From: Fibrobacter sp.
GTDB taxonomy: Bacteria; Fibrobacterota; Fibrobacteria; Fibrobacterales; Fibrobacteraceae
DNA length: 64,000 nucleotides
Assembly (NCBI GenBank): GCA_024398875.1
Contig: JAKSIJ010000003.1
Coordinates: forward strand, 124,001 to 188,000
Reading direction: 5' to 3'
Shown: in pieces, positions 1 to 64,000 of the stretch
Layout of the letters: each line of letters begins with the position of its first letter
Numbering within the stretch: position 1 is the first letter of the stretch
The notes under the pieces: model-generated
The model's input: only the letters and a program-made list of their open reading frames with translations
What the model was told of the DNA's origin: nothing
Database searches by the model: none
Program-made: the position numbers and the translations under genes

Positions 1-975
1 CGCGCCAAAGTAATGCTCGTATTCGTAAGAGGAATTGTAGGCGACGCGGATGAAGGGGAACTCCACCGCCCCACCCCACAGCAAATCGCGCTTGCCGGAG
101 CGGACATTGCGGCGCAGGCACGTGGCCTCAAAAGCCACCATGCGTGACGGGTCCGGATAATACTTCAATGCCGCGGAATGGAACTCCTTGTCCGGGAAGT
201 TGAACGCCACTTCGCCGTAAAGGCGCTGCTGGAAAAGATTCTGCTCCCAGAACACCAGGAGGGAATCGTCCTCGTCGCCGCCGTTGAAGAGAGTGACGTC
301 AAAATTCGGGAGGTAAGTAAGCGGGCCGGAACTTCTGCCGCCATAGATAGCGCGAGATTCCAGGTCCAGAGAAATCCGCATTTCGCGCCATTCCTTGCGA
401 TGGAAACTGCCCTGCACGCTGGCGTGACCATAGCGGAACTCCGCCCAGCTGTAGAGGAGGGAATCATTTTCATCCGGATAGACATCGCCCACGTGCTCCA
501 CATTCACGTGCTGCATACCGCCGGCGATTGTCATGTCCAGGCGCTGCTGCGTGAAGGTAAGGCCCCAGGTGGTCACCGACCGCATGAGAGAGAAATCGTT
601 GTACTTGGGGAAGAGGAAGAAGTCTTCGCCGTCCCAGCCCTGGCGTTCAAACCAGAGGAGCGCACCCAAGTGGTTCCCCTTCCCTATCTCGCCGCTGCCA
701 AAGCCTGCAATATGCTGCTTGGTGGCAAAGCCCTCGTGTTCACCATATGGGCTTTCCAAAGGCATCTGCGTTGTGAGGGGCGTGTAGTAGAAACCGAGGT
801 CGATGTAACCTCCGCGACCGCCACGAAGCACGTCACGGATTTCACGAAGCTGCAAATCCCGAAGGTCGTTCCCGCCGTTGGAAATTGCCGCCGGTGTGAT
901 GGCGTCTGCCAGAGCCACGCCCACCATAACGGACGTTACCAGAACCAGACGCTTAAAAAGGTGCGAAAAAGTCAT
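1..975 (-). CDS. Secreted protein of unknown function, partial (3' end off the left edge)
   Basis: The reverse strand is open from an ATG at 975 to the window edge, giving 325 residues without a stop. Residues 1-24 form a signal peptide: basic start MTFSHLFKRL, hydrophobic core, ALA-type cleavage before DA. The visible mature part is rich in aromatic residues and alternating polar/hydrophobic stretches (for example GGYIDLGFYYTP and LGALLWFERQGWDG), which would fit an outer-membrane or surface beta-rich protein. I do not recognise a family. A 289-codon ORF runs antisense to it but looks like a shadow. A CTATCTTGGG box lies just upstream of the ATG. The C-terminus and stop are outside the window. 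Confidence 0.72.
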   Translation of the reverse strand, partial: MTFSHLFKRLVLVTSVMVGVALADAITPAAISNGGNDLRDLQLREIRDVLRGGRGGYIDLGFYYTPLTTQMPLESPYGEHEGFATKQHIAGFGSGEIGKGNHLGALLWFERQGWDGEDFFLFPKYNDFSLMRSVTTWGLTFTQQRLDMTIAGGMQHVNVEHVGDVYPDENDSLLYSWAEFRYGHASVQGSFHRKEWREMRISLDLESRAIYGGRSSGPLTYLPNFDVTLFNGGDEDDSLLVFWEQNLFQQRLYGEVAFNFPDKEFHSAALKYYPDPSRMVAFEATCLRRNVRSGKRDLLWGGAVEFPFIRVAYNSSYEYEHYFGA

Positions 976-1150
976 ATTCCCAAGATAGATTTATTTTGCG
1001 GAGGCAAGGGACGGAAGAGGTCGGAAATGGGCTGCAACGGCGGTTAATCGAGAAAATGGCGGAAAAGAGTACCTGCGGGTAAGTATATCTGCACTTTTCG
1101 TCATTTCTTTGAAATTTATACTTGCATTTTTCGTCACAAATTTCACTTAA

Positions 1151-1342
1151 AAGGAAAAAATCCGCCCCATTGAAGTCAAGTCTGGCAGCTACAAGCAACA
1201 CGTTTCCCTAGACAAGTTCTGGAGTAAATTTCACAGGAAACTGACACAACCCTACATCCTGTACACCAAGGATCTGGAAGTCCGAAAAACGGACTACGGA
1301 GAGATTTTGCATTTACCCTTGTATATGGCAGGAATGATTTAG
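1151..1342 (+). pseudogene. Remnant: C-terminal end of a DUF4143 ATP-binding protein
   Basis: The frame just after a TAA at 1148-1150 reads KEKIRPIEVKSG, then YILYTKDLEV, then LHLPLYMAGMI and a stop at 1340-1342. This order (IEVKSG, a YxLYTKDL-like segment, a final LPxYM) is how I know the C-terminus of AAA ATPases with a DUF4143 domain. Only about 63 codons remain, with no start codon, no ATPase domain and no ribosome-binding site, so it is a decayed 3' end left by deletion or rearrangement. The flanks (976-1150 and 1343-1398) show no other coding signal. The family call rests on motif memory alone. Confidence 0.6.
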
Positions 1343-1398
1343 AACGTGGAAAATACGCCAAAATCGTGATATTCACCGTCGCCTACATGGCCATGTGC

Positions 1399-2499
1399 CT
1401 ATAGGACACAGCTGTCAAACCTTGCCAAGCCCTCTTCCAGTTCCTTGATAGTGGGCAAACTGCTCTTGAAGTCCTTGGGGTAAATCTTGGCCAACTCAAA
1501 CTCCGAAATGGCAATGGGATTTACCGAACCTTCCAGGGAATATTGCGCGAGAATCTCGTCCTTGTCCTTGCAAACCAAAATTCCAAGAGTGGGCTTGTCT
1601 TCCGGAGTTTTCAGCAGGTGGTTCACAGCCACTACGTAAGTGCCAAGTTGCCCAATAAACGCTGGCTCAAACTTTCCTGTTTTCACCTCGATTACCACAT
1701 AGCAATGCAACTTTGTGTTGTAAAAGAGCATATCCAAGAATTGCTCCGTTTCGCCAACCATCAATCGGTATTCCCGCCCCATGTAGGCATAGCCGCGACC
1801 AAGTTCCATCATGAACATTTCAATATTCTTGAGCAGAGCATCTTTCAATTCCCGCTCTTCAAAATTACTACGGACTTCCACAAAGTCGAAACAATAGGGA
1901 TCCCGAGTCAATTCACGAGCCAAGTCCCCCTGCTCCTTAGGCAGAGTCACATTGAAATTAGTGACCGCGCGCCCCTCACGCTCATACAAGTCCGTATCAA
2001 GGAATGTGAGCAGCACAGAGCGAGACCAGTTGTTTTCAATAGTCTTTTTTACAAAGAAAAGAGCCTTTTTAGGGGAATTTTTGCACTTATCAATAATCAC
2101 CATGTGATGCGCCCAAGGAATCCTCCTTAAATCGTCAGCAAGTTGCTGACGAGTTCGGCCGTTCAAATCGTCAACAAGTTGTTGACGAATTTGCCCTTCT
2201 ACAAAATCTTTGTATAGGTCATAGAAATACACGGCGTATTTCAGGGTTGTCGGCGACAATCCCTTGGCATTAGGGATTTCCCGACGCAAATCATCGCTCA
2301 GTTTTTTATAGAATCCGCTGCCATAGGTATTCTGGAATTGTTTCTGCTGAATATCTCGCCCCAGGCTGTAGTAAAAACCTATCAACTCGCCGTTGACAGC
2401 AATGGACGCCTTGATTTGCGACTGTGCGTAGCGCTTCTTGAGTTCAGAAACCCACGTGGCATAATTTTGAGGCAGATTATTGGGATTTTTTCTGGGCAT
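1399..2499 (-). CDS. YhcG-type PDDEXK nuclease domain protein (DUF1016)
   Basis: The protein has 366 residues. The start at 2499 (MPRKNPNN) was chosen because AAGGAGATAC lies directly before it; a longer in-frame start 14 codons upstream would run through a terminator. Residues about 10-140 match the DUF1016 N-terminal helical domain (GRDI, then IPWAHH at 127-132). Residues about 190-350 match the PDDEXK nuclease domain, with D256, E271 and K273 in LDMLFY...VIEVKTGKF as the likely catalytic set. The family is usually found near restriction or other defence genes. Residues 105-124 contain the tandem units RQQLVDDL and RQQLADDL, each encoded by a DNA palindrome. Neighbours are gene fragments, which suits an unstable accessory region. 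Confidence 0.88.
   Translation of the reverse strand: MPRKNPNNLPQNYATWVSELKKRYAQSQIKASIAVNGELIGFYYSLGRDIQQKQFQNTYGSGFYKKLSDDLRREIPNAKGLSPTTLKYAVYFYDLYKDFVEGQIRQQLVDDLNGRTRQQLADDLRRIPWAHHMVIIDKCKNSPKKALFFVKKTIENNWSRSVLLTFLDTDLYEREGRAVTNFNVTLPKEQGDLARELTRDPYCFDFVEVRSNFEERELKDALLKNIEMFMMELGRGYAYMGREYRLMVGETEQFLDMLFYNTKLHCYVVIEVKTGKFEPAFIGQLGTYVVAVNHLLKTPEDKPTLGILVCKDKDEILAQYSLEGSVNPIAISEFELAKIYPKDFKSSLPTIKELEEGLARFDSCVL
2132..2188. repeat. Two tandem in-frame 21-nt palindromes inside the YhcG-type gene
   Basis: 2132-2152 and 2168-2188 are each a perfect 21-nt palindrome around a single centre base (arms GTCAGCAA/TTGCTGAC and GTCAACAA/TTGTTGAC, both flanked by TC and GA). Their starts are 36 nt apart, exactly 12 codons, so the reading frame is kept and the protein gains a repeated RQQL(V/A)DDL. 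Confidence 0.85.
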
Positions 2500-2515
2500 A
2501 GTATCTCCTTTTTTT

Positions 2516-2548
2516 GAAAAACAAAAACACTCGTTTATCACGAGTGCT
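2516..2548 (-). terminator. Rho-independent terminator between the FISUMP fragment and the YhcG-type gene
   Basis: On the reverse strand AGCACTCG and CGAGTGTT pair around the loop TGATAAA, followed by TTTTTGTTTTT. It lies after the FISUMP fragment (stop at 2633) and only a few bases before the ribosome-binding site of the YhcG-type gene. Any transcript of that gene starting further upstream must read through it, so it could also act as an attenuator. Confidence 0.7.
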
Positions 2549-2632
2549 CAAAAGGGGATTTACCCACCGCTGACAATTGTACCTATATATTGAAAAACTG
2601 TCAAGGGGCGTTTTGTAATTTATATGTAAAAA

Positions 2633-3064
2633 TTAATCCTTGAGACAACGCAGACTGTGACCGTAGTACTCGTCGAGGTAGCTCTGATATGAGTTGACTT
2701 TTTCGAAGCTGAAGCGTTGGCTCCACGCGTAGTAACTAGCCACATCAGAGGTAGTCCACAAAAGGGCGAACCTGCCCTCATTGCTAAAAAAGCCACTATA
2801 GTCCCTTTCACCGGCGGGGTGCACCGAGAATCCGTACTTGTCGGTACCGTTACCGTCATCTTCCCAACCGCTGGTGGATTTTAGCAACGAACCAGCGGTA
2901 TTGGAACCTCCGATGTATTTATAAAGGCTGCTGTACTCCTCATTCGTAGGCACGTGCCAGCCCTCGGGGCAAATGCCACGGTGGGGGCTATTGGGGGTAC
3001 AGACCTTGCCATAGCCGCACTTGGTCCCTGCATTTACGCTGAATTGTGCAGTACTATCCATCAC
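2633..3064 (-). pseudogene. 5'-truncated FISUMP domain (C-terminal fragment)
   Basis: The reading frame gives 143 residues from MMDSTAQFSVNAG to HSLRCLKD. It covers only the C-terminal two thirds of a FISUMP domain: GICPEGWHVPTNEEY, YGFSVHPAG, LLWTTS and SLRCLKD. Signal peptide, lipobox, serine linker and the domain's WMAENLNY part are missing. Its first 70 residues are nearly identical to the lipoprotein encoded at 9337-10620, so it is a partial copy of that gene. The copy begins at CTGGAG, where the leader of the RhuM-type unit is joined to it, and this supplies GGAG 7 nt before the ATG. It could be translated, but only as a cytoplasmic stub. Confidence 0.8.
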
Positions 3065-3073
3065 GGCACTCCA

Positions 3074-3097
3074 GTCGCTACAGGCTTGAAAAGCGAC
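3074..3097. repeat. Leader hairpin of the RhuM unit, third copy
   Basis: GTCGCT (3074-3079) pairs with AGCGAC (3092-3097) around an ACAGGCTTGA-type loop. It is the same hairpin found before both RhuM-type genes (4111-4135 and 5034-5057), but here it is fused to the FISUMP fragment. Confidence 0.8.
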
Positions 3098-3103
3098 GGT
3101 TAT

Positions 3104-4100
3104 TCACTTCACAATTTCTAAAAGTTGTTCCTTTGTGATTGCACTCAGTACAGAAAATGCGGTTAGCTTGTTGCCTAAATCGCGGATGCTTGCTCCTACA
3201 TGGTAAATAGTGCTATCTACAATGATAAACCTATCATGGACATCACGCATGTTGCGAAGTTCAACCGTCGAGAATTGCCGATTCAGCCTAGCCGCTTCTT
3301 CGTTCATAGTTTTGTTGATGCGAGCAGAATACACGATGGCTTTAACGTCTTCAGCCTTCTTCGCGATTAACGAAAGAGTAACATCATCGGCATACGGATC
3401 GATAATGACGATTTCTCCTTTTGCGGAACGCACCAACTGCGCCGCAAATTCATACCCGCTCCACCAGGATTTTGCGTTTAAGATGCCCTCGTTCGGTGGC
3501 AACTTCGCCTTGACAAAAAAATCCACATTCTTTTCAAGAGTCTGCATTCGTGCATCAAGATTTTCAAGTTTATTTTCGTGAGAAATTAACCGCTGGTTTA
3601 CAGAACCGCCTTTAAGCAAATGTTCCTTGAGAACCTGGTTTGCCCAGCGACGGAATTCTATTCCTTTTAAAGTATTTACCCTAAAGCCTACGGAAATAAT
3701 CATGTCAAGATTGTATAAGGCAACTTTTCTGAGGACATTTCTATTGCCCTCCTTCTGAACTAGTTCCAAAATGGAACTAGTTGACTTTTCCTCTAGTTCA
3801 TGACTCTCAAAAATATTCTTGATATGTTTCGTAATCGCTTGACGCTGAACATCAAATAATTCAGCCATCTGAGCCTGCGTAAGCCAAACGGTTTCATTCT
3901 CTACACGAACTTCAATGTGAAATTCGCCGTCCCCGTCCCGAGGATCATGACCACGTAAGTACTTCCCCAAAGAGGATAACTCAACTAAGCCACTAAAGTG
4001 ACAAGTTTCGTATAAAAGTACTAAGTGGTCATTGTCCTTCCGGCTGATATACAATGATTTCATTCTTTTCGCCATTATTAGCTGAAACTGCTTTATCCAT
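3104..4100 (-). pseudogene. RhuM-type protein with PLD-like C-terminal domain, copy 2, interrupted by a 106-bp insertion
   Basis: This is a tandem duplicate of the gene at 4142-5023. The ancestral start at 4100 keeps its ribosome-binding site (GGAGG) and reads MDKAVSANNG..., but an insertion at 3930-4035 shifts the frame, and that reading stops after 23 codons (TGA at 4029-4031). The rest is still open from an internal ATG at 4075 with no good ribosome-binding site (MAKRMKSLYISRK..., 323 residues). It reads through the insert and rejoins the family at GEFHIEVRVENETVWLTQAQ. Downstream it is about as well preserved as copy 1, including HDRFIIVD and YHVGASIRDLGNK. The middle (EESTSSILELVQKEGNRN...) differs from copy 1. 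The event is probably recent; the product is either lost or carries an altered N-terminus. Confidence 0.75.
3930..4035. mobile_element. 106-bp insertion with inverted ends (MITE-like) in RhuM copy 2
   Basis: Aligning the two RhuM-type copies shows 106 extra bases in copy 2 between CCGGAAGG and CGGCGAATTT. The insert carries imperfect inverted ends, ATGACCACGTAAGTAC near 3947 and GTACTAAGTGGTCAT near 4018-4032. It encodes no transposase. I see no clear target-site duplication. Confidence 0.55.
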
Positions 4101-4110
4101 TTTTCCTCCG

Positions 4111-4135
4111 GTCGCTACAGGCTTGAAAAAGCGAC
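4111..4135. repeat. Leader hairpin of the RhuM unit, second copy
   Basis: GTCGCT (4111-4116) pairs with AGCGAC (4130-4135), 6 bp, directly before the GGAGG of copy 2. It is part of the duplicated unit, and its position next to the ribosome-binding site allows a role in translation control or as a weak terminator of copy 1. Confidence 0.7.
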
Positions 4136-4141
4136 GGTTAT

Positions 4142-5023
4142 TCATTTCACAATTTCTAAAAGTTGTTCCCTTGAGATTGCGCTCAGCACAGAAAATGCGG
4201 TTAGCTTGTTCCCTAAATCGCGGATGCTTGCGCCGACATGGTAAATTGTATTATCGACAATGATGAACCTGTCGTGGACATCACGCATATTGCGTAGTTC
4301 AACAGTCGGGAACTGCCGATTCAGCCTGGCCACTTCTTCATTCATGGTTCTGTTAATGCGAGCCGAATACACGAATGCACGGACCCCTTCGGCCTTCTTT
4401 GCGATTAACGAAAGCACTGTGTCATCGGCATACGGATCGATAATGACGATTTCTCCTTTTGCGGAACGCACCAACTGCGCCGCAAATTCATACCCGCTCC
4501 ACCAGGATTTTGCATTTAAGATTCCCTCGCTCGGCGGCAAGTTCGCCTTGACAAAGAAATCGACATTCTTTTCAAGAGTCTGCATTCGAGCATCAAGATT
4601 TTCAATTTTATTTTCGTGTGAAATCAACCTCTGGTTTACGGAGCCGCCCTTAAGCAAATGCTCCTTGAGCACCTGATTTGCCCAGCGACGGAATTGAGTT
4701 GCCCTTTTGCTGTTGACTCGATAACCGACTGATAAGATTGCATCAAGATTATAAAAATTTGTTAGGTATCTTTTGCCGTCAGCGGCAGTTAGTTCCATTT
4801 TGGAACAAACTGACTTTTCCTCAAGTTCTTCATCTTGAAAAATATGTATAAGATGTTTTGTTATTGCTTGACGCCTTGTTCCAAACAACTCGGCAATTTG
4901 AACCTGGGTAAGCCAGATGGTATCTTCAAGAACTGTCGCTTCAATGTGAAATTCGCCGCCTTCCGGCTGATATACGATGATTTCATTCTTTTCGCCATTA
5001 TTGGCTGAAACTGCTTTATCCAT
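4142..5023 (-). CDS. RhuM-type DNA-binding protein with PLD-like C-terminal domain
   Basis: The protein has 293 residues, starting at 5023 after GGAGGAAAA. Residues about 14-130 match the RhuM family: EIIVYQPEG, TIWLTQVQIAELFGTRRQAITKHL (a likely helix-turn-helix) and FYNLDAILSVGYRVNSKRATQFRRWANQVLKEHL in shorter pieces. Residues 138-160 look like a short coiled coil. Residues 185-280 carry EIVIIDPYADD and HDRFIIVD (250-257) followed by YHVGASIRDLGNK, a pattern known from PLD-like domains attached to phage-type regulators. A regulatory or defence role is likely but not shown. The only close relative in view is the damaged tandem copy downstream. Confidence 0.8.
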   Translation of the reverse strand: MDKAVSANNGEKNEIIVYQPEGGEFHIEATVLEDTIWLTQVQIAELFGTRRQAITKHLIHIFQDEELEEKSVCSKMELTAADGKRYLTNFYNLDAILSVGYRVNSKRATQFRRWANQVLKEHLLKGGSVNQRLISHENKIENLDARMQTLEKNVDFFVKANLPPSEGILNAKSWWSGYEFAAQLVRSAKGEIVIIDPYADDTVLSLIAKKAEGVRAFVYSARINRTMNEEVARLNRQFPTVELRNMRDVHDRFIIVDNTIYHVGASIRDLGNKLTAFSVLSAISREQLLEIVK

Positions 5024-5033
5024 TTTTCCTCCA

Positions 5034-5057
5034 GTCGCTACAGGCTAAAAAAGCGAC
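5034..5057. repeat. Leader hairpin of the RhuM unit, first copy
   Basis: GTCGCT (5034-5039) pairs with AGCGAC (5052-5057) just upstream of the GGAGG of the intact RhuM-type gene. Three copies of this hairpin mark the borders of the duplicated unit. Confidence 0.75.
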
Positions 5058-5359
5058 GGCTTGATTAGTGTTCGTTTGTTCACTACTAAATTTATACAAA
5101 AATTTGGGCGGTGTCAAGGCGGGGCGCGAAAAAATTTCACTTTGCAAACTATAGGCGACAGGGGGCGATGTTTTGGGCGTTCCCCGGCACGGGCCGGGGC
5201 GGGCTGTCGCGTTATCGCACGGCAATTTTTATGGCAAGAATAAGGCAGCCGTGCGTCCGTTCAGCCTCGCTTCGCGAGTCCGAATGGCTTCGCCACTTCC
5301 ATCCCTAACGCGAAGTCGATGTGTAATGTGCGGTGTGGAATTGACAATCCGTCGGCGGG
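5058..5359. other. Gene-free gap with a GC-rich palindromic block
   Basis: No convincing gene lies here. 5100-5300 is markedly GC-rich and holds a perfect 7-bp hairpin, CCCCGGC (5182-5188) with GCCGGGG (5193-5199), around a 4-nt loop. The short ORFs through it have odd composition and no relatives that I recognise. It may be a remnant of a repeat or mobile element. Confidence 0.5.
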
Positions 5360-7147
5360 TTAGTTTGAGTCCTTCACACAGCGGACGGGGTAAGCGCTCT
5401 TTTTTACGTCACATGTATAAGTAGTTGCAGACTCCACGTTGTATGAAATATTTGCAAGACACGCTTTTTGTCCAGTATCACCTGGGTACCCCAACCGAGC
5501 CTTGACCTGGTCTGTTGTCCAGAAGAGAGCCTTGTATCCCACTTCTTCAGAAACAGTAGTGAAAGACCTGAAGCCTGCGGGAATTGCGGAGAAGCCATAA
5601 GCATCCGAACCTGTAGGCACACCCTTATACAATCTCCACCCAGATTCCGCTTTGAGTGATGTCCCCGCGACAAGTCCCCCTCCTACAGCATTGAACAAAG
5701 TATTCCATTCTTCAACACTAGGCAAATGCCAACCTTGAGGACAAACTCCCCGAACGGCATCGCCAAGAGTGCATTCTATGCCATAACCACACCCCGCACC
5801 ATCGGCGGAGAAAACCTGGGAAGAATCCAAAGCGGCACTCCATAGATAAAGTCTTCCATATTTGGAACAAGAATCGGCTACGTTGTTGTAGCAAAAACTG
5901 GAAGAGTCTTGCGTTTGCGTAGATTCGTTGTATGTGTAGTTCAAGTTTTGAGCCATCCACTCCTGGGATCCTATTTTTACAGTTCTGTAAGTTTGCCCAT
6001 CACGTTCATCAGTCAGCACCCCTTTTACAACAGTGGATGGATCTACATAAAGAGGATTCGAAGAAGGTATGACGCTTGAAGATGAAGATAGTTCTTCTGT
6101 AAATTCCAAGTCCTTCACGCAGCGAATGGAAAGTGCATAACTCTTTGCACTAAGCCCTTCAGTTTCATTTAGGGAGGTTCCTTTGAAAATGTGGGTGACT
6201 GCGCGACCGTAGTCGTAATGTTCTTCGCTAGATGTCCAAAAAATGGCAATATCGCCATTCTGTTCGTCTTTGTCACGGCCTTCACCTCTGTACACATACC
6301 CGGCAGGAAGCACAGAAAAACCGTATGCGTCATCGCCACCATAAGCATTGTTCCAGCCATTGACAGACCGCAAAGCCTGTCCCACACCGTTGTTATAGCC
6401 AACGGCACCAAACAAGATGTGCCATTCATCATTATCTGGCATATGCCAGCCAGCGGGGCAAACTCCCCGAACTTTCAAGCCGGTAACACACATGGGACCA
6501 TCACCACATCCAGCACCATCGGAGGAGAAAACCTGGGAAGAATCCATGGCTGCGCTCCATAGATAAAGTCTTCCATACTTGGCACAGGAATCCAGTTCGT
6601 TAAGGAAGCAGAAACTGGAAGAATCTCGCGTTTTTGTAGGTTCGTTGTATGCATAGTTAAGATTCTCGGCCATCCAGGTCTGGGTACCGATGGTTACTGT
6701 TTTATAAACCCGACCATCGCGGGAATCGGTAACAGACCCCTTTACAACCGTTGAAGGGGCGACTATTCCTGTGCTGCTAGAAGAAAAACTCGGAATGACA
6801 GAAGAAGAGGATTTATCTTTACTGCCCTCGTCGTCGTTAGAACCGTCAGCCCTCATGCTGCTCGATGACTTTGTAGAAGTCGAACTCGGCTTTGTCTGGT
6901 CGTAAGACTTGAACCACTTTTCGCCGTCGCATTCGTAGTTCTCTTCGAGTTCGGTCACGTAGACCTTCTCGCCGATGTCATCCATGCTGCACTCGTATGT
7001 CTCGAGTTCTTCCATGTCGGCCACTTCGGCGGGGAGCCCCGTCCCTTTCGGCGAAGACGACCCGTCGTCCCCGCAACCGATAAACGCAGCACCAAGCACC
7101 CCAGCAAGGGCACAGACCGTAAACATTTTCGCGAATGTATTTTTCAT
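5360..7147 (-). CDS. FISUMP lipoprotein with two FISUMP domains
   Basis: The 595-residue protein has a lipoprotein signal (MKNTFAKMFTVCALAGVLGAA, lipid cysteine C25). A spacer with YECxxDxxGEKVYV-like text and a serine-rich linker (residues about 88-128) follow. Then come two FISUMP domains at about 138-350 and 375-595. Each shows RDGxxYxTVxIGxQxWMAxNLNY, GRLYLWSAA, GVCPxGWHxP, YGFSxxPAG and a final xRCVKD. The domain's function is unknown; the signal predicts an envelope-anchored protein. The start has AAGAGG upstream. It is the last gene of the leftward array, 18 bp after its neighbour, whose signal peptide is almost the same, so the two genes are recent duplicates at least at their 5' ends. 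Confidence 0.92.
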   Translation of the reverse strand: MKNTFAKMFTVCALAGVLGAAFIGCGDDGSSSPKGTGLPAEVADMEELETYECSMDDIGEKVYVTELEENYECDGEKWFKSYDQTKPSSTSTKSSSSMRADGSNDDEGSKDKSSSSVIPSFSSSSTGIVAPSTVVKGSVTDSRDGRVYKTVTIGTQTWMAENLNYAYNEPTKTRDSSSFCFLNELDSCAKYGRLYLWSAAMDSSQVFSSDGAGCGDGPMCVTGLKVRGVCPAGWHMPDNDEWHILFGAVGYNNGVGQALRSVNGWNNAYGGDDAYGFSVLPAGYVYRGEGRDKDEQNGDIAIFWTSSEEHYDYGRAVTHIFKGTSLNETEGLSAKSYALSIRCVKDLEFTEELSSSSSVIPSSNPLYVDPSTVVKGVLTDERDGQTYRTVKIGSQEWMAQNLNYTYNESTQTQDSSSFCYNNVADSCSKYGRLYLWSAALDSSQVFSADGAGCGYGIECTLGDAVRGVCPQGWHLPSVEEWNTLFNAVGGGLVAGTSLKAESGWRLYKGVPTGSDAYGFSAIPAGFRSFTTVSEEVGYKALFWTTDQVKARLGYPGDTGQKACLANISYNVESATTYTCDVKKSAYPVRCVKDSN

Positions 7148-7165
7148 AGGGAAACCTCTTGAGAT

Positions 7166-8122
7166 TTAGTCCGAGTCCTTGATGCAGCGGACGGAGAAGG
7201 CTGCGCCTTTTTGGCAGTAGCTCAGGGACGCGGTGCCCCAGTCATAACGCAGGGTCATAAAGTTGGGGTAATCGACTTTGTATTGCGACGCACTCCAAAA
7301 ATAGGTCACACTGCCGACATCGTAGAAGCCGCCTCCAATGCCCCCGTCACCTGCTGGCAGCGCGGCAAAACCGACGGCATCAACATTGGTGATGCCGTCT
7401 TTTGCTTTCCAAAGCGTTGTAGCCTTGAGCTTAACACCCGTAGTTGACGAGTTGGACCCGCCCACTGCGATGATTAGGACTCCCCATTCATCGTTGGTCG
7501 GAATGTGCCAACCGTCGGGGCAAATGCCCTGCACATTGCCCCTGAGCAAGCTGCAATAACTTCCATAGACGCACTCGTCCTCGGACATGCCCACGGCTGT
7601 GGACCAAATGTAGAGACGCCCATATGTGGCGCAATTTTCCGTCTTGGGGTCACTTTTGGTCTCTCCGTAGCAGTAACTGCCGCTTGCCGCCTCATAGTTC
7701 AAGTTCTCCGCCATCCACCACTGGTCACCGATTTTCACCGTCTTGTATGTCTGGCCATCGCGTTCATCCACCAACTCGCCATACTCGCAGTTGTCTTCGG
7801 TTTCAGTCTTGCAAGGTGTAGCCAACGCCACGGAACTAGATGATAAAATCGATACTTTTACTGAACTTGAACTCTTGGAGTCAGAAGATGTCTTGGTTTC
7901 TTTTGCCGAACTACTGGACCTATTCGACTCCACTTTACCGTTGCTGGAGATTGCTTCATCCTTATCGTTGGAGCGAGAATCACTGGATTCTTCGCGGCTA
8001 TCGCCACTCAGAATGACGTCATCGCCACCCGCCGACGACGAATCATCGCAGGCGGTCAGGGCGAAACCGAGCACCCCCGCAAGGGCACAGACCATAAACT
8101 TTTTCGCGAATGTATTTTTCAT
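7166..8122 (-). CDS. FISUMP lipoprotein
   Basis: The protein has 318 residues. The lipoprotein signal MKNTFAKKFMVCALAGVLGF ends at C25 (LTAC). Residues about 27-98 are a Ser/Asp/Lys-rich linker, followed by a single FISUMP domain (about 110-318: RDGQTYKTVKIG, WWMAENLNY, GRLYIWSTA, GICPDGWHIPTNDEW, VGFAALPAG, FSVRCIKDSD). The linker contains VILSGDSREES, encoded by a dispersed-repeat-like sequence (7983-8017). The gene is 18 bp from each neighbour, so it is probably co-transcribed. The function of the family is unknown. Confidence 0.92.
   Translation of the reverse strand: MKNTFAKKFMVCALAGVLGFALTACDDSSSAGGDDVILSGDSREESSDSRSNDKDEAISSNGKVESNRSSSSAKETKTSSDSKSSSSVKVSILSSSSVALATPCKTETEDNCEYGELVDERDGQTYKTVKIGDQWWMAENLNYEAASGSYCYGETKSDPKTENCATYGRLYIWSTAVGMSEDECVYGSYCSLLRGNVQGICPDGWHIPTNDEWGVLIIAVGGSNSSTTGVKLKATTLWKAKDGITNVDAVGFAALPAGDGGIGGGFYDVGSVTYFWSASQYKVDYPNFMTLRYDWGTASLSYCQKGAAFSVRCIKDSD
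7983..8017 (-). repeat. Dispersed-repeat-like sequence in frame (encodes VILSGDSREES)
   Basis: On the reverse strand this reads CGTCATTCTGAG, 11 further bases, then GCGAAGAATCCAG. CGTCATTCTGAG...GAAGAATC is a common interspersed bacterial repeat. It sits in frame in the serine/aspartate linker without breaking the gene. Confidence 0.6.
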
Positions 8123-8140
8123 AGCAAAACCTTTTGGAAA

Positions 8141-9262
8141 TTACTCAGAGTCCTTGAGACAACGGACAGAGAACCCGTGGTTCTTGCTGAAGTCGCTCAG
8201 GTACGCGTCGCCGCGTCCGTAGAGCAAGCGCATGTGGTACGCGTCGTAGCTACTGTACTCTGTAGAACTCCAGAAGCACGCGCTGTGGCCCTCGAGGTTG
8301 CTGTAACCCCCGCAGCCGTCCTCGTAGCCGGCAGGGAGCGCCGAGAAGCCGAAGGCGTCCTCGTTGGTGATGCCACTAAACGCAAGCCAGCCTGATGCCG
8401 CCTTGAGCTTCTGACCCGCAGTTGATTGGCCGCCAATCGCCGTGAATAGGGCATTCCACTCCGTTTGATTCGGCAGGTGCCAGCCTTCGGGGCATACGCC
8501 ACGCACCGGATAAGTCGGCGAGCATTTTTTTTCATAGCCGCAGCCCTTGCCGTTTGTACTCCACGTGCCAACGCTATCCATGGCAGCACCCCACGTGTAA
8601 AGGCGGCCGTACTTGTAAAGGCGGCCGTACTTGGTGCAGTTGTCTTTGTAGCAGTAGCTATTCCCCGTCTCGTAATTCAGGTTCTCGGCCATCCACGTCT
8701 GAGTGCCGATTTTCACCGTCTTGTAAGTCAGACCGTCACGCAGGTCCGTCAGGGTATTGCTGCTGCTATCGTAAACGCTGGCGTCGCTGCTGCCGCCGGG
8801 AACGCTTGCGGAAGAGCCTTCCACGCCTTCGGAGCCGCTGGAGTCCGGCTCTTCGGAAGCGCTGGACTTGGTCGATGTTCCTGCCGAAGAAGGATTGTCC
8901 TTGCTGTCGCTGGAGTCGTCGGTCACTCCGGCGGGATCGTTGGACTTGCTATCGCTCGACTTGTCACTCGATGAAGAGAAATCGCAGTCCATCTTCTCGA
9001 TGAGGGTCCCGATGACCCAGCCGTTGTTACCATCGCACACAGCCATGTCATGGTATTCCGTCAGGTAGGTGGCAACGCACTTCTGACTCTTGCCGCAGTC
9101 GTAGTCCGACAGTTCCATGAATGTCTCGACGGTGTCGGGAATACCCCCACGGTTGCTACCATCGCTAGACCCGCTAGTGGAGCTATCATCGCCGCAGGCG
9201 TTAAAGGCGAGCAGCGCAAAAGCGACGGCACCCACCAATCCAATTTTCTTTATCGTATTCAT
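8141..9262 (-). CDS. FISUMP lipoprotein
   Basis: The protein has 373 residues. The lipoprotein signal MNTIKKIGLVGAVAFALLAF ends at C23 (NAC). After the signal comes a conserved spacer (VETFMELSDYDCGKSQKCVATYLTE in part, shared with the next gene upstream), then a long Ser/Asp linker (about 95-165). One FISUMP domain fills about 170-373 (RDGLTYKTVKIG, WMAENLNY, GVCPEGWHLPNQTEW, FGFSALPAG, FWSSTE, FSVRCLKDSE). Inside the domain KYGRLY is duplicated by an 18-bp tandem repeat at 8597-8632. The signal differs from the two genes downstream but resembles the two upstream, so the array mixes two sub-lineages. Confidence 0.92.
   Translation of the reverse strand: MNTIKKIGLVGAVAFALLAFNACGDDSSTSGSSDGSNRGGIPDTVETFMELSDYDCGKSQKCVATYLTEYHDMAVCDGNNGWVIGTLIEKMDCDFSSSSDKSSDSKSNDPAGVTDDSSDSKDNPSSAGTSTKSSASEEPDSSGSEGVEGSSASVPGGSSDASVYDSSSNTLTDLRDGLTYKTVKIGTQTWMAENLNYETGNSYCYKDNCTKYGRLYKYGRLYTWGAAMDSVGTWSTNGKGCGYEKKCSPTYPVRGVCPEGWHLPNQTEWNALFTAIGGQSTAGQKLKAASGWLAFSGITNEDAFGFSALPAGYEDGCGGYSNLEGHSACFWSSTEYSSYDAYHMRLLYGRGDAYLSDFSKNHGFSVRCLKDSE
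8597..8632. repeat. 18-bp perfect tandem duplication inside a FISUMP domain
   Basis: GTAAAGGCGGCCGTACTT occurs twice in a row (8597-8614 and 8615-8632). It adds six residues, giving KYGRLYKYGRLYTW where other FISUMP domains have a single GRLYTW. Confidence 0.95.
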
Positions 9263-9336
9263 TTTAAAACTCTGTTAAAAGTGGTTATGCGCAGGGATTC
9301 TGAAAATGGGAGCATTTTCGTGCAGGATTCGTCTTG

Positions 9337-10620
9337 CTAATCCTTGAGGCAACGCAAACTTCGACTGATGCCCTTGTTGTTGCTGCCTTGGTATGCATAG
9401 TCGTGATCGAAATAGAAGTACTGGATCCACGCGGAGATGCTATCATCCTCAGAGGCCGTCCACAAGACGGCGTCGTAGTGCTCATTCTTCATACCGCCAC
9501 CGATGCCCTTGAAACCGGCGGGGACCACAGAGAATCCATACCTGTCGATACCGTTACCGCTCTTGTCACCATTATCTTCCCAACCGCTAGTGGATTTTAG
9601 CAACGAACCAGCGGTATTGGAACCTCCGATGTTTTTGTAAAGGCTGCTGTACTCCTCATTCGTAGGCACGTGCCAGCCCTCGGGGCAAATGCCGCGGTGC
9701 GGGCTGTTAGGGGTACAAGTCTTGCCATAGCCGCACTTGGTCTCTGCGTTTACGCTGAACCGGGCTGCACTATCCATCACTGCACTCCAGGTATAAAGGC
9801 GACCATACTTATCGCAGTTGGCGCTGTTTCCGTAGCACCAGCTAGTGGAGTCGGAAGTGTAACCACTATAGCTGTACTTCACACCCACGTAGCGATAGTT
9901 CAAATTCTGCGCCATCCAGGTTTGACAATTTTCGTTGTTGCTGTCACAGATTTCAGTGGTCTTGTAAACCTGGCCGTCACGGGTGTCTAGCATTTCGCCA
10001 TATTTGCCAATGGCAAGCATCTCCTGATTCAAGTATTCGAGTGATGACGTTGCGTCCTTGCAGTCGAGACCCGCAGGGCAATTCGTCTTATAATATCCAG
10101 TAGGCATCACCTTCGCCGCATTGCCACTAGATCCGCTAGATTGCTTCGCTCCTGCGGAGCTCGCAATGACGCAAGAAGAACTTGACGAATGGCCTTTTTT
10201 GCTGTCGGAAGAATAATTGTCTTCATCACTATCGGAAGAGTAATCATCTTCGCTGTCAGAGGAATAATCCTCATCTTCGCTGTCGGAAGAGTAATCCTCG
10301 TCATCGTGGGAGTCGCTGGATTCCGCAAAGTCGCAGTCCATCTTCTCGATGAGAGTCCCGAACACCCAGCCGTCCTCGCCGTCGCACACGGCCTTGTCGT
10401 TGAATTCCACCAGATAGGTGGCGATGCACTTCTGGCTCTCGCCGCAAGGCACATCCGACAGCAGTTCTTCCATCGTCTGCACCGTATCGGGAACGCCCGC
10501 GCGGCCTCCCCCGTTATCGCCGGGTCCACTGCTGGAACCCGAATCATCGCCGCAGGCGTTAAAGGTGAACAGCGCAAAAGCGACCGCGCTGGTGAGTGTG
10601 ATTTTTTTGAATGTGTTCAT
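9337..10620 (-). CDS. FISUMP lipoprotein with acidic Ser-Asp repeats
   Basis: The protein has 427 residues. The lipoprotein signal MNTFKKITLTSAVAFALFTF ends at C23 (NAC). A conserved Cys-containing spacer is shared with the gene at 8141-9262. An acidic repeat region (about 117-143) has several DYSSDSED-like units; its serines are flanked by acids, so metal binding or modification is possible but unproven. The FISUMP domain is at about 215-427 (RDGQVYKTTEI, WMAQNLNY, GICPEGWHVPTNEEY, YGFSVVPAG, SLRCLKD) and has an extra Cys pair (CDSNNENC). The linker contains VIASSAGAKQSS from an in-frame repeat. The fragment at 2633-3064 is a partial copy of this gene. Confidence 0.92.
   Translation of the reverse strand: MNTFKKITLTSAVAFALFTFNACGDDSGSSSGPGDNGGGRAGVPDTVQTMEELLSDVPCGESQKCIATYLVEFNDKAVCDGEDGWVFGTLIEKMDCDFAESSDSHDDEDYSSDSEDEDYSSDSEDDYSSDSDEDNYSSDSKKGHSSSSSCVIASSAGAKQSSGSSGNAAKVMPTGYYKTNCPAGLDCKDATSSLEYLNQEMLAIGKYGEMLDTRDGQVYKTTEICDSNNENCQTWMAQNLNYRYVGVKYSYSGYTSDSTSWCYGNSANCDKYGRLYTWSAVMDSAARFSVNAETKCGYGKTCTPNSPHRGICPEGWHVPTNEEYSSLYKNIGGSNTAGSLLKSTSGWEDNGDKSGNGIDRYGFSVVPAGFKGIGGGMKNEHYDAVLWTASEDDSISAWIQYFYFDHDYAYQGSNNKGISRSLRCLKD
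10136..10171 (-). repeat. REP-like palindromic element in frame (encodes VIASSAGAKQS)
   Basis: On the reverse strand the element begins CGTCATTGCGAG and ends GAAGCAATCTAG. Paired arms are GCTCC (10148-10152) with GGAGC (10156-10160) and TTGC (10141-10144) with GCAA (10163-10166). Non-coding relatives lie at 24302-24336 and 34573-34603 in this window. Confidence 0.75.
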
Positions 10621-10759
10621 GTTAAAACTCTGTTAAAAGTGTCTATGCAAATCTTGCGGTGTTGAAGGATGCCGATTTTGCAGTCATCACGAGCAAATTT
10701 TCCTTGCTGATTTTTTTAGACATATCGACCTCAATAATATAACGCAAAGCAGTCTTTAA

Positions 10760-11707
10760 TTAGGCTTTGATTTTACTATTCATTACGCAACGGACGGAGA
10801 AGGCGTAGTACTTGTAGTTGTGGTACATGTCGCCTTTTTCGAGGTCCCAGACCAAGCCCAGATAGTAGGCTTCGTAACTATCATACTCGCTAGCAGACCA
10901 GAATCTAGCATGGACGCCATCGTGGTAGAAAAAGATGTCTCCCCTAAAGCCAGCGGGGAGCGCAGAGAAGCCATAGGCATCTGTACCATTACGCTTATAC
11001 CACCCGCTACCGGACTTGAGTATGTCGCCTGCGATACTGGAACCCCCCACAGTTTCTACTAGGGTGTTGAATTCAGCTTTGGTAGGCAGGTGCCAGTCAG
11101 AGGGGCAAATGCCCTGGATTGGGGTCGCCGGTTTCAAGGTGGCGTCACATTCTTTACCGTAATCGCAGTCGGCATTATTCCTGGCCACAACCCAAGTGTA
11201 AAGGCGACCGGTCACGCCACAGTTCTTGTCAACATTGTTGTAGCAGCCACTCCATGCATAGCTCGTATTAAACACATTACCCGGATCGTAATTTAGGTTT
11301 TCAGCCATCCATACCTGATCTCCGATCTTTACGGTCTTGTAGGTTTTTCCATCGCGTTTGTCCGTCATGGTGCCGTAGGTAATCTCAGGATTCAAACGGT
11401 CTTCCTTGGGAACATCGAAAGACCAAAATGAGACACTAGACGAAGAACTTTTTTCACTGCTAGAGGAAGAATACTCTGCATCAACATCAGATGAGGAAGA
11501 CCTGTCCACATCATCGAGAGAACTCGAAGAGTTCGCGATAATCGAAGAAAAACTGCTAGATTCCGGGTCGATGCCCGAAATGACAGAAGAGGATGATTCG
11601 TTTTCGCCAGATGCGCTGGTGGAGTTGGAGTCGTCGCCGCAGGCGTTAAAGGCGAACAGCGCAAAAGCGACGACACTCACCAAACCAATTTTCTTAAACA
11701 TTTTCAT
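10760..11707 (-). CDS. FISUMP lipoprotein, first gene of the leftward array
   Basis: The protein has 315 residues. The lipoprotein signal MKMFKKIGLVSVVAFALFAF ends at C23 (NAC). The linker (about 25-95) is almost pure Ser/Glu/Asp. The FISUMP domain follows at about 105-315 (RDGKTYKTVKIG, VWMAENLNYDPG, GRLYTWVVA, GICPSDWHLPTKAEF, YGFSALPAG, FWSASEYDSY, FSVRCVMNSK). The last residues (SKIKA) differ from the usual VKD ending. The linker includes VISGIDPESS from a repeat-like sequence at 11556-11586. The gene is divergent from the small lipoprotein at 11958, and 139 bp separate it from the next array gene. Confidence 0.92.
   Translation of the reverse strand: MKMFKKIGLVSVVAFALFAFNACGDDSNSTSASGENESSSSVISGIDPESSSFSSIIANSSSSLDDVDRSSSSDVDAEYSSSSSEKSSSSSVSFWSFDVPKEDRLNPEITYGTMTDKRDGKTYKTVKIGDQVWMAENLNYDPGNVFNTSYAWSGCYNNVDKNCGVTGRLYTWVVARNNADCDYGKECDATLKPATPIQGICPSDWHLPTKAEFNTLVETVGGSSIAGDILKSGSGWYKRNGTDAYGFSALPAGFRGDIFFYHDGVHARFWSASEYDSYEAYYLGLVWDLEKGDMYHNYKYYAFSVRCVMNSKIKA
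11556..11586 (-). repeat. Palindromic repeat-like sequence in frame (encodes VISGIDPESS)
   Basis: The reverse strand reads CTGTCATTTCGGGC, five bases, then CCCGGAATCTAG. The TCATTnCGGG...CCCGGAATC pattern is a common dispersed palindrome. It is in frame in the serine linker. Confidence 0.55.
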
Positions 11708-11900
11708 ATCAAATCTACCTCAAGTCTAACATTTCAAATCTAAAAAAAGGAACTTGAAATTCAATACTTTTAAAATGACGAGTGAAATTTTTTCTCAACT
11801 CTTTGGAGCGAAATTTCTCCATATGTCTCAATGTGTGGCATATAAAAATTTTTGCAGAAAAAACAGAAAAAAAAATCGTCAAAATAGAACAAAATATGTC

Positions 11901-11929
11901 TTGATACTTTTTGAAGCAAGACCTAGATT
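11901..11929 (+). promoter_or_regulatory. Candidate sigma70-type promoter for the small lipoprotein
   Basis: TTGATA (11901-11906), a 17-nt spacer and TAGATT (11924-11929) lie about 30 nt upstream of the start at 11958. The rest of the divergent gap (11708-11900) is A/T-rich with no further clear signal. Confidence 0.5.
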
Positions 11930-11957
11930 TCTTTCAGTTTTATACCAAGGAGTAAAT

Positions 11958-12257
11958 ATGAAAAAAATCGCACTCATCTCTGTTGTCGCCGCTGCCGCAA
12001 TGTTCGCCGCATGTAGCGATGATTCCTCTTCTTCCGGCGCAAGCTCCAAGGCATGCGTGTACAAGCACGAAGGCAAGGTGACCAACTGCACCGCCGATGC
12101 CGAAATGATTGAAACCATGTGCGAAGGCGACAATGCCGAACTGGTTGAATCCTGCCCCGAAGGCTACACTGCTGAATGCCCGACCGGAGATAAGATGTTC
12201 GGCACCGAATACTACTATGGCGAAGGCGCTGAATGCCCATCCTTCCTCGCACAGTAA
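11958..12257 (+). CDS. Small cysteine-rich lipoprotein of unknown function
   Basis: The 99-residue protein has the signal MKKIALISVVAAAAMFAAC with lipid cysteine C19. A short Ser-rich stretch and then about 70 residues with six further cysteines follow (ACVYKHEG, NCTADAE, MCEGD, SCPEGY, ECPTGD, ECPSF), which could form disulfides in the periplasm or at the surface. The start at 11958 has AAGGAG 6 nt upstream; an open frame further upstream is A/T-rich and unlikely to be coding. It is a single-gene unit between its own candidate promoter and a terminator at 12279-12308. I do not recognise a family. Confidence 0.85.
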   Translation: MKKIALISVVAAAAMFAACSDDSSSSGASSKACVYKHEGKVTNCTADAEMIETMCEGDNAELVESCPEGYTAECPTGDKMFGTEYYYGEGAECPSFLAQ

Positions 12258-12278
12258 TTTTCACCCTTTAGGAAAAGG

Positions 12279-12308
12279 AAGCCTCGCCCTTAAGCGGGGC
12301 TTTTCTTT
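12279..12308 (+). terminator. Rho-independent terminator of the small lipoprotein
   Basis: AAGCCTCGC pairs with GCGGGGCTT (one G-U pair) around CCTTAA, followed by TTCTTTT. It lies 22 nt after the stop codon. Confidence 0.85.
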
Positions 12309-12445
12309 TGAAAAGAAACCTCCCATCCTTCTCTATATGTTACACTGTGTGACATACAGAGAAATGCCGATTATTTCAAGTTGAAATAATTTCTTCTTTC
12401 CCTTTTTATCGGTGTGAAAAAATTGCAAATTCACGCTTAAAAACA

Positions 12446-12453
12446 TAAATTTG
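12446..12453 (+). promoter_or_regulatory. TAnnTTTG -10-like box of the TIGR02147/FISUMP pair
   Basis: TAAATTTG ends 10 nt before the ATG at 12464, and there is no ribosome-binding site between them. It matches the known Bacteroidetes -10 consensus TAnnTTTG and suggests a very short leader. Confidence 0.45.
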
Positions 12454-12463
12454 AAATCGCCCC

Positions 12464-13282
12464 ATGAAACCAATTTCTGACTACAGCGATTATCGCCATT
12501 ACATCAAGGATTTCTATGAAGAACGCAAACTGATGACGGGCTTGTCTTGGCGCGGCTTCAACAAAATGGCGGGATACGCCTCCCCAAAATTCCTGAAACT
12601 GGTGTGCGAAGGCAAGTCGAAACTGAGCAGTGTCGGCGCAACCCGTTTGGCAAAGGTCATGGGGCTATCCAAAGTCCAAACCACCTATTTTTTGGCGCTG
12701 GTCACCTATTGCAACACTCCTGTGGAACGTAAAAAGCGCGCCGCTTTCGAACTCATGCAGGATATCATCAAAAACGATAAAGTCCGAGTTGTCGGGGACG
12801 ACGCCTACGAGTATTTCAAGAACTGGTGGAACCCCGTATTGAGGGAGTTGGCTCCCAGGGTCTCCATCGCCATACCGTCAAAAATGGCGGGCATGCTCCA
12901 CGAATACGTATCCTACGAGGATGTGAAAAAATCTCTGGAATTCATGGTCCAAGCGGGATTCCTAAAAAAACAGGGGAAGAATTACGTACAAACCGACAAG
13001 GCCATTCTGGGGTCGTCCGAAAAGATTCCGAAGGCCATCCGCAACATGCATAAGCAAATGGCTTGGTTTGCAGAGAAGGCCATTGAAAATTTCCCGGTGA
13101 GTGACCGAAATTTTTCGGGAATGACCATTGCCGTGAATCGGGCGAATTACGAACAGATTGTGGAGGAACTCAACATCTGCCGCAAGAAAATTGCCGAAAT
13201 CGTCTCGGCGGCAGAGGATTGCGATAGGATTTACCGGCTGAACCTGCAGTTGTTCCCGTTGACGAAAGAGATTGAAAAATGA
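12464..13282 (+). CDS. TIGR02147-family protein (probable regulator)
   Basis: The 272-residue protein begins MKPISDYSDYRHYIKDFYEERK. This opening, with the following LSWRGFNKMAGYASPKFLKLVCEGKSKLS in pieces, is typical of the TIGR02147 paralogous family of Fibrobacter. The N-terminal 80 residues look like a Cro/HTH-type fold (SPKFLKLVCEGKSKLS, then a second helix pair, VMGLSKVQTTYFLALV). The rest is helical (DUF4423-like) with a YVSYEDVKKSLEFMVQAGFLKK segment like a winged helix. There is no signal peptide, so it is cytoplasmic. It overlaps the FISUMP lipoprotein gene by 4 nt (ATGA), so the two are translationally coupled. Regulation of its partner or of envelope genes is an inference. Confidence 0.88.
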   Translation: MKPISDYSDYRHYIKDFYEERKLMTGLSWRGFNKMAGYASPKFLKLVCEGKSKLSSVGATRLAKVMGLSKVQTTYFLALVTYCNTPVERKKRAAFELMQDIIKNDKVRVVGDDAYEYFKNWWNPVLRELAPRVSIAIPSKMAGMLHEYVSYEDVKKSLEFMVQAGFLKKQGKNYVQTDKAILGSSEKIPKAIRNMHKQMAWFAEKAIENFPVSDRNFSGMTIAVNRANYEQIVEELNICRKKIAEIVSAAEDCDRIYRLNLQLFPLTKEIEK

Positions 13283-14652
13283 AGCACCATCTCGAAATCC
13301 TGACCATTCTATGCTTGTCTTCCCTGCTCTACGTCGCCTGTAGCGATTCGGGAGAAAAACTTGCCAACGGATACACCGAAGAACAGAATGCCACGAACCT
13401 GGATAGCGCCGCATACGCGAGGTTGATGACATGGGAGCCCAAGGTGGCTTTGAAGATAGTGAAGGTGGACGATGCGGAATTTGGCATGCCGTGGTATGAC
13501 GTCCAGTTCACGACTACAGGCGAGAATTCCTACGAAAATGCGGGCAAAACGGTGGACGAGGCTTGCTCCGTGACTTTGTATGCCGAACAGAACGGCGCTC
13601 GCATGAAATTGACACGCATTTACAAGAAGGACGTGTACACGGAATTCCTGGACCGTGATTCCTTGGATGCCGTGGTGGAAGACCATCTGGACAATTCCTA
13701 CATGGGCGAAAACGCCATGGCGAACTGCCAGGCGGATTCCTCTGCCTTTGTGGATTACTGCTCCGAAAACGAGGGAACCATAGCCGACCTGTTCAACTTG
13801 GGCACGTGCAGCGTTCTTCACCTGACATGCGTCCAGAAATTCAGGCCGGAAGTTACTGCCGGCGAATACCTGCAGGCCACCGCCAAGAAAATGAAGGACC
13901 GCTGCATCGCCGAATTCTACGCTCCCGAGGAATCTTCTTCCAGCGGTAATCCCGGCAGCAGTTCCAGCGACATTTCCGCCAGCAGTTCTAGCGACATTTC
14001 CGCCAGCAGTTCTAGCAGCTCCTTCAAGCCTTACGAGGGCGAAAAGAATGGCTGGCAGTACTTAAATTCTGATATCGAATACGGGACATTTACAGATGAA
14101 CGCGACGGCCAGGAATACAAGACCGTGAAAGTCGGCGATCAAGTCTGGATGGCGGAAAATCTGAACATCGAATATATGCCCGGTGAACAAAGCTGGTGCG
14201 GAGGCGGTAGCGAAGAAACGGAAGGCGATTGTTCCGTCTATGGTCGCCTATACACTTGGGAAGCGGCTACTACGGAAGCCTGCCCCGAAGGATGGCATCT
14301 CCCCAGCAATACCGAATGGAGTTCTTTCCTTAACAGTGAAGATGTTGGCGGAACCAGTACTGCAGGAAAGAATCTAAGAGCAAACGCACCTCTGTGGGAT
14401 CCTTACGAAAGCGCTATAAATGCTGATGTAGTGGGATTCTCGGCTTTGCCTGCAGGAGCCGTGACTACTGGCTACTTAGGAACTTCAAGTGGAAAATATG
14501 AAAGTGTAGGAATTACGGCTAATTTTTGGTCGTCTACCGTTGCCGACGAAAACAGAGCCTATTACTATTACATGAATTTCTACACGGATGCTTCATTTCA
14601 GGATTTCGCGTACAAAACCTTTGGCCATTCTGTCCGCTGCGTAGAGGATTAG
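13279..14652 (+). CDS. FISUMP lipoprotein coupled to a TIGR02147 protein
   Basis: The protein has 457 residues. The lipoprotein signal MKHHLEILTILCLSSLLYVAC has C21 as lipid site. Residues about 30-215 form an extra N-terminal domain absent from the array proteins (MTWEPKVALKIVKVDDAEFG..., several Cys); I do not recognise it. The serine linker at about 219-250 is made of a 24-bp repeat (SSSSDISA). The FISUMP domain is at about 265-457 (RDGQEYKTVKVGDQVWMAENL, GRLYTWEAA, ACPEGWHLPSNTEW, VGFSALPAG, NFWSST, HSVRCVED). The gene begins inside the stop of the upstream gene. It faces the PIN/small-protein operon, with only 13 bp between the stops. Confidence 0.92.
   Translation: MKHHLEILTILCLSSLLYVACSDSGEKLANGYTEEQNATNLDSAAYARLMTWEPKVALKIVKVDDAEFGMPWYDVQFTTTGENSYENAGKTVDEACSVTLYAEQNGARMKLTRIYKKDVYTEFLDRDSLDAVVEDHLDNSYMGENAMANCQADSSAFVDYCSENEGTIADLFNLGTCSVLHLTCVQKFRPEVTAGEYLQATAKKMKDRCIAEFYAPEESSSSGNPGSSSSDISASSSSDISASSSSSSFKPYEGEKNGWQYLNSDIEYGTFTDERDGQEYKTVKVGDQVWMAENLNIEYMPGEQSWCGGGSEETEGDCSVYGRLYTWEAATTEACPEGWHLPSNTEWSSFLNSEDVGGTSTAGKNLRANAPLWDPYESAINADVVGFSALPAGAVTTGYLGTSSGKYESVGITANFWSSTVADENRAYYYYMNFYTDASFQDFAYKTFGHSVRCVED
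13957..14016 (+). repeat. 24-bp tandem repeat (2.5 copies) in the serine linker
   Basis: The unit AGCAGTTC(C/T)AGCGACATTTCCGCC lies at 13957-13980 and 13981-14004, followed by half a unit. It encodes (SSSSDISA)n in frame, so copy-number change would alter linker length without a frameshift. Confidence 0.95.
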
Positions 14653-14665
14653 TTAGAAGAAAAAC

Positions 14666-14851
14666 TTACGGGGTGTAGTTCTCCCGTTTTTCGCGAAGGG
14701 CCTGGATTTGAGCCTGGACACGCATTGCGGATTCGTGTATATCCGCAAGATATTCCCCAATGGGACGATTTTTATATTCCTCATAGTGGGCTTCGCGAAT
14801 CTTATGGATGTCTTCAACAGTGAAGTCCTTTGATATTTCTACTTTCTCCAT
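14666..14851 (-). CDS. Small protein paired with a PIN toxin (candidate antitoxin)
   Basis: The 61-residue protein begins MEKVEISKDFTVEDIHKIREAHYEEYKNRP and then GEYLADIHESAMRVQAQIQALREKR. It is highly charged and helical. The FTVEDIHKIREAHYEE part resembles the short partners that I know from downstream of PIN-domain genes. It starts 2 nt after the toxin stop, with GGGAG inside the toxin's end, so the pair is co-translated. Toxin-first order is unusual for VapBC. Antitoxin function is inferred from position only. Confidence 0.75.
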   Translation of the reverse strand: MEKVEISKDFTVEDIHKIREAHYEEYKNRPIGEYLADIHESAMRVQAQIQALREKRENYTP

Positions 14852-14853
14852 AA

Positions 14854-15375
14854 TTACGATTCTCCCTCTTCCAAATTCTTCAATAGAATTGATGGGCTCA
14901 GAATTGCTATGGGATTATATCCTTCAATCTGCGCTATTTTCTGCATTCCACAAATAGTTCTGACATTCACCATATGTTTGAAATTCCACGACGCAATGCA
15001 ATCGCAGTCACTCAACAATGCTGAAGCAATATGAAAGCAGTCATCCATACTTTTAGCTGTTAAAATGCCCATTTCAATAATCTTTAACGCTAATCTAGCA
15101 CTTTCTTCGTATGAAGGCAACATTTCATGGTGAATTTCAGACAAACTTTTCAACATAAACGACTTTTTGGGTTCATAACACTTTTCAACTTCGTTAATTG
15201 TGAGTTCAGAAAGAACAACGTTGCATCTACCCCTCTTGAACATTTGCCACAAAGCCTGCGTGTCACGCATGCGTTCGGGAGAATCTTCTTGATGCAGATA
15301 ACTGATTACAGAAGTATCAAGATAAACCTTCAACTTCTTTTGAACTGAGGCAGGGACCTGATTTTCACAGTGCAT
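14854..15375 (-). CDS. PIN-domain protein, VapC-like candidate toxin
   Basis: The 173-residue protein starts at 15375 after AAGGAGATAAT. Conserved acidic PIN residues are visible: D20 in KVYLDTS, E62 in LTINEVEK, D111/D112 in SMDDCFHIA and the late DCDCIASWNFKHMVN segment (123-137). PIN toxins of this type cleave RNA with divalent metal. The first 14 residues (MHCENQVPASVQKK) are an extension before the fold. It forms an operon with the 61-residue protein downstream. A terminator of the upstream cytochrome operon ends only about 15 nt before its start codon. Confidence 0.88.
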   Translation of the reverse strand: MHCENQVPASVQKKLKVYLDTSVISYLHQEDSPERMRDTQALWQMFKRGRCNVVLSELTINEVEKCYEPKKSFMLKSLSEIHHEMLPSYEESARLALKIIEMGILTAKSMDDCFHIASALLSDCDCIASWNFKHMVNVRTICGMQKIAQIEGYNPIAILSPSILLKNLEEGES

Positions 15376-15389
15376 ATTATCTCCTTGAT

Positions 15390-15416
15390 AAAAAAAACAA
15401 CTGATTTTTCAGTTGC
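15390..15416 (-). terminator. Terminator of the redox operon, next to the PIN gene leader
   Basis: On the reverse strand CAACTGA and TCAGTTG pair around AAAA, followed by eight T residues. It lies about 70 nt after the stop of the gene at 15486-15932. Confidence 0.8.
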
Positions 15417-15485
15417 TTTAGGAGATCATTTCCAACCTCGGGATGTAATATAGAATTTTCCCATGGACTGGCAAGGGATTTATCA

Positions 15486-15932
15486 TCAGAAGAAAATCCA
15501 GACGGCAATCCAGTAGACCATGAGGGCGAATTCCATGCCGCGGCTGATGCGAGAGAGGAAGCAACTGCCGAGTGCCCCGACGGAAATGGCAAAGATGCGG
15601 AGCCAGGGCATTTCGAATCCGCGGTAGAAGAGGGAAATTCCGCCAAAAAGTTCCACCCAGAGCCAGAGAAGTTGCGCGAGCACCAGATACCGCTTGCGGT
15701 TTTGGGTAAGCGATGTGGTGGAGCAGCAGATTGCCAGAGCGAACATGCGGAAGGGATAGCTTTCCAACTGACAGTCCAGAGTGTCCAGCGTGAAGAAGGA
15801 GAACACGCCGAAGATGAGCAGCATGGCGAGAAGTTTCCCCACTTCGGTAAAGAGTTTCAGCGGGGCGCGCCACAGGAACACGGCACTGCCGAGGGCCAAA
15901 ATGCAGGCGAGAGAATTCATGAGGGCTATCAT
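15486..15932 (-). CDS. Small membrane protein, last gene of the redox operon
   Basis: The 148-residue protein has four to five likely membrane segments (SLACILALGSAVFLW, LLAMLLIFGVFSFFTL, FALAICCSTTSL, VLAQLLWLWVELFGGI, FALMVYWIAVWIFF). No Cys pairs of a redox type and no heme motif are seen. It overlaps the NrfD-like gene by 4 nt (ATGA), which ties it to that complex, perhaps as an accessory or assembly subunit. I do not recognise the family. Confidence 0.8.
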   Translation of the reverse strand: MIALMNSLACILALGSAVFLWRAPLKLFTEVGKLLAMLLIFGVFSFFTLDTLDCQLESYPFRMFALAICCSTTSLTQNRKRYLVLAQLLWLWVELFGGISLFYRGFEMPWLRIFAISVGALGSCFLSRISRGMEFALMVYWIAVWIFF

Positions 15933-17725
15933 AGAGAATCCTCCCCTGCGGGCGATTTTTCGCCGGCAAGTGAATCTGCGCCGGTGAGTGAATTTGCGCC
16001 GGCAATTGAATCCTCGCCGGCGAGGGCGCGCATGTGACGCACAAGGCCTACGGCTTCCTCACGAGAAATGCGGCCGCCGTAAGGATTCATGTTGATGCGA
16101 CCATTCAGAATGACATTCACCAGAGAATCCTCCCCCAGTGAATCCAGGCGGCCGGAGGAAAGTTTCTGCGGCAGCGGATAGAACTCCCGAACAAACTTCT
16201 CGTTGAAACTGCCGTCAACACCGTGACATGCGGCACAGCGCGCGTTCCAGAGGGCCTCGGGCGTGGCGTTGGAGAGCGCCAGACCCGAAGTACTGAGCGC
16301 CGGGTCAGATGTGTTGGGTTTCGGGCCAGAGATTTCGCCGACGGGCTCTGCCGAGGAACCCCCCGCGAAATATGCGCCAGCGGCAAAGCCAATCATGCCA
16401 ACCCCTATCACAAAAAAGAGTTTTAATTTTCGAGGGGCAATTTTCCACAAATTTCGGGCGCAAAGGGCGATGCCAGCCACCAGGGCGATAAGCGGGTAAA
16501 CGATGGGAATCAGGCTCACCACAGGCAAATCAAATGTGTCAAAAAATGACCGTGATGTAGCCCAGACGATGTAGAGGATGGTGACGAGAATTCCGAGAAG
16601 CAGCGGGAAGCGGAGTATGGAGGAGTTTGTTTCGTCGGGCGCGGCATTTGCGGGGGCGCTGGCGGATTCGGACTCTAAGGCAACTTCCACCTCTCCGATT
16701 AAAATGTCGTCGCCGTCGAAATGCTTGCGGAGGCGAATGCGGCTGAAGGCCACCAGCGAAAGGAACAGGCCGAGACCGAAAAGGAGGAGCCCGAAATCAA
16801 TCCAGCCGAAATTGCTAACGGTTTCTGCGACTTCCGAGGGAGCCACCAGGAAAAAGCGTTCCAGCCACATTCCGAGAATGGCGGAAAATGCGATGGCGAT
16901 GCGCCCGATGGTATTTTCGCGGATGGAGGAAACCCACCAGAGTTGTGGCAGCAGGGCGCCGAAAATGAAGGCGGAAACGCTCCAGTCGCCTTTCAGGGCG
17001 AAATTCCAGACCCAGAAAAGGAACATGAGCCAGCTGAAGGCCATCATGATTTTTTCAAGGAGGCGGATGCGGCGACCCTCGGCGGCGAGAAGCGCGATGA
17101 CCATGGCGAGGCCGGAATAAATGGCGCCGGCGATGAAGTAGAGCGGGAAAAACGCCCCACGCCACTCGGGCACGAAAGTGACTGCGAAATCCAAGCTCAC
17201 AATGGTATGGACCCAAAGCACCAGCGGGAAAAGCAGCCAGGCCATGGGCTTGCGGAGCGTTTTAAGTTGTTCGAATTTGTGGCTACCGAGGTGTATTACG
17301 AAGAAAAGCGCAGACAGGATTCCGTAAATGGCGATGCAGCAGAAGTCCCAGACCAGGGGCGAGCGCAGGTTGGCGAAGTTTTCGCGGACATCCAGGAAGG
17401 GAATCACCATGTAGAAATTTTCCAAAACGCCGAGATGCATCAGCGGGAAAATGGCGGCCACAACGAGAGCGCACAAGGTGGTGAGTTCCGCAAGCATGGA
17501 GGTGCGGCGGTCCAGATGGATGTCCAGCGCGAGGAAGATGGCGGAAATCAGGGTGCCTGCGTGAGCGATTCCTATCCAGAAGACAAAGAGGCTGATGGGA
17601 GTTCCCCAGAAAGTGCGCACGTCTGTAGACCAGGCCGCGGGACCTTCCCAGAGGGAATATCCCAAGGCGGCACATCCTGGAAGCAGGAGCCCAAGGCCGA
17701 TGTACAGAAGAATGCGGAAAATCAA
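15929..17725 (-). CDS. NrfD/PsrC-like quinol-oxidoreductase membrane subunit fused to a cytochrome c domain
   Basis: The protein has 598 residues. Residues 1-330 hold about eight membrane segments with NrfD/PsrC/ActC character (FWIGIAHAGTLISAI, HLDRRTSMLAE). Residues 370-455 add three more segments. A cytochrome c domain follows with heme motif CAACH at 497-501 (ARCAACHGVDG) and a likely Met ligand near NMNPYGG. The tail from about 568 is a run of GxxSLA hexapeptides (GEDSIA, GANSLT, GADSLA, GEKSPA, GEDSL) encoded by 18-bp repeats. NrfD-type proteins exchange electrons with menaquinol. The fused heme would put the electron exit, or entry, on the periplasmic side of the same chain. It overlaps both neighbours. 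Confidence 0.85.
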   Translation of the reverse strand: MIFRILLYIGLGLLLPGCAALGYSLWEGPAAWSTDVRTFWGTPISLFVFWIGIAHAGTLISAIFLALDIHLDRRTSMLAELTTLCALVVAAIFPLMHLGVLENFYMVIPFLDVRENFANLRSPLVWDFCCIAIYGILSALFFVIHLGSHKFEQLKTLRKPMAWLLFPLVLWVHTIVSLDFAVTFVPEWRGAFFPLYFIAGAIYSGLAMVIALLAAEGRRIRLLEKIMMAFSWLMFLFWVWNFALKGDWSVSAFIFGALLPQLWWVSSIRENTIGRIAIAFSAILGMWLERFFLVAPSEVAETVSNFGWIDFGLLLFGLGLFLSLVAFSRIRLRKHFDGDDILIGEVEVALESESASAPANAAPDETNSSILRFPLLLGILVTILYIVWATSRSFFDTFDLPVVSLIPIVYPLIALVAGIALCARNLWKIAPRKLKLFFVIGVGMIGFAAGAYFAGGSSAEPVGEISGPKPNTSDPALSTSGLALSNATPEALWNARCAACHGVDGSFNEKFVREFYPLPQKLSSGRLDSLGEDSLVNVILNGRINMNPYGGRISREEAVGLVRHMRALAGEDSIAGANSLTGADSLAGEKSPAGEDSL

Positions 17726-18654
17726 CGGCGGCCTCGCATATAAACGACGGAGGGATCCAATTTGGCGATTCCTTCCGGAGCGTAGAGGTTGCGGACTTTC
17801 GCCTCCTTCACCAGGTCGGAGGATTCATCCAGCCAGTTTCCGAAAATGATGGCGTGCTTGGGGCATGCCATAGCGCAGGCGGTTTGGAGGCCCTTGCCAC
17901 GCCATGAATTTTTACCGACCATTGTACCGCCCATGGTACCGCCCGCGGGACCGGACTTCGCGCCGACAACGCCCGCGAGACCTGCGTTCGCCTTGAAATT
18001 CATGCGGTCATTTTGCAATCGCTGGATGCAGAGGGAGCATTTCTCCATGACACCCTTGTCGCGCAACGGAACCTGAGGATTGAACTGCTTCGCGTGCCCA
18101 AGACTGCGGGCATCCTCATAATTAAACTTCCTCGCCTGCACCGAGCAGTTTGCGCCACAAAAACGGCTTCCGGCACAGCGCTTGTACATCATGGCGCTGA
18201 GGCCATCGGGCGTGTGGTTTGCGGCTCCCGTGGGGCATACTTTTTCGCATGGAGCGTCACTGCAGTGGAAGCACATGGTGGGAATACCATCCCGCAATTC
18301 AATCCAGTGCATAAAGCGACCCTGCTTGGCAAGGGATTCGCTGACCAGAGGGACGTTGTTTTCTTGATTGCAGGCCAGAATACATTTTCCGCAGCCATCG
18401 CAGGCATCTAAATCGATGGCCATGCCAAAGCGATTTTCGCGGTCTGCAGGCGAGAATTTCATTTCCCCAGGCATGGGAACTTTCACCAGCCGGAACCCAG
18501 GCTTCATCTGCGCCATGGCCCTGCGGACTTCATCCTCAAAATCCTTGAGAGCAGGGCCTGAAAGTTTATCCGTCAAGCCTCCCGAACGGCAGCCGAAAAG
18601 GGTAAATCCCGCAGCCATGGTCATGCAAAGTTTCAGAAATTCTCGTCTATCCAT
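17722..18654 (-). CDS. Tat-exported 4Fe-4S ferredoxin-like lipoprotein (NrfC/PsrB/ActB type)
   Basis: The protein has 310 residues from the start at 18654 (AGAGG upstream). A longer in-frame start exists, but it adds 32 residues before the signal. The N-terminus MDRREFLKLCMTMAAGFTLFGC combines a Tat-like RREFLK motif with a lipobox (C22). Cysteine groups for about four [4Fe-4S] clusters follow: CDGCGKCILAC, MCFHCSDAPCEKVC, RCAGSRFCGANC, CSLC and CAMAC. Proteins of this type pass electrons between a periplasmic partner and an NrfD subunit. A glycine-rich insertion (GAKSGPAGGTMGGTMVGKN) precedes the last cysteines. It overlaps the NrfD-like gene by 4 nt. Confidence 0.9.
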   Translation of the reverse strand: MDRREFLKLCMTMAAGFTLFGCRSGGLTDKLSGPALKDFEDEVRRAMAQMKPGFRLVKVPMPGEMKFSPADRENRFGMAIDLDACDGCGKCILACNQENNVPLVSESLAKQGRFMHWIELRDGIPTMCFHCSDAPCEKVCPTGAANHTPDGLSAMMYKRCAGSRFCGANCSVQARKFNYEDARSLGHAKQFNPQVPLRDKGVMEKCSLCIQRLQNDRMNFKANAGLAGVVGAKSGPAGGTMGGTMVGKNSWRGKGLQTACAMACPKHAIIFGNWLDESSDLVKEAKVRNLYAPEGIAKLDPSVVYMRGRR

Positions 18655-18668
18655 AATGGACCTCTTTG

Positions 18669-19235
18669 CTACCGATGGCAAGCCCCGCAATAAGTGGCTG
18701 CTGGTTTGAATTTTCCTTGAGGATTTACGCCGCGGTGGCAGTCCAGGCAATCCTGCATGCGGAAGGATTCACCGCCATAAACATCCTGCTCCACGCCAGG
18801 CCGCGCGGTATGGCAGTCATAGCAATCTACACCTGCAGCCGCGTGCACTCCGTGATGAAAAACTACATGAGGAGGAAGCACATTCTTGTGGACCCAAGGT
18901 TCCTCGGGAGCCGTCTTCATTGCAGAATCCAAAGCCTCAATTCCCGGCTTTTCCGTCAGCGGCAGGCGATGGCAATCCATGCAGTCGGCCTTCGTGGGCA
19001 TAAAAGCGCGGGCTTCCGTTTTCGCGCCGCTGTGGCAATTCACGCAAGTGAGCCCGATGGAATCCCCGTGAAGGGAGTGGACAAAGGCAACCAGCGGTAC
19101 GACGCTGTTCTTTGCCAGCGGCGCGGACCCGAGTTCCATGCCAGCACGCGTCGCGACCCGAGGCTCCCCCAACAAAAAATCCGCCAGGAGAAACCCGAAC
19201 AAAAGCACGATGACACCACTCCAGAAATACTTCAA
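18669..19235 (-). CDS. Pentaheme cytochrome c, membrane-anchored
   Basis: The protein has 188 residues. An uncleaved N-terminal membrane anchor (YFWSGVIVLLFGFLLADFLL) is followed by exactly five CxxCH heme sites: CVNCH (64-68), CMDCH (85-89), CYDCH (138-142), CLDCH (163-167) and CGACH (183-187). Several further His residues can be sixth ligands (HSLHGD, HHGVHAA). Size and heme count resemble NrfB and the ActA subunit of alternative complex III. It is the second gene of the redox operon, 14 bp before the Fe-S gene. It is periplasmic, a likely electron carrier between the Fe-S/NrfD subunits and an unknown partner. Confidence 0.9.
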   Translation of the reverse strand: MKYFWSGVIVLLFGFLLADFLLGEPRVATRAGMELGSAPLAKNSVVPLVAFVHSLHGDSIGLTCVNCHSGAKTEARAFMPTKADCMDCHRLPLTEKPGIEALDSAMKTAPEEPWVHKNVLPPHVVFHHGVHAAAGVDCYDCHTARPGVEQDVYGGESFRMQDCLDCHRGVNPQGKFKPAATYCGACHR

Positions 19236-19260
19236 ATCAGCACCTCATCTCGCCAACCCA

Positions 19261-19635
19261 TCACTTAGGGCGACCTGGATCCTCAGGATTTTCCAGAATG
19301 TACAACAGCCACGCCGTAAGCATCTTGGCCTGGGTCTCGTTCAGGGGCGAAATCTCCATGGGGGGCCAATCGTCGGGGTGTTTCGGAGTCGGTTTCATCA
19401 GATATTCCACCATGGCCTTCGGGTTTTCCGCATACTGTGCCACATTGTCGTGCATGGGCGGCGCCGCAAACTTCCTGGCCCAGCGATGGCAGGCCTTGCA
19501 TTCGCTATTGTAGTAGGCCGCGGCCTCGGTTTTCAGCGAATCCGTCACCTGGGGAAGCACAAAAACATCTGCGGCAAAAAGCGCACAAACCACCACAAAC
19601 ACCCAAATGAGAATTCTTGAATATCTCATGGTCAT
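19261..19635 (-). CDS. Monoheme cytochrome c, first gene of the redox operon
   Basis: The protein has 124 residues. N-terminal anchor or signal ILIWVFVVVCALFAADVFVL, one heme motif CKACH at 46-50, and Met residues in PPMHD or PPMEISPL as candidate axial ligands. It resembles small subunits such as ActE or the soluble carriers of anaerobic chains. Two ATGs compete (19635 and 19629); a TATATTTA box lies directly upstream, so the leader is very short. It is divergent from ruvA with a 49-bp gap. Confidence 0.85.
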   Translation of the reverse strand: MTMRYSRILIWVFVVVCALFAADVFVLPQVTDSLKTEAAAYYNSECKACHRWARKFAAPPMHDNVAQYAENPKAMVEYLMKPTPKHPDDWPPMEISPLNETQAKMLTAWLLYILENPEDPGRPK

Positions 19636-19684
19636 AAATATAAATGTTTTCCAATCCGACGAGAAAAAATGGTATTATTTAAGC

Positions 19685-20293
19685 ATGATAGAAAGAATTA
19701 AAGGCATTCTCGTGGAAAAAAGCCCCACTTTCGTCGTGGTGGACTGCGCTGGCGTCGGATACGGCATCAACATCACCGCCAATACGGCAAGCCAATTGCC
19801 CGATGTGGAGCAGAACGTCACCCTGCACACGCACCTGGTGGTCCGCGAAGATGCCATGACCCTCTTCGGTTTTGCGGACAAGTTTGAGAAAGAAGTATTC
19901 CTCATGCTTTTGGATGTAAACGGGGTTGGCCCGAAAATGGCCCAGCGGATTTTGTGCGGAGGCTCTCCCAAGGATTTGCTCGCCATGATTGCAGGCGACA
20001 ACAAGGCCGCTTTGAACAAGATCAAAGGCCTCGGCAAAAAGACCACGGAACAGATGGTGCTCACCTTGAAGGATAAGGCCGCCGTGCTGCTCCAGTCCAC
20101 CGGTTTAGACGCAGCCCTCACCCTCGCCTCTCCCTCCGGACTTACGGGCGCCCGTATGGAAGCCGTCCTCGCCCTCCACACCCTCGGCGTGAAGGACCCA
20201 GCCGCAGAAAAGGCCGTCGTGAAGGCTGCCGAAATTCTCGGTGACGAAGCGGATGCCGCCACCCTCATCCCCGAAGCCCTGAAATACCTGTAA
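19685..20293 (+). CDS. ruvA: Holliday junction branch migration subunit RuvA
   Basis: The protein has 202 residues with the usual three domains: an OB-fold (MIERIKGILVEKSPTFVVVDCAGVGYGI in pieces), two helix-hairpin-helix motifs (LLDVNGVGPKMAQRIL and INKIKGLGKKTTEQMV-like at about 105-125) and a C-terminal three-helix domain (MEAVLALHTLGVKDPAAEKAV) that contacts RuvB. It binds Holliday junctions. The start at 19685 fits the family; upstream in-frame codons run into the promoter gap. ruvB and ruvC are not in view. Confidence 0.95.
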   Translation: MIERIKGILVEKSPTFVVVDCAGVGYGINITANTASQLPDVEQNVTLHTHLVVREDAMTLFGFADKFEKEVFLMLLDVNGVGPKMAQRILCGGSPKDLLAMIAGDNKAALNKIKGLGKKTTEQMVLTLKDKAAVLLQSTGLDAALTLASPSGLTGARMEAVLALHTLGVKDPAAEKAVVKAAEILGDEADAATLIPEALKYL

Positions 20294-20422
20294 GGCGCAG
20301 CAAATTACTTTGTTCAAAATTTGTGGACGTGGTAAAGATGGTCAACAATATAGTGGCGCGGTAAAAAATTGGATAAAAATGGGTTGGCATGATTGGCAAT
20401 TTGCGGGAAAGGAAAGTTTGAA

Positions 20423-21460
20423 ATGGCAAGAATGACTGAAGCTGAAGCTCTGGATTTGTTCCTCAACGCCCCTCTGGACGAACTTTGCAAGAGGGCAAAT
20501 GCGGTAAAGGAAGAACGCCACGGAAAGAAAGTTTTCTGGGTGAATAACAGACAAATTAACTACACCAATGTCTGCGTGCTCCACTGCAAATTCTGTGCCT
20601 TCAGCCGCATCAAGAAAGACAGCCCCACCGCCTACGACTGGGATTACGAAACCATCCGGGAAAAAGCCGCTTTTGCCATCGAGAATGGCGCTCGGGAACT
20701 CCACATCGTTGGGGGCCTCCATCCGGACCATCCCTTCGACTACTACATCGAAATGCTCCGGAAACTGCGGGCGGAATTCCCCCAGGCCAATCTGAAGGCC
20801 TTTACCGCGGTGGAAATCTGCCATTTCGCAAAACTTTCGGGCCAGACTCCGGAACAGATTATGCAAACCCTCAAGGATGCGGGCCTCGATGCCCTTCCCG
20901 GCGGTGGCGCAGAAATCCTCGTGCAGAGCGTTCGAGACCAGATTTGTCCCGGGAAGGAAACGGGAGAAGAATGGCTCGCGGTACATCGGGCAGCCCACAG
21001 GCTCGGCATCCCGACCAACGCCACCATGCTCTTCGGGCACATTGAAAAGCCGGAGCACCGCATCGCTCACATGAAAATGCTGCGGGATTTGCAGGACGAA
21101 GCCCCAGGCTTTTTCGCCTTCATCCCTCTGGTGTACCATCCGGAGCACAACGCTCTCCATAACATCGTGCCCAACATCACCTCGGAAGAAGACATCCTCC
21201 GCACGGTGGCGGTAGCACGCCTATTTTTGGACAACTTCCCTCACATCAAGGCCTACTGGATTCAGATGGGTATTGAAACCGCCATGAAGGCGCTGCACGC
21301 GGGCGCTTCCGACTTGGACGGCACCATCGTAGAGGAAAAAATTACGCATGCCGCCGGCGCAAAAGTTCCCGTGGGCATGACTCCGGAAAAAATGAAGAAC
21401 CTCATCGTGAACGAGGGCCTCATCCCCGTGGAACGCGACGCCAAATACGAAACGTACTAG
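20423..21460 (+). CDS. mqnE: Aminofutalosine synthase MqnE (radical SAM, menaquinone pathway)
   Basis: The protein has 345 residues, starting at 20423 after AAAGGAAAG. A radical-SAM motif CVLHCKFC sits within NYTNVCVLHCKFCAFSR, then LHIVGGLHPD, which separates MqnE from MqnC/CofH relatives, then GLDALPGGGAEIL. It joins SAM adenosyl to the pyruvate-derived enol of chorismate dehydration, the second step of the futalosine route to menaquinone. This fits the menaquinol-type NrfD complex encoded just upstream. A period-7 repeat tract starts right after the stop. Confidence 0.93.
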   Translation: MARMTEAEALDLFLNAPLDELCKRANAVKEERHGKKVFWVNNRQINYTNVCVLHCKFCAFSRIKKDSPTAYDWDYETIREKAAFAIENGARELHIVGGLHPDHPFDYYIEMLRKLRAEFPQANLKAFTAVEICHFAKLSGQTPEQIMQTLKDAGLDALPGGGAEILVQSVRDQICPGKETGEEWLAVHRAAHRLGIPTNATMLFGHIEKPEHRIAHMKMLRDLQDEAPGFFAFIPLVYHPEHNALHNIVPNITSEEDILRTVAVARLFLDNFPHIKAYWIQMGIETAMKALHAGASDLDGTIVEEKITHAAGAKVPVGMTPEKMKNLIVNEGLIPVERDAKYETY

Positions 21461-21462
21461 GC

Positions 21463-21558
21463 AATTCACAATTCAAAATTCACAATTCAAAATTAGTTTT
21501 CTAGCGCAGTCCTCGCCTCGATAAAATTCATCATTCAGCATTCATCATTCATCTCAGT
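21463..21558. repeat. Period-7 repeat tract after mqnE
   Basis: Units AATTCAC/AATTCAA (four in a row) and, after a unique spacer with CTCGCCTCGATAAAATTC, units CATTCAT/CATTCAG. It is the reverse complement of the GAATTAT-like tracts elsewhere in the window. The remaining gap to 21687 shows only A/T-rich DNA and GGAG before aqpZ. Confidence 0.85.
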
Positions 21559-21687
21559 GACGCCCGTCTCATTGTTGTGTAACATTCATCACACACAAAG
21601 TCTATTTTTTTTAGAATCTCGTCATAGAAATTGCATTTTTGTATTTTTCACGCGTAATTCACAATAAACCATAAAAATGGAGATATC

Positions 21688-22407
21688 ATGAAACTTTCTA
21701 CTCGTGCAATTGCTGAAGCAATCGGTACATTCTGGCTGGTGTTCGGTGGCTGCGGTGCGGCTGTCCTCGCCTGCGGCGTTCCCACTACCGGAATCGGCTA
21801 CGTTGGCGTTTCTCTCGCCTTCGGTCTTACCGTTCTCACCATGGCATATGCCATCGGTCACATTTCCGGTTGCCATCTGAACCCGGCTGTGACTCTCGGC
21901 CAGGTTGCTGGCGGTCGCTTCCCTGCTAAGGAAGCTCCGGCCTACATCATTGCACAGTGCATCGGCGGCATCATCGCTGCTGGCGTCCTCTTCGCAATTG
22001 CCTGCCCGGACCTCACCAACGCTGGCATCGGCGCTTTCGCCACCAACGGCTGGTCTGATGAACTCACCAACGGCGTCAACGCTTTCGGCGGCAAGGCTAC
22101 CGGCATGCTTCCGGCCTTCCTCATCGAAGTGGTTCTCACCGCTGTGTTCCTGTTCGTGATCATGGGTGCTACCGACGGTCGCGCTCCCGCTGGCTTTGCT
22201 CCTATCGCCATCGGTCTCTGCCTCACCCTCATCCACCTCATCAGCATTCCCGTGACCAACACCTCTGTGAACCCGGCCCGTTCTACTGCTGTTGCCGTGT
22301 TCGTTGGCGGTGCTGCCTTGAAGCAGCTCTGGCTCTTCTGGGTTGCTCCGATTCTCGGCGGTGTCATCGGCGGTTTCGCTTACAAGATGATTTGTGAAAA
22401 GAAATAA
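21688..22407 (+). CDS. aqpZ: Aquaporin (AqpZ-like MIP channel)
   Basis: The 239-residue protein has six membrane segments and the two pore boxes, NPAV (in [11 protein letters not shown]) and NPAR (in [14 protein letters not shown]); the NPAR box with following Ser is typical of water channels. [21 protein letters not shown] is the first membrane helix, not a cleaved signal. TGGAGATATC gives a good ribosome-binding site. It is a single-gene unit closed by a strong terminator at 22445-22475. Codon use is very regular, suggesting high expression. Confidence 0.95.
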
Positions 22408-22444
22408 GGCGAGTGATACACAGGTCTCCCCCTGATTTTGAAGA

Positions 22445-22475
22445 GGCTTCCAACTCGATGTTGGAGGCCTTTTTT
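22445..22475 (+). terminator. Rho-independent terminator of aqpZ
   Basis: GGCTTCCAAC (22445-22454) pairs with GTTGGAGGCC (22460-22469), 10 bp with one G-T pair, followed by six T residues. Confidence 0.93.
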
Positions 22476-22714
22476 ATACCCGAAACAGCCTATTTATTCC
22501 AACCCATATCTTGCCACAACCTTATTTTATTCATAGTTTTGGTGCGAACCATTGGGCAAAACTTGCCACATACGGAAACATTTGACCGGAGCGTCATTAT
22601 ACGATTTATTGAGTTTTCTTAGCCCTTTGCTAGAACTCATCTCATTCCCCTTTCAAGGCCTATTTCAGAAATCCATTCCAAAGGAATGCGTTTTCGTTGC
22701 GTGGCGCACTCATC
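22476..22714. other. Gene-free gap before the amidoligase pair
   Basis: No ORF with coding character, no RNA gene and no clear repeat is visible. The promoter of the gene at 22715 must lie here, but I cannot place it. Confidence 0.4.
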
Positions 22715-24217
22715 ATGAAAAAAATAATTGTTGTCAATAACCCCAAAAATTGGAAATTTCACATCCCGGAAGCAGAAATCATCTCTGCCAAAGATTACCT
22801 CACCCAGCACGATTTCACAAAGGAGAAGTCTCTCCGCGTGTTCAACCTGTGCCGGGATTACAGCTACCAGAGCAAGGGATATTACGTTTCCCTCCTAGCG
22901 GAAGCCCGGGGCCACAAGGTCATCCCCAATGTGAAAAACATCCGGGATTTCAAGGCTCCGGCGGTGGTGAAAATCGTGAGCGACGACATCGACGAACTCA
23001 TCCAGAAAAGCCTGAAGCACTTGACCGGAACGGAATTCGTCCTCTCCATCTATTTCGGGCAGAACGTGAGCCCGCAATACCTGGAACTGTCCCAGGAACT
23101 CTACCGCATTTTCCAAGCACCGCTACTGCGCGCAAAGTTCATCTTCAAGCAGAAGTGGTTCATCCAGAGCATCCGGCCCATCTGCGTAGATGAAATTCCC
23201 GAAACCCACAAGGAGATGGTGGACAAATTTGCGCGGGAATATTTCGAGAAGACGCGGTTTGTGTCGGCAAAGAGCGAGGAATATCTCTACGACTTGGGCA
23301 TTCTCATCAATCCCGACGAAAAGGAACCCCCAAGCAACAAGCAGGCCATCCACAACTTCATCGAGGCGGCCCAGGAAACAGGATTCCGAGTGGAACTCAT
23401 CACCAAGAAGGATTACCACCGGGTTGGCGAATTTGACGCCATTTTCATCCGTGAAACCACTAACGTGAATCATCACACCTACGCCTTTGCCCGCCGCGCC
23501 CAGAGTGAAGGCATCGCAGTCATTGACGACCCGGATTCCATCCTCCGCTGCTCCAACAAAGTTTATCTGCAGGAACTGATGGATGTAGGCAAGATTCCAG
23601 CACCAAAAACCATCATCGCCCACAGCGAAAACCGCCACACTCTGGCGAAGGAACTTGGGTTCCCCATGGTCATCAAGGCTCCGGATTCCAGTTTCTCCCT
23701 CGGCGTGAAGAAGGTGGCCGACAAGGCGGAGATGGAGAAGGTGCTGGACGAGATGTTCGAGAAAAGCGACCTGCTCATCGCGCAGGAATATACGCCTACG
23801 AAATTCGACTGGCGCGTGGGCATTCTGGATGGCCGGCCCATCTACGCCTGCAAATACTACATGGCCAAAGACCACTGGCAAATCTACAACTGGAATTCTG
23901 CGGACAAGGACGAAATCTGCGGCATGTTCGACACGGTTCCTATCGAGATGGTACCTCACGGCATCGTGAAAACGGCGCTCCGCGTGGCCTCCATGATTGG
24001 GAACGGCCTCTACGGCGTAGATTTGAAGGAAGTGAACGGGAAGCCCATGGTCATCGAAGTCAACGATAATCCGAGCATTGACGCTGGAATCGAAGACCAG
24101 GTGGCGAAAAAGAAGCTGTACCTTTCCATCATGCGCTCACTGCGGCACCGCATTGAAGACCGCCTGAATGCAGCCCAGCAGAAGATTCTGCAGCACGAGA
24201 GAGAGGTGTATTTTTAA
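22715..24217 (+). CDS. RimK-like ATP-grasp ligase with RLAN N-terminal domain
   Basis: The 500-residue protein starts at MKKIIVVNNPKNW; six upstream in-frame codons lack support. Residues about 1-190 match the RimK-like ATP-grasp N-terminal (RLAN) domain, including CRDYSYQSKGYYVSLLAEARGHKV in pieces. Residues about 210-490 are the ATP-grasp ligase: DDPDSILRCSNKVYLQELM, FPMVIKAPDSSFSLGVKKV, QEYTPTKFDWRVGILDGRP and GVDLKEVNGKPMVIEVNDNPSIDAG with metal-binding E and N. It is expected to add amino acids, such as glutamate, to a carboxylate using ATP. It pairs with the GCS2-type ligase 344 bp downstream, a neighbourhood known for this family; the product is unknown. Confidence 0.88.
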   Translation: MKKIIVVNNPKNWKFHIPEAEIISAKDYLTQHDFTKEKSLRVFNLCRDYSYQSKGYYVSLLAEARGHKVIPNVKNIRDFKAPAVVKIVSDDIDELIQKSLKHLTGTEFVLSIYFGQNVSPQYLELSQELYRIFQAPLLRAKFIFKQKWFIQSIRPICVDEIPETHKEMVDKFAREYFEKTRFVSAKSEEYLYDLGILINPDEKEPPSNKQAIHNFIEAAQETGFRVELITKKDYHRVGEFDAIFIRETTNVNHHTYAFARRAQSEGIAVIDDPDSILRCSNKVYLQELMDVGKIPAPKTIIAHSENRHTLAKELGFPMVIKAPDSSFSLGVKKVADKAEMEKVLDEMFEKSDLLIAQEYTPTKFDWRVGILDGRPIYACKYYMAKDHWQIYNWNSADKDEICGMFDTVPIEMVPHGIVKTALRVASMIGNGLYGVDLKEVNGKPMVIEVNDNPSIDAGIEDQVAKKKLYLSIMRSLRHRIEDRLNAAQQKILQHEREVYF

Positions 24218-24561
24218 TGCAGAATGCAGAATGATGAATGCTGAATGCGGAATGCTGAATTATGAAGTATGAATTATGAAGTATGAGATATTTCAGAGAA
24301 ACGTCATCGCGAGCCCCTTAGGGCGTGGCGAGCCAAGAATGATGAATGATGAATGCGGAATGCAGAATGCGGAATGCAGAATGATGAATTATGAAGTATG
24401 AGATATTTCAAAGGAAGAACTCTCTCGAAATAATTTTGCATTATGAATTTTGTCGAGGCGAGCGAAACGACCGAGCTTGCTCGGGCACTTCCGAGCCGAA
24501 GTCAAAATGAGTGCAAAGCATTAATTATTGATTATGAATTTTAAATTGTAAATTGTGAATT
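24218..24561. repeat. Period-7 repeat region with an embedded REP-like element
   Basis: 24218-24290 and 24337-24410 are near-perfect runs of 7-nt units (GAATGCA, GAATGAT, GAATTAT, GAAGTAT). Between them 24302-24336 is a REP-like palindrome (CGTCATCGCGAGCC...GGCGTGGCGAGCC). 24450-24525 adds a second palindromic unit around CCGAG CTTG CTCGG. The tract runs up to the start codon of the next gene, whose ATG lies inside a unit. Confidence 0.88.
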
Positions 24562-25851
24562 ATGAATTACTACAAGATTTGGGAACGCTTTGGCGTAGAA
24601 ATGGAATATATGATTGTGGATAGGGACACCCTTCAGGTTCTCCCCCGGGCAGATGTTCCCCTTGGAAAAGACCACGAAGGCAACCAGCTTTCCGACATAG
24701 AATATGACGACATCGGCTTATCCAATGAACTGGTGAGCCACGTGCTGGAATTCAAATGCGCCCACCCGAAATCAAAATTTGACGGGCTTGGAAAGCGGTT
24801 CCATCACGAAATCCGCCGCGCCAACAAAAAGTTGGAAAAGATTAACGCCATGCTTTTGCCCAGCGCCGCCCACCCCTTTATGGACCCTGCAGATAAAGTG
24901 TTGTGGCCCTACGAATGCAAGGAAATCTACGACTGCTACGACCGGATTTTCAACTGCAGCGGGCACGGCTGGAGCAACCTGCAATCCACACACCTGAATC
25001 TATCCTTCGATGGAGACGACGAGTTTGGCGATTTGCATGCAGCTATTCGCGTACTGTTACCGTTACTTCCCGCCATTGCCGCCAGCAGCCCCTATCTGGA
25101 CGGAAAATTCAGCGGTTTTCTGGATGCCCGCATCGAAACCTACAGGCACAACCAGGACAAGATTCCGAGCATTGCGGGGAAAGTCATTCCTGAACCCGCC
25201 TATACCTACGACGACTACAACAAAGTCATTTTCGAGAAGGTGAAAGCGGACATCGCGCCACACGATCCAGAGCACCTGCTGAACCACTTCTTCCTCAATA
25301 GCCGCGGCGCCATCGCCCGATTTGACCGCGGTGCCATCGAAATCCGCCTGGTGGACATTCAGGAATGCCCCAGCGCCGATATCGCCATCGCGGAACTGGA
25401 GGTAGCCGCCCTGAAAGCCATCAGTTGCGGAAAACTTTCGGATGCTACCTCTATGAAGGAATACCGGGGGAAATTGCGCGCAATGGACACCGACAAGCTG
25501 GCGGACCTTCTGGTTCGCACCGCCAAAGATGCGGAAAACACCGTCATCGACTGGCCCGAATTTACAGCGATGTTCGGGCTGAGCGAGGAAACTGTCGCGA
25601 TGAAAACTACCCGCGCAGCCTCGGCCAGCAAGAAGATTACCGCCGGCGATATATGGAAGCACATCTACAGCGTTGTCAAGAACGACATCACCGAGGTATC
25701 GCAGACATTTCTCGAAAAGATGCTCGCCCGCGGAACGCTGGCCAGTGCCCTCTACAAAAATCTCGGCGACTCCCCCTCCCGCGAAGCCTTTATCTGCCAA
25801 TACAAAAAACTGGCGGATTGCCTCAGTCATAATCGACTGTACGAAGGTTAG
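24562..25851 (+). CDS. Glutamate-cysteine ligase family 2 (GCS2) carboxylate-amine ligase
   Basis: The 429-residue protein shows GCS2 features: FGVEMEYMIVD near the start, ELVSHVLEFK, LPSAAHPFMDP, NLQSTHLNLSF, SPYLDGKFSGFLDARIETYR in part, and RFDRGAIEIRLVDIQECPSADIAIA in part. The family makes gamma-glutamyl or similar amide bonds from a carboxylate, an amine and ATP. With the ATP-grasp protein upstream it probably makes a small peptide or modified metabolite rather than glutathione, but this is inference. The ATG at 24562 lies inside the last period-7 unit (TGAATTATGAATTAC) and has no ribosome-binding site; conserved YKIWERFGVE right after it argues that the start is correct. Confidence 0.88.
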   Translation: MNYYKIWERFGVEMEYMIVDRDTLQVLPRADVPLGKDHEGNQLSDIEYDDIGLSNELVSHVLEFKCAHPKSKFDGLGKRFHHEIRRANKKLEKINAMLLPSAAHPFMDPADKVLWPYECKEIYDCYDRIFNCSGHGWSNLQSTHLNLSFDGDDEFGDLHAAIRVLLPLLPAIAASSPYLDGKFSGFLDARIETYRHNQDKIPSIAGKVIPEPAYTYDDYNKVIFEKVKADIAPHDPEHLLNHFFLNSRGAIARFDRGAIEIRLVDIQECPSADIAIAELEVAALKAISCGKLSDATSMKEYRGKLRAMDTDKLADLLVRTAKDAENTVIDWPEFTAMFGLSEETVAMKTTRAASASKKITAGDIWKHIYSVVKNDITEVSQTFLEKMLARGTLASALYKNLGDSPSREAFICQYKKLADCLSHNRLYEG

Positions 25852-25898
25852 CGCCCTTTTTCTTTACTATATTACCCTTTGGTAATTTTTTAACCCGA

Positions 25899-25912
25899 GC
25901 CCATTCGTGGGC
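25899..25912 (+). promoter_or_regulatory. UUCG-capped hairpin in the pfp leader
   Basis: GCCCA pairs with TGGGC around TTCG, 9 nt before the ribosome-binding site AAGGAAG. TACTATATT upstream (25866-25874) is a candidate -10 region. The hairpin may stabilise the mRNA of a strongly expressed gene. Confidence 0.55.
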
Positions 25913-25933
25913 ACAACAAATAAGGAAGAAACA

Positions 25934-27592
25934 ATGGCTGACAATCTGTCCGCACTCGGCAAGGCTCGCAAGGCCTACCAGCCGAAACTCCCCGTCGCTC
26001 TCCGCGGCGGTGCTCTCAAGGTAACGCTCAACAAGGGCAAGGCTACTGAATCCGTCCGCGACCAGGCCAAGATCAAGGCTCTGTTCCCGAACACCTACGG
26101 CGCTCCGTACATTTCCCTCAAGAAGGCCAGCAAGGCTCTCAAGGGCAAGGCTCTCAATGTGGGCGTGGTGCTCTCCGGCGGTCAGGCTCCTGGTGGACAT
26201 AACGTCATTGCAGGTCTTTTTGATGGCATCAAGAGCATTGACAAGAAGAGCAAGCTCCTCGGCTTCCTCGGCGGTCCTTCCGGTCTCGAAAACGGCAAGT
26301 TCATCGTGATCAACGAAAAGATCATGGACTCCTACCGCAACACTGGTGGTTTCGACATCATCCAGTCCGGCCGTACCAAACTGGAAACTGAAGAACAGTT
26401 CAAGAAGTGCATGGCTGTTGCCAAGGCTCAGAAGCTGGACGCTATCGTCATCATCGGCGGTGACGACTCCAACACCAACGCAGCTGTTCTCGGTGAATAC
26501 TTCCAGGCTAACGGAGCTTCCTGCGTTGTTTGCGGCTGCCCCAAGACCATCGACGGCGACTTGAAGAACGAATACATCGAAACCTCCTTCGGTTTCGACA
26601 CCGCTGTGAAGACCTACTCCGAACTTATCGGCAACATCATGCGCGACGCTAACTCCGCCCGCAAGTACTGGCACTTCATCAAGCTCATGGGCCGTAGCGC
26701 TTCCCACATCGCTTTGGAAGCCGCTCTCCAGACCCACCCGAACATCTGCCTCATTTCTGAAGAAGTGAAGGGCAAGAAGATGAAACTGAAGCAGGTCATC
26801 AAGTATGTGGCCGACATCGTTGCCGACCGTGCCGCTCAGGGCAAGAACTTCGGTGTGGCCCTCATTCCGGAAGGCCTCCTGGAATTCATCCCGGATGTTG
26901 GCGTTCTTATTTCTGAACTTTCTGAAGCTCTCGCCCACCACGAAAAGGAAGTGGAAGGCCTCGACACTGCTGCCAAGGTTGAAAAGCTCTGCAAGTGGGT
27001 CAGCAAGGCTTCCGCCGAAGTGCTCAAGAGCCTCCCGGCATTCGTTCAGGCACAGCTCATGCTCGAACGCGACAGCCATGGCAACGTCCAGGTTTCCCTC
27101 ATCGAAACCGAAAAGCTCATCATCGAGATGGTGAAGAAGGACCTCAAGAGCCGCAAGAACTTCAAGGGCAAGTTCAGCGCCCTGAACCACTTCTTCGGTT
27201 ACGAAGGCCGTTGCGCCGCTCCGTCCAACTTCGACGCCGACTACTGCTACAGCCTGGGCTTCACCGCCTCTGTGCTCGCCTTCAACAAGATGAACGGCTA
27301 CATGAGCTCTGTTCGTGACCTCACCAAGGGCATTGAAAAGTGGGTTGCCGGAGGCATTCCTATAACCATGATGATGAACATCGAACGTCGTCACGGTGCA
27401 GACAAGCCGGTGATTCAGAAGGCTCTCGTGGAACTGAACGGCAATCCGTTCAAGTTCTTCGCCAAGAACCGCGATGTTTGGGCCAAGACTGAATCCTACT
27501 CCTACCCGGGTCCGATCCAGTACTGGGGTCCCAGCGAAGTTTGTGACATCACAAACTTTACCATCAAGCTGGAACGCGGCGCCAAGGTTTAA
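25934..27592 (+). CDS. pfp: Pyrophosphate-fructose-6-phosphate 1-phosphotransferase
   Basis: The 552-residue protein starts at 25934 after AAGGAAG. It is the long PPi-PFK class: VGVVLSGGQAPGGHNVI, GFLGGPSGLENGK, IIGGDDSNTNAA (the GGDD signature of PPi use), PKTIDGDLKN, and MGRSASHIALEAALQTHPN in pieces. It catalyses reversible phosphorylation of fructose-6-phosphate with pyrophosphate, the main glycolytic entry in many strict anaerobes. Codon use is strongly biased and a tetraloop hairpin caps the leader, both fitting high expression. A 599-codon antisense ORF is a shadow of this bias. Confidence 0.96.
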   Translation: MADNLSALGKARKAYQPKLPVALRGGALKVTLNKGKATESVRDQAKIKALFPNTYGAPYISLKKASKALKGKALNVGVVLSGGQAPGGHNVIAGLFDGIKSIDKKSKLLGFLGGPSGLENGKFIVINEKIMDSYRNTGGFDIIQSGRTKLETEEQFKKCMAVAKAQKLDAIVIIGGDDSNTNAAVLGEYFQANGASCVVCGCPKTIDGDLKNEYIETSFGFDTAVKTYSELIGNIMRDANSARKYWHFIKLMGRSASHIALEAALQTHPNICLISEEVKGKKMKLKQVIKYVADIVADRAAQGKNFGVALIPEGLLEFIPDVGVLISELSEALAHHEKEVEGLDTAAKVEKLCKWVSKASAEVLKSLPAFVQAQLMLERDSHGNVQVSLIETEKLIIEMVKKDLKSRKNFKGKFSALNHFFGYEGRCAAPSNFDADYCYSLGFTASVLAFNKMNGYMSSVRDLTKGIEKWVAGGIPITMMMNIERRHGADKPVIQKALVELNGNPFKFFAKNRDVWAKTESYSYPGPIQYWGPSEVCDITNFTIKLERGAKV

Positions 27593-27748
27593 TGTTTCTC
27601 GAAGGCGTCTGTTGCGTTGCATCGCCCCTCACGTAGATTTAACTACGCTACGGGGCTCTGCGTCTGGCATCCATCCTTCGATAAACGATTAAACAATTTT
27701 TGTTTCTCGAAGAAGTGTGCCACCTGGCATCCATCCTTCGATAAACTA
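27593..27748. repeat. Imperfect direct repeats after pfp
   Basis: TGTTTCTCGAAG at 27593-27604 recurs at 27701-27712, and a 23-bp segment beginning CTGGCATCCATCC at 27664-27686 recurs at 27724-27746. The first unit also holds an imperfect hairpin, GCCCC (27624-27628) with GGGGC (27652-27656) around a CGTAG/CTACG stem. No gene is present. Confidence 0.8.
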
Positions 27749-27755
27749 ATGAACT

Positions 27756-27789
27756 AAAAATCCCTTCTGTGAAAACGGAAGGGATTTTT
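27756..27789. terminator. Bidirectional terminator between pfp and a FISUMP gene
   Basis: AAAAATCCCTTC (27756-27767) pairs with GAAGGGATTTTT (27778-27789). A runs on one side and T runs on the other serve both convergent genes. Confidence 0.92.
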
Positions 27790-27811
27790 TTGCTGAAAAC
27801 AGAGTGAAAAT

Positions 27812-28936
27812 TTAATCCCCGTTGATGCAACGGACGGAATAGGCGTTGTTCTTCCCGTGGCTAGGCACCAGCTGGCGAACCAACTGGTCGCTCATGCGGC
27901 CCATGGCCCAAAGCCAAATGGTTTCGTTACGGCCATTCTGACTGCTCCAGAATCCCGTATATTCGCCCATATCCTCATAGCGAACGGTCTTCGTTCCAAT
28001 GACTTTGCGATAACCCGAGGAATACACGCTGAAACCATATTCGTCCGTGCCACCGCCGCCTTGCCAACCTGTGGTAGCCTTTAATTTGTTCGCAAACGCA
28101 CCACATTTTTCCACACCATCGTAGCACTGGGTAAGACCGGTGAGCATATCGGACCACTCGCGGTCACGGGGCAAATGCCAACCCTTGGGGCACGCCTTTC
28201 TCGCCCCTTCCAAATCATAGAGACGACCGCTGCGGATGCAATAGGAATCCTTGTCCTCGTAGCACCAGGAATGACCTTCCACATTATAGTTCGCATTCTG
28301 GGCAAACCATTCGCGGCCTTCCACCTTGATGGTGCGGTACATCTGGCCATCGCGAGGGTCCTTGAAGAAGGAAGAATTTTCGCGAATGGTGGCGCGATGC
28401 TCCTGCTCTTCCTGACGAAGTTTTGCCACCTGTTCCCGCTTATACTTTTCGTACCCTTCCAGATTGTTGACCCAGTATTTCTGCGCCTCCGCATTATCAA
28501 ACTTGATTCTCAAATCATAAACTGCATAAAGATCGTCACCGCAGGCCAAGTCCACGCCGGCGATATTCACAATGAGGGTTACCGGATTCTTCTTCCCGAA
28601 TTCCATGGGCTTGTCGAAGTAAGAAATCCAGGCTTCCTTGGTATCCTTGCACTCTTTGTAGAAGGTTCCGCTCTCAAATTTATCCAGCGGCAGCGTTATC
28701 TTGCCAGAGACAGAGAAGGCGAACTTGTCATCCTCAATCTTGAAGGAAACGGGCTGCACATTCTTGTAATGAGTGTACTTGCCAAAGGAGTACTTCCCTA
28801 CAACCTTCGCCGAGGTGTATTCTCCCTGACCTTCCGCATGGTAGATGGCGTCCCAGCTCTTTGGAGCGGCTGCCCAGGACAAAACCGACAATAACCCAAT
28901 CCACACTACCCAACGCACGACACAATTGCAAGTCAC
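27812..28936 (-). CDS. Secreted FISUMP protein with an N-terminal extra domain
   Basis: The likely start is GTG at 28936, with TGAGG upstream, giving 374 residues and a clear signal peptide (CVVRWVVWIGLLSVLSWAAA before PKSW). An ATG 24 codons further upstream would overrun the promoter area. Residues about 25-170 are a domain unlike the lipoproteins (KVVGKYSFGKYTHYKNVQPVSF in pieces, GVDLACGDDLYAVYDLRI). A charged helix follows (YEKYKREQVAKLRQEEQEH). The FISUMP domain is at about 190-374 (PRDGQMYRTIKVEGREWFAQNANY, ACPKGWHLPRDREW, YGFSVYSSG, YSVRCINGD). There is no lipobox and no serine linker, so it is soluble periplasmic or surface-exposed. It is the most divergent FISUMP protein here. Confidence 0.85.
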   Translation of the reverse strand: MTCNCVVRWVVWIGLLSVLSWAAAPKSWDAIYHAEGQGEYTSAKVVGKYSFGKYTHYKNVQPVSFKIEDDKFAFSVSGKITLPLDKFESGTFYKECKDTKEAWISYFDKPMEFGKKNPVTLIVNIAGVDLACGDDLYAVYDLRIKFDNAEAQKYWVNNLEGYEKYKREQVAKLRQEEQEHRATIRENSSFFKDPRDGQMYRTIKVEGREWFAQNANYNVEGHSWCYEDKDSYCIRSGRLYDLEGARKACPKGWHLPRDREWSDMLTGLTQCYDGVEKCGAFANKLKATTGWQGGGGTDEYGFSVYSSGYRKVIGTKTVRYEDMGEYTGFWSSQNGRNETIWLWAMGRMSDQLVRQLVPSHGKNNAYSVRCINGD

Positions 28937-29015
28937 AAGAGAATCCTCATTTAAAGACAAAAGAAAGCTAGCTTTTTTAAAAACAATGCTCCCCCCATTG
29001 ATTGGCAAAATATGC

Positions 29016-29022
29016 TACATTT
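29016..29022 (+). promoter_or_regulatory. TAnnTTT -10-like box of purU
   Basis: TACATTT ends 5 nt before the ATG at 29028 and 11 nt before a second in-frame ATG at 29034. If it is a -10 box, the transcript would start at or within the first codons, favouring the second ATG. Confidence 0.4.
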
Positions 29023-29027
29023 AGGGC

Positions 29028-29873
29028 ATGTCCATGACTCGTTACATTTTGCAGATTCACTGCCCTGACCAAAAGGGGCTCATTGCCGGCACGACCCAGG
29101 TTCTCGCCAAGGCCGGAGCCAACATCATCGATTTACAGCAACACACCGCAAAAGATATTGAAACCTTCTTCCTGAGGGCGGTTTTCGAAATCGAGCCCGC
29201 CGATGTGGAAGAAGTCCGCAAGCACTTGGAAACGCTTGGCCCCCACCTCCAACTGGACTGGAAACTCTACGACACCAGCAAAACAGAGCGTGTGGCCATT
29301 TTCGTCTCCAAGACGGACCACTGCCTCTACGATTTGCTCTTGAAGCGCCGCGACGGCGACCTCCCCTGTGAATTCAGCTGCATTGTAGGAAACCATCCAG
29401 ACCTGGGCCCCATCGGCGGTACCTTTGGCGTACCCTTCTACTACGTGCCCTCCAATCCAGATAAGAGCATTCCCGAGAACCGCTTCCGCGAAATTATTGC
29501 GGAAACCAAGACCGACACTATCGTCCTCGCCCGCTACATGCAGATTCTCTCCTCCGAATTTACCGAGGAGTTCAAGTACCGCGTCATCAACATCCACCAC
29601 GGATTCTTGCCGGCTTTCAAGGGAGCAAAGCCCTACCACCAGGCCTGGCACAAGGGCGTGAAGATTATCGGTGCTACCGCCCACTTTGCCACAGAAGATC
29701 TGGACCAGGGGCCCATCATCTGTCAGGATATCCAGCGCGTGCCCGAAACCGCCAGCATTGACGAACTGGTAGAACTGGGTAAGGATATTGAAAAAAGAAC
29801 TTTGTCTGCCGCACTCAAACTCTGGCTTGAACACCGGGTGTTTGTCTATGCGGGTCGAACCTTCATTCTCTAA
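29028..29873 (+). CDS. purU: Formyltetrahydrofolate deformylase PurU
   Basis: The 281-residue protein has an N-terminal ACT domain (about 5-85: LQIHCPDQKGLIAGTTQVLAKAGAN in pieces) and a formyltransferase-like hydrolase domain (about 90-281). The hydrolase part has catalytic residues in NIHHGFLPAF, YHQAWHKGVKIIGATAHF and LDQGPIICQD. It releases formate from 10-formyl-THF, balancing one-carbon units and feeding purine synthesis. Two ATGs six bases apart compete for the start. It is the first gene of a rightward run with the genes at 29883, 30424, 31120 and 31809. Confidence 0.94.
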   Translation: MSMTRYILQIHCPDQKGLIAGTTQVLAKAGANIIDLQQHTAKDIETFFLRAVFEIEPADVEEVRKHLETLGPHLQLDWKLYDTSKTERVAIFVSKTDHCLYDLLLKRRDGDLPCEFSCIVGNHPDLGPIGGTFGVPFYYVPSNPDKSIPENRFREIIAETKTDTIVLARYMQILSSEFTEEFKYRVINIHHGFLPAFKGAKPYHQAWHKGVKIIGATAHFATEDLDQGPIICQDIQRVPETASIDELVELGKDIEKRTLSAALKLWLEHRVFVYAGRTFIL

Positions 29874-29882
29874 GGAGATACT

Positions 29883-30401
29883 ATGGCCGAAGAACAGAAA
29901 GACATCGAAGTAAAGCCCGCAGAAGCTGCCAGCACTGCTCCCGCAGCCGAACAGCCTGCCGAGGCCACAACTGAAACTGTTCCCACTAGCGGTGCAGCAA
30001 CTGAAACCGTTCCCGCAACGGAAGCCTCGCCCGCTGCTGAAGAAAAATCTGAGCCCGAAGTCATCATCCAGACAGAACGGGGTTTCGCCCACTATGTTGG
30101 CTTTGCCCTGCTTTGCGTGCTCTGCGTCTGCTTCTTCTTTATGCCAGGGATTGCCCTCACCTTCGGCGTGAGTCAGCTGGTTTCCTTAAACGGTGCCGCT
30201 GCCTGGATCTTCAGCGCCATCCTCAGCGTCATCATCTGGCTCATTTTCAAGTTGAAAATCAAGGGTTTCAAAAAATCCTTCTACTGGTATGTGGCCTTCT
30301 GCGTGGTGGTTCTCGCCATCCTCATCGGCATTGAGGTCGCCACCGAAAAATTCAATGTATTTGCAAGCATTTTCGCCCTTCTCACTGGCGCAAATGCATA
30401 A
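29883..30401 (+). CDS. Membrane protein with Ala/Glu/Thr-rich N-terminal tail
   Basis: The 172-residue protein has two parts. Residues 1-65 are low-complexity (EQPAEATTETVP and ATETVPATEASPA repeats) and probably disordered in the cytoplasm. Residues 70-172 hold three membrane segments (GFALLCVLCVCFFFMPGIAL, AAWIFSAILSVIIWLIFKL, WYVAFCVVVLAILIGIEV). AAGGAGATACT precedes the ATG, 10 nt after the purU stop. I recognise no family. Confidence 0.8.
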   Translation: MAEEQKDIEVKPAEAASTAPAAEQPAEATTETVPTSGAATETVPATEASPAAEEKSEPEVIIQTERGFAHYVGFALLCVLCVCFFFMPGIALTFGVSQLVSLNGAAAWIFSAILSVIIWLIFKLKIKGFKKSFYWYVAFCVVVLAILIGIEVATEKFNVFASIFALLTGANA

Positions 30402-30423
30402 GCCTATTTAATCGAGAGTTGTT

Positions 30424-31095
30424 ATGACACAGAAAGATTCCTTCGTTCATTTTCTTGTTGAATCCGGCGCTCTAAAGTTTGGCGACTTTGTCACCAAGAG
30501 CGGCCGCAATACGCCCTACTTTATCAATACCGGAGAGTTCCGCACTGGAGCATCCCTTTCCAAGCTTGCCGAATTCTACGCCGCCGCATTCATGAAGCAT
30601 TTTGACGGAAAGGCCCAGAACCTCTACGGACCGGCCTACAAGGGCATTCCCCTCTGTGCCGCTACTGCAATGAAGCTCTCCGACGTGTACGCCAAGAACC
30701 TCACCTTCACTTACAACCGCAAAGAAGTGAAGGACCACGGCGAAGGTGGCTCTCTGGTAGGTTACAAGTATGCCGAAAAGACTAACGTGGTCATCATCGA
30801 AGACGTGATTACCGCAGGAACTTCCGTGAACGAGACAATGCAGGCCCTCTCTCAAATCGAGAACGCCAATGTCATCGGGCTTCTCATCTCTGTGGACCGC
30901 AAGGAAAAGCTGGACAATGGCAAATCCGCCCTCCAGACCGTTCAGGACGAATACGGCATTGAAGCCCACAGCATCGTGGACATCAACGACATCATTGCAT
31001 TCCTGGAAAGCGAAGAAAACCGCAAGGCCATCAACGCTCCGGAAGGCATTTTGGACAAGGTCTACGCCTACCGCGAAAAATGGGGCGCGAAGTAA
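30424..31095 (+). CDS. pyrE: Orotate phosphoribosyltransferase
   Basis: The 223-residue protein has the PRPP-binding loop VVIIEDVITAGTSVNE and the flexible-loop lysines in TYNRKEVKDHGEGG, plus GPAYKGIPLCAATAM near residue 62. It forms OMP from orotate and PRPP in pyrimidine synthesis, as a cytoplasmic dimer. It lies 22 bp after the membrane-protein gene, probably in the purU operon. Confidence 0.95.
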   Translation: MTQKDSFVHFLVESGALKFGDFVTKSGRNTPYFINTGEFRTGASLSKLAEFYAAAFMKHFDGKAQNLYGPAYKGIPLCAATAMKLSDVYAKNLTFTYNRKEVKDHGEGGSLVGYKYAEKTNVVIIEDVITAGTSVNETMQALSQIENANVIGLLISVDRKEKLDNGKSALQTVQDEYGIEAHSIVDINDIIAFLESEENRKAINAPEGILDKVYAYREKWGAK

Positions 31096-31119
31096 AGTAG
31101 CCGCCCCTTTGGGAGTATA

Positions 31120-31812
31120 ATGGTCCGCCGGTTTCTCGGAATATGGTGCTTATTGTTCTGCCTCCTCATGGGGTGCGGAACGAGTTACCAATGGTCTAAA
31201 AGCCATCCGGCATACCACCAGGCTCCTGCAGGCACACTTGCCGTCATCGGTAGCGAGAACGCATTCCTTCTGACCCGTTCCAGCTGGTTTGCAAAGAAGC
31301 TGGAGATTGGCGCAGACAGCGTCCAAGTGACCATGCGCATTTTTTGCGAGAAAAAATTCTTGCAGGAATTGACACAGTTCTATCCCACCCTCACAAAAAT
31401 TCCAGACAAGGATTTGCAGGTTTTCCCAGAAGAAAGCCAGCGCCTGGATGAGCGCGTCTTTATGAAGGGCCGCCTGCCGGAACAGGGAATTTCTTTGAAA
31501 GATAGCGCCGGGAATATACCTCCCCTCCTCCTCATTCTCCATGAAGTCATTATCGGTACGGACTTGAAGCGGGAAGATTACTTCGACTACGCTTTAATGC
31601 AGAACGAAAGTCCTGAGAAAAAGACTTCCAACAATCTCAGTGCCATCGCCTCCTACACTTTGTGGGACAACGTGAAGCAGCGCCCCTTGTTCAGCGCCGT
31701 GGATGAAATACAGATTCCCATTCAGAAGCCAAATCTGGGAAATTTCGAACAAATGACTGCAGGGATTGTCCAGAAAATTAAAGAAAATCTAGACAAGGGA
31801 GTGGTGCGATGA
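31120..31812 (+). CDS. Lipoprotein of unknown function
   Basis: The 230-residue protein has the lipoprotein signal MVRRFLGIWCLLFCLLMGC (lipid cysteine C19). The mature part has mixed alpha/beta character (TLAVIGSENAFLLTRSSWFAKKL, PPLLLILHEVIIGTD, IASYTLWDNVKQRPLFSAVDEIQ in pieces). It overlaps the next gene by 4 nt (ATGA), so the two products probably act together at the outer membrane. I recognise no family. Confidence 0.82.
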   Translation: MVRRFLGIWCLLFCLLMGCGTSYQWSKSHPAYHQAPAGTLAVIGSENAFLLTRSSWFAKKLEIGADSVQVTMRIFCEKKFLQELTQFYPTLTKIPDKDLQVFPEESQRLDERVFMKGRLPEQGISLKDSAGNIPPLLLILHEVIIGTDLKREDYFDYALMQNESPEKKTSNNLSAIASYTLWDNVKQRPLFSAVDEIQIPIQKPNLGNFEQMTAGIVQKIKENLDKGVVR

Positions 31813-33074
31813 ATAAAATTCACTTGCTCCTTATTCTCGCGCTACTTCTTGCAGCACCGCTGTTTGCAGGCGACGTCTACTCCAATAGCCATCCTACCAT
31901 CTGGAAGGACGGAGAAATTCTCATCTGGACTTTGGACACCTACCCCGTTGTGGATCCCAAGGAATTCTGCCTATCCCTCAAGCGTAACAACACTGGCATT
32001 GGCGACCCGAAATGCCGCCTCCTGGGCGAATGGGAGCGAGATTCCATCGCCGTCCGTTACGCCACCTGGCTCAAGGCAAATATGGAGCCCGGGCTCAAAG
32101 CAGAATACCTGCGGGCACGGCATCCCGCTATGGTGGCGAAAATACAGTCCATTGAAGACAAGACAGTTCTCTTCATGGCAAAAGATGGAGACAACGTACT
32201 GGTGGCCTTCTTTGACGAGACGGCCTCAGAGCCTAAAATTGCGGGTAAAGTCCGCTATCAGGACGATAAAATCGCCCTCGGAGATGAAATTGCAAGCCTC
32301 TTTTTCTCTGGCCCTGCCAAGCGAAGGCTCTCCAAAGAAGAACGGCAAAAGCTAGCCACCGAGCCAGACGAATACTATCAGGAAGTTCCCAATTTCAAGG
32401 GCTGGGTGGGCGTTGGCGGCGGTTACGCACAAGCTAAAATTCCATTGACCCCCGATGATTGGTATGATAGTCATATCAAGAGTACCGTCCGTAATTATCG
32501 CATTACAAAGGATTCCGCAAGCCTCTGGAATTTCATCGACGATTCAGAGCCCTATCTCACCCTCTATGCGGGCGGAACCTGGTATGGATTCATCGGTGCA
32601 GAAATCGTGTATCGCTACTCCAAACATTCCGTCAAAATTGACAAAAAAGATACCATCTACAAGGAGTTAGACTACTGGGATTTTTCACAGCATTCCATTG
32701 GTCTCAATGTCATTCTTTCCCGCTCCTTTGATGCCACAAAATGGATGAACATCACACCCTTCGCCTTTCTCGGATTCCAGTACTGCTTCTTTGTGGAAGA
32801 TATTGGTTTGAAAAGTGGCGTAGATGAGCCCTCCCGATACTACAAGACACGCATTGAATTCGAAGATGCCTACAAAGGTGCCGTGGTTGGCATTGGTTCC
32901 CAATTCATTTTCGCCAAGCATTACGGCGTAAGCTTTAGAACAGGAATTTCCAGCCGCGGGTTCAACATGTATTCCGACCCGTCCCCTGATGCTGCGGCAG
33001 AGCCCACTACAATCGGAGCTTCCACCATTGATTGGTTCATTGGCGGAGGATTGGAATACCACTGGATGTTATAA
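31809..33074 (+). CDS. Secreted, probably outer-membrane protein of unknown function
   Basis: The 421-residue protein has a signal peptide (MNKIHLLLILALLLAAPLFA before GDV). The N-terminal half (about 25-185) is soluble-looking. The second half alternates aromatic and glycine-rich strands (GWVGVGGGYAQAKIPL, LTLYAGGTWYGFIGAEIVYRY, ITPFAFLGFQYCFFV, IDWFIGGGLEYHWML), like a beta-barrel. It is coupled by a 4-nt overlap to the lipoprotein upstream. The function is unknown. Confidence 0.82.
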   Translation: MNKIHLLLILALLLAAPLFAGDVYSNSHPTIWKDGEILIWTLDTYPVVDPKEFCLSLKRNNTGIGDPKCRLLGEWERDSIAVRYATWLKANMEPGLKAEYLRARHPAMVAKIQSIEDKTVLFMAKDGDNVLVAFFDETASEPKIAGKVRYQDDKIALGDEIASLFFSGPAKRRLSKEERQKLATEPDEYYQEVPNFKGWVGVGGGYAQAKIPLTPDDWYDSHIKSTVRNYRITKDSASLWNFIDDSEPYLTLYAGGTWYGFIGAEIVYRYSKHSVKIDKKDTIYKELDYWDFSQHSIGLNVILSRSFDATKWMNITPFAFLGFQYCFFVEDIGLKSGVDEPSRYYKTRIEFEDAYKGAVVGIGSQFIFAKHYGVSFRTGISSRGFNMYSDPSPDAAAEPTTIGASTIDWFIGGGLEYHWML

Positions 33075-33080
33075 TTTTAC

Positions 33081-33088
33081 TAGATTTG
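33081..33088 (+). promoter_or_regulatory. TAnnTTTG -10-like box of the DEAD-box helicase
   Basis: TAGATTTG ends 8 nt before the ATG at 33097, with no ribosome-binding site between. It matches the Bacteroidetes -10 consensus. Confidence 0.5.
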
Positions 33089-33096
33089 CGCTCACT

Positions 33097-34458
33097 ATGA
33101 GTGAAGTAAATCCTTTTTTGACGCCGGTCAAAATTATTGAGCCTGAACACAAGCTCCCCGACTATACCTTTGAAATGCTCCCCGAAGAACAGAAGGCTGT
33201 TCTTCAAGAACACGGCTGGAACCAGCTGATGCCTGTCCAGCGGAAAACCATCCCCTACATGCTTGCCGCCCGCGATATGCTGGTGCAGTCCAAAACCGGT
33301 TCCGGAAAGACGGGTGCCTACGTGCTGCCCCTCCTCCAGGTGATTGAACGCGGACACTTGTTCCCCCAGGCATTGATTTTGGTGCCTACCCGTGAATTGG
33401 CGATGCAAGTCCAGGATGAAATCGAAAAACTTTCCAAAGGGACTGGCATCAAGTCCGTCGCTATCTTTGGCGGTGTTTCTTATGAGCCCCAGTTGAAGGC
33501 GCTCCGCGAAGGCGTGCACATCATCGTGGCAACTCCGGGCCGCCTGATGGACCATGTGAGCCGCGGCAATGTGGATTTTCTCTCGGTCCGCGATTTGATT
33601 CTGGATGAAGCGGATGAAATGCTCTCCATGGGCTTCTATCCCGACATGCAGAAGATCCGCCGATATTTGCCCAAGGCCCTCGCCTGCACCATGTTCAGCG
33701 CCACCATTCCCCAGACGGTGAAGAGTCTCGCCCGGGAATTCCAGCGCCCCAGTGCAGAATTCCTTTCCCTCAGCTACGATCAGGTGATTGCCAACAACCT
33801 GGAGCACTATGTTTACTGCTGCGATGTGATGGAAAAAGATTCCATGACCATCAAGGTGCTGGAATACTACAACCCCGAAAGCTGCATGATTTTCTGCAAC
33901 AAGAAGAGCGATGTCAGTTATCTGGAACAGGTTCTCACGGGCTATGGTTTTAAGGTGGGAGCACTTTCGGGCGATGTGGCGCAACCCATGCGCGAAAAGA
34001 CCCTCAACGCCTTCCGCAAGCAAGAAATCAAGATTCTCATCTGCACGGACGTGGCCGCCCGCGGTATTGACGTGGACCACGTGACCCATGTGATTGTGTA
34101 CGACCATCCCGCAGACCACGAAGTCTACGTGCACCGCAGTGGACGTACAGCTCGCGCCGGGAAGAGCGGTCTCTGCATTTCCCTCATTACGCCTGTGGAA
34201 GAAATTGAAATCAAGCAGACTGCAGCAGATTTCGGCATCAACTTCCAAAAACAGGAACCCCTGACAGATGAAGCCATCGCAAAGAAGGTCAGCGACCGCC
34301 TCCGCGCCCGTTTGGAGCAAGAACGGAATCATTTTGGCGGCCAAAAAGCTACTGAACGCATCAGCCGCTACCTCCCCTTGGTGAAGGAACTCTCTAGCGT
34401 CCCGGAAGACGCCATGCTCCTCGCTTATTTGTTAGATAAATACGCTTGGAAAAAGTAA
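33097..34458 (+). CDS. DEAD-box ATP-dependent RNA helicase
   Basis: The 453-residue protein starts at MSEVNPFLTP. It has a Q-motif-like HGWNQLMPVQRKTIP, SKTGSGKT (Walker A), PTRELAMQV, DEADEM (Walker B), SATIPQ, then a second RecA domain with ICTDVAARGIDVDHV and HRSGRTARAG. It unwinds short RNA duplexes, a role in ribosome assembly or mRNA turnover. The C-terminal 70 residues (ERNHFGGQKATERISRYLPLV) are short, without the RNA-binding tail of CsdA/DbpA types, so I give no symbol. Confidence 0.94.
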   Translation: MSEVNPFLTPVKIIEPEHKLPDYTFEMLPEEQKAVLQEHGWNQLMPVQRKTIPYMLAARDMLVQSKTGSGKTGAYVLPLLQVIERGHLFPQALILVPTRELAMQVQDEIEKLSKGTGIKSVAIFGGVSYEPQLKALREGVHIIVATPGRLMDHVSRGNVDFLSVRDLILDEADEMLSMGFYPDMQKIRRYLPKALACTMFSATIPQTVKSLAREFQRPSAEFLSLSYDQVIANNLEHYVYCCDVMEKDSMTIKVLEYYNPESCMIFCNKKSDVSYLEQVLTGYGFKVGALSGDVAQPMREKTLNAFRKQEIKILICTDVAARGIDVDHVTHVIVYDHPADHEVYVHRSGRTARAGKSGLCISLITPVEEIEIKQTAADFGINFQKQEPLTDEAIAKKVSDRLRARLEQERNHFGGQKATERISRYLPLVKELSSVPEDAMLLAYLLDKYAWKK

Positions 34459-34467
34459 TTATTAATT

Positions 34468-34572
34468 ATGAAGTATGAAGTACGAAGTATGAAGTATGAA
34501 TTATGAAGTATGAATTACGAAGTACGAAGTATGAAGTATGAGGTATGAATTACGAAGTATGAAGTATGAAAA
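34468..34572. repeat. Period-7 tract, 14 uninterrupted units
   Basis: From 34468 to 34565 there are 14 consecutive 7-nt units, ATGAAGT, ACGAAGT or ATGAATT, with changes only at positions 2, 4, 5 or 6 of the unit. It directly abuts a REP-like element at 34573. Confidence 0.95.
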
Positions 34573-34603
34573 CGTCATTGCGAGGCCGAAGGCCGTGGCA
34601 ATC
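34573..34603. repeat. REP-like palindrome (VIAS type), non-coding copy
   Basis: CGTCATTGCGA, GGCC GAA GGCC, then GTGGCAATC. GGCC arms form a short hairpin and TTGC/GCAA an outer pair. It is the same family as the in-gene copy at 10136-10171. Confidence 0.8.
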
Positions 34604-34627
34604 TAAGAAAGAGTTGAATGAAGTAGT

Positions 34628-35389
34628 ATGGCTAAGATAAAGATTAAATCCGCAAAAGAAATTGAACTCATCCGCGATGCGGGTGCACTTGCCGCAGAAA
34701 CCCTCATTCGCGCTGGCGAAATGTGCAAGCCCGGCGTCTCTACGCTGGAAATTGATGAATTCATCGGGGACTACACCCGAGACCACAAGGGAATTTCCGC
34801 ATGCAAAGGCTATCACGGCTACCCCCGCTACGCCTGCATCAGCATCAACGAAGTGGTTTGCCACGGCATTCCTCGCGCAGACACCATCCTCAAGGATGGC
34901 GATATCGTCAACATCGACATCACCACAATCCTTCAGGGGTATCACGGTGATACCAGCGCCATGTTCTGCGTTGGCAAGGTGAGCAACATCGCCCAGGAAC
35001 TGGTAGACACTGCAAAATTCTGCATGGAAGAAGGCATCCGCGCCGCTGGCGAACAAGGTGCCCGCTTCTGCGATATTGGTTGCGCCATTCAGGACATCGC
35101 TGACGAACACGGTTTTGGCGTGGTGGAAGACTACTGCGGGCATGGCATTGGCCGCGGCTTCCATGAGGAACCCACCGTCTATCACTTCCGCAATAACGAA
35201 CTTCGTCAATTTGTGGAAATCGGAAACGTCTTTACCGTGGAACCCATGATTAACGTTGGCCGCCCCGGCACAAAAGTGCTTTCCGACGGCTGGACCGCAG
35301 TGACCCGCGATGGCTCTCTAAGCGCCCAGTGGGAACATACCGTTGTCCGCACTAAGAACGGCATGGAAATTCTCACCCTCCCGAGGTAA
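34628..35389 (+). CDS. map: Methionine aminopeptidase, type I
   Basis: The 253-residue protein carries the five metal ligands: two Asp in DIVNIDITTILQGYHGDTSAMF (in pieces), His in CGHGIGRGFHEE, Glu in FTVEPMIN and Glu in QWEHTVVRT. The substrate-gating YHGYPRYACISINEVVCHG motif is present in pieces. It removes the initiator Met from new proteins. No strong ribosome-binding site is visible; repeat DNA ends just upstream. Confidence 0.96.
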   Translation: MAKIKIKSAKEIELIRDAGALAAETLIRAGEMCKPGVSTLEIDEFIGDYTRDHKGISACKGYHGYPRYACISINEVVCHGIPRADTILKDGDIVNIDITTILQGYHGDTSAMFCVGKVSNIAQELVDTAKFCMEEGIRAAGEQGARFCDIGCAIQDIADEHGFGVVEDYCGHGIGRGFHEEPTVYHFRNNELRQFVEIGNVFTVEPMINVGRPGTKVLSDGWTAVTRDGSLSAQWEHTVVRTKNGMEILTLPR

Positions 35390-35394
35390 GTTTT

Positions 35395-35733
35395 ATGAGC
35401 CTCCTCGGTAATCTCCGCGACAAAGCAGTAGAAGCCCTCGTCCGCAATAACGAGCTGGTGAAGCGCTTTGGCGAGGTGCAGTCCATTTCCATCGATTCCG
35501 AGAAGGGAACCGCCGATGTTTCCGTCTTGCTTCATGGAGAAATTGCCCCGCTTCAATTTCGCGGTTATTACTTCTTTGATACTGCAGATGGCGGAAAAAC
35601 AGATGTAGTCGTCCGGAAAATCACCTGCGAACGCATCTGGATTAACGAGGCTCTCGATTTCTGGCTCGGTAAAACAACCCTCCGTTACACCCTTCCGGGA
35701 ATAACGGGCGGCATCGCTAAAATACTTTTCTAA
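35395..35733 (+). CDS. Small protein of unknown function downstream of map
   Basis: The 112-residue protein begins MSLLGNLRDKAVEALVRNN and continues with a beta-rich middle (VQSISIDSEKGTADVSVLLHGEI in pieces). It has no signal or membrane segment. The start is 5 nt after the map stop, so it is co-transcribed. The end overlaps the convergent dgt-like gene by 4 nt. I do not recognise it. Confidence 0.78.
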   Translation: MSLLGNLRDKAVEALVRNNELVKRFGEVQSISIDSEKGTADVSVLLHGEIAPLQFRGYYFFDTADGGKTDVVVRKITCERIWINEALDFWLGKTTLRYTLPGITGGIAKILF

Positions 35734-37037
35734 AGCCCCATAGCAAGGCCACCAATTTGGCGGGCCAAGTATGTGGCGTAATTATCAGTCATGCCGCTGA
35801 CAAAGTCCAGCACCTGGTGGTAAGCTTCCGCAGTAGTGACGCTCTGGCCAATTTTAGCCTGTCCAATCAACCGCACAATTCTATCGGCACGGTAAGAATT
35901 GCGACCATTCTGGCGGTAATCGTGAACGCCATTGACGAAGGCATCCAAGACCGTACTTAAGGTGGTATAGCTTCCCACTTCAAGCTCTGTTTTACGACGG
36001 TCCGGATAAATGCGCTCTATGCCCAGGCGTTTTGCAATACGGATTCCGTTCATCACATCTGAGCGGGAAAGGTCCGTCAAATGCTTCTCCAAAGTTCCAT
36101 TCATGATTTCGTCGTAGTGATTCACGAAGGTGACCGCCACATCATCAATGAGATTCTGGATGGCACGACCGCGAACACTGCTGAGGAAATCCCGGAGGTT
36201 CATTCCGTTCTCCTGGTATTCCTTGTCAATGTCCACCTCAGGGCCACAAAGGTAGCTGAACATATCCCGCACATCTGCAAAATAAAGAATGCCAAGTTCA
36301 ATGGCGTCTTCCACATCCAAAATGGAATAGCAGATATCATCAGCGGCTTCCATCAAATACACCAGCGGATGACGCATCCATTTGCCGGGGGCGATTTCAG
36401 GAATTCCCAGAACCTCCGCCGTATTGCGGTACAAATCCGCTTCCGTAGAGAAGAGGCTTGTGGGGCTACCGTATTTTGCCAGCTGTGGGTACTTCACCAT
36501 GGAACCGATGGTAGCGTACGTCAGCCGCATTCCACCATCCAGAAAGTGATATTCCAGCTTGCTCAAAATGCGGTGACCTTGGGCATTGCCATCAAAATTC
36601 TCAAAGTCCGCAATCTCCTTGTCGGAAAGGTCCTTCAATGGTGCGCTATTGCGATTCTTGCGGAACCACTCACGAATGGCCGCCTCACCAGCATGGCCAA
36701 AGGGAGGATTTCCAATGTCATGAGCCAGACAAGCCGACTGCACAATCATGCCAAAATGGAATTCATTGAAATACTGCGGCAGATATTTTTTAATGAGGTG
36801 ATAAACCGTAATGGCTAGGCTGCGTCCCACACTAGAAACTTCGATGCTGTGGGTCAAGCGGCTATGCACATGGTCGTTCACCGAGAAAGGATGCACTTGA
36901 GTCTTGCGGCCAAGACGACGAAACGCCGTAGAAAAAACAATGCGGTCGTAGTCACGATGAAAATCAGAGCGGTTGGGGTCCCTATCAGCAGGATGCCCGT
37001 AACGTGTAGCCGAGAGAAGTGTTTCCCAATTGAGCAT
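35730..37037 (-). CDS. dgt: dGTPase-like HD-domain dNTP triphosphohydrolase
   Basis: The 435-residue protein has RDYDRIVFSTAFRRLGRKTQV in pieces, then HSRLTHSIEVSSVGRSLA and CLAHDIGNPPFGHAGE, the HD metal site of the dGTPase family. A later LMEAADDICYSILDVEDA supplies another ligand. It hydrolyses dGTP or other dNTPs to nucleoside and triphosphate. It lies 15 bp after proB on the same strand, so the two probably share a transcript. Confidence 0.92.
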   Translation of the reverse strand: MLNWETLLSATRYGHPADRDPNRSDFHRDYDRIVFSTAFRRLGRKTQVHPFSVNDHVHSRLTHSIEVSSVGRSLAITVYHLIKKYLPQYFNEFHFGMIVQSACLAHDIGNPPFGHAGEAAIREWFRKNRNSAPLKDLSDKEIADFENFDGNAQGHRILSKLEYHFLDGGMRLTYATIGSMVKYPQLAKYGSPTSLFSTEADLYRNTAEVLGIPEIAPGKWMRHPLVYLMEAADDICYSILDVEDAIELGILYFADVRDMFSYLCGPEVDIDKEYQENGMNLRDFLSSVRGRAIQNLIDDVAVTFVNHYDEIMNGTLEKHLTDLSRSDVMNGIRIAKRLGIERIYPDRRKTELEVGSYTTLSTVLDAFVNGVHDYRQNGRNSYRADRIVRLIGQAKIGQSVTTAEAYHQVLDFVSGMTDNYATYLARQIGGLAMGL

Positions 37038-37052
37038 TTTTACCCCGCCGTC

Positions 37053-38192
37053 CTAGAAAACCACCAAATCGTTTTTGTGAACCAATTCATCCGGGACATC
37101 CGGGCCCAAAATGGAATGGACTTGCGCCGTCTTTTTTCGGAGCACCAATTTCAAGGTTTCGCTGTCAAAGCCAGCAACACCGCGGGCGATAGCGTTCCCT
37201 GCCTCATCCAAGATTTCAATCAAGTCACCCTTATCAAAATGCTTCCGCACAGCTGTAACGCCCACGGGAAGAAGGCTAGAATGCTTTTCTTGAAGGGCTT
37301 TTGCACCGCCTTCATCTACCACCACACTTCCACGAGGTGTGGTAATAAAGCTGAGCCAGCGCTGACGGCTATTGAGTTTCGTCTTCGCACCCGCAAAAAG
37401 TGTTCCTTTCGCGTTTTCAAAAATCACTTGATGAGGCAGCACCTTCATGCCATTAGCAAGGAAGGCACTCACGCCACTCTTCGTCACATTGCGAATGGCT
37501 TCCAGCTTGCTGCGCATACCGCCGGTACTGACCGCAGAGCCCGCTTCGCCAGGCTTGCCTGCCAACGCCAAAATTGCAGGCGTAATTTCCGGCACAAACC
37601 GTAAAAGTCTCGCGTTCGGATTCTTCTTCGGGTTATCGTCAAACAGGCCATCTTCATCCGTGAAGACCACCAGCAAATCTGCATCCAAAAAGAGGGCCAC
37701 GTCACTAGAAAGCTTGTCGTTATCGCCCACCTTGATTTCAGCCACCGCAAGAGAGTCGTTCTCGTTGATGATGGGGACGATTCTCTTTCCGAGCATCACC
37801 TTCACCGTGTTCTGCAAATTCTTGTAGCGAGTGCGGTCCCGGAAGTCATCCGCAGAAAGAAGAATCTGGCCTACGGAAAGATCCACCCAGCGGAACATTT
37901 CACGATAGGCGTACATGAGGTCAATCTGCCCCACTGCAGCGCAGGCCTGCTTTTCAGCCATGACCGTAGGCTTTTCCTTGTAGCCCAATTCCGCCATGCC
38001 GGTACCCACAGCACCGCTAGTGACAATGACCACTTCCTTCCCCGCTTCCATAAGCTTTGCCACAGAATCGGCGAGCTTTTGGATGTAACGGGTGCGAACG
38101 CCGCCTTTTTCGGAGTCCACCAGAATGCGGGAACCGATTTTCACCACAACGCGGCGAGCTTCATCTAAAATGTTCTTTCGTAATTCACTCAT
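37053..38192 (-). CDS. proB: Glutamate 5-kinase
   Basis: The 379-residue protein has an amino-acid kinase domain (about 10-260: VVKIGSRILVD, VIVTSGAVGTGMAELGY, NENDSLAV, DNDKLSSDVALFLDADLLVVFTDEDGLFDDNP in pieces, GGMRSKLEA) and a C-terminal PUA domain (about 278-370). It makes glutamyl-5-phosphate, the first step of proline synthesis; proA is not adjacent. The ATG lies within a period-7 unit (GAATTATGAGTGAATT) and has no ribosome-binding site, but the conserved start of the fold follows closely. Confidence 0.95.
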   Translation of the reverse strand: MSELRKNILDEARRVVVKIGSRILVDSEKGGVRTRYIQKLADSVAKLMEAGKEVVIVTSGAVGTGMAELGYKEKPTVMAEKQACAAVGQIDLMYAYREMFRWVDLSVGQILLSADDFRDRTRYKNLQNTVKVMLGKRIVPIINENDSLAVAEIKVGDNDKLSSDVALFLDADLLVVFTDEDGLFDDNPKKNPNARLLRFVPEITPAILALAGKPGEAGSAVSTGGMRSKLEAIRNVTKSGVSAFLANGMKVLPHQVIFENAKGTLFAGAKTKLNSRQRWLSFITTPRGSVVVDEGGAKALQEKHSSLLPVGVTAVRKHFDKGDLIEILDEAGNAIARGVAGFDSETLKLVLRKKTAQVHSILGPDVPDELVHKNDLVVF

Positions 38193-38332
38193 AATTCAAT
38201 TCAAAATTTAAAATTCAAAATTCATAATTATTTCAAAATATACATTCGCTTGGAAAACAATTTTTCATTGCCAATTATGAATTGTTAATTGTTCTGCATA
38301 ATATCTGCTTTGACACTCGTCATTCTGCATTA
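38193..38332. repeat. Period-7 tract between proB and rapA
   Basis: Degenerate units (AATTCAA, AATTTAA, AATTCAT and, on the far side, GAATGAC, TAATGCA) fill both edges, with about 60 bp of unique A/T-rich DNA between. One edge contains the proB start codon; the other contains the rapA stop codon. Confidence 0.75.
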
Positions 38333-41293
38333 CCTACAAACTAGCAAACGGATTGCATCCAGGCGGAGCTGGGGACTTGCCACAATCTTCTTTCGTTCTG
38401 CAGCATTCTTGCGAAGCTGCTGCAGTTCCGCATTGCCATCGGCCGTTCCGCGAATGGAAAGAAGATGGTTCATGCGCTGGTATTCCTGTTCGGAACGGAG
38501 AGCCACGGCTTCGGCAGCCTGTTCCGCATATTCCTTCGCGATGGCGTTAACAGCAGCCTTCGCCGCAGCCAAGCCCTCTTTACCGAAGAACTTAAGAATG
38601 CCATCCACTGCTTTGTTTCCCTGAGGAACATTCACATCCCGCAGGTCCGCTTTCGCAAGTTCCGCCAAATGGCTGGACTGGTCTGCACCCGTAGCATCAA
38701 TCAATGTGGTAAGGTAACGGGGCCCCACAATGTCGTTCATGCCCCATTCCGCAGGCACGGGAAGTTCCACCGCAAAGTTGAACTGCATCATCAGGCCCTT
38801 CAAGCCCGAATTGTTCCAAATGCAGCAGGCCACAGTGCCGTGGTTCACTCCAGTTTCAAAATCAATCATGCCTTGGGCCAGCGGATGTTCCAGACTCACG
38901 AAATCCACTTCGTCGTGAATCATGGCCACATCGCGGTCAAAGGTAATGGTAAGAGAAATGCTATCGGAACCCTGCTCCTCTTCTTCATTCTGGGCAGCCA
39001 CCATGCCTTGGGTAGGCATTCCAGGAATGGAGCCCGCCTCAATCTGCGGGCCCTGAGTCAGCACAGAGCAGCCGGAAATGATGCTCTTGTCAAAATCAAG
39101 ACCGCGATTTTGCAGGGACTCAATAAGCAAGGACTGGAGTTCCTTTTCTGCATCGATGCGTGTAATCTCGTCGGTGATTTCCTTCGCCTTCTCGGGATTG
39201 CGAGAGTTGAATTCCAGCAGGCGGTCGCGGCCTTTCTCGATGCTCTTCCGCATCTGCTCACAATCCTTCTTCACCTTGGGAATCACGTTCTTCACGAACT
39301 TCGCAAGAGCATGGCTGGGGTCCGCCAGAGCCTCAATCAAGTCATCCGTATACTTGAGGAAGAGTTCGCCACCGCTCATGAGAGGAGCACCAAAGGCGTT
39401 CAAGCCCTCATGATACCAGCGGAACATAACTTCCTGGCCAGAACCCTTCACGTAAGGCACATGAACGATGATGTCTTCCGTCTGGCCGATACGGTCCAAA
39501 CGCCCGATGCGCTGTTCCACAAGTGCGGCATCCAGCGGCAAATCAAAGAGAATGAGATGATGGGAGAACTGGAAGTTGCGGCCCTCAGAACCAATTTCTG
39601 AAGCGATGAGGAGGTTTGCGCCGTTGGGCTTACTGAAGTTGGCGGCAGCCTTGTCCCGAGCCATGATGGTCATGTTCTCGTGGAACATAGAGAATGCACC
39701 CTCGCCCAAATATTCCGTCAAAAGAACTTCCAGAGCCTGCACCACCTGAATGGTTTCGCAAATGAGAAGAATCTTATCCTTCTGGTGCTTCTTCAAGAAT
39801 CCCTTCAGCCATACAAAGCGTTCGTCCATCTTCCAGGCGTCGGAATAGTTAGTGCAGAGAAGTCCATTCTCCTGAATGTCGGTGGAATTGTCCAAATCCT
39901 TCTCGGCGGCGATGTCCACCATCTGGCGATAGTCGGGATTGGGCTCCAGAGGAATCTCATCCAATACGCGCTTGGGGAAACCGCCCACACCTTTACGGGT
40001 ATTGCGGAACACCACGGAACCTGTTCCCATGCCATCCACAATGCGGCGCATCCATTCGCCAGCCGTCATAGACTTGGAATTTTCCTGTTCCAGCCAGCCA
40101 CGAATCTTGGAATTCTTGGGAACAGCCTCATACAAGTCATCCCAACTCATCTGATGGCTGGGGTCCGTCGGAAGTTTGTTCAAATCGTTCACCAACTTGC
40201 GGTAGGCATCCTGATCCTTGAGGAATTCATTGAAATCCGCAAAGCGGACCGGGTCCAGCATCTTCAAGCGGTTGAACTGGGATTCCGGATGAAACTGGAG
40301 CGGCGTTCCCGTCAAAAGCAACACGCCTGCAGACCTAGCCAAAACCGCATTCGCCAACAGATATTCACGGCTAGTGAATCCATCTTCACAAACCAGGTGG
40401 TGAGCTTCATCGATGATGGTCAAATCCCAGCGGGTCTTCAGCAAGTCTTCAATCAAGGCCGGCTGATCCATCAAGAAATCGATGGAGACAATGATGTCGT
40501 TACTCTGCAAGAACGGATTGGGCTTCTCGTCATCCTTTTCCACACTGACAAAAAGTCCGCGAATATAGCCTTCATCCACCAGCGTAAAAAGCTGATTGAA
40601 GCGCCGTTTCATCTCAATCATCCACTGGTGCTTCAATGTCTCCGGAACGATAATCAGGGTGCGGGTAACGCGACCGCGGGCCTTCAAGGCATGCCATATC
40701 ATGCCCGCCTCAATCGTCTTCCCTAGGCCCACCTCATCCGAAAGCATCAACCTCGGAAGTTTTGTGGAGGTACATGCCCTATGGCAGAGGTAGTACTGGT
40801 GCGGAATCATGCTCACCCGAGGGCCAATCATGCCCCGCACAGGGGAAGCCTGCCACTTGCAGGAAAGTTCCATGGCGCGACGACGGCGGTCAAAAGCCTT
40901 CGCAGAAACATCTGCACCTGGAGTATCAGGCTCTGCCCCGTTCTTTCCAATCATGGTGAGGGCCTTGAACAAATCGGCAGGCCGAGCAGCCTGTTTTGCC
41001 ACCAGGTCCGATTCCTTCATCTCGCGTCCACCGCGACCAACGTAAATCACCAAATCATTTGCTTCACGGAGGGATTCAACCACAAAAGAAGTTCCCTTCT
41101 CATTCTTGGCCGTTTCTCCAGGCTGAAGCATAAAGCGTTCCACCGGAGCATAATCTGCACGGTACAAACGCACCTGACCCACCAGGGGGAATAAAAACTT
41201 GACACTCCGACCCGAGACCTCGGCAACAATACCAAGGCCCAATTCGGGTTCAGACTGACTTACAAAACGTTGGCCAGGCTTATATGTTCTCAT
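38330..41293 (-). CDS. rapA: RNA polymerase-associated SNF2-type ATPase RapA
   Basis: The 987-residue protein starts at 41293 (MRTYKPGQRFVS). An N-terminal Tudor-like part (GLGIVAEVSGRSVKFLF) precedes two ATPase lobes: SDEVGLGKTIEAGMIWHAL (Walker A), IIDEAHHLV (DEAH box), LLLTGTPLQ, then GSEGRNFQFSHHLILFDLP in part and QRIGRLDRIGQ (motif VI). The C-terminal 300 residues are the RapA-specific part. It recycles stalled RNA polymerase. A TAAATTG box ends 7 nt before the start, so the leader is short. The stop codon lies at the edge of a period-7 tract. Confidence 0.94.
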   Translation of the reverse strand: MRTYKPGQRFVSQSEPELGLGIVAEVSGRSVKFLFPLVGQVRLYRADYAPVERFMLQPGETAKNEKGTSFVVESLREANDLVIYVGRGGREMKESDLVAKQAARPADLFKALTMIGKNGAEPDTPGADVSAKAFDRRRRAMELSCKWQASPVRGMIGPRVSMIPHQYYLCHRACTSTKLPRLMLSDEVGLGKTIEAGMIWHALKARGRVTRTLIIVPETLKHQWMIEMKRRFNQLFTLVDEGYIRGLFVSVEKDDEKPNPFLQSNDIIVSIDFLMDQPALIEDLLKTRWDLTIIDEAHHLVCEDGFTSREYLLANAVLARSAGVLLLTGTPLQFHPESQFNRLKMLDPVRFADFNEFLKDQDAYRKLVNDLNKLPTDPSHQMSWDDLYEAVPKNSKIRGWLEQENSKSMTAGEWMRRIVDGMGTGSVVFRNTRKGVGGFPKRVLDEIPLEPNPDYRQMVDIAAEKDLDNSTDIQENGLLCTNYSDAWKMDERFVWLKGFLKKHQKDKILLICETIQVVQALEVLLTEYLGEGAFSMFHENMTIMARDKAAANFSKPNGANLLIASEIGSEGRNFQFSHHLILFDLPLDAALVEQRIGRLDRIGQTEDIIVHVPYVKGSGQEVMFRWYHEGLNAFGAPLMSGGELFLKYTDDLIEALADPSHALAKFVKNVIPKVKKDCEQMRKSIEKGRDRLLEFNSRNPEKAKEITDEITRIDAEKELQSLLIESLQNRGLDFDKSIISGCSVLTQGPQIEAGSIPGMPTQGMVAAQNEEEEQGSDSISLTITFDRDVAMIHDEVDFVSLEHPLAQGMIDFETGVNHGTVACCIWNNSGLKGLMMQFNFAVELPVPAEWGMNDIVGPRYLTTLIDATGADQSSHLAELAKADLRDVNVPQGNKAVDGILKFFGKEGLAAAKAAVNAIAKEYAEQAAEAVALRSEQEYQRMNHLLSIRGTADGNAELQQLRKNAAERKKIVASPQLRLDAIRLLVCR

Positions 41294-41300
41294 AGCGCCC

Positions 41301-41307
41301 CAATTTA
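41301..41307 (-). promoter_or_regulatory. TAnnTTG -10-like box of rapA
   Basis: Reverse strand TAAATTG ends 7 nt before the rapA ATG. There is no ribosome-binding site between. Confidence 0.4.
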
Positions 41308-41340
41308 GCATTTTTTGTCGTTTTCGGCATTTTATTTTTC

Positions 41341-41347
41341 TACCTTT
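41341..41347 (+). promoter_or_regulatory. TAnnTTT -10-like box of the GYF/RDD gene
   Basis: TACCTTT ends 8 nt before the ATG at 41356. Confidence 0.4.
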
Positions 41348-41355
41348 ACCCCGGT

Positions 41356-42147
41356 ATGAAGTGGTATTTCATTGATGAAAGCATTGTAGATGGCGAACGC
41401 CGACAAGGCCCTTATTCTATCGATGAAATTCAGGACTTTGTCAATAGCGGAAAAATCACCGACGAAACCCTGGTGTGGCATAGTGGCGAGGAATCCTGGA
41501 AACCCTGGAAGGAGACTTTCGAAGCTCAAAATGGAACCTCCCGAGACGAACTCCTGCAAGAAACCATCAACATGCTCCTGAAAGAGCAGCAGCGCACGAA
41601 AATCTATGGTGGTTTCTTCGTCCGACTGGTGGCCTTCCTCATCGACAATGTCATCTTGTCCCTCGCTGGCGGAATCGTTCTCGGCATTCTTTCCTTTGCA
41701 GGTGTCATAGACCTCGCTCCCGTTATTGAAGGACTGCGCGAATACATCAACGCCCCCGGCACAGCCGAAGCGATAGAAAAGCTCATGAGTGTACCCGGCA
41801 TGTCCACCGCCATCTACATCGGGACATTCATTCAAACCCTTTATTTTGTCATCTTTGGCGCGAAAATTTCTTCCACGCCAGGCAAGCGACTTTTCAAATT
41901 GCGGATTGAAACCAAAAACGGGCAACCCTTGAATTGGGGTTCCTCCATTCTCCGCTATATGGCCAGCATTTTTACCCAAATCACCCTGATGTTCTACGCC
42001 ATTGGATACTTGATTGTATGCTTAGACCCCAAACGGCGGGCTCTTCACGATTGGATTGCCCGGACATACGTGGTGTACCAGGAAAAAGATTCTAATTCGG
42101 CAAATTCTGCTTCCGCAAGCAGCAAAAATGATGCCGAGGAGAAATAG
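41356..42147 (+). CDS. GYF_2 domain and RDD-family membrane protein
   Basis: The protein has 263 residues. Residues 1-50 match the GYF_2 (DUF4339) domain: MKWYFIDES, GPYSIDEIQDFVNSGKI, ETLVWHSGEESWKPW. Residues about 75-235 are an RDD domain (GFFVRLVAFLIDNVILSLAGGIV in pieces, then SSTPGKRLFKLRIET and ILRYMASIFTQITLMFYAIGYL, LDPKRRALHDWIARTYVV) with three or four membrane segments. GYF_2 may bind proline-rich partners. The role is unknown. It ends 5 nt before murA. Confidence 0.88.
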   Translation: MKWYFIDESIVDGERRQGPYSIDEIQDFVNSGKITDETLVWHSGEESWKPWKETFEAQNGTSRDELLQETINMLLKEQQRTKIYGGFFVRLVAFLIDNVILSLAGGIVLGILSFAGVIDLAPVIEGLREYINAPGTAEAIEKLMSVPGMSTAIYIGTFIQTLYFVIFGAKISSTPGKRLFKLRIETKNGQPLNWGSSILRYMASIFTQITLMFYAIGYLIVCLDPKRRALHDWIARTYVVYQEKDSNSANSASASSKNDAEEK

Positions 42148-42152
42148 GTTTT

Positions 42153-43433
42153 ATGTATCGTTTTGAAGTTCCTCAAGTGACCAAGCCTCTGGAAGGTGAA
42201 GTAGAAATTTCTGGCGCAAAGAACGCCGTGCTGGCCGTGATGGCGGCAGCCCTCTTGGCAGACGGTGTATCTGAAATCACAAACGTGCCTCACCTGAAAG
42301 ACATGAAGACCATGAGCGATGTACTTCGTGTGATTGGTTGCCGCATTAGCGGCGAGGCTCACAATCTGAAAATTGATACCCGTGGTGCAGACCATCTGGA
42401 AGCACCTTACGAATTGGTGCGCACCATGCGTGCAAGCTTCTATGTTTTGGGCCCGCTGGTAGCTCGCTTTGGACGATGCCGCGTCTCTCTCCCCGGCGGA
42501 TGCGCCTGGGGACCGCGCCCTGTTGATTTGCACTTGAAAGGCTTGGAAGCTCTGGGCGCAAAAATCACTCTTACCCGAGGCTATGTGGAAGCCACCTGCG
42601 AAGGCCGCCTCCCCGGTGGAAACTTCAACTTCCCCATTTCTAGCGTGGGTGCAACCGTCAACGTGCTGATGGCAGCCACTCTTGCAAAAGGCGTAAGCGT
42701 CCTGCAGAATGCCGCCTTGGAGCCGGAAATTGACAACCTGGTAGATTACCTGGTTTCCATGGGCGCAAAGATTCAAGGTCGCGGAACCAGAACCCTTACG
42801 GTTCAAGGCGTAGAGAGCCTCCGTCCCGGCAAGGGCTACACCATTCCTGACCGCATTGAGGCGGGCACCTTCCTCTGTGGTGCCGCTATTACCCGCGGTT
42901 GCGTGAAGGTGAAAAAGATTATTCCAGAACACATCGCAAGCACTTTAGATGCCTTCCGCGAAATGGGCTGTAAAGTGGAAGTTGGGAACGACTGGGCCCA
43001 AGTGGATGCCCGCGGTCTCACGCTGAACCCCATCAGCATCAAGACTCTCCCCTTCCCGGGCTTCCCCACCGACATGCAGGCTCCTTTGATGGCCACACTG
43101 GTTTCTGTTCCCGGCAACAGCATCATTCAGGATACCGTCTATAACGACCGCTTCAAGCATGTGGCAGAATTGCAACGTCTTGGCGCAAACATCGAGGTCA
43201 GCGGCAATACCGCCACCATCAAGGGCGGCACTCCTCTGGAAGGAACCGATGTAATGGGCTCCGATCTTCGTGCAACTGCAGGCCTAGTCCTTGCCACCCT
43301 TATTTCTAAAGGCTCATCCATGATTAGCCGCGTCTATCATTTGGACCGCGGTTACGAAGACTTTGAAAACAAGATGGCAAAATTAGGCGCTACCGTCATC
43401 CGCCACAGCGACGACGAAGAAGACGACATTTAA
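42153..43433 (+). CDS. murA: UDP-N-acetylglucosamine 1-carboxyvinyltransferase
   Basis: The 426-residue protein carries K23 in SGAKNAVL, the catalytic C117 in LPGGCAWGPRPVDLHL, and PDRIEAGTFLCGAA and FPTDMQAPLMA from the second half. It transfers enolpyruvate from PEP to UDP-GlcNAc, the first committed step of peptidoglycan synthesis. The catalytic position is Cys, so fosfomycin sensitivity is expected on family grounds. A short acidic tail (DDEEDDI) ends the protein, followed by a period-7 tract. Confidence 0.96.
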   Translation: MYRFEVPQVTKPLEGEVEISGAKNAVLAVMAAALLADGVSEITNVPHLKDMKTMSDVLRVIGCRISGEAHNLKIDTRGADHLEAPYELVRTMRASFYVLGPLVARFGRCRVSLPGGCAWGPRPVDLHLKGLEALGAKITLTRGYVEATCEGRLPGGNFNFPISSVGATVNVLMAATLAKGVSVLQNAALEPEIDNLVDYLVSMGAKIQGRGTRTLTVQGVESLRPGKGYTIPDRIEAGTFLCGAAITRGCVKVKKIIPEHIASTLDAFREMGCKVEVGNDWAQVDARGLTLNPISIKTLPFPGFPTDMQAPLMATLVSVPGNSIIQDTVYNDRFKHVAELQRLGANIEVSGNTATIKGGTPLEGTDVMGSDLRATAGLVLATLISKGSSMISRVYHLDRGYEDFENKMAKLGATVIRHSDDEEDDI

Positions 43434-43562
43434 GCAATTTAAAATTCAAAATTCACAATTCATAATTAAGAATGCAGAACCAACGTAGGATATAAATTTA
43501 TATCCCGCCGGTTTCGAAAGGCATCAATTTTGCATTTTAAATTTTCAATTATGAATTGTTTA
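43434..43562. repeat. Period-7 tract between murA and cysK
   Basis: Units AATTTAA, AATTCAA, AATTCAC and AATTCAT on both edges flank about 50 bp of unique DNA. The cysK stop codon (TAA in GAATAAACAATTCATAATT on the reverse strand) lies where the tract begins. Confidence 0.8.
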
Positions 43563-44480
43563 TTCGTTCCACAGCCAGGTGCTGAGGTAGCGCTCGCCCG
43601 TATCCGGCAGTAGCGCCACAATGCGCTTCCCTGCATTTTCAGGGCGAGCAGCGATAGTGAGGGCAGCCTCCATAGCAGCGCCGGAAGAAATTCCCACGAA
43701 AATGCCTTCTTCGCGAGCGAGAGCCCGAGCTGCAGAACCCGCCTTCACTTCATTAGTGAAGTAGATTTCGTCGATCACCTTCGGGTTATAGATTTTAGGC
43801 ACGAAATTCGCGCCAATGCCTTGAATCTTATGAGGACCAGGCTCACCACCCGAAAGGACTTTATTAGTATCGGGCTCGATAGCCACAACCTTGATGTCCG
43901 GGTTCTTACTCTTCAGGAATTCTGCGGTACCGGAAATGGTGCCGCCTGTGCCCACAGTAGCAACAAAGATGTCAATCTTTCCATCCATATCGCGCCAGAT
44001 TTCAGGTCCCGTGGTCTTGAAGTGTGCACGAGGGTTGGCCTCATTTTCAAACTGTTGCGGAATAAAAGAGCCCGGATTCGCAGCCGCAATCTCGTTCGCT
44101 TTCTCGATGCAACCCGCCATTCCCTTGGCCCCTTCCGTCAGCACCACCTCGGCACCCAAAGCCTTCAGGAGCATCCGGCGTTCAACGCTCATGGAATCCG
44201 GCATGGTGAGAATCACCTTGTAGCCCTTCACAGCGCCAACGTAGGCCAGGCCAACGCCCGTATTCCCGCTGGTAGGTTCGATAATCAAAGCACCTGGCTT
44301 CAGTTTGCCTTCTTTCTCTGCACTTTCAATCATCTCCAGAGCCACGCGGTCCTTGGCACTTCCCAGAGGGTTGAAGCATTCCAACTTCACGAAAATTTCC
44401 GCAGAAGTCTTGTTCATGCGATTGATACGCACAAGAGGCGTATTGCCGATAGCGTCCGTAATCTTTTCAAAGAGTGCCAT
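43560..44480 (-). CDS. cysK: Cysteine synthase A (O-acetylserine sulfhydrylase)
   Basis: The 306-residue protein has the PLP lysine in NPLGSAKDRVALEM, the substrate loop EPTSGNTGVGLAY, the phosphate loop TVGTGGTISG and GISSGAAMEAAL near the end. It forms cysteine from O-acetylserine and sulfide. AAGGAGC precedes the start, and CTACATTG lies 22 nt upstream as a possible -10 box. It is a monocistronic unit with the murA operon facing its 3' end. Confidence 0.95.
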   Translation of the reverse strand: MALFEKITDAIGNTPLVRINRMNKTSAEIFVKLECFNPLGSAKDRVALEMIESAEKEGKLKPGALIIEPTSGNTGVGLAYVGAVKGYKVILTMPDSMSVERRMLLKALGAEVVLTEGAKGMAGCIEKANEIAAANPGSFIPQQFENEANPRAHFKTTGPEIWRDMDGKIDIFVATVGTGGTISGTAEFLKSKNPDIKVVAIEPDTNKVLSGGEPGPHKIQGIGANFVPKIYNPKVIDEIYFTNEVKAGSAARALAREEGIFVGISSGAAMEAALTIAARPENAGKRIVALLPDTGERYLSTWLWNE

Positions 44481-44659
44481 AAAAGCTCCTTACTACAGGG
44501 AACAATGTAGCAAAAAAGGAGGAGGACAAATCATTCACACTACGAATTGAACTATCCACAAAAAATGGCAAATTTTACCAAATTTGAAACATTTTTTCCA
44601 TCTTTTATGTATTTTTCAAATGAAATTAATTTAGAGTTCAGCCCCAGGTGGGCGGACAA

Positions 44660-45586
44660 ATGAGGTTTATTTTGAACGGCAAGACCGAGACACTTTGCAT
44701 TCTTGGGAATCCTGTGGGTCATAGCAAGTCCCCGCTGATGCAGAATGCACTACTCCACTTTTTGGGAATCAATGCCGCCTATATTCCATTCGCTCCCGAA
44801 CCAGGTGGGTTTGAGGAGGCCGTCACAGGGCTTCGGCAATTAAAGTTCCGTGGCGGAAACGTGACCATTCCCTATAAAACCCGTTTCATGGACGAATCTG
44901 GAGCCCCTCGCCTGGTTGACGAACTGAGTGACATCAGCAAGTTCACTGGTAGTGTGAACACTTTGTTTTGGAAAGATGGGCTCGTCGGCGGCACATTGTG
45001 TGGAACAACCACAGACCCTTACGGCTGCATTCGCAATCTGGAAGAACAAGGCGTCATCGCCGCAAATAAAAAGATTGCACTCCTCGGAAATGGCGGTGCC
45101 GCAAAAGCCATCGCCTATACCCTGGTAGAACAGAAAAATGACCTCACCATCGTGTGCCGCAGCAGGGAAAAAGGCGCAGCACTTGCCGATGGTTTGAACG
45201 CACACTTTGGGCGCTCAAATTCGTGTTCCGCGAATAACCTCCGTGAACCAGTCCAGGTCACAACCTTCGACGAATTTTCTGCGATTTCTGCACAATTTGA
45301 AATCATCATCAACGCAACATCCGTTGGAATGACGCCTAACGAAAACGAGAGCCCCCTCACAGAGGAAAGCCTCCACGCAGGGCAAGTTATCGCAGACATC
45401 GTCTACGCACCGCTTCACACAAAGCTTTTGCAGATGGCAGAAGCAAAGGGTTGCAAAACTGTCACTGGCGAGGGAATGTTGGTCCATCAGGGCTTGGAAA
45501 GTTTCCGAAAGTGGTTCCCGAAAGAGACAGCCGAATACAGCAACGAGGAACTCGCAACTGTCATGCGCAAAGGTCTGGAGGCATAA
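44660..45586 (+). CDS. aroE: Shikimate dehydrogenase
   Basis: The protein has 308 residues from the ATG at 44660 (AGGTGG upstream; a GTG 12 nt earlier is an alternative). Substrate motif NPVGHSKSPLMQNALL, catalytic Lys in GGNVTIPYKTRF, GTTTDPYG where most relatives have GxNTD, NADP loop LLGNGGAAKAIAY and NATSVGM. It reduces 3-dehydroshikimate. It ends directly before aroKB, so two neighbouring shikimate enzymes are co-transcribed. Confidence 0.94.
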   Translation: MRFILNGKTETLCILGNPVGHSKSPLMQNALLHFLGINAAYIPFAPEPGGFEEAVTGLRQLKFRGGNVTIPYKTRFMDESGAPRLVDELSDISKFTGSVNTLFWKDGLVGGTLCGTTTDPYGCIRNLEEQGVIAANKKIALLGNGGAAKAIAYTLVEQKNDLTIVCRSREKGAALADGLNAHFGRSNSCSANNLREPVQVTTFDEFSAISAQFEIIINATSVGMTPNENESPLTEESLHAGQVIADIVYAPLHTKLLQMAEAKGCKTVTGEGMLVHQGLESFRKWFPKETAEYSNEELATVMRKGLEA

Positions 45587-47212
45587 ATGAAGCAGCACAT
45601 CTTCTTTACAGGATTCATGGCCAGCGGCAAGAGCCGCACGGGCCGCGCACTGGCAGAACGCCTCCAGAGACAGTTTATAGATACCGATGCACTCATTGTG
45701 GAGCGGGCAGGCAAATCCATTTCCGACATCTTCGCGCAGGATGGAGAAGCCACCTTCCGACAGATGGAGCATGACATCATTGCAGAAATCTGCCAGAGTG
45801 TAGAGCCTAAAGTAGTTTCACTCGGCGGTGGAGCACTCACCAAGCCCGAAAATCTCCAGCTAATTAAAGCTTCCGGCACCATCATCCGCCTGTGGGCAAA
45901 GCCAGAGATTCTCTCCGAACGCATTGGCCGCAAAAACACGAGGCCGCTCCTCGCAAACATGACAAATGAAGACCGCCTCGCAAAAATCAAAGTCATGCTG
46001 AAGGAACGTGAGCCCAACTATGCGGAAGCGGATTTCAGCGTAGAAAGCACCAACGAAGCTGCAGAAACTCATATCATCGAGAGGATTCTTCGTCAGTTGT
46101 GCTTCTGGAAGAATCACGCTCTGGATGTTCGCCCCAGCAGTGGCGGCCGCTACCCCATCTTTATCGGGAAGCACATCATTTCTGATTCAATCGCCATGCT
46201 GGAAGGTTTGCGGTTAGCACCTGCCAATGATTTCCTGGTTTGCACCGATACGACCATCGCCAAGGCACAGTTTGAAACGCTTTGCGCACTACGTGGCCAG
46301 GCAGGACATTGCCCCGTCTTCAAATTCCAGGCCGGAGAGCGGAACAAGACTCTTCACAACCTGAATCAGCTCTACAGTTTCATGCTGCACCGCGGTTTCA
46401 CCCGCAAGACATGTCTTTTGCAGTTGAGCGGAGGCGTCGTCGGCGATATGGCAGGCTTTGGCGCAGCTACTTACCAGCGAGGCATTCCCTTCGTGCAGTT
46501 TCCCACCACACTCCTCAGCATGGTGGACAGTTCCGTAGGCGGAAAGGTGGCGGTAAACCATCCTGAAGGGAAGAACATGATTGGCGCATTCTACCAGCCC
46601 AGTGCAGTAGTCTGCGATTTGGCGGTTCTCTCTACCCTGCCCGAAGAAGAATATCTGGCGGGGCTTGCCGAAATCGTGAAGTATGGAGTCATCTACGACG
46701 AGGATTTCTTCAAGTACATGGAAGACCATGTAGATGCCATCAAGGCTCACGATGACGAAGTATTACGGCACCTCATTTTCCGCAGTTGCGAAATCAAGGC
46801 AGAAGTAGTTGGCATTGATGAAAAAGAGTCTGGACTCCGGGCCATTCTCAATTACGGCCATACCTTTGGCCACGCCATCGAAAAACTGACCAACTACAAC
46901 AAGTTCAGTCATGGCATTGCTGTTTCACTAGGCATGCGCGTTGCTGCACGAGTTGCACGCCTCATCGGGAAGATTTCAGAAGATGTGGAAATCCGTCAGA
47001 ACGCCCTTCTGGATGCTCTCGGATTTGTGAAGTCCTTTGATGTGGACCCGGAAGCCGCATGGAAAGCAATGGGTGTAGACAAGAAGGCCGAAAAGGGAAC
47101 TCGCGTCTATATTCTCCCCACCAGGATCGGTGCCGTTGAAAAAATTTGTAATGTTGAAAAAGAAGTGATTGATCAGGCCTGGAAGGCAATCCAGACCACG
47201 GAGGCCAAATGA
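45587..47212 (+). CDS. aroKB: Fused shikimate kinase / 3-dehydroquinate synthase
   Basis: The protein has 541 residues. Residues 1-165 are shikimate kinase (FTGFMASGKSRTGRALA Walker A, IDTDALIVERAG, SLGGGALTKPEN, GRKNTRPLL). Residues about 180-541 are dehydroquinate synthase (AGERNKTL, LQLSGGVVGDMAGFGAATY in part, TTLLSMVDSSVGGKVAVNH in part, GAFYQPSAVVCD, GLAEIVKYG, LNYGHTFGHAIE). It covers steps 2 and 5 of chorismate synthesis on one chain. The start follows the aroE stop without a gap, and the end overlaps the epimerase by 4 nt. Confidence 0.95.
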   Translation: MKQHIFFTGFMASGKSRTGRALAERLQRQFIDTDALIVERAGKSISDIFAQDGEATFRQMEHDIIAEICQSVEPKVVSLGGGALTKPENLQLIKASGTIIRLWAKPEILSERIGRKNTRPLLANMTNEDRLAKIKVMLKEREPNYAEADFSVESTNEAAETHIIERILRQLCFWKNHALDVRPSSGGRYPIFIGKHIISDSIAMLEGLRLAPANDFLVCTDTTIAKAQFETLCALRGQAGHCPVFKFQAGERNKTLHNLNQLYSFMLHRGFTRKTCLLQLSGGVVGDMAGFGAATYQRGIPFVQFPTTLLSMVDSSVGGKVAVNHPEGKNMIGAFYQPSAVVCDLAVLSTLPEEEYLAGLAEIVKYGVIYDEDFFKYMEDHVDAIKAHDDEVLRHLIFRSCEIKAEVVGIDEKESGLRAILNYGHTFGHAIEKLTNYNKFSHGIAVSLGMRVAARVARLIGKISEDVEIRQNALLDALGFVKSFDVDPEAAWKAMGVDKKAEKGTRVYILPTRIGAVEKICNVEKEVIDQAWKAIQTTEAK

Positions 47213-48192
47213 GTATTCTCGTCACTGGCGGAACAGGTGCATTAGGATTTCACATTCTCTCTAACTTGAGTGGAACAAACCACGACCTTTTTAGTTTTAG
47301 TAATGAACAGCCTCAACCTTGGCAAAAGGTGGAAGGCGTAGAGTATTTGACCGGAGACCTTCTCAACTACAAAGAAGTTTATGAAGTTGTCCAAAAAGTA
47401 CAACCTACCCATGTCTATCACCTAGCAAGCCAATCTTCCGTAGGGCTCAGCTACAAAAAGCCCTACGAAACGTTGAACATCAACCTGCTGGGAACGCAAA
47501 CCCTTCTGGAAGCCGTACAGCAGGTTACGCCGAAGGCCAAAGTGATGCTCCTCAGCAGTAGTGAAATCTACGGTCGAGACGACCGCCAGTTAACTTATCT
47601 GCATAAAGAGGAAGACCGCCCCAATCCTCTCACGCCGTACGCCACATCCAAAGCCTGCATGGAACTTCTGGGAAACCAATTTCACAACGCTCACGGGCTC
47701 CATGTGGTTGCCGTGCGCCCCTTCCATTTTACGGGTCCCCATCACAGCCGTCGTTTCGCAATTCCTTCCATCACCTACCAGCTCGTGAAAATCAAGTATT
47801 ACGGAGCAGAACCCGTTATTTATTCTGGTAGTTTGGATGTGAGCCGCGATGTGGTGGATGTTCGTGACGTAGCCCGTGGAATGATTCAGGTTTTGAATAC
47901 CGCAGAATCTGGCGAAATCTACAACATCTGTAGCGGAAAATCCTACACCCTCCGTGAGCTGGTGGATATGCTGGTAGACATTGCCGGCATCAGCGTAGAT
48001 TTCAGATTTGATCCGGGTTACGAAAGAAGTAACGACATTCCGCTCCTCATCGGAGACCCCACCAAAATCAACAATCTGGGTTGGAAACCCATGGTGAGCA
48101 TTGAAGATAGTCTCACCGACTTGTTCAATGAGATGGTGGTCCGCCGCCGCACCGAGCTGAAAATGGGCATGGGTCAAGACCTTCGCCTCTAA
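47209..48192 (+). CDS. NAD(P)-dependent sugar epimerase/dehydratase (GDP-mannose 4,6-dehydratase-like SDR)
   Basis: The 327-residue protein has an extended SDR fold with the glycine motif TGGTGALG at 6-13, catalytic YATSKA (YxxxK), SSSEIYGRD and RPFHFTGPHHSRRFAIPSI. The order resembles GDP-mannose 4,6-dehydratases and GDP-4-keto-6-deoxymannose reductases (HVYHLASQSSVGLSYKKP). It acts on a nucleotide sugar for surface polysaccharide, but the exact substrate cannot be read. It overlaps aroKB by 4 nt. Confidence 0.88.
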   Translation: MSILVTGGTGALGFHILSNLSGTNHDLFSFSNEQPQPWQKVEGVEYLTGDLLNYKEVYEVVQKVQPTHVYHLASQSSVGLSYKKPYETLNINLLGTQTLLEAVQQVTPKAKVMLLSSSEIYGRDDRQLTYLHKEEDRPNPLTPYATSKACMELLGNQFHNAHGLHVVAVRPFHFTGPHHSRRFAIPSITYQLVKIKYYGAEPVIYSGSLDVSRDVVDVRDVARGMIQVLNTAESGEIYNICSGKSYTLRELVDMLVDIAGISVDFRFDPGYERSNDIPLLIGDPTKINNLGWKPMVSIEDSLTDLFNEMVVRRRTELKMGMGQDLRL

Positions 48193-48220
48193 AATCCGCA
48201 ACGAGAAAATTTCATTTTTC

Positions 48221-48227
48221 TATCTTT
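48221..48227 (+). promoter_or_regulatory. TAnnTTT -10-like box of the lipocalin-like gene
   Basis: TATCTTT ends 6 nt before the ATG at 48234, so a transcript starting at the normal distance would be practically leaderless. Confidence 0.45.
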
Positions 48228-48233
48228 AAGGGT

Positions 48234-49289
48234 ATGGATTTTACCCTCAAGAAAATGCACATTATTGCTGGCCTCTGCCTTGTTCTCGGCATATGCAGCA
48301 CCGCATTTGCCGTGGATGTAAAATCACCCGAAAGTACTCCCCGCTCGCCCACTGTTTCCGACTTCATGCCCCACGACAAGGGCGTCAAAGGCTTTAACGA
48401 AACGTGGAGCTACCAGTTCATTTTTGACAATGGCACCAGAGCCTTCGTCAACTATTCCACCTTGTACATTCCAGCCTCGGGCAAGAAAGTCGCCTGCGAT
48501 ATCAGTTTCTGGAATTTTAAGGGCAAAACCTACACCGTGGGCCGCCAATATCCGCCAGAACGCCTTGTAGCCGACAAAAGTAAGGCTACCATTGACATCA
48601 AAGGCGAGTACAAGATGGAAAACATGCCCGGCAAGGGCCATCATGTGCTCTTCACCGCCGACAAAAACGGCAAGTTCCTGCTGGATGTATCTTTCGAAAG
48701 TGCCGTCGCAGGGAAGATTCCCGGCAATGGTGTCTGGACCATCGGTAAGGAACAATTCGGCGAATACGTTCTCATTCCATACGGTCGCGTTTCTGGGAAA
48801 ATCGCCTACAACGAAGATACCCTCACCGTGAAGGGCTACGCCTACATGGATCAGACGTGGCAGACAACGCAAGCGACAGACATGGCTTCCCGTTCCATCA
48901 ACTTCAGCACCCATACAAGCGCCCCCATGTACGCCGGGCGTATTTCCCTCACGGAAGACGGCAAGCCCTTCGGTTACGCCATCTATAACAGCGCCGAGGG
49001 ATTGAAGATTGCCATGCCCGAAAGCATCCAGGATGACGGTGCCGGATACACCGGAAAGAAATTCCCGAAAAAGAATCTCGCCATCACTTGGAAAAACGGC
49101 ATTCCAGAACTGCAGTTCAATGTAGAGAAAAAATTGCAGAAAGCTTCCCTTCTGGATAAAGTGGATGGCTGGGTTGCAAAGCAGGCCTTCAAAATGGCCG
49201 CCGGCGGAGAGATTCTCTTCTACCGCGGTCGTAGCGATGGAAGCCACGGCAAAAAGGTGGATTGGGCTATTACAGGAGTCAAGGACTGA
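48234..49289 (+). CDS. Secreted lipocalin-like protein (AttH/CrtC/Svf1-type, tentative)
   Basis: The 351-residue protein has a signal peptide (MHIIAGLCLVLGICSTAFA before VDV; the first seven residues MDFTLKK are upstream of the hydrophobic core). The mature part is beta-rich, with WSYQFIFDNGTRAFVNYSTLY and a mid-chain GYAYMDQTWQT resembling the GYxDHxWG-type motif of CrtC/AttH lipocalin-like proteins. Binding of a hydrophobic ligand is a guess. It overlaps hisA by 1 nt. Confidence 0.7.
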   Translation: MDFTLKKMHIIAGLCLVLGICSTAFAVDVKSPESTPRSPTVSDFMPHDKGVKGFNETWSYQFIFDNGTRAFVNYSTLYIPASGKKVACDISFWNFKGKTYTVGRQYPPERLVADKSKATIDIKGEYKMENMPGKGHHVLFTADKNGKFLLDVSFESAVAGKIPGNGVWTIGKEQFGEYVLIPYGRVSGKIAYNEDTLTVKGYAYMDQTWQTTQATDMASRSINFSTHTSAPMYAGRISLTEDGKPFGYAIYNSAEGLKIAMPESIQDDGAGYTGKKFPKKNLAITWKNGIPELQFNVEKKLQKASLLDKVDGWVAKQAFKMAAGGEILFYRGRSDGSHGKKVDWAITGVKD

Positions 49290-50080
49290 TGACCAAATTT
49301 CGCCCTTGCATAGATTTGCACGATGGAAAAGTGAAGCAGATTGTGGGTAGTTCCCTCAGTGATTCTGGCGTTGGCCTGAAAACCAATTTCGAGACGGAAA
49401 AGAGCGCTGCCTGGTTTGCCGAGCTCTACAAGCGGGACGGCATTACCGGCGGTCACGTCATCATGCTGGGCAAGGGAAACGAGGCAAGCGCGAAAGCGGC
49501 ACTGGCGGCTTATCCCGGCGGCCTGCAAGTCGGTGGCGGCATCAATGGAGAGAACGCCAAGGAATACATCGATGCCGGCGCCAGTCATGTGATTGTCACC
49601 AGCTGGATATTCCCCGATGGCAAACTCTCCCGAGAACGTCTTGATTCACTGGTCCAATCCATTGGAAAAGAACGCCTGGTTCTGGATTTAAGCTGCAAAC
49701 GCACCGCAACAGGCAGCGCCGCGACGACATCCGCAAAACCGCAATGGAACATCGCCATCAACCGCTGGCAAACCTTAATCAACATTCAAATCAACGCAGA
49801 AAATCTTGCGGATTTGTCAAAATACTGTGATGAATTTTTAGTCCATGCTGCCGACGTAGAAGGCAAACAACAAGGAATGGACGACGAACTGATTCAATTT
49901 CTGGCACAAAACAGCCCCATTCCCGTCACATACGCGGGCGGGGCAAAGAGCCTTGCAGATTTGGAACACTGCAAACAAATTTCGGGTGGGAAAATCGACC
50001 TCACCATCGGAAGCGCTTTAGACCTTTTCGGTGGTAAAGGAGTGAAATATGACGACTGCGTCAAATTCAACAAAGCTTAA
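49289..50080 (+). CDS. hisA: Eukaryotic-type HisA (ProFAR isomerase)
   Basis: The protein has 263 residues from ATG 49289, with AGGAG at 49274-49278 inside the previous gene. MTKFRPCIDLHDGKVKQIVG, GGHVIMLGKGNEASAKAAL, LQVGGGINGENAKEYIDAGASHVIV in pieces, and VTYAGGAKSLADLE match the HIS6-like branch (TIGR02129) rather than the usual bacterial HisA. It performs the Amadori isomerisation in histidine synthesis. It overlaps the glycosyltransferase by 32 nt. No other his biosynthesis gene is near. Confidence 0.9.
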   Translation: MTKFRPCIDLHDGKVKQIVGSSLSDSGVGLKTNFETEKSAAWFAELYKRDGITGGHVIMLGKGNEASAKAALAAYPGGLQVGGGINGENAKEYIDAGASHVIVTSWIFPDGKLSRERLDSLVQSIGKERLVLDLSCKRTATGSAATTSAKPQWNIAINRWQTLINIQINAENLADLSKYCDEFLVHAADVEGKQQGMDDELIQFLAQNSPIPVTYAGGAKSLADLEHCKQISGGKIDLTIGSALDLFGGKGVKYDDCVKFNKA

Positions 50081-51479
50081 GGCAACGGACAAACTGGACT
50101 CCCGCCCCACCATCTTCGGGCGCACCGTCACCAGCACCTTCCGCAAATGCTTTGGTATCAAGCACAAGCCACCTGGAAACGTGCGCACCTGCTGGATTCC
50201 ACCCATTGTTTTCCTGACAGTTTTCCGCAATCTGCCCACGCTTCTCAAACTCCGCTCTTACCTAAAACAGGAGCGCAAGAAACGCCCGGCAGACGATGTC
50301 CGCATTCTCTTCTATTCCGACAACCTGGATGAAACCAACGGCATCGCCAACAATTTGCGAAACGTGATTCCCTATATGCGCGCCCACGGAATGAAGGCTT
50401 TCCTGGCCGGTAACGCCTTCAATTCCAGACCTTGTGGCGTTGTGGAAAATGGCTATTGCATGCTCCTCCCTAGAATGTTCAGCATGGAACAACTGGGGTA
50501 TGCCAACAGCGAACTAGCCATTCCCCGCGTGAGCCCCGTACTCCGCCTTATCAAGCGCTACCCCATCGACATGATTGAGCTTGAAACCCCGAGCCCAGGC
50601 GCTTGGCTCATCTGCTTCTGCGCACTTGTGGCAGGCATCAAGGTCTTCAGCCATTACCGCACCGACGTTCCCACCTACACAAAGACCCTCGTAAAAGCGA
50701 AATGGATGCACGTCTACGTGCTCTGGCTCATGCGAATCTTCTACTGGATGGCGCGCCCGGTCATCAGCCCCTGCGACGACTACGCCAACATTCTCACCCG
50801 CGATTTGAAAGTGCCTGCCAGCCAGGTGAAAATCCTCCCCCGCGGGCTCCCCCTGGAAAAATTCTCTCCCGACATGCGCGGAAAGGGCACCTGGGAAAAG
50901 TTCGGCGACACCCGTGAAAAACGCCCCGTGCGCTTCTCCTTCATCGGACGAATTTCCAAAGAAAAGAATCTCGCCTTCCTCAACGAAGTCTGGAAGAAAT
51001 TCTCTGCCATGCACGACGACGTGGAACTCATGTACGTGGGCTACGGCTGGTATCTGGAAGAAATCAAGAAGGAATTTGAAGGAAACAATAGCGTTCACTT
51101 CGCCGGCGAGCAAGGCGGCGAGACCCTGGCCGGACTCTACGCCGATTCCGACTTTTTCCTCTTCCCCAGCACCACAGACACCTTCGGAAACGTGGTGGTG
51201 GAAGCCATGTCCACCGGGACCCCCGCCATCGTTAGCAACTACGGCGGCCCGCGAAACATTGTGCAGGATGAAAAATGCGGTAAGATTCTACCCATAGAAA
51301 TGGACCAATGGATTAGCGCCCTGGAAGAGTGCCGCTCCTTCAAACTGGAACAAGCCAGCGCCTACGAAGAAATGCGCAAGCATTGCCATGAGCGAAGCCA
51401 GATTTACACTCTGGAAAGTTCCACCAAGGTGCAGTTTGAATACTTCCGCCAGTTGAAGAAAGAATACTACAAACTTTAA
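50049..51479 (+). CDS. Glycosyltransferase, GT4-like
   Basis: The 476-residue protein begins inside the hisA end, after AAAGGAGTG. Residues 50-240 form an N-terminal acceptor domain (VRILFYSDNLDETNGIANNLRNV in pieces). Residues 285-470 are the nucleotide-sugar domain (RFSFIGRISKEKNLAFLNEVWKKF in pieces, HFAGEQGGETLAGLYADSDFFLFPS in pieces, FGNVVVEAMSTGTPAIVSNYGG with the E-x7-E motif). It is cytoplasmic or peripheral at the membrane, for lipid or polysaccharide glycosylation; the SHYRTDVPTYTK motif resembles mannosyltransferases. The substrate is unknown. Confidence 0.9.
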   Translation: MTTASNSTKLKATDKLDSRPTIFGRTVTSTFRKCFGIKHKPPGNVRTCWIPPIVFLTVFRNLPTLLKLRSYLKQERKKRPADDVRILFYSDNLDETNGIANNLRNVIPYMRAHGMKAFLAGNAFNSRPCGVVENGYCMLLPRMFSMEQLGYANSELAIPRVSPVLRLIKRYPIDMIELETPSPGAWLICFCALVAGIKVFSHYRTDVPTYTKTLVKAKWMHVYVLWLMRIFYWMARPVISPCDDYANILTRDLKVPASQVKILPRGLPLEKFSPDMRGKGTWEKFGDTREKRPVRFSFIGRISKEKNLAFLNEVWKKFSAMHDDVELMYVGYGWYLEEIKKEFEGNNSVHFAGEQGGETLAGLYADSDFFLFPSTTDTFGNVVVEAMSTGTPAIVSNYGGPRNIVQDEKCGKILPIEMDQWISALEECRSFKLEQASAYEEMRKHCHERSQIYTLESSTKVQFEYFRQLKKEYYKL

Positions 51480-51569
51480 TTCATAATTAACAATGCAAAA
51501 TTCACAATTAGATTCACAAAAATTTAATGAAATAATTTTGCATTTTGAATTTTAAATTATTAATTGGCC
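51480..51569. repeat. Period-7 tract before mutY
   Basis: Units AATTCAT, AATTAAC, AATGCAA, AATTCAC, and on the mutY side GAATTTT, AAATTAT, TAATTGG, fill the gap. The first usable mutY start (TTG) lies at its end. Confidence 0.8.
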
Positions 51570-52676
51570 TTGAATTCTGAATCGCTAAAAAAACTTCGTA
51601 CTTGGTTCTTAAGGAATGCGGCAAGCCTTCCGTGGCGGCCTAGTGATTTGAATGCACTTCGGGACCCCTACGCCGTATGGATTAGCGAAACCATGCTGCA
51701 GCAGACACAAGTCGCTACCGTCAAGAATTATTTCATTCGATGGATGACGCGTTTTCCTTCAGTCAAAATCCTCGCGAAGGCAGATGAGGCGGAGGTTTTC
51801 AATTTCTGGCAAGGCCTCGGCTATTACAGCAGAGCCCGAAACATCCTGAAGACCGCAAAAATAATCTGCGATCGCTATGGGGGCCAATTTCCGCAGACCC
51901 GCGCAGAACAGGAAGCACTGCCCGGTATCGGGGCGTATACCGCGGGCGCCATCCTCAGCCTCGGCTTTCACCAGCGGGAAGCCATTCTGGACGGAAACCT
52001 CGTGCGGATTTTCTCCCGCATGAACCTGCTCAATTTTCTCCCCACGGACAAGGATTTTTTAGAAATCTACTGGAACTACGCGCGGGAAGTTGCCGACAGC
52101 CCCAAAGCCCACCTCCATAACGAAGCCCTCATGGAACTGGGACGTACCATCTGCAAAGCAAAGAATCCTCTCTGCGAAAATTGCCCTCTGGCTAACGCAT
52201 GCCTCGCCCGACAGAAAAATCAAACCAGCCAATTCCCTCCTAAAAAATCGCACATTCAAAAAGAATGGCACGGGACCGTCCTCGTCATCGAATCCAAGGA
52301 CGGGAAAATTCTGGCGCTAGAGAACAAGTCCGACGAAAAAAGCCCGAAAAAAGCCAAACACGCCAACCCCTTTTTCAAAAATCAGAAGACCCTTCCCCAT
52401 TTTGAATCCCCCAAAAACGCTCCGGCAGGGCTCCCCATGGAGGCGGAATATTTTGTTAACGCAGATCAAATCGAGGAAGCAAAAGCCTGCGGAAGTTTCC
52501 GCCACAACATCACCATCCACAAGATGGAGTGCGAAGTGTTGCATATTCGCTTGAAAAAAACGGCGAAATCCTGTAAAATTCCGCAAAATACGCTCTGGAT
52601 TCCCAAAAACGAGGCAAAAAAGCATCTTGTAAGCAATTTTTGCCATAAATCCTTGAACATCATAGAGTTACAATAG
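51564..52676 (+). CDS. mutY: A/G-specific adenine glycosylase MutY
   Basis: The protein has up to 370 residues. It has the helix-hairpin-helix LPGIGAYTAGAILSLGF, catalytic Asp in DGNLVRIFSR, the [4Fe-4S] cluster CKAKNPLCENCPLANAC (spacing 6-2-5), and LPWRPS and ETMLQQTQVATV near the start. A C-terminal NUDIX-like domain (about 230-370) recognises 8-oxoG. It excises adenine opposite 8-oxoG. No ATG precedes LPWRPS in frame; the only starts are TTG at 51564 or 51570, both at the border of a period-7 tract, so the original start may have been replaced. Confidence 0.93.
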   Translation: MALNSESLKKLRTWFLRNAASLPWRPSDLNALRDPYAVWISETMLQQTQVATVKNYFIRWMTRFPSVKILAKADEAEVFNFWQGLGYYSRARNILKTAKIICDRYGGQFPQTRAEQEALPGIGAYTAGAILSLGFHQREAILDGNLVRIFSRMNLLNFLPTDKDFLEIYWNYAREVADSPKAHLHNEALMELGRTICKAKNPLCENCPLANACLARQKNQTSQFPPKKSHIQKEWHGTVLVIESKDGKILALENKSDEKSPKKAKHANPFFKNQKTLPHFESPKNAPAGLPMEAEYFVNADQIEEAKACGSFRHNITIHKMECEVLHIRLKKTAKSCKIPQNTLWIPKNEAKKHLVSNFCHKSLNIIELQ

Positions 52677-52721
52677 ATTTTTTACTAAATTTGGGTCCTG
52701 ACTTAATACTTAGAGGACCTA

Positions 52722-54140
52722 ATGGAATCTTTAACCGCTTTTTTGGATACTGTCGACGGTTATGTGTGGGGCATTCCCCTCATTGTAATTATTCTCTTCG
52801 TCGGTCTTTTACTCACCTCTCGTCTAGGCGTTCTGCAGGTTACCAACCTGAAAAACGCTCTTCGCTATGCCATCAATAGTGAATCTGAAGGCCATGGTGA
52901 AGTTTCCAGTTTTGCAGCACTCTGCACCGCTCTTGCCGCTACCGTTGGTACTGGCAACATCGTGGGCGTGGCTACCGCTATCGGCACCGGTGGACCCGGA
53001 GCTCTTTTCTGGATGGAGGTCGCCGCATTCCTCGGCATGGCTACCAAATATTCCGAAGGCCTGTTGGCCGTCAAATACCGCAAAGTGGACAAAGATGGAA
53101 AAATCCTCGGCGGCCCCTTCTACTACATTGAAACTGGCATCAAAGAACGTTTCGGCTTAAATTTCAAGTGGCTCGCCATTCTCTTTGCCATTTTTGGCGT
53201 ACTGGCAGGTCTCCTGGGCATCGGAACCATTACGCAGGTCAATGGCATCACCTCTGCTGTTGCAACCGTCTGCCCCACAGGCGAATTCATCAACATCGCC
53301 GGGAACTCCGTTTCTTACTCCACAGCAATTGCTGGCTTGGTGGTAACCCTTTGTGCTGCTGGCGTCATCATTGGCGGTTTGAAGCGCATTGCCTCAGTTG
53401 CCACATTTATCGTCCCCTTCATGGCCATTTTCTACATCATTTTCTGCCTGTTGATTATCGGTCTCAACCTCTCCCAGGTTTCTAACGCCATTGAAACTAT
53501 TTTCCGCGCAGCCTTCAATCCCAGTGCCGTCACAGGCGGTGCCGTTGGCACGATTTTCATCGCCATGCAGAAGGGTATTGCACGTGGTATCTTCAGTAAC
53601 GAAGCGGGCCTCGGTTCTGCACCTATTGCTGCCGCTGCCGCAAAAACGAAGGAACCAGTCCGTCAGGGTCTTGTTTGCATGACAGGAACCTTTATCGACA
53701 CCATCATCATCTGCTCCATGACGGGCATTGTCATCGTGGTTACCGGCGCTTGGGACCCGACCCTTGGATTCCAGGGCGTGAACATCACCATGGAAGCCTT
53801 CTCTCGTGGTCTTTCCATTCTCCCCTTTGGCACCACCTTTGCTCCATTTGTGTTGACTGCCTCACTCGTGTTCTTCGCTTTCACCACTATTCTCGGTTGG
53901 GCCTATTATTCGGAACGCTGCCTGGAATACCTGGTGGGTCGTGGAAAGAAGGGCGCAATCCTCGCCTATCGCTGGGTTTACATTGCTGCCGTATTCATCG
54001 GCCCCTACCTCACCGTGAGTGCCGTGTGGACATGCGCCGATATCTTTAACGGACTGATGGCCTTCCCGAACTTGGTGGCCCTCATTCTCTTGAGCGGCAT
54101 TGTAGCTCGCGAAACAAGGAATTTCTTCTCAAAGATGTAA
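52722..54140 (+). CDS. Sodium:alanine symporter (AGCS family)
   Basis: The 472-residue protein has about eleven membrane segments. ALAATVGTGNIVGVATAIGTGGPG in pieces, FWMEVAAFLGMATKYSEGLLAVKYR in pieces, GIARGIFSNEAGLGSAPIAAAAAKT in pieces and GWAYYSERCLEYLVG are AGCS signatures. It imports alanine or glycine with Na+. TAAATTTG at 52686-52693 is a candidate -10 box and GAGG the ribosome-binding site. An 11-bp hairpin follows the stop. Confidence 0.95.
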   Translation: MESLTAFLDTVDGYVWGIPLIVIILFVGLLLTSRLGVLQVTNLKNALRYAINSESEGHGEVSSFAALCTALAATVGTGNIVGVATAIGTGGPGALFWMEVAAFLGMATKYSEGLLAVKYRKVDKDGKILGGPFYYIETGIKERFGLNFKWLAILFAIFGVLAGLLGIGTITQVNGITSAVATVCPTGEFINIAGNSVSYSTAIAGLVVTLCAAGVIIGGLKRIASVATFIVPFMAIFYIIFCLLIIGLNLSQVSNAIETIFRAAFNPSAVTGGAVGTIFIAMQKGIARGIFSNEAGLGSAPIAAAAAKTKEPVRQGLVCMTGTFIDTIIICSMTGIVIVVTGAWDPTLGFQGVNITMEAFSRGLSILPFGTTFAPFVLTASLVFFAFTTILGWAYYSERCLEYLVGRGKKGAILAYRWVYIAAVFIGPYLTVSAVWTCADIFNGLMAFPNLVALILLSGIVARETRNFFSKM

Positions 54141-54142
54141 TT

Positions 54143-54173
54143 CAGAAGTTGGCATTTCAAGCGCCAACTTCTG
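54143..54173. terminator. Terminator-like hairpin between convergent genes
   Basis: CAGAAGTTGGC (54143-54153) pairs perfectly with GCCAACTTCTG (54163-54173) around a 9-nt loop. No long T run follows, so it may act with Rho or as a shared 3' barrier. Confidence 0.7.
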
Positions 54174-54179
54174 CATGCA

Positions 54180-55313
54180 TTAAAATTCCGGCGAAAGCCC
54201 GAGCATCCCGCAAATTTCAGTTCCGATGACACCATTTTGAATGGTGGTCATCAGGAGCTTTTCTTCTAGCTCCGCAGGCGGTTCTTTCAATCCCTCAAAG
54301 CGGGAATCACGCACAAGACATTCCCCCAAGGCCGCATGCAGCGCCATAGAAGTTTCAATATACTTGAGATGGGTAGGCTCTTCCAGAATGAAATTCAGCG
54401 GAGCTTTCCCATTCAGAACTTTATCCGCCGGGACATCTTCGCCGTATTCGTCCTCCACGCCCATGTTGGATAGTTTTGCCTTTGTGGTAAGCAGAGCCTG
54501 AGTTAGAATTGGACTCACAAGGGCGTCCTTCACGCCTGTAGCCGTTACGATGTAATCCGCCGACTGTATTGCGGCAACCGTGGCGGTAAAATCTCTACAA
54601 TCCAGAATATCGATATCATTCTGTTCCAGTGTAGCACAGAAATCTGTCGATGTACCCTTTTTCGTGGTATCCGTCACGACAGTCACACTACAGCCTTTCG
54701 AAAGGCCCTGCAAAGCGATTCCGGAGCCCACCTTTCCACTTCCAAAAACCAGAAGTTTCTTGGATTCAAAATCACTATACCCTAGCTGGGCCAAGGCTCG
54801 GAAATATCCATCCCCAGTCCCTAAGGAGGTTTCAATACGTTTCACAATGCCACTATCCGCCACATAGACGGGGTGCTTCACATTCTCATAAAAATGAACA
54901 CCACTGCGGGTCAGCTCCACAAAGCCAATCTTCGGGTGACAAGTCGCAAATTGCCCAGCGCAATCCAGAATCAAATCAAAATACTTTCCATCCGATTCCT
55001 CGCGAAGCACTTCCTTAACGGAATAGAACTTCATTCCATTTTCAACAAGGTAAGCGAGAATCTTCTTATCGCAGGGCATGGATGCCACATCTTTTTCATC
55101 TTCATCCGGATGCGTCGCACGACCAATTGCCAAATCGGCACCGCCAGCCATTAGGGCACGGTATTCCACCATCGTGTTTCTGAAAATAGGCGTCGCCACA
55201 AGGACGCGTAGCCCCTCAAAAGGCCTAGTTTCAGACCATTCGCCACACAATGCGTCCAAAGCAGGATATTCGTTTGGACAATAAGTTTCGTCAAGGAGTT
55301 CATCAAAAAACAT
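54180..55313 (-). CDS. S-adenosylhomocysteine hydrolase-like NAD-binding protein
   Basis: The 377-residue protein follows the order of AdoHcy hydrolase but is shorter: LILDCAGQFATCHPK (as LILDDGGDxT in true enzymes), VADSGIVKRIETSLGTGDGY (as VNDSVTKS...), the Rossmann motif VFGSGKVGSGIALQGLSKG (GxGxxG) and YIVTATGVKDAL. GSGKVG replaces GYGDVG, and several catalytic residues of the hydrolase appear to differ. It may be an oxidoreductase-like relative rather than the hydrolase. It is a single-gene unit. Confidence 0.72.
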   Translation of the reverse strand: MFFDELLDETYCPNEYPALDALCGEWSETRPFEGLRVLVATPIFRNTMVEYRALMAGGADLAIGRATHPDEDEKDVASMPCDKKILAYLVENGMKFYSVKEVLREESDGKYFDLILDCAGQFATCHPKIGFVELTRSGVHFYENVKHPVYVADSGIVKRIETSLGTGDGYFRALAQLGYSDFESKKLLVFGSGKVGSGIALQGLSKGCSVTVVTDTTKKGTSTDFCATLEQNDIDILDCRDFTATVAAIQSADYIVTATGVKDALVSPILTQALLTTKAKLSNMGVEDEYGEDVPADKVLNGKAPLNFILEEPTHLKYIETSMALHAALGECLVRDSRFEGLKEPPAELEEKLLMTTIQNGVIGTEICGMLGLSPEF

Positions 55314-55421
55314 ACTTGTCCAAATAAATAGAAAATTACCCCGTTTTCGGTTTTACCCACAATTGTCCTTATTGCAAAATAATGGGAACGAATATATCTT
55401 TATTAAGAGTTCGGGTTTCCA

Positions 55422-56687
55422 ATGAAGAATCTTCTGATAAAACTTTCATCCGCCACACTTCTGGTATGTTCTATGAGTGCTGCACAAGAAATTGCCACAT
55501 GGGCAGGTTTCCGCCAGGGAGCTACGGTTTTCACCTTCGATGATGGTGCTCCCAGCCACATTAGCCTCGTTGCTCCAGAATTTGACAAGTTCGGCTATAA
55601 GGCCAGTTTCTACGTTGTCACCAACTGGATTGGAAACCAATATCACAAGGTGTTGGATTGGAGCGGATGGCAAACCTTGGCCGACAATGGTCACGAAATC
55701 GGAAGCCATTCGGACTCGCACCCCAATGGAGTCATGCCCGATAGCGAAATTGCCAGTTCCAAAAATACCATCAACAGCAATGTGAAAGGTCAGGATTGCA
55801 ATACCATCACCTACCCGAATTGCCAGGAGCCTGATGAAGCCACTTTGAAGCAGAACTACATTGGTGGACGCATCTGCGATGGAAAAATCATCAGCAAGTC
55901 TCCCTCCAACTATTACCGTCTAAGTTCCATTGGCACAGGCTCCGCCGACAACAGAGTCACCACGACGCAGAACTTCACAGACCTGATGAACCAGGCGGCC
56001 AATCAAGGCGGTTGGGTGGTATTCTTGACCCATGGACTTGCAGAGAGCGATGCCGTGAATGGATTTGCCTCCTACTCTCCCACCAATCTTAGCGCCATTT
56101 CTGGAGCCCTTGCCTGGGCAAAGCAGAATGATGCAAAAGTCTGGGTAACCACATTCCGCAATGCCATCATGTACGCCCAGGAAAGAGATGCGTCTACATT
56201 AGCATTGAAGTCCAGCGACGCTCAAAGCGTAACGTACACCCTCACCCATTCATTAAGCACAAACATCGCCCCCTTTGATTATCCTCTCAGCATTCGCGTT
56301 CAAAACACAAACAACTGGTCTAGCGTTTCTGCAAGCCAGGCTGGGGCAAAAATTGACGCCATCATCAAGGACGGATTCATCTACCTTGATGCCGTTCCCA
56401 ATGGCGGAGACATCGTAATCGCAGATGGCAATGCCATTCCATCATCTTCCTCCAGTGAAGAAGAAGCCATTAAACCCATCAAAGGGAATCTCCCCCTAGC
56501 TGTCTTTATTGAAAATGGAGCCATCACGGTAACAGGAGCCCAAGGCATTGACATCGCTGTGTTCAATAGCCTAGGCCAAAAGATTCGCGAAACCCGCGGT
56601 CTCGGTTGCGAACAGAAGGTCTACGCCGGAGCCAAGGGAATGTATATCGTCAAGGTCGGGAACAAAACTTTCCCTGTATCCCTCTAG
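55422..56687 (+). CDS. Secreted polysaccharide deacetylase (NodB/CE4-like) with C-terminal sorting-like domain
   Basis: The 421-residue protein has a signal peptide (residues 1-21, SMSAAQ end). The NodB-like domain has TFDDG at 38-42 and the metal motif H96-x3-H100 in HEIGSHSDSHPNG; FLTHGLAE later supplies another site. A serine-rich spacer (SSSSSEEE, about 343) and then a 65-residue C-terminal beta domain (IAVFNSLGQKIRETRG, YAGAKGMYIVKVGNKTFPVSL) resemble the sorting tails of FCB-group secreted enzymes. It probably removes acetyl groups from plant xylan or chitin-like substrates outside the cell. TATCTTT at 55395-55401 is a candidate -10 box. Confidence 0.88.
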   Translation: MKNLLIKLSSATLLVCSMSAAQEIATWAGFRQGATVFTFDDGAPSHISLVAPEFDKFGYKASFYVVTNWIGNQYHKVLDWSGWQTLADNGHEIGSHSDSHPNGVMPDSEIASSKNTINSNVKGQDCNTITYPNCQEPDEATLKQNYIGGRICDGKIISKSPSNYYRLSSIGTGSADNRVTTTQNFTDLMNQAANQGGWVVFLTHGLAESDAVNGFASYSPTNLSAISGALAWAKQNDAKVWVTTFRNAIMYAQERDASTLALKSSDAQSVTYTLTHSLSTNIAPFDYPLSIRVQNTNNWSSVSASQAGAKIDAIIKDGFIYLDAVPNGGDIVIADGNAIPSSSSSEEEAIKPIKGNLPLAVFIENGAITVTGAQGIDIAVFNSLGQKIRETRGLGCEQKVYAGAKGMYIVKVGNKTFPVSL

Positions 56688-57076
56688 GATTCCGGAGCCT
56701 CTTCCACGCTGGTAATTTTGGAGTCACCAGAAAGGGGCTTATAGATGGTGACAATTACTTTAGATGTAGCATTGCCATCCTTCATGCTGCAAAGGAACCT
56801 GTAGTTGATGCCAGCCACCACCTGCGTGGAAACCAGTTCGGGATCGAAGAGTTCCTTTTCATAACCCTTCACCACTTCTTCAAAGAAGCTTTTTTCATCT
56901 TCTGAAAGTTCCCTGTATCCACTGTAGGAACCCACAATTGCATTGGTTGCGGAAGAACTAACGAGTTCACTAGAAGAGGACTCTACAACACCGGATTCAG
57001 AAGACGAATCTGAACCGCACCCGCTAAGGTTCACGGTAAGCACAAACGCCAACAGCATTACAGCAATAAAGCGCAT
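56684..57076 (-). CDS. Cystatin-like lipoprotein
   Basis: The 130-residue protein (start MRFIAVML at 57076; a TTG six codons upstream is less likely) has a lipoprotein signal with C20 in NLSGC, a serine linker (23-44), then about 80 residues of cystatin/stefin type. These show a helix SEDEKSFFEEVVKGYEKEL, QVVAG at 85-89 followed by INYRFLC, a strand with KVIVTIYKPLSG, and a final ITSVEE. QxVxG is the loop by which cystatins enter the active site of papain-like proteases. A lipid-anchored bacterial cystatin would inhibit cysteine proteases at the cell surface or in the periplasm; inhibition is inference. The end overlaps the deacetylase gene by 4 nt. Confidence 0.8.
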   Translation of the reverse strand: MRFIAVMLLAFVLTVNLSGCGSDSSSESGVVESSSSELVSSSATNAIVGSYSGYRELSEDEKSFFEEVVKGYEKELFDPELVSTQVVAGINYRFLCSMKDGNATSKVIVTIYKPLSGDSKITSVEEAPES

Positions 57077-57094
57077 ATTCCCGCCAAAATCCAA

Positions 57095-58801
57095 TTAGTA
57101 TGTAAGCCTAATGTGTGCGTGGGCTTCCACCACATTAATCACATAGTCGCCCAACTTTTCGCAGTCATTCACAATATCCATATAGTGAATACCCATCTGG
57201 TAACCATACTTCTGGTTTTCAATGTCATCTACATTCTTCTCACGCAGCAACTTGCGATAATCGTTAATCTCATTTTCAATATTCAATGAATTATTCACAT
57301 CTATCTGTGGCAAATCCTGCAACACGTCCAACATCTGGACCATAGACTTATCACAAAGTTCCATGATATACTTGAGGTGTTCGTATTGCTCCGGAATAAA
57401 ATCTTCCTTGCTGCGGAACTTGTGGTTAATGGCACGAGCCATATTATAGCAAGCATCTCCAATACTTTCAATCTCGGAGATTTCTTTCAGCATTGCCTGA
57501 ACACTAGACTTACTTTCCGGACTAAGGCGACCTTCACTCACCTTGTTCAAATAACTCGCGATTTCAATTTCCATATTGTCGCTGATATTTTCGTACTTCT
57601 CAATACGTGCAAAAAGTTTCATGAAGTCATTTTCATCCTTCATTTCCAACAAGTCAGGAATGAAACGAAACATCTTTTTTGTTCTTTCAGCAAAAAGCGT
57701 TATTTCCTTTCGAGCTTCAAGGAGAGAAAGTTCCGGGGTTTCCAGCAAACCGGAACTGATGAAATGCAAACGGGAGTCTTCCTCTTCCTCAGATGTCTTG
57801 GACTTGAATACCCAGCACACAAACTTTTCAATGAACGGAATAAACCAAATCTGAATCAAGGTATTCGATACATTAAAGGCAGAATGGAATGTCGCAAGCA
57901 CAACAGAAATCTTCGCCAAATTTGCAGCATAGCACTGATCTCCCGGACGGCATTCCAAATCAAAGCCAACTACTTTGCAAATTGTGCCAAGGAAAATCGG
58001 AAGCACGCAAATCACCCAACACACACCAATGACGTTAATGGACAAGTGCGCAAAGGCGGCACGACGAGCCTGGATGTTAGCAGAAAGAGCAACAAGGTTT
58101 GCAGTAATGGTGGTACCAATATTTTCACCAAGCACAAGCATAATACCCTGGTCAATATGCAGAACCCCAGTGGAGCAGAGAATCATGGTGATTGCCATAA
58201 TAGCGGCTGACGATTGTACGCACAGGGTAAGAATCGTCCCCATCAAGAGGAAGAACGCAGAATTGAAGAAATTTGGTTCACTGAAATGAGCGAAGAAATT
58301 ACTGATGGAAGCACTAGCGGCAGGGTCATTCACCAACGTAAAGCCGGTCTCTTTAAGAGAAGTAAGGCCAAGGAAAAGAAAGCCCACACCAAAAAGAAAT
58401 TCACCACCCACGCGATGTTTCTTAAGGTAAATAAGAACGATTCCAATAAAGAATGCAGGATAGACAAAGTTTGCGATGTTGAACGAGAAGCCGAGGCTCA
58501 TGATCCACGCCGTGACCGTCGTTCCAATGTGGGCACCCATAATCACAGAAATGGCTTGTGCCAATGTAAGCAAGCCTGCATTAACAAAGGAAACCGTCAT
58601 AAGGGTGGTAGCCGTCGAACTCTGCACAGAGGCGGTGACAAACATACCTGTAAATGCACCCGTAAAACGATTCGTGGTCATCGTTCCTAGCACATGGCGC
58701 AATTGAGGCCCTGCCATTTTTTGCAGAGCATCACTCATAGACTTCATGCCAAACATCAAGAGAGCCAGGCAACCAAGAACTTTAAAAATCATCCATGTCA
58801 T
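57095..58801 (-). CDS. Na/Pi-cotransporter family protein with PhoU-like domain, copy 1
   Basis: The 568-residue protein has two NptA-type repeats with QSS motifs (VQSSTATTLMTVSF and VQSSAAIMAITMIL) in about nine membrane segments (residues 1-320), then a cytosolic PhoU-like helical domain (340-568: IEIASYLNKV, ISEIESIGDACYNMARAINHKF in part, DIVNDCEKLGDYVINVVEA in part). It takes up or exports phosphate with Na+; the PhoU part may sense or gate. It is closely similar to the gene upstream (58906-60612), so the two are tandem paralogs. Confidence 0.93.
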   Translation of the reverse strand: MTWMIFKVLGCLALLMFGMKSMSDALQKMAGPQLRHVLGTMTTNRFTGAFTGMFVTASVQSSTATTLMTVSFVNAGLLTLAQAISVIMGAHIGTTVTAWIMSLGFSFNIANFVYPAFFIGIVLIYLKKHRVGGEFLFGVGFLFLGLTSLKETGFTLVNDPAASASISNFFAHFSEPNFFNSAFFLLMGTILTLCVQSSAAIMAITMILCSTGVLHIDQGIMLVLGENIGTTITANLVALSANIQARRAAFAHLSINVIGVCWVICVLPIFLGTICKVVGFDLECRPGDQCYAANLAKISVVLATFHSAFNVSNTLIQIWFIPFIEKFVCWVFKSKTSEEEEDSRLHFISSGLLETPELSLLEARKEITLFAERTKKMFRFIPDLLEMKDENDFMKLFARIEKYENISDNMEIEIASYLNKVSEGRLSPESKSSVQAMLKEISEIESIGDACYNMARAINHKFRSKEDFIPEQYEHLKYIMELCDKSMVQMLDVLQDLPQIDVNNSLNIENEINDYRKLLREKNVDDIENQKYGYQMGIHYMDIVNDCEKLGDYVINVVEAHAHIRLTY

Positions 58802-58845
58802 TTTCGGACATTCCTATAAAATTTCAAATTTTCAACAGCACAAAA

Positions 58846-58880
58846 ATAGAAAATGTCACGAAAGAGCTCCTTCGTGACAC
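58846..58880 (-). terminator. Terminator between the two Na/Pi genes
   Basis: TGTCACGAA (58854-58862) pairs perfectly with TTCGTGACA (58871-58879); on the reverse strand a T-rich stretch (TTTTCTATTTTTG) follows. The two paralogs are therefore probably separate transcripts. Confidence 0.82.
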
Positions 58881-58905
58881 TTGAAAAGCCAGTAAAAATG
58901 TTTAA

Positions 58906-60612
58906 CTAATAGGTCAATCGAATATGGGCGTGAGCTTCAACCACATTGATGATGTAGTCCCCCAGTTTTTCACAATTATTAACAACATCCATATAATGAA
59001 CGCCCATCTTGTAACCATACTTCTGATCCTTAATGTCGTCCAGATTCTTATCCCGCAAATGTTTGCGGTAATCATTGATTTCATTCTCGTTGGCGAGAGC
59101 TTGATTCACATCCACCGATTCATCTTCAATTACACGCATCATAAATTCCATAGCCTTATCACAAAGGGCCATAATATGCCGAATATGGGCATACTGGTCA
59201 TCTGTAAAATCCTCTTTGCTCTTGAACTTGCGGTTGATGGCTCGGGACATATTGTAACACGCATCGCCAATGCTCTCTATTTCCGAAATCTCTCGCATCA
59301 TATTCTGGATTTTTGCCTTACTTTCATCACTAAGGTGGCCGGTAAGGACCTTATTCAGATAATCTGCAATTTCCAATTCCATATTGTCACTAATACCCTC
59401 GTATTTCTCTATTCGCGCAAAGAGTTTACTAAACTCCTCCTCATTATGAATTTCAAGAAGCGTGGGGACAAAGCGGAACATCTTCAGGGTGCGGGCCGCA
59501 AAATTGTGAATCTCCTTTTGTGCCTCGAATAAGGAAAGTTCCGAAGTAGACAGAAGGCCCGAACTGATAAATTGCAGGCGAAACTCTTCTTCCTCCTCTT
59601 TCTTCCCTTTGATGACACGGCATATCACCTTCTCCATTGGCTTGATGAACCAGATGAGCAGGGCCACGTTACAGAGGTTAAAAGCTGTATGGAATCCTGA
59701 AAGCGCATACGTGACACGGATGCTTGCTTTTGAAATTTCCTCTTCCGTCTGTGGGACGAAATTAGGGTCAAAACCAACAATGCTGCAGACCATGTTTACA
59801 AACGGATGGAAAACGATGAGGACCCAAATCACACCAAATACGTTGAAAAGCATGTGAGCAAGAGCTGCCCGACGAGCCTGAGTGCTAGCACTCAATGCAG
59901 CCAAGTTCGAAGTTACCGTCGTTCCGATGTTTTCACCCATCACGAGCGCGATGCCCTGATAAATCGGCAGCACACCGCTACTACACAAAATCAAAGTAAT
60001 TGCCATGATTGCGGCAGAAGACTGCACACACATGGTAAGCACACTTCCGAGCACTAGGAACAATAGCGTGGTCCAGATTCCCCAACCACCACAATTTGCG
60101 AAGAAGTTGATGACGGTTTCATTATGAGAGAGGTCCATAGCCACTGCATTTTCACGAAGGGTGCATAGACCGAGGAACATGAATGAGAATCCGAAAATGA
60201 ATTCGCCAAAACTTTTAGAGGTAGGCTTCTTTGTGTAACTGAGGATAATGCCCAAGGCAAAGAATGGCCACACAAAACTACTCATATTGAACTGGAACCC
60301 GAATATGGACATGACCCAGGCCGTCGCCGTGGTTCCGATGTTCGCTCCCATAATTACAGGAATGGCCTGACTCAATGTGAGCAGGCCAGCATTAACGAAC
60401 GAAACTGTCATGACGGTTGTTGCAGTGGAAGACTGCACTGCGGCGGTAACAAATGTACCAGTGAGTAGTCCTCCAACTCTGTGTTTTGTCATGGTACTGA
60501 GGACTGCGCGAAGATGCCCGCCGGTGAGTTTTTGTAAGCCTTCGCTCATGGTTTTCATACCAAACATGAGGAGCGCAAGGCATCCGATCATTTTTAAGAT
60601 CATCAAAATCAT
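58906..60612 (-). CDS. Na/Pi-cotransporter family protein with PhoU-like domain, copy 2
   Basis: The 568-residue protein has exactly the length of its neighbour and the same plan: VQSSTATTVMTVSF and VQSSAAIMAITLIL in the membrane part, IEIVLxNK-type helices and the ending CEKLGDYIINVVEAHAHIRLTY in pieces, with the last 20 residues nearly the same in both. The loop sequences between membrane segments differ more. The duplicates may have different substrates or kinetics. A terminator separates the transcripts. Confidence 0.93.
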   Translation of the reverse strand: MILMILKMIGCLALLMFGMKTMSEGLQKLTGGHLRAVLSTMTKHRVGGLLTGTFVTAAVQSSTATTVMTVSFVNAGLLTLSQAIPVIMGANIGTTATAWVMSIFGFQFNMSSFVWPFFALGIILSYTKKPTSKSFGEFIFGFSFMFLGLCTLRENAVAMDLSHNETVINFFANCGGWGIWTTLLFLVLGSVLTMCVQSSAAIMAITLILCSSGVLPIYQGIALVMGENIGTTVTSNLAALSASTQARRAALAHMLFNVFGVIWVLIVFHPFVNMVCSIVGFDPNFVPQTEEEISKASIRVTYALSGFHTAFNLCNVALLIWFIKPMEKVICRVIKGKKEEEEEFRLQFISSGLLSTSELSLFEAQKEIHNFAARTLKMFRFVPTLLEIHNEEEFSKLFARIEKYEGISDNMELEIADYLNKVLTGHLSDESKAKIQNMMREISEIESIGDACYNMSRAINRKFKSKEDFTDDQYAHIRHIMALCDKAMEFMMRVIEDESVDVNQALANENEINDYRKHLRDKNLDDIKDQKYGYKMGVHYMDVVNNCEKLGDYIINVVEAHAHIRLTY

Positions 60613-60821
60613 AGGACCTTCCTATTATGTACACCGTTATCGGATCATCATCACTGCTTTTCAGCTAGTCCGGGCTCACAGCGTTTGTTTTTTTTGTTCA
60701 ACGTTGTCCCTAATATAGAAAACTTTTATTTACTTTCACACCCCCTTCGCTCACGTTTTTTCAGTCCCTCATTTAATCCGCTTTTTCGCCCCCTCTTTCT
60801 AACGAAAATACGCCTTTTTTC

Positions 60822-60828
60822 TATCTTT
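60822..60828 (+). promoter_or_regulatory. TAnnTTT -10-like box of hisS
   Basis: TATCTTT ends 9 nt before the ATG at 60838. The same CTATCTTT...GGG...ATG arrangement precedes the gene at 48234. Confidence 0.45.
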
Positions 60829-60837
60829 TAGGGCATT

Positions 60838-62193
60838 ATGAGCATCCAAATTCCTCAGTTGCCCAAGGGCACTCGTGATTTTTATCCGGAAGCAGAACGC
60901 ATCCAGAACTACATTTTCGACACATGGCGCAAAGTCGCCGAAAGTTTCGCCTACGAAGAATACGAAGGCCCCATGTTTGAGCATCTGGAGCTCTATACCG
61001 GAAAATCCGGCGATGAAATCGTAAGTCAGCTGTATAATTTTGTGGACAAGGGCGACCGCGCCATCGCGCTCCGGCCCGAAATGACGCCGACTCTCGCCCG
61101 CCTCGTGATTCAGAAGGCCCGCGAACTGAAGAAGCCCTTCAAGTGGTTCAGCATGCCGCGCCTGTTCCGCTACGAAAAGGCCCAGAAGGGCCGCCTCCGC
61201 GAATTCTTCCAGCTGAACATGGACATCATCGGCACCGAAAGCATCTACGCCGAAGCGGATTTGATGGCAGCCATCGCTACCATGCTCCGCAAATTCGGCC
61301 TCAAAGACGGCGAATTCGCGATTGGCGTTTCCAGCCGCAAGCTCCTCGCCACCTACCTTGAAGAAATAGGAGCCCCGAACCCGGCCCTCGTTTACCCGGT
61401 TCTGGACCGCCGCCTGAAAATCGGGCCGGAAGCCTTTGCAAAGGCCCTCACCGACGCAGGCCTCAGCGACGAACAGATCCAGAAGTTGGATGCCTTCATG
61501 AGCTGCAAGAGCATTGAAGAGGTCAAGGCTGCAGTGAAGAGCGAAAATGCAAGCGCCGCCCTAGATGAAATCGTGGAACTTTTCGCCACCCTCCAGAGTG
61601 CAGGTTTTGGCGAATGCGTGAACCTGGACCTCTCCATCGTCCGTGGTCTCGCCTACTACACAGGCATCGTTTTTGAAGTGTTCGACAAGGGCAAATCCAT
61701 GCGTGCCATCGCAGGTGGTGGACGTTACGACAGCCTCACCGAAAAACTGGGTGGCGACCGCATCCCGGGCGTTGGCTTTGGCATGGGCGACGTGGTTCTC
61801 GCAGACCTCCTCCGCGAACACAACCTGCTCCCAAGCCCCAAGCAGAGCGTAGACTTCTACATCGCAAGTTTCACAAACGACATGAAGAAGGTTTTTGAAA
61901 CAGCCCAGATGTTCCGCGCAAGTTCCTCTACAGCGGAAAATGGCTCAAACTTCACCGTGTCTCACCCCCTCGCCCCTATGAAGATGGGCAAGCAATTGGA
62001 CCAGGCCAACTACCAGGGTGCAAAAATCGTCGTCTATGTGGATGGCAACAAGGCTCAGGCAGGCGAATTCGAGTTCAAGGATCTCCGCGATGGCACCATG
62101 CACGTGGGTAATGCAGACGCAATCATAAAGCAACTCATAATCAATTCACAATTCACAATTCAAAATTCAAAATTAATATCTCATACTTCATAA
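60838..62193 (+). CDS. hisS: Histidyl-tRNA synthetase with repeat-encoded C-terminal tail
   Basis: The 451-residue protein has class II motifs: LPKGTRDFYPEAERIQNYI in part, ALRPEMTPTLARLV, MPRLFRYEKAQKGRLREFFQLNMDIIG in pieces, the HisRS motif LVRG-like IVRGLAYYTGIVFEVFD in part, and AIAGGGRYDSL. It charges tRNA-His. The anticodon-binding domain ends near NADAIIKQL. The last 17 codons (INSQFTIQNSKLISHTS) are encoded by a period-7 tract that has replaced the original stop. The enzyme is essential, so the tail must be tolerated. Confidence 0.95.
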   Translation: MSIQIPQLPKGTRDFYPEAERIQNYIFDTWRKVAESFAYEEYEGPMFEHLELYTGKSGDEIVSQLYNFVDKGDRAIALRPEMTPTLARLVIQKARELKKPFKWFSMPRLFRYEKAQKGRLREFFQLNMDIIGTESIYAEADLMAAIATMLRKFGLKDGEFAIGVSSRKLLATYLEEIGAPNPALVYPVLDRRLKIGPEAFAKALTDAGLSDEQIQKLDAFMSCKSIEEVKAAVKSENASAALDEIVELFATLQSAGFGECVNLDLSIVRGLAYYTGIVFEVFDKGKSMRAIAGGGRYDSLTEKLGGDRIPGVGFGMGDVVLADLLREHNLLPSPKQSVDFYIASFTNDMKKVFETAQMFRASSSTAENGSNFTVSHPLAPMKMGKQLDQANYQGAKIVVYVDGNKAQAGEFEFKDLRDGTMHVGNADAIIKQLIINSQFTIQNSKLISHTS

Positions 62194-62234
62194 CTCATAA
62201 TTCATAATTCAGCATTCTGCATTCATAATTTATA
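62140..62234. repeat. Period-7 tract over the hisS 3' end
   Basis: Units AATTCAC, AATTCAA, AATTAAT, ACTTCAT, AATTCAT, AATTCAG, CATTCTG run from inside hisS to the start of the next gene. The hisS stop (62191-62193) is within the tract. Confidence 0.92.
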
Positions 62235-63893
62235 ATGATGTCTCCTCTCAAAGCCCTTCTCAGCATTCTCAGTCTTTTCGTGGTTCTCGCCGTCGTTGCG
62301 GTGGTTTACCCCGAGGGCGGCATCCAGATTGGCGATAAGACGCTCCGCTACCCGAAGCTGACGGACATTTTCGTGAAAGCGAACTCCGACAGTACAGCAG
62401 ATAGTGCCGCCGTAGATCCCGAGGAAGCCATCCGGCAGATGATGGAGGCCACCAAGCGGAAGGAATTTGCCGCCTACACGGATTCTCTAAAGTATTACGA
62501 AGATTTCTTCAAGAATGCTAGAACCCGCATCGACGTTCCCAACGATGACCCTACCTGGTTTGACAGGTTCTTCCTTCATCTGCAACTGGCAGAACTGGAT
62601 TCCAGCATGGTGCACATCGTCCACTATGGCGATTCCCAGCTGGAAGAAGACCGCATTTCCGCCACCATTCGTGAGGATTTGCAAACAGAATTTGGCGGAG
62701 CAGGTCCTGGCATGATGCCCCCAATCATGACCGTTCCCTCCCAAACCACAAGCCATTACAACGAGGGCGCTCTCCAGCGCTACATCCTCTTTGGCCCCAA
62801 GGAGGAAGAAGCCAGCCATAACCGTTATGGTCCGCTGGCACAGTTTGCAGACCTGAACGGCTCCGCCGTCATCAGCATCAAGAAAAGAGATGACCGCAAG
62901 AATGCCTTCCCCCATGTGGGCGGTTACAACACGGTCAAGGTTTTGGCTGGCAAACGCGGCAACCTGAAACTGCGGCTAGTTTATGCAAGAACCTTCGTGG
63001 AAGATATTCCAGAAGATGCGGACTCCGCCGCAGCCGCAAAACCGCCCAAGCGAACCATCAAGAATGTGGAAGCTGAGCCCCCTACCGTCGAGACCTTCAA
63101 CAAGCTGAAAGTCTACACCTGGAAACTCCCCGACACCACATCTAGCGCCAAAATTTATCTCAGCGGCAATACCGAAATCTATGCCGTCTCTGCTGATGGC
63201 GCTTACGGTGTCGCCGTGGATAACGTCGCCATGCGCGGAAGCAGCGGTACCATATTCCACCGCATCGATACTGAACTTCTCTCAGAAGCCTATAAGGCCA
63301 TGAACGTCCGTCTTATCATCATGGAATACGGCGGAAATCTGGTTCCCGGCACCAACAAGAGCAACGTGGAATGGACGCGTAAACTCATAACGCGGCAAAT
63401 TCAGGCTATTCAGAAGGCAAATCCCGATGCAGACATCATCTTCTTCGGCCCCGCAGACATGGCCAAACAGGTGGATGGAAGCTGGAAGACATACCCCGGA
63501 CTTGCCCTCACCATCAAGACGCTGCGTGAAGTTGCTTTGGACAACGGTGTCGCCTTCTGGGACATGCATCGCGTGATGGGCGGAAACGGTTCCATGATCA
63601 AATGGGTCCAGAAGGAACCTGCCCTCGGTTTTACAGACCACATCCACTTTACACGCCGCGGAGCCGCCTACATGGCCGACTTGTTCAGTTCCACACTCCG
63701 CATGTACTACGACTACTTCCAGTTTAGAGACCGGCATAAGATTGACGACAACAAGTTGAACGAAATTCGTGATTATGCAGATTCTCTGAAGAATGCCGAC
63801 ACATTGAAGCTGGATTCTGCAAAGACGGATTCCACGGCCACAACGGCAAAGCCGTCAAATTTCGTTCAGCAGGCTCCGGAGGGAAATCCGTGA
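62235..63893 (+). CDS. SGNH/GDSL-type hydrolase, membrane-anchored
   Basis: The 552-residue protein has an N-terminal signal anchor (LLSILSLFVVLAVVAVV). The SGNH block I appears as VHYGDSQLEED, with GDS carrying the nucleophile, and the last block as TDHIHFTRRGAAYMADLF with catalytic D and H (DHxH type). A middle insertion (about 170-330) is beta-rich, like the carbohydrate-binding parts of acetylesterases. The tail (about 510-552) is Lys/Ser/Thr-rich. It is periplasmic, likely acting on O-acetyl groups of cell-wall or other polysaccharide. It overlaps the next gene by 4 nt (GTGA). Confidence 0.85.
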   Translation: MMSPLKALLSILSLFVVLAVVAVVYPEGGIQIGDKTLRYPKLTDIFVKANSDSTADSAAVDPEEAIRQMMEATKRKEFAAYTDSLKYYEDFFKNARTRIDVPNDDPTWFDRFFLHLQLAELDSSMVHIVHYGDSQLEEDRISATIREDLQTEFGGAGPGMMPPIMTVPSQTTSHYNEGALQRYILFGPKEEEASHNRYGPLAQFADLNGSAVISIKKRDDRKNAFPHVGGYNTVKVLAGKRGNLKLRLVYARTFVEDIPEDADSAAAAKPPKRTIKNVEAEPPTVETFNKLKVYTWKLPDTTSSAKIYLSGNTEIYAVSADGAYGVAVDNVAMRGSSGTIFHRIDTELLSEAYKAMNVRLIIMEYGGNLVPGTNKSNVEWTRKLITRQIQAIQKANPDADIIFFGPADMAKQVDGSWKTYPGLALTIKTLREVALDNGVAFWDMHRVMGGNGSMIKWVQKEPALGFTDHIHFTRRGAAYMADLFSSTLRMYYDYFQFRDRHKIDDNKLNEIRDYADSLKNADTLKLDSAKTDSTATTAKPSNFVQQAPEGNP

Positions 63894-64000
63894 CTTTCCC
63901 CGCCGTAGACATCGCCAAAATTTTGCGGAGTACCGCCTTCGTTATCTTGTGCGCTCTTGTTGTCGCGGCTTTTGCAGCTAGCCCCAAAACGACGACAAAG
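63890..64000 (+). CDS. Secreted or anchored protein, 5' part only
   Basis: A GTG start at 63890 (GGAGG at 63878-63882) opens 37 codons to the window edge: VTFPAVDIAKILRS and then a signal or anchor core TAFVILCALVVAAFAA followed by SPKTTTK. The 4-nt overlap with the SGNH gene makes them one operon; the partner may be another SGNH hydrolase or an acyltransferase, but the family cannot be seen. Confidence 0.7.
   Translation, partial: MTFPAVDIAKILRSTAFVILCALVVAAFAASPKTTTK

Follow-up and report, generated by a model that had tools for sequence, protein, structure and literature searches.

The window analysed here, a 64,000-nucleotide stretch of a Fibrobacter sp. contig (JAKSIJ010000003.1, positions 124,001 to 188,000), carries neighbouring FISUMP genes whose linkers contain short palindromes (Table 1). 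The focal gene encodes a 427-aa protein that matches TIGR02145 at 153.4 bits (cut-off 41.65; E 9.4e-45) and also PF09603. Its palindrome starts at codon 151 in frame 0 and is read as a peptide flanked by runs of Ser. The first-pass annotation had described 10136-10171 as a REP-like palindrome lying in frame in this FISUMP linker (VIASSAGAKQS), which we confirmed; that span adds a tag base and a TAG tail to the core element. A 27-bp tandem repeat (10201-10306) represents a second source of linker length variation in the same gene.

Two sister elements, absent from that annotation, lie in the neighbouring genes. The motif GTCATTCTGAG in gene 7166..8122 is read as VILSGDSREES, a peptide that several other Fibrobacter genomes also have at the equivalent position, and GTCATTTCGGG in gene 10760..11707 is read as VISGIDPES. 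Elsewhere in the same genome, GTCATTCCGGG is read as VIPGSNPES in the linker of L107.

Table 1. FISUMP linker elements and intergenic palindromes of the window (window coordinates)
Feature	Position	Strand	Reading, context or basis
FISUMP lipoprotein-like gene with the focal element in its Ser-rich linker	9337..10620	-	ORF list; TIGR02145, PF09603
CGTC-REP core GTCATTGCGAGCTCCGCAGGAGCGAAGCAATC	10139..10170	- (5'->3')	Read VIASSAGAKQS, last codon completed by the T of the tail
REP tail TAG	10136..10138	-	After ATC reads ..A-TCT-AGC (Ser-Ser); tail consensus compared with PMC3733652
Base C of the tag CGTC, on the 5' side of the core	10171..10171	-	Sequence; PMC3733652
27-bp tandem repeat	10201..10306	.	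Codes for acidic/Ser linker directly upstream of the REP in gene 9337..10620
Sister REP GTCATTCTGAGTGGCGATAGCCGCGAAGAATC	7986..8017	-	Read VILSGDSREES; linker of FISUMP gene 7166..8122
Sister REP GTCATTTCGGGCATCGACCCGGAATC	11559..11584	-	Read VISGIDPES; linker of FISUMP gene 10760..11707
Intergenic copy GTCATCGCGAGCCCCTTAGGGCGTGGCGAGCC	24303..24334 (end approximate)	+	Beside a 7-bp-periodic repeat array
Intergenic copy GTCATTGCGAGGCCGAAGGCCGTGGCAATC	34574..34603	+	Beside the same kind of array

Copies of the palindrome in the genome and the genus

Copies in the 2.78-Mb genome were gathered by pattern search and inspection of the matched regions. The head GTCATYGCGAG is matched 68 times, 34 per strand, against 0 matches for the reversed control pattern. 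In the full palindromes, most of which fall outside long ORFs, the inner stem and loop vary, while the head GTCATTGCGAG is constant, as is the end, GCAATC with CTA or CCA after it. Across the genus, a looser pattern (GTCATY..RATCYAGYWS) is matched in 59/61 Fibrobacter genomes and almost never in the control; no GCGAG-type match appeared in the genomes sampled from the same order and class.

The CGTC-REP superfamily is characterized by a CGTC tag, a stem starting with AT, a tail near CCA, dispersal and occasional intragenic copies (Di Nocera, De Gregorio and Rocco 2013; PMC3733652). An unpaired tag of this type (CGTC, or TGTC/CCTC) is found in the focal copy as CGTCATTGCG at 10171-10162 on the minus strand, and intergenic copies mostly read aacGTCATT. 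The short tail, mostly CCA in the superfamily, follows AAT as CTA(G) or CCA(G) in almost every copy, and the copies are many and mainly intergenic. Superfamily stems have 8-9 bp, starting with A-T, and a loop of 4-5 nt; in CCGGG-type linker elements the 8-bp stem is unbroken. Folded as single-stranded DNA, the focal copy forms an outer 5-bp stem (ATTGC/GCAAT), a 2x3 internal loop, an inner 5-bp stem and a 3-nt loop. On its tag, AT-starting stem, tail and dispersal we assign the focal segment, read in frame, to the CGTC-tagged REP superfamily. With its CGTC tag it falls outside the GTAG REP/RAYT group, defined by a GTAG tag and an associated Y1 transposase. CGTC REPs have been listed in five phyla; Fibrobacterota is not among them and Fibrobacter is unmentioned (PMC3733652).

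The folding energy of the focal copy (-7.1 kcal/mol; dinucleotide-shuffle z -1.84, with 12/200 shuffles folding as well) is weak evidence taken alone, and the case is carried by copy number and by a synonymous-recoding test. Only 0.85% of the synonymous recodings of VIASSAGAKQS fold as well as the focal element, and across 10 linker elements including the window's three this fraction is 0.25-2.6% (P 0.0025-0.026), the recodings being exceeded in 10/10 cases. As so few recodings fold as well, the palindrome is a property of the DNA.

Recurrence in FISUMP linkers and the origin of the focal copy

In the same genome, five FISUMP genes together hold at least 10 complete or almost complete GCGAG-type copies (three in L033, two in L036, three in L040, and those of L045 and the window gene), all in sense orientation and read V-I-A-S..S. 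Uniform placement would put 1.3 copies in FISUMP ORFs, giving P(>=10) = 1.3e-6 for a total of about 54 kb from the 40 ORFs collected (the genome has 65 FISUMP domain hits). As L033, L036 and L040 contain tandem linker units, counting five independent genes instead of copies is fairer, and gives P of about 0.01 (Poisson). REP-containing tandem units of 111, 93 and 153 nt are present in L040 and L033; many linker copies are thus related by duplication, and events are fewer than copies. One FISUMP domain hit (G000:C23:17180-17722) has an internal TAG stop and is likely a decayed paralogue.

Linkers across the genus, surveyed in the regions around matches to the looser pattern, contain several other subfamilies, read as VIPGSDPESS (26 nt), RHSGLDPESS (25 nt), VILSGSEESS (26), VILSSSSEGS (29), SSWSEAIGSS (27 or 33) and VTLSEVEGSS (26). 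The first-pass proposal that dispersed repeats supply linker sequence to surface lipoproteins is therefore supported on a larger scale than it envisaged, with five genes, sister subfamilies and a genus-wide distribution. Separately, at the start of lipoprotein signal peptides, a GTCATTGCGACCCTGAACTTG..GGAAGCAATC palindrome is read as VIATLNLFQGKQSL (L090, L094, L095, L096, L098), and other REPs adjoin N-terminal hydrophobic stretches in L222 and L126.

The focal copy had been matched to non-coding copies at 24302-24336 and 34573-34603. Both are real copies of the element, but they are distant relatives (alignment scores of 10 and 16, against 28 for FISUMP linkers), and a derivation of the focal copy from them is not supported. 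Both are flanked by arrays of a 7-bp-periodic repeat, GAATTATGAAGTATGA and its relatives (24250-24405 and 34460-34570, with another array at 62181-62210; 20 matches against 0.04 expected). Similar repeats appear translated elsewhere, as NAECRMQNAEL and HNSEFTILFF in L053 and as NSQFTIQNSKLN in L020.

The nearest copies in the same genome lie in other FISUMP linkers, at 30/32 identities. Together with the tandem duplication of REP-containing units and a nearly identical linker in G050 with, in addition, a copy truncated at its 5' end, this could mean that all VIAS..AKQS copies arose by duplication or conversion from one ancient REP-bearing FISUMP linker, with no later insertion from intergenic DNA. 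We regard this account as possible but doubtful: the linkers of neighbouring genes hold different subfamilies (GCGAG, CTGAG, CCGGG, TCGGG and CTGGAG), unrelated genes, among them those for TruB and GlutR, contain REPs too, and the exact 32-mer is found, at 32/32 identities, between convergent genes in another Fibrobacter species (L312 in G032). This intergenic copy also led us to reject the idea that CTCC/GGAG stems mark a coding-only lineage. The focal copy may have come straight from an intergenic REP or by transfer from a different linker, and we infer that insertion, rather than gene conversion, brought it to this site.

The coding copy had been seen as a likely insertion that kept the frame. 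Its REP origin is supported by the identical intergenic copy in G032; a clean and recent insertion is not supported. The sites in L085 (Fibrobacter sp. UBA1765, the nearest orthologue) and in L086 and L098 (both RGIG5144) are in frame and lack the head, as expected of empty sites, but L086 and L098 hold REP-like sequence. When the sites were locally aligned and compared with synonymous recodings, these two gave P values of 0.0000 (of 2000) and 0.0005 against the L045 variant; L085 was not significant (P 0.07-0.23). We therefore withdrew all three as empty sites, L085 being ambiguous and the other two probably being degraded REPs by their residual similarity. If so, the insertion is older than these species or the site has been hit more than once, and insertion in the focal gene was probably old or recurrent.

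Reading frame in linkers and in other genes

Linker elements of the genus differ in length modulo 3 and their 5' frame shifts accordingly, while the 3' end is nearly always read RA-TCY-AGY, giving Ser-Ser. The tail allows three readings: TCC or TCT followed by AG, which yields Ser; ATC-CAG or ATC-TAG, the latter a stop; and AAT-CCA or AAT-CTA. The Ser phase prevails 48:5 among distinct linker elements, against 1:7 for REPs in non-FISUMP genes, a comparison set of eight elements of the same genome entered by hand (Fisher 1.3e-5). As the pattern GTCATY..RATCYAGYWS itself favours Ser tails, we made a second count, restricted to FISUMP genes that protein homology or family search alone had brought in. 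The Ser phase again prevailed, 11:4 against 1:7 (P 0.009), in a scan whose stem rule leaves out most VIASS..AKQS types, which without exception are in Ser phase. The frame of a REP thus depends on its destination, with the Ser phase in Ser linkers and mostly another phase in housekeeping genes and enzyme loops. Purifying selection on the peptide may set the phase in linkers.

This rule has exceptions (RHCEDCKDEAIS, VIPASSGNLP, SSSAPTEDPS and antisense copies read DPISSSSFQDD). A stricter version, in which all linker REPs share one frame, was rejected on frame-1, frame-2 and antisense examples, the common 3' phase being the better rule. Antisense REPs occur in the Ser linkers of L180 and L239, where they are read as DPISSSNFQGD and DPISSSSFQDD and the loop contributes Ser codons.

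Outside FISUMP genes, in-frame REPs are found in Pfam-supported genes for TruB, glutamyl-tRNA reductase (GlutR), a TP_methylase/HEM4 fusion, an RlmL-like methyltransferase, an EF-G-like GTPase and a metallophosphoesterase (Metallophos). In the EF-G-like GTPase (L294-L304; L048 in the same genome), one variable loop carries different REPs in differing frames or strands in several species; in other species the loop contained no full REP. The TruB-like gene (L035, 378..1370, minus strand) has a partial and a full REP in frame (HCEECEAQEKRHCEECEARRGN); REPs are likewise noted to interrupt truB in Rickettsia, Stenotrophomonas and other bacteria (PMC3733652).

Retention of the hairpin for its own structure, as an aid to mRNA stability, in translational pausing or as a recombination hot spot that diversifies linkers, would fit inner stems that vary among linker copies yet stay paired (CTCC/GGAG, GTTCC/GGAAC, GCAG/CTGC), as well as the association of the elements with tandem unit duplication. 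We nevertheless consider such a domesticated DNA or RNA function unlikely: intergenic REPs show an equal range of stems, so that paired variants may be inherited rather than maintained; the L086 and L098 orthologues lack the outer stem and the gene is intact; and an Rfam search of the element gave no match. That the elements are inserted by a REP-associated Y1 transposase (RAYT) with continuing activity in Fibrobacter is less probable again. While Y1_Tnp genes are present in 21/61 genomes of the genus, the other 40/61, nearly all of which carry REPs, have no Y1_Tnp match, including the REP-rich and near-complete G044 and G059. The match in the genome studied here is a short IS200-like fragment, and CGTC REPs are reported without a dedicated transposase (PMC3733652). 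Finally, that Ser-rich peptides such as VIASS..AKQS were selected as peptides, the palindrome being incidental, is very improbable even though Ser-rich linkers are of low complexity and the peptide is partly common to orthologues with degraded DNA, since synonymous recoding rarely yields a palindrome, the same 32-mer lies outside genes and the reversed control lacks head copies altogether.

REPs as linker sequence and their relation to known systems

We propose that several CGTC-REP subfamilies enter Fibrobacter coding sequence, by landing there or by being copied in, and that most surviving copies would sit in loops and linkers. In FISUMP linkers rich in Ser, and in those of some other Ser-rich proteins, survivors would mostly be those whose RATCCAG or RATCTAG tail is read RA-TCY-AGY, a reading that would give Ser-Ser and run smoothly into the next Ser codons. 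Tandem duplication and exchange among paralogues would then multiply REPs together with their flanking Ser/Glu codons, and linker REPs would decay over time. We hold this explanation as a whole, from in-frame entry of CGTC-REPs to survival in Ser phase and later duplication, exchange and decay, to be likely. A bolder version, which we offer tentatively, is that REPs act as a renewable parts kit: repeated entry into FISUMP linkers, selection for Ser phase and hairpin-promoted duplication and exchange among dozens of paralogues would turn a parasitic palindrome into length diversity of surface proteins.

A search of open-access papers found no report of REP-derived FISUMP linkers. Intragenic REPs are already known; what is new is the phylum, their concentration in one family of predicted surface proteins and the destination-dependent frame. 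Mobile palindromes that are normally intergenic thus appear to be a recurrent source of new linker sequence in these gut bacteria. While intragenic REPs have so far been read as tolerated accidents in unrelated genes, their recurrence in one protein class makes Fibrobacter linkers a system in which one can test whether selection filters mobile non-coding DNA into usable protein sequence. This also carries a warning for annotation: in these proteins VIASSAGAKQS, VILSGDSREES and RHSGLDPESS are translations of REPs and are unfit as evidence of homology.

With regard to known systems, the window gene and all listed FISUMP linker hosts match the family (TIGR02145/PF09603) or contain its WMAxN motif. 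What defines the family is its C-terminal domain, and REP-derived linkers lie outside that definition. Like the GTAG-tagged REP/RAYT system, the Fibrobacter elements are short dispersed palindromes with an unpaired tag that are sometimes intragenic; unlike it, they carry CGTC rather than GTAG and we saw no RAYT association. They share with the CGTC-REP superfamily the CGTC/TGTC tag, the AT-starting stem, the short loop, a tail of approximately CCA, tens of dispersed copies of which some lie in ORFs, and the lack of a dedicated transposase. They differ in the internal loop and longer hairpin of GCGAG-type copies, and neither a concentration in one surface family nor a Ser-phase rule has been described for that superfamily. 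The closest parallel in coding sequence is with Rickettsia RPE-4 and RPE-6, themselves members of the superfamily (CGTC-4 and CGTC-1 in R. conorii; PMC3733652) and likewise short palindromes in frame in genes for functional proteins. Whereas the Rickettsia hosts are unrelated proteins, Fibrobacter has many copies in the linkers of paralogous FISUMP proteins, with the frame adapted to Ser.
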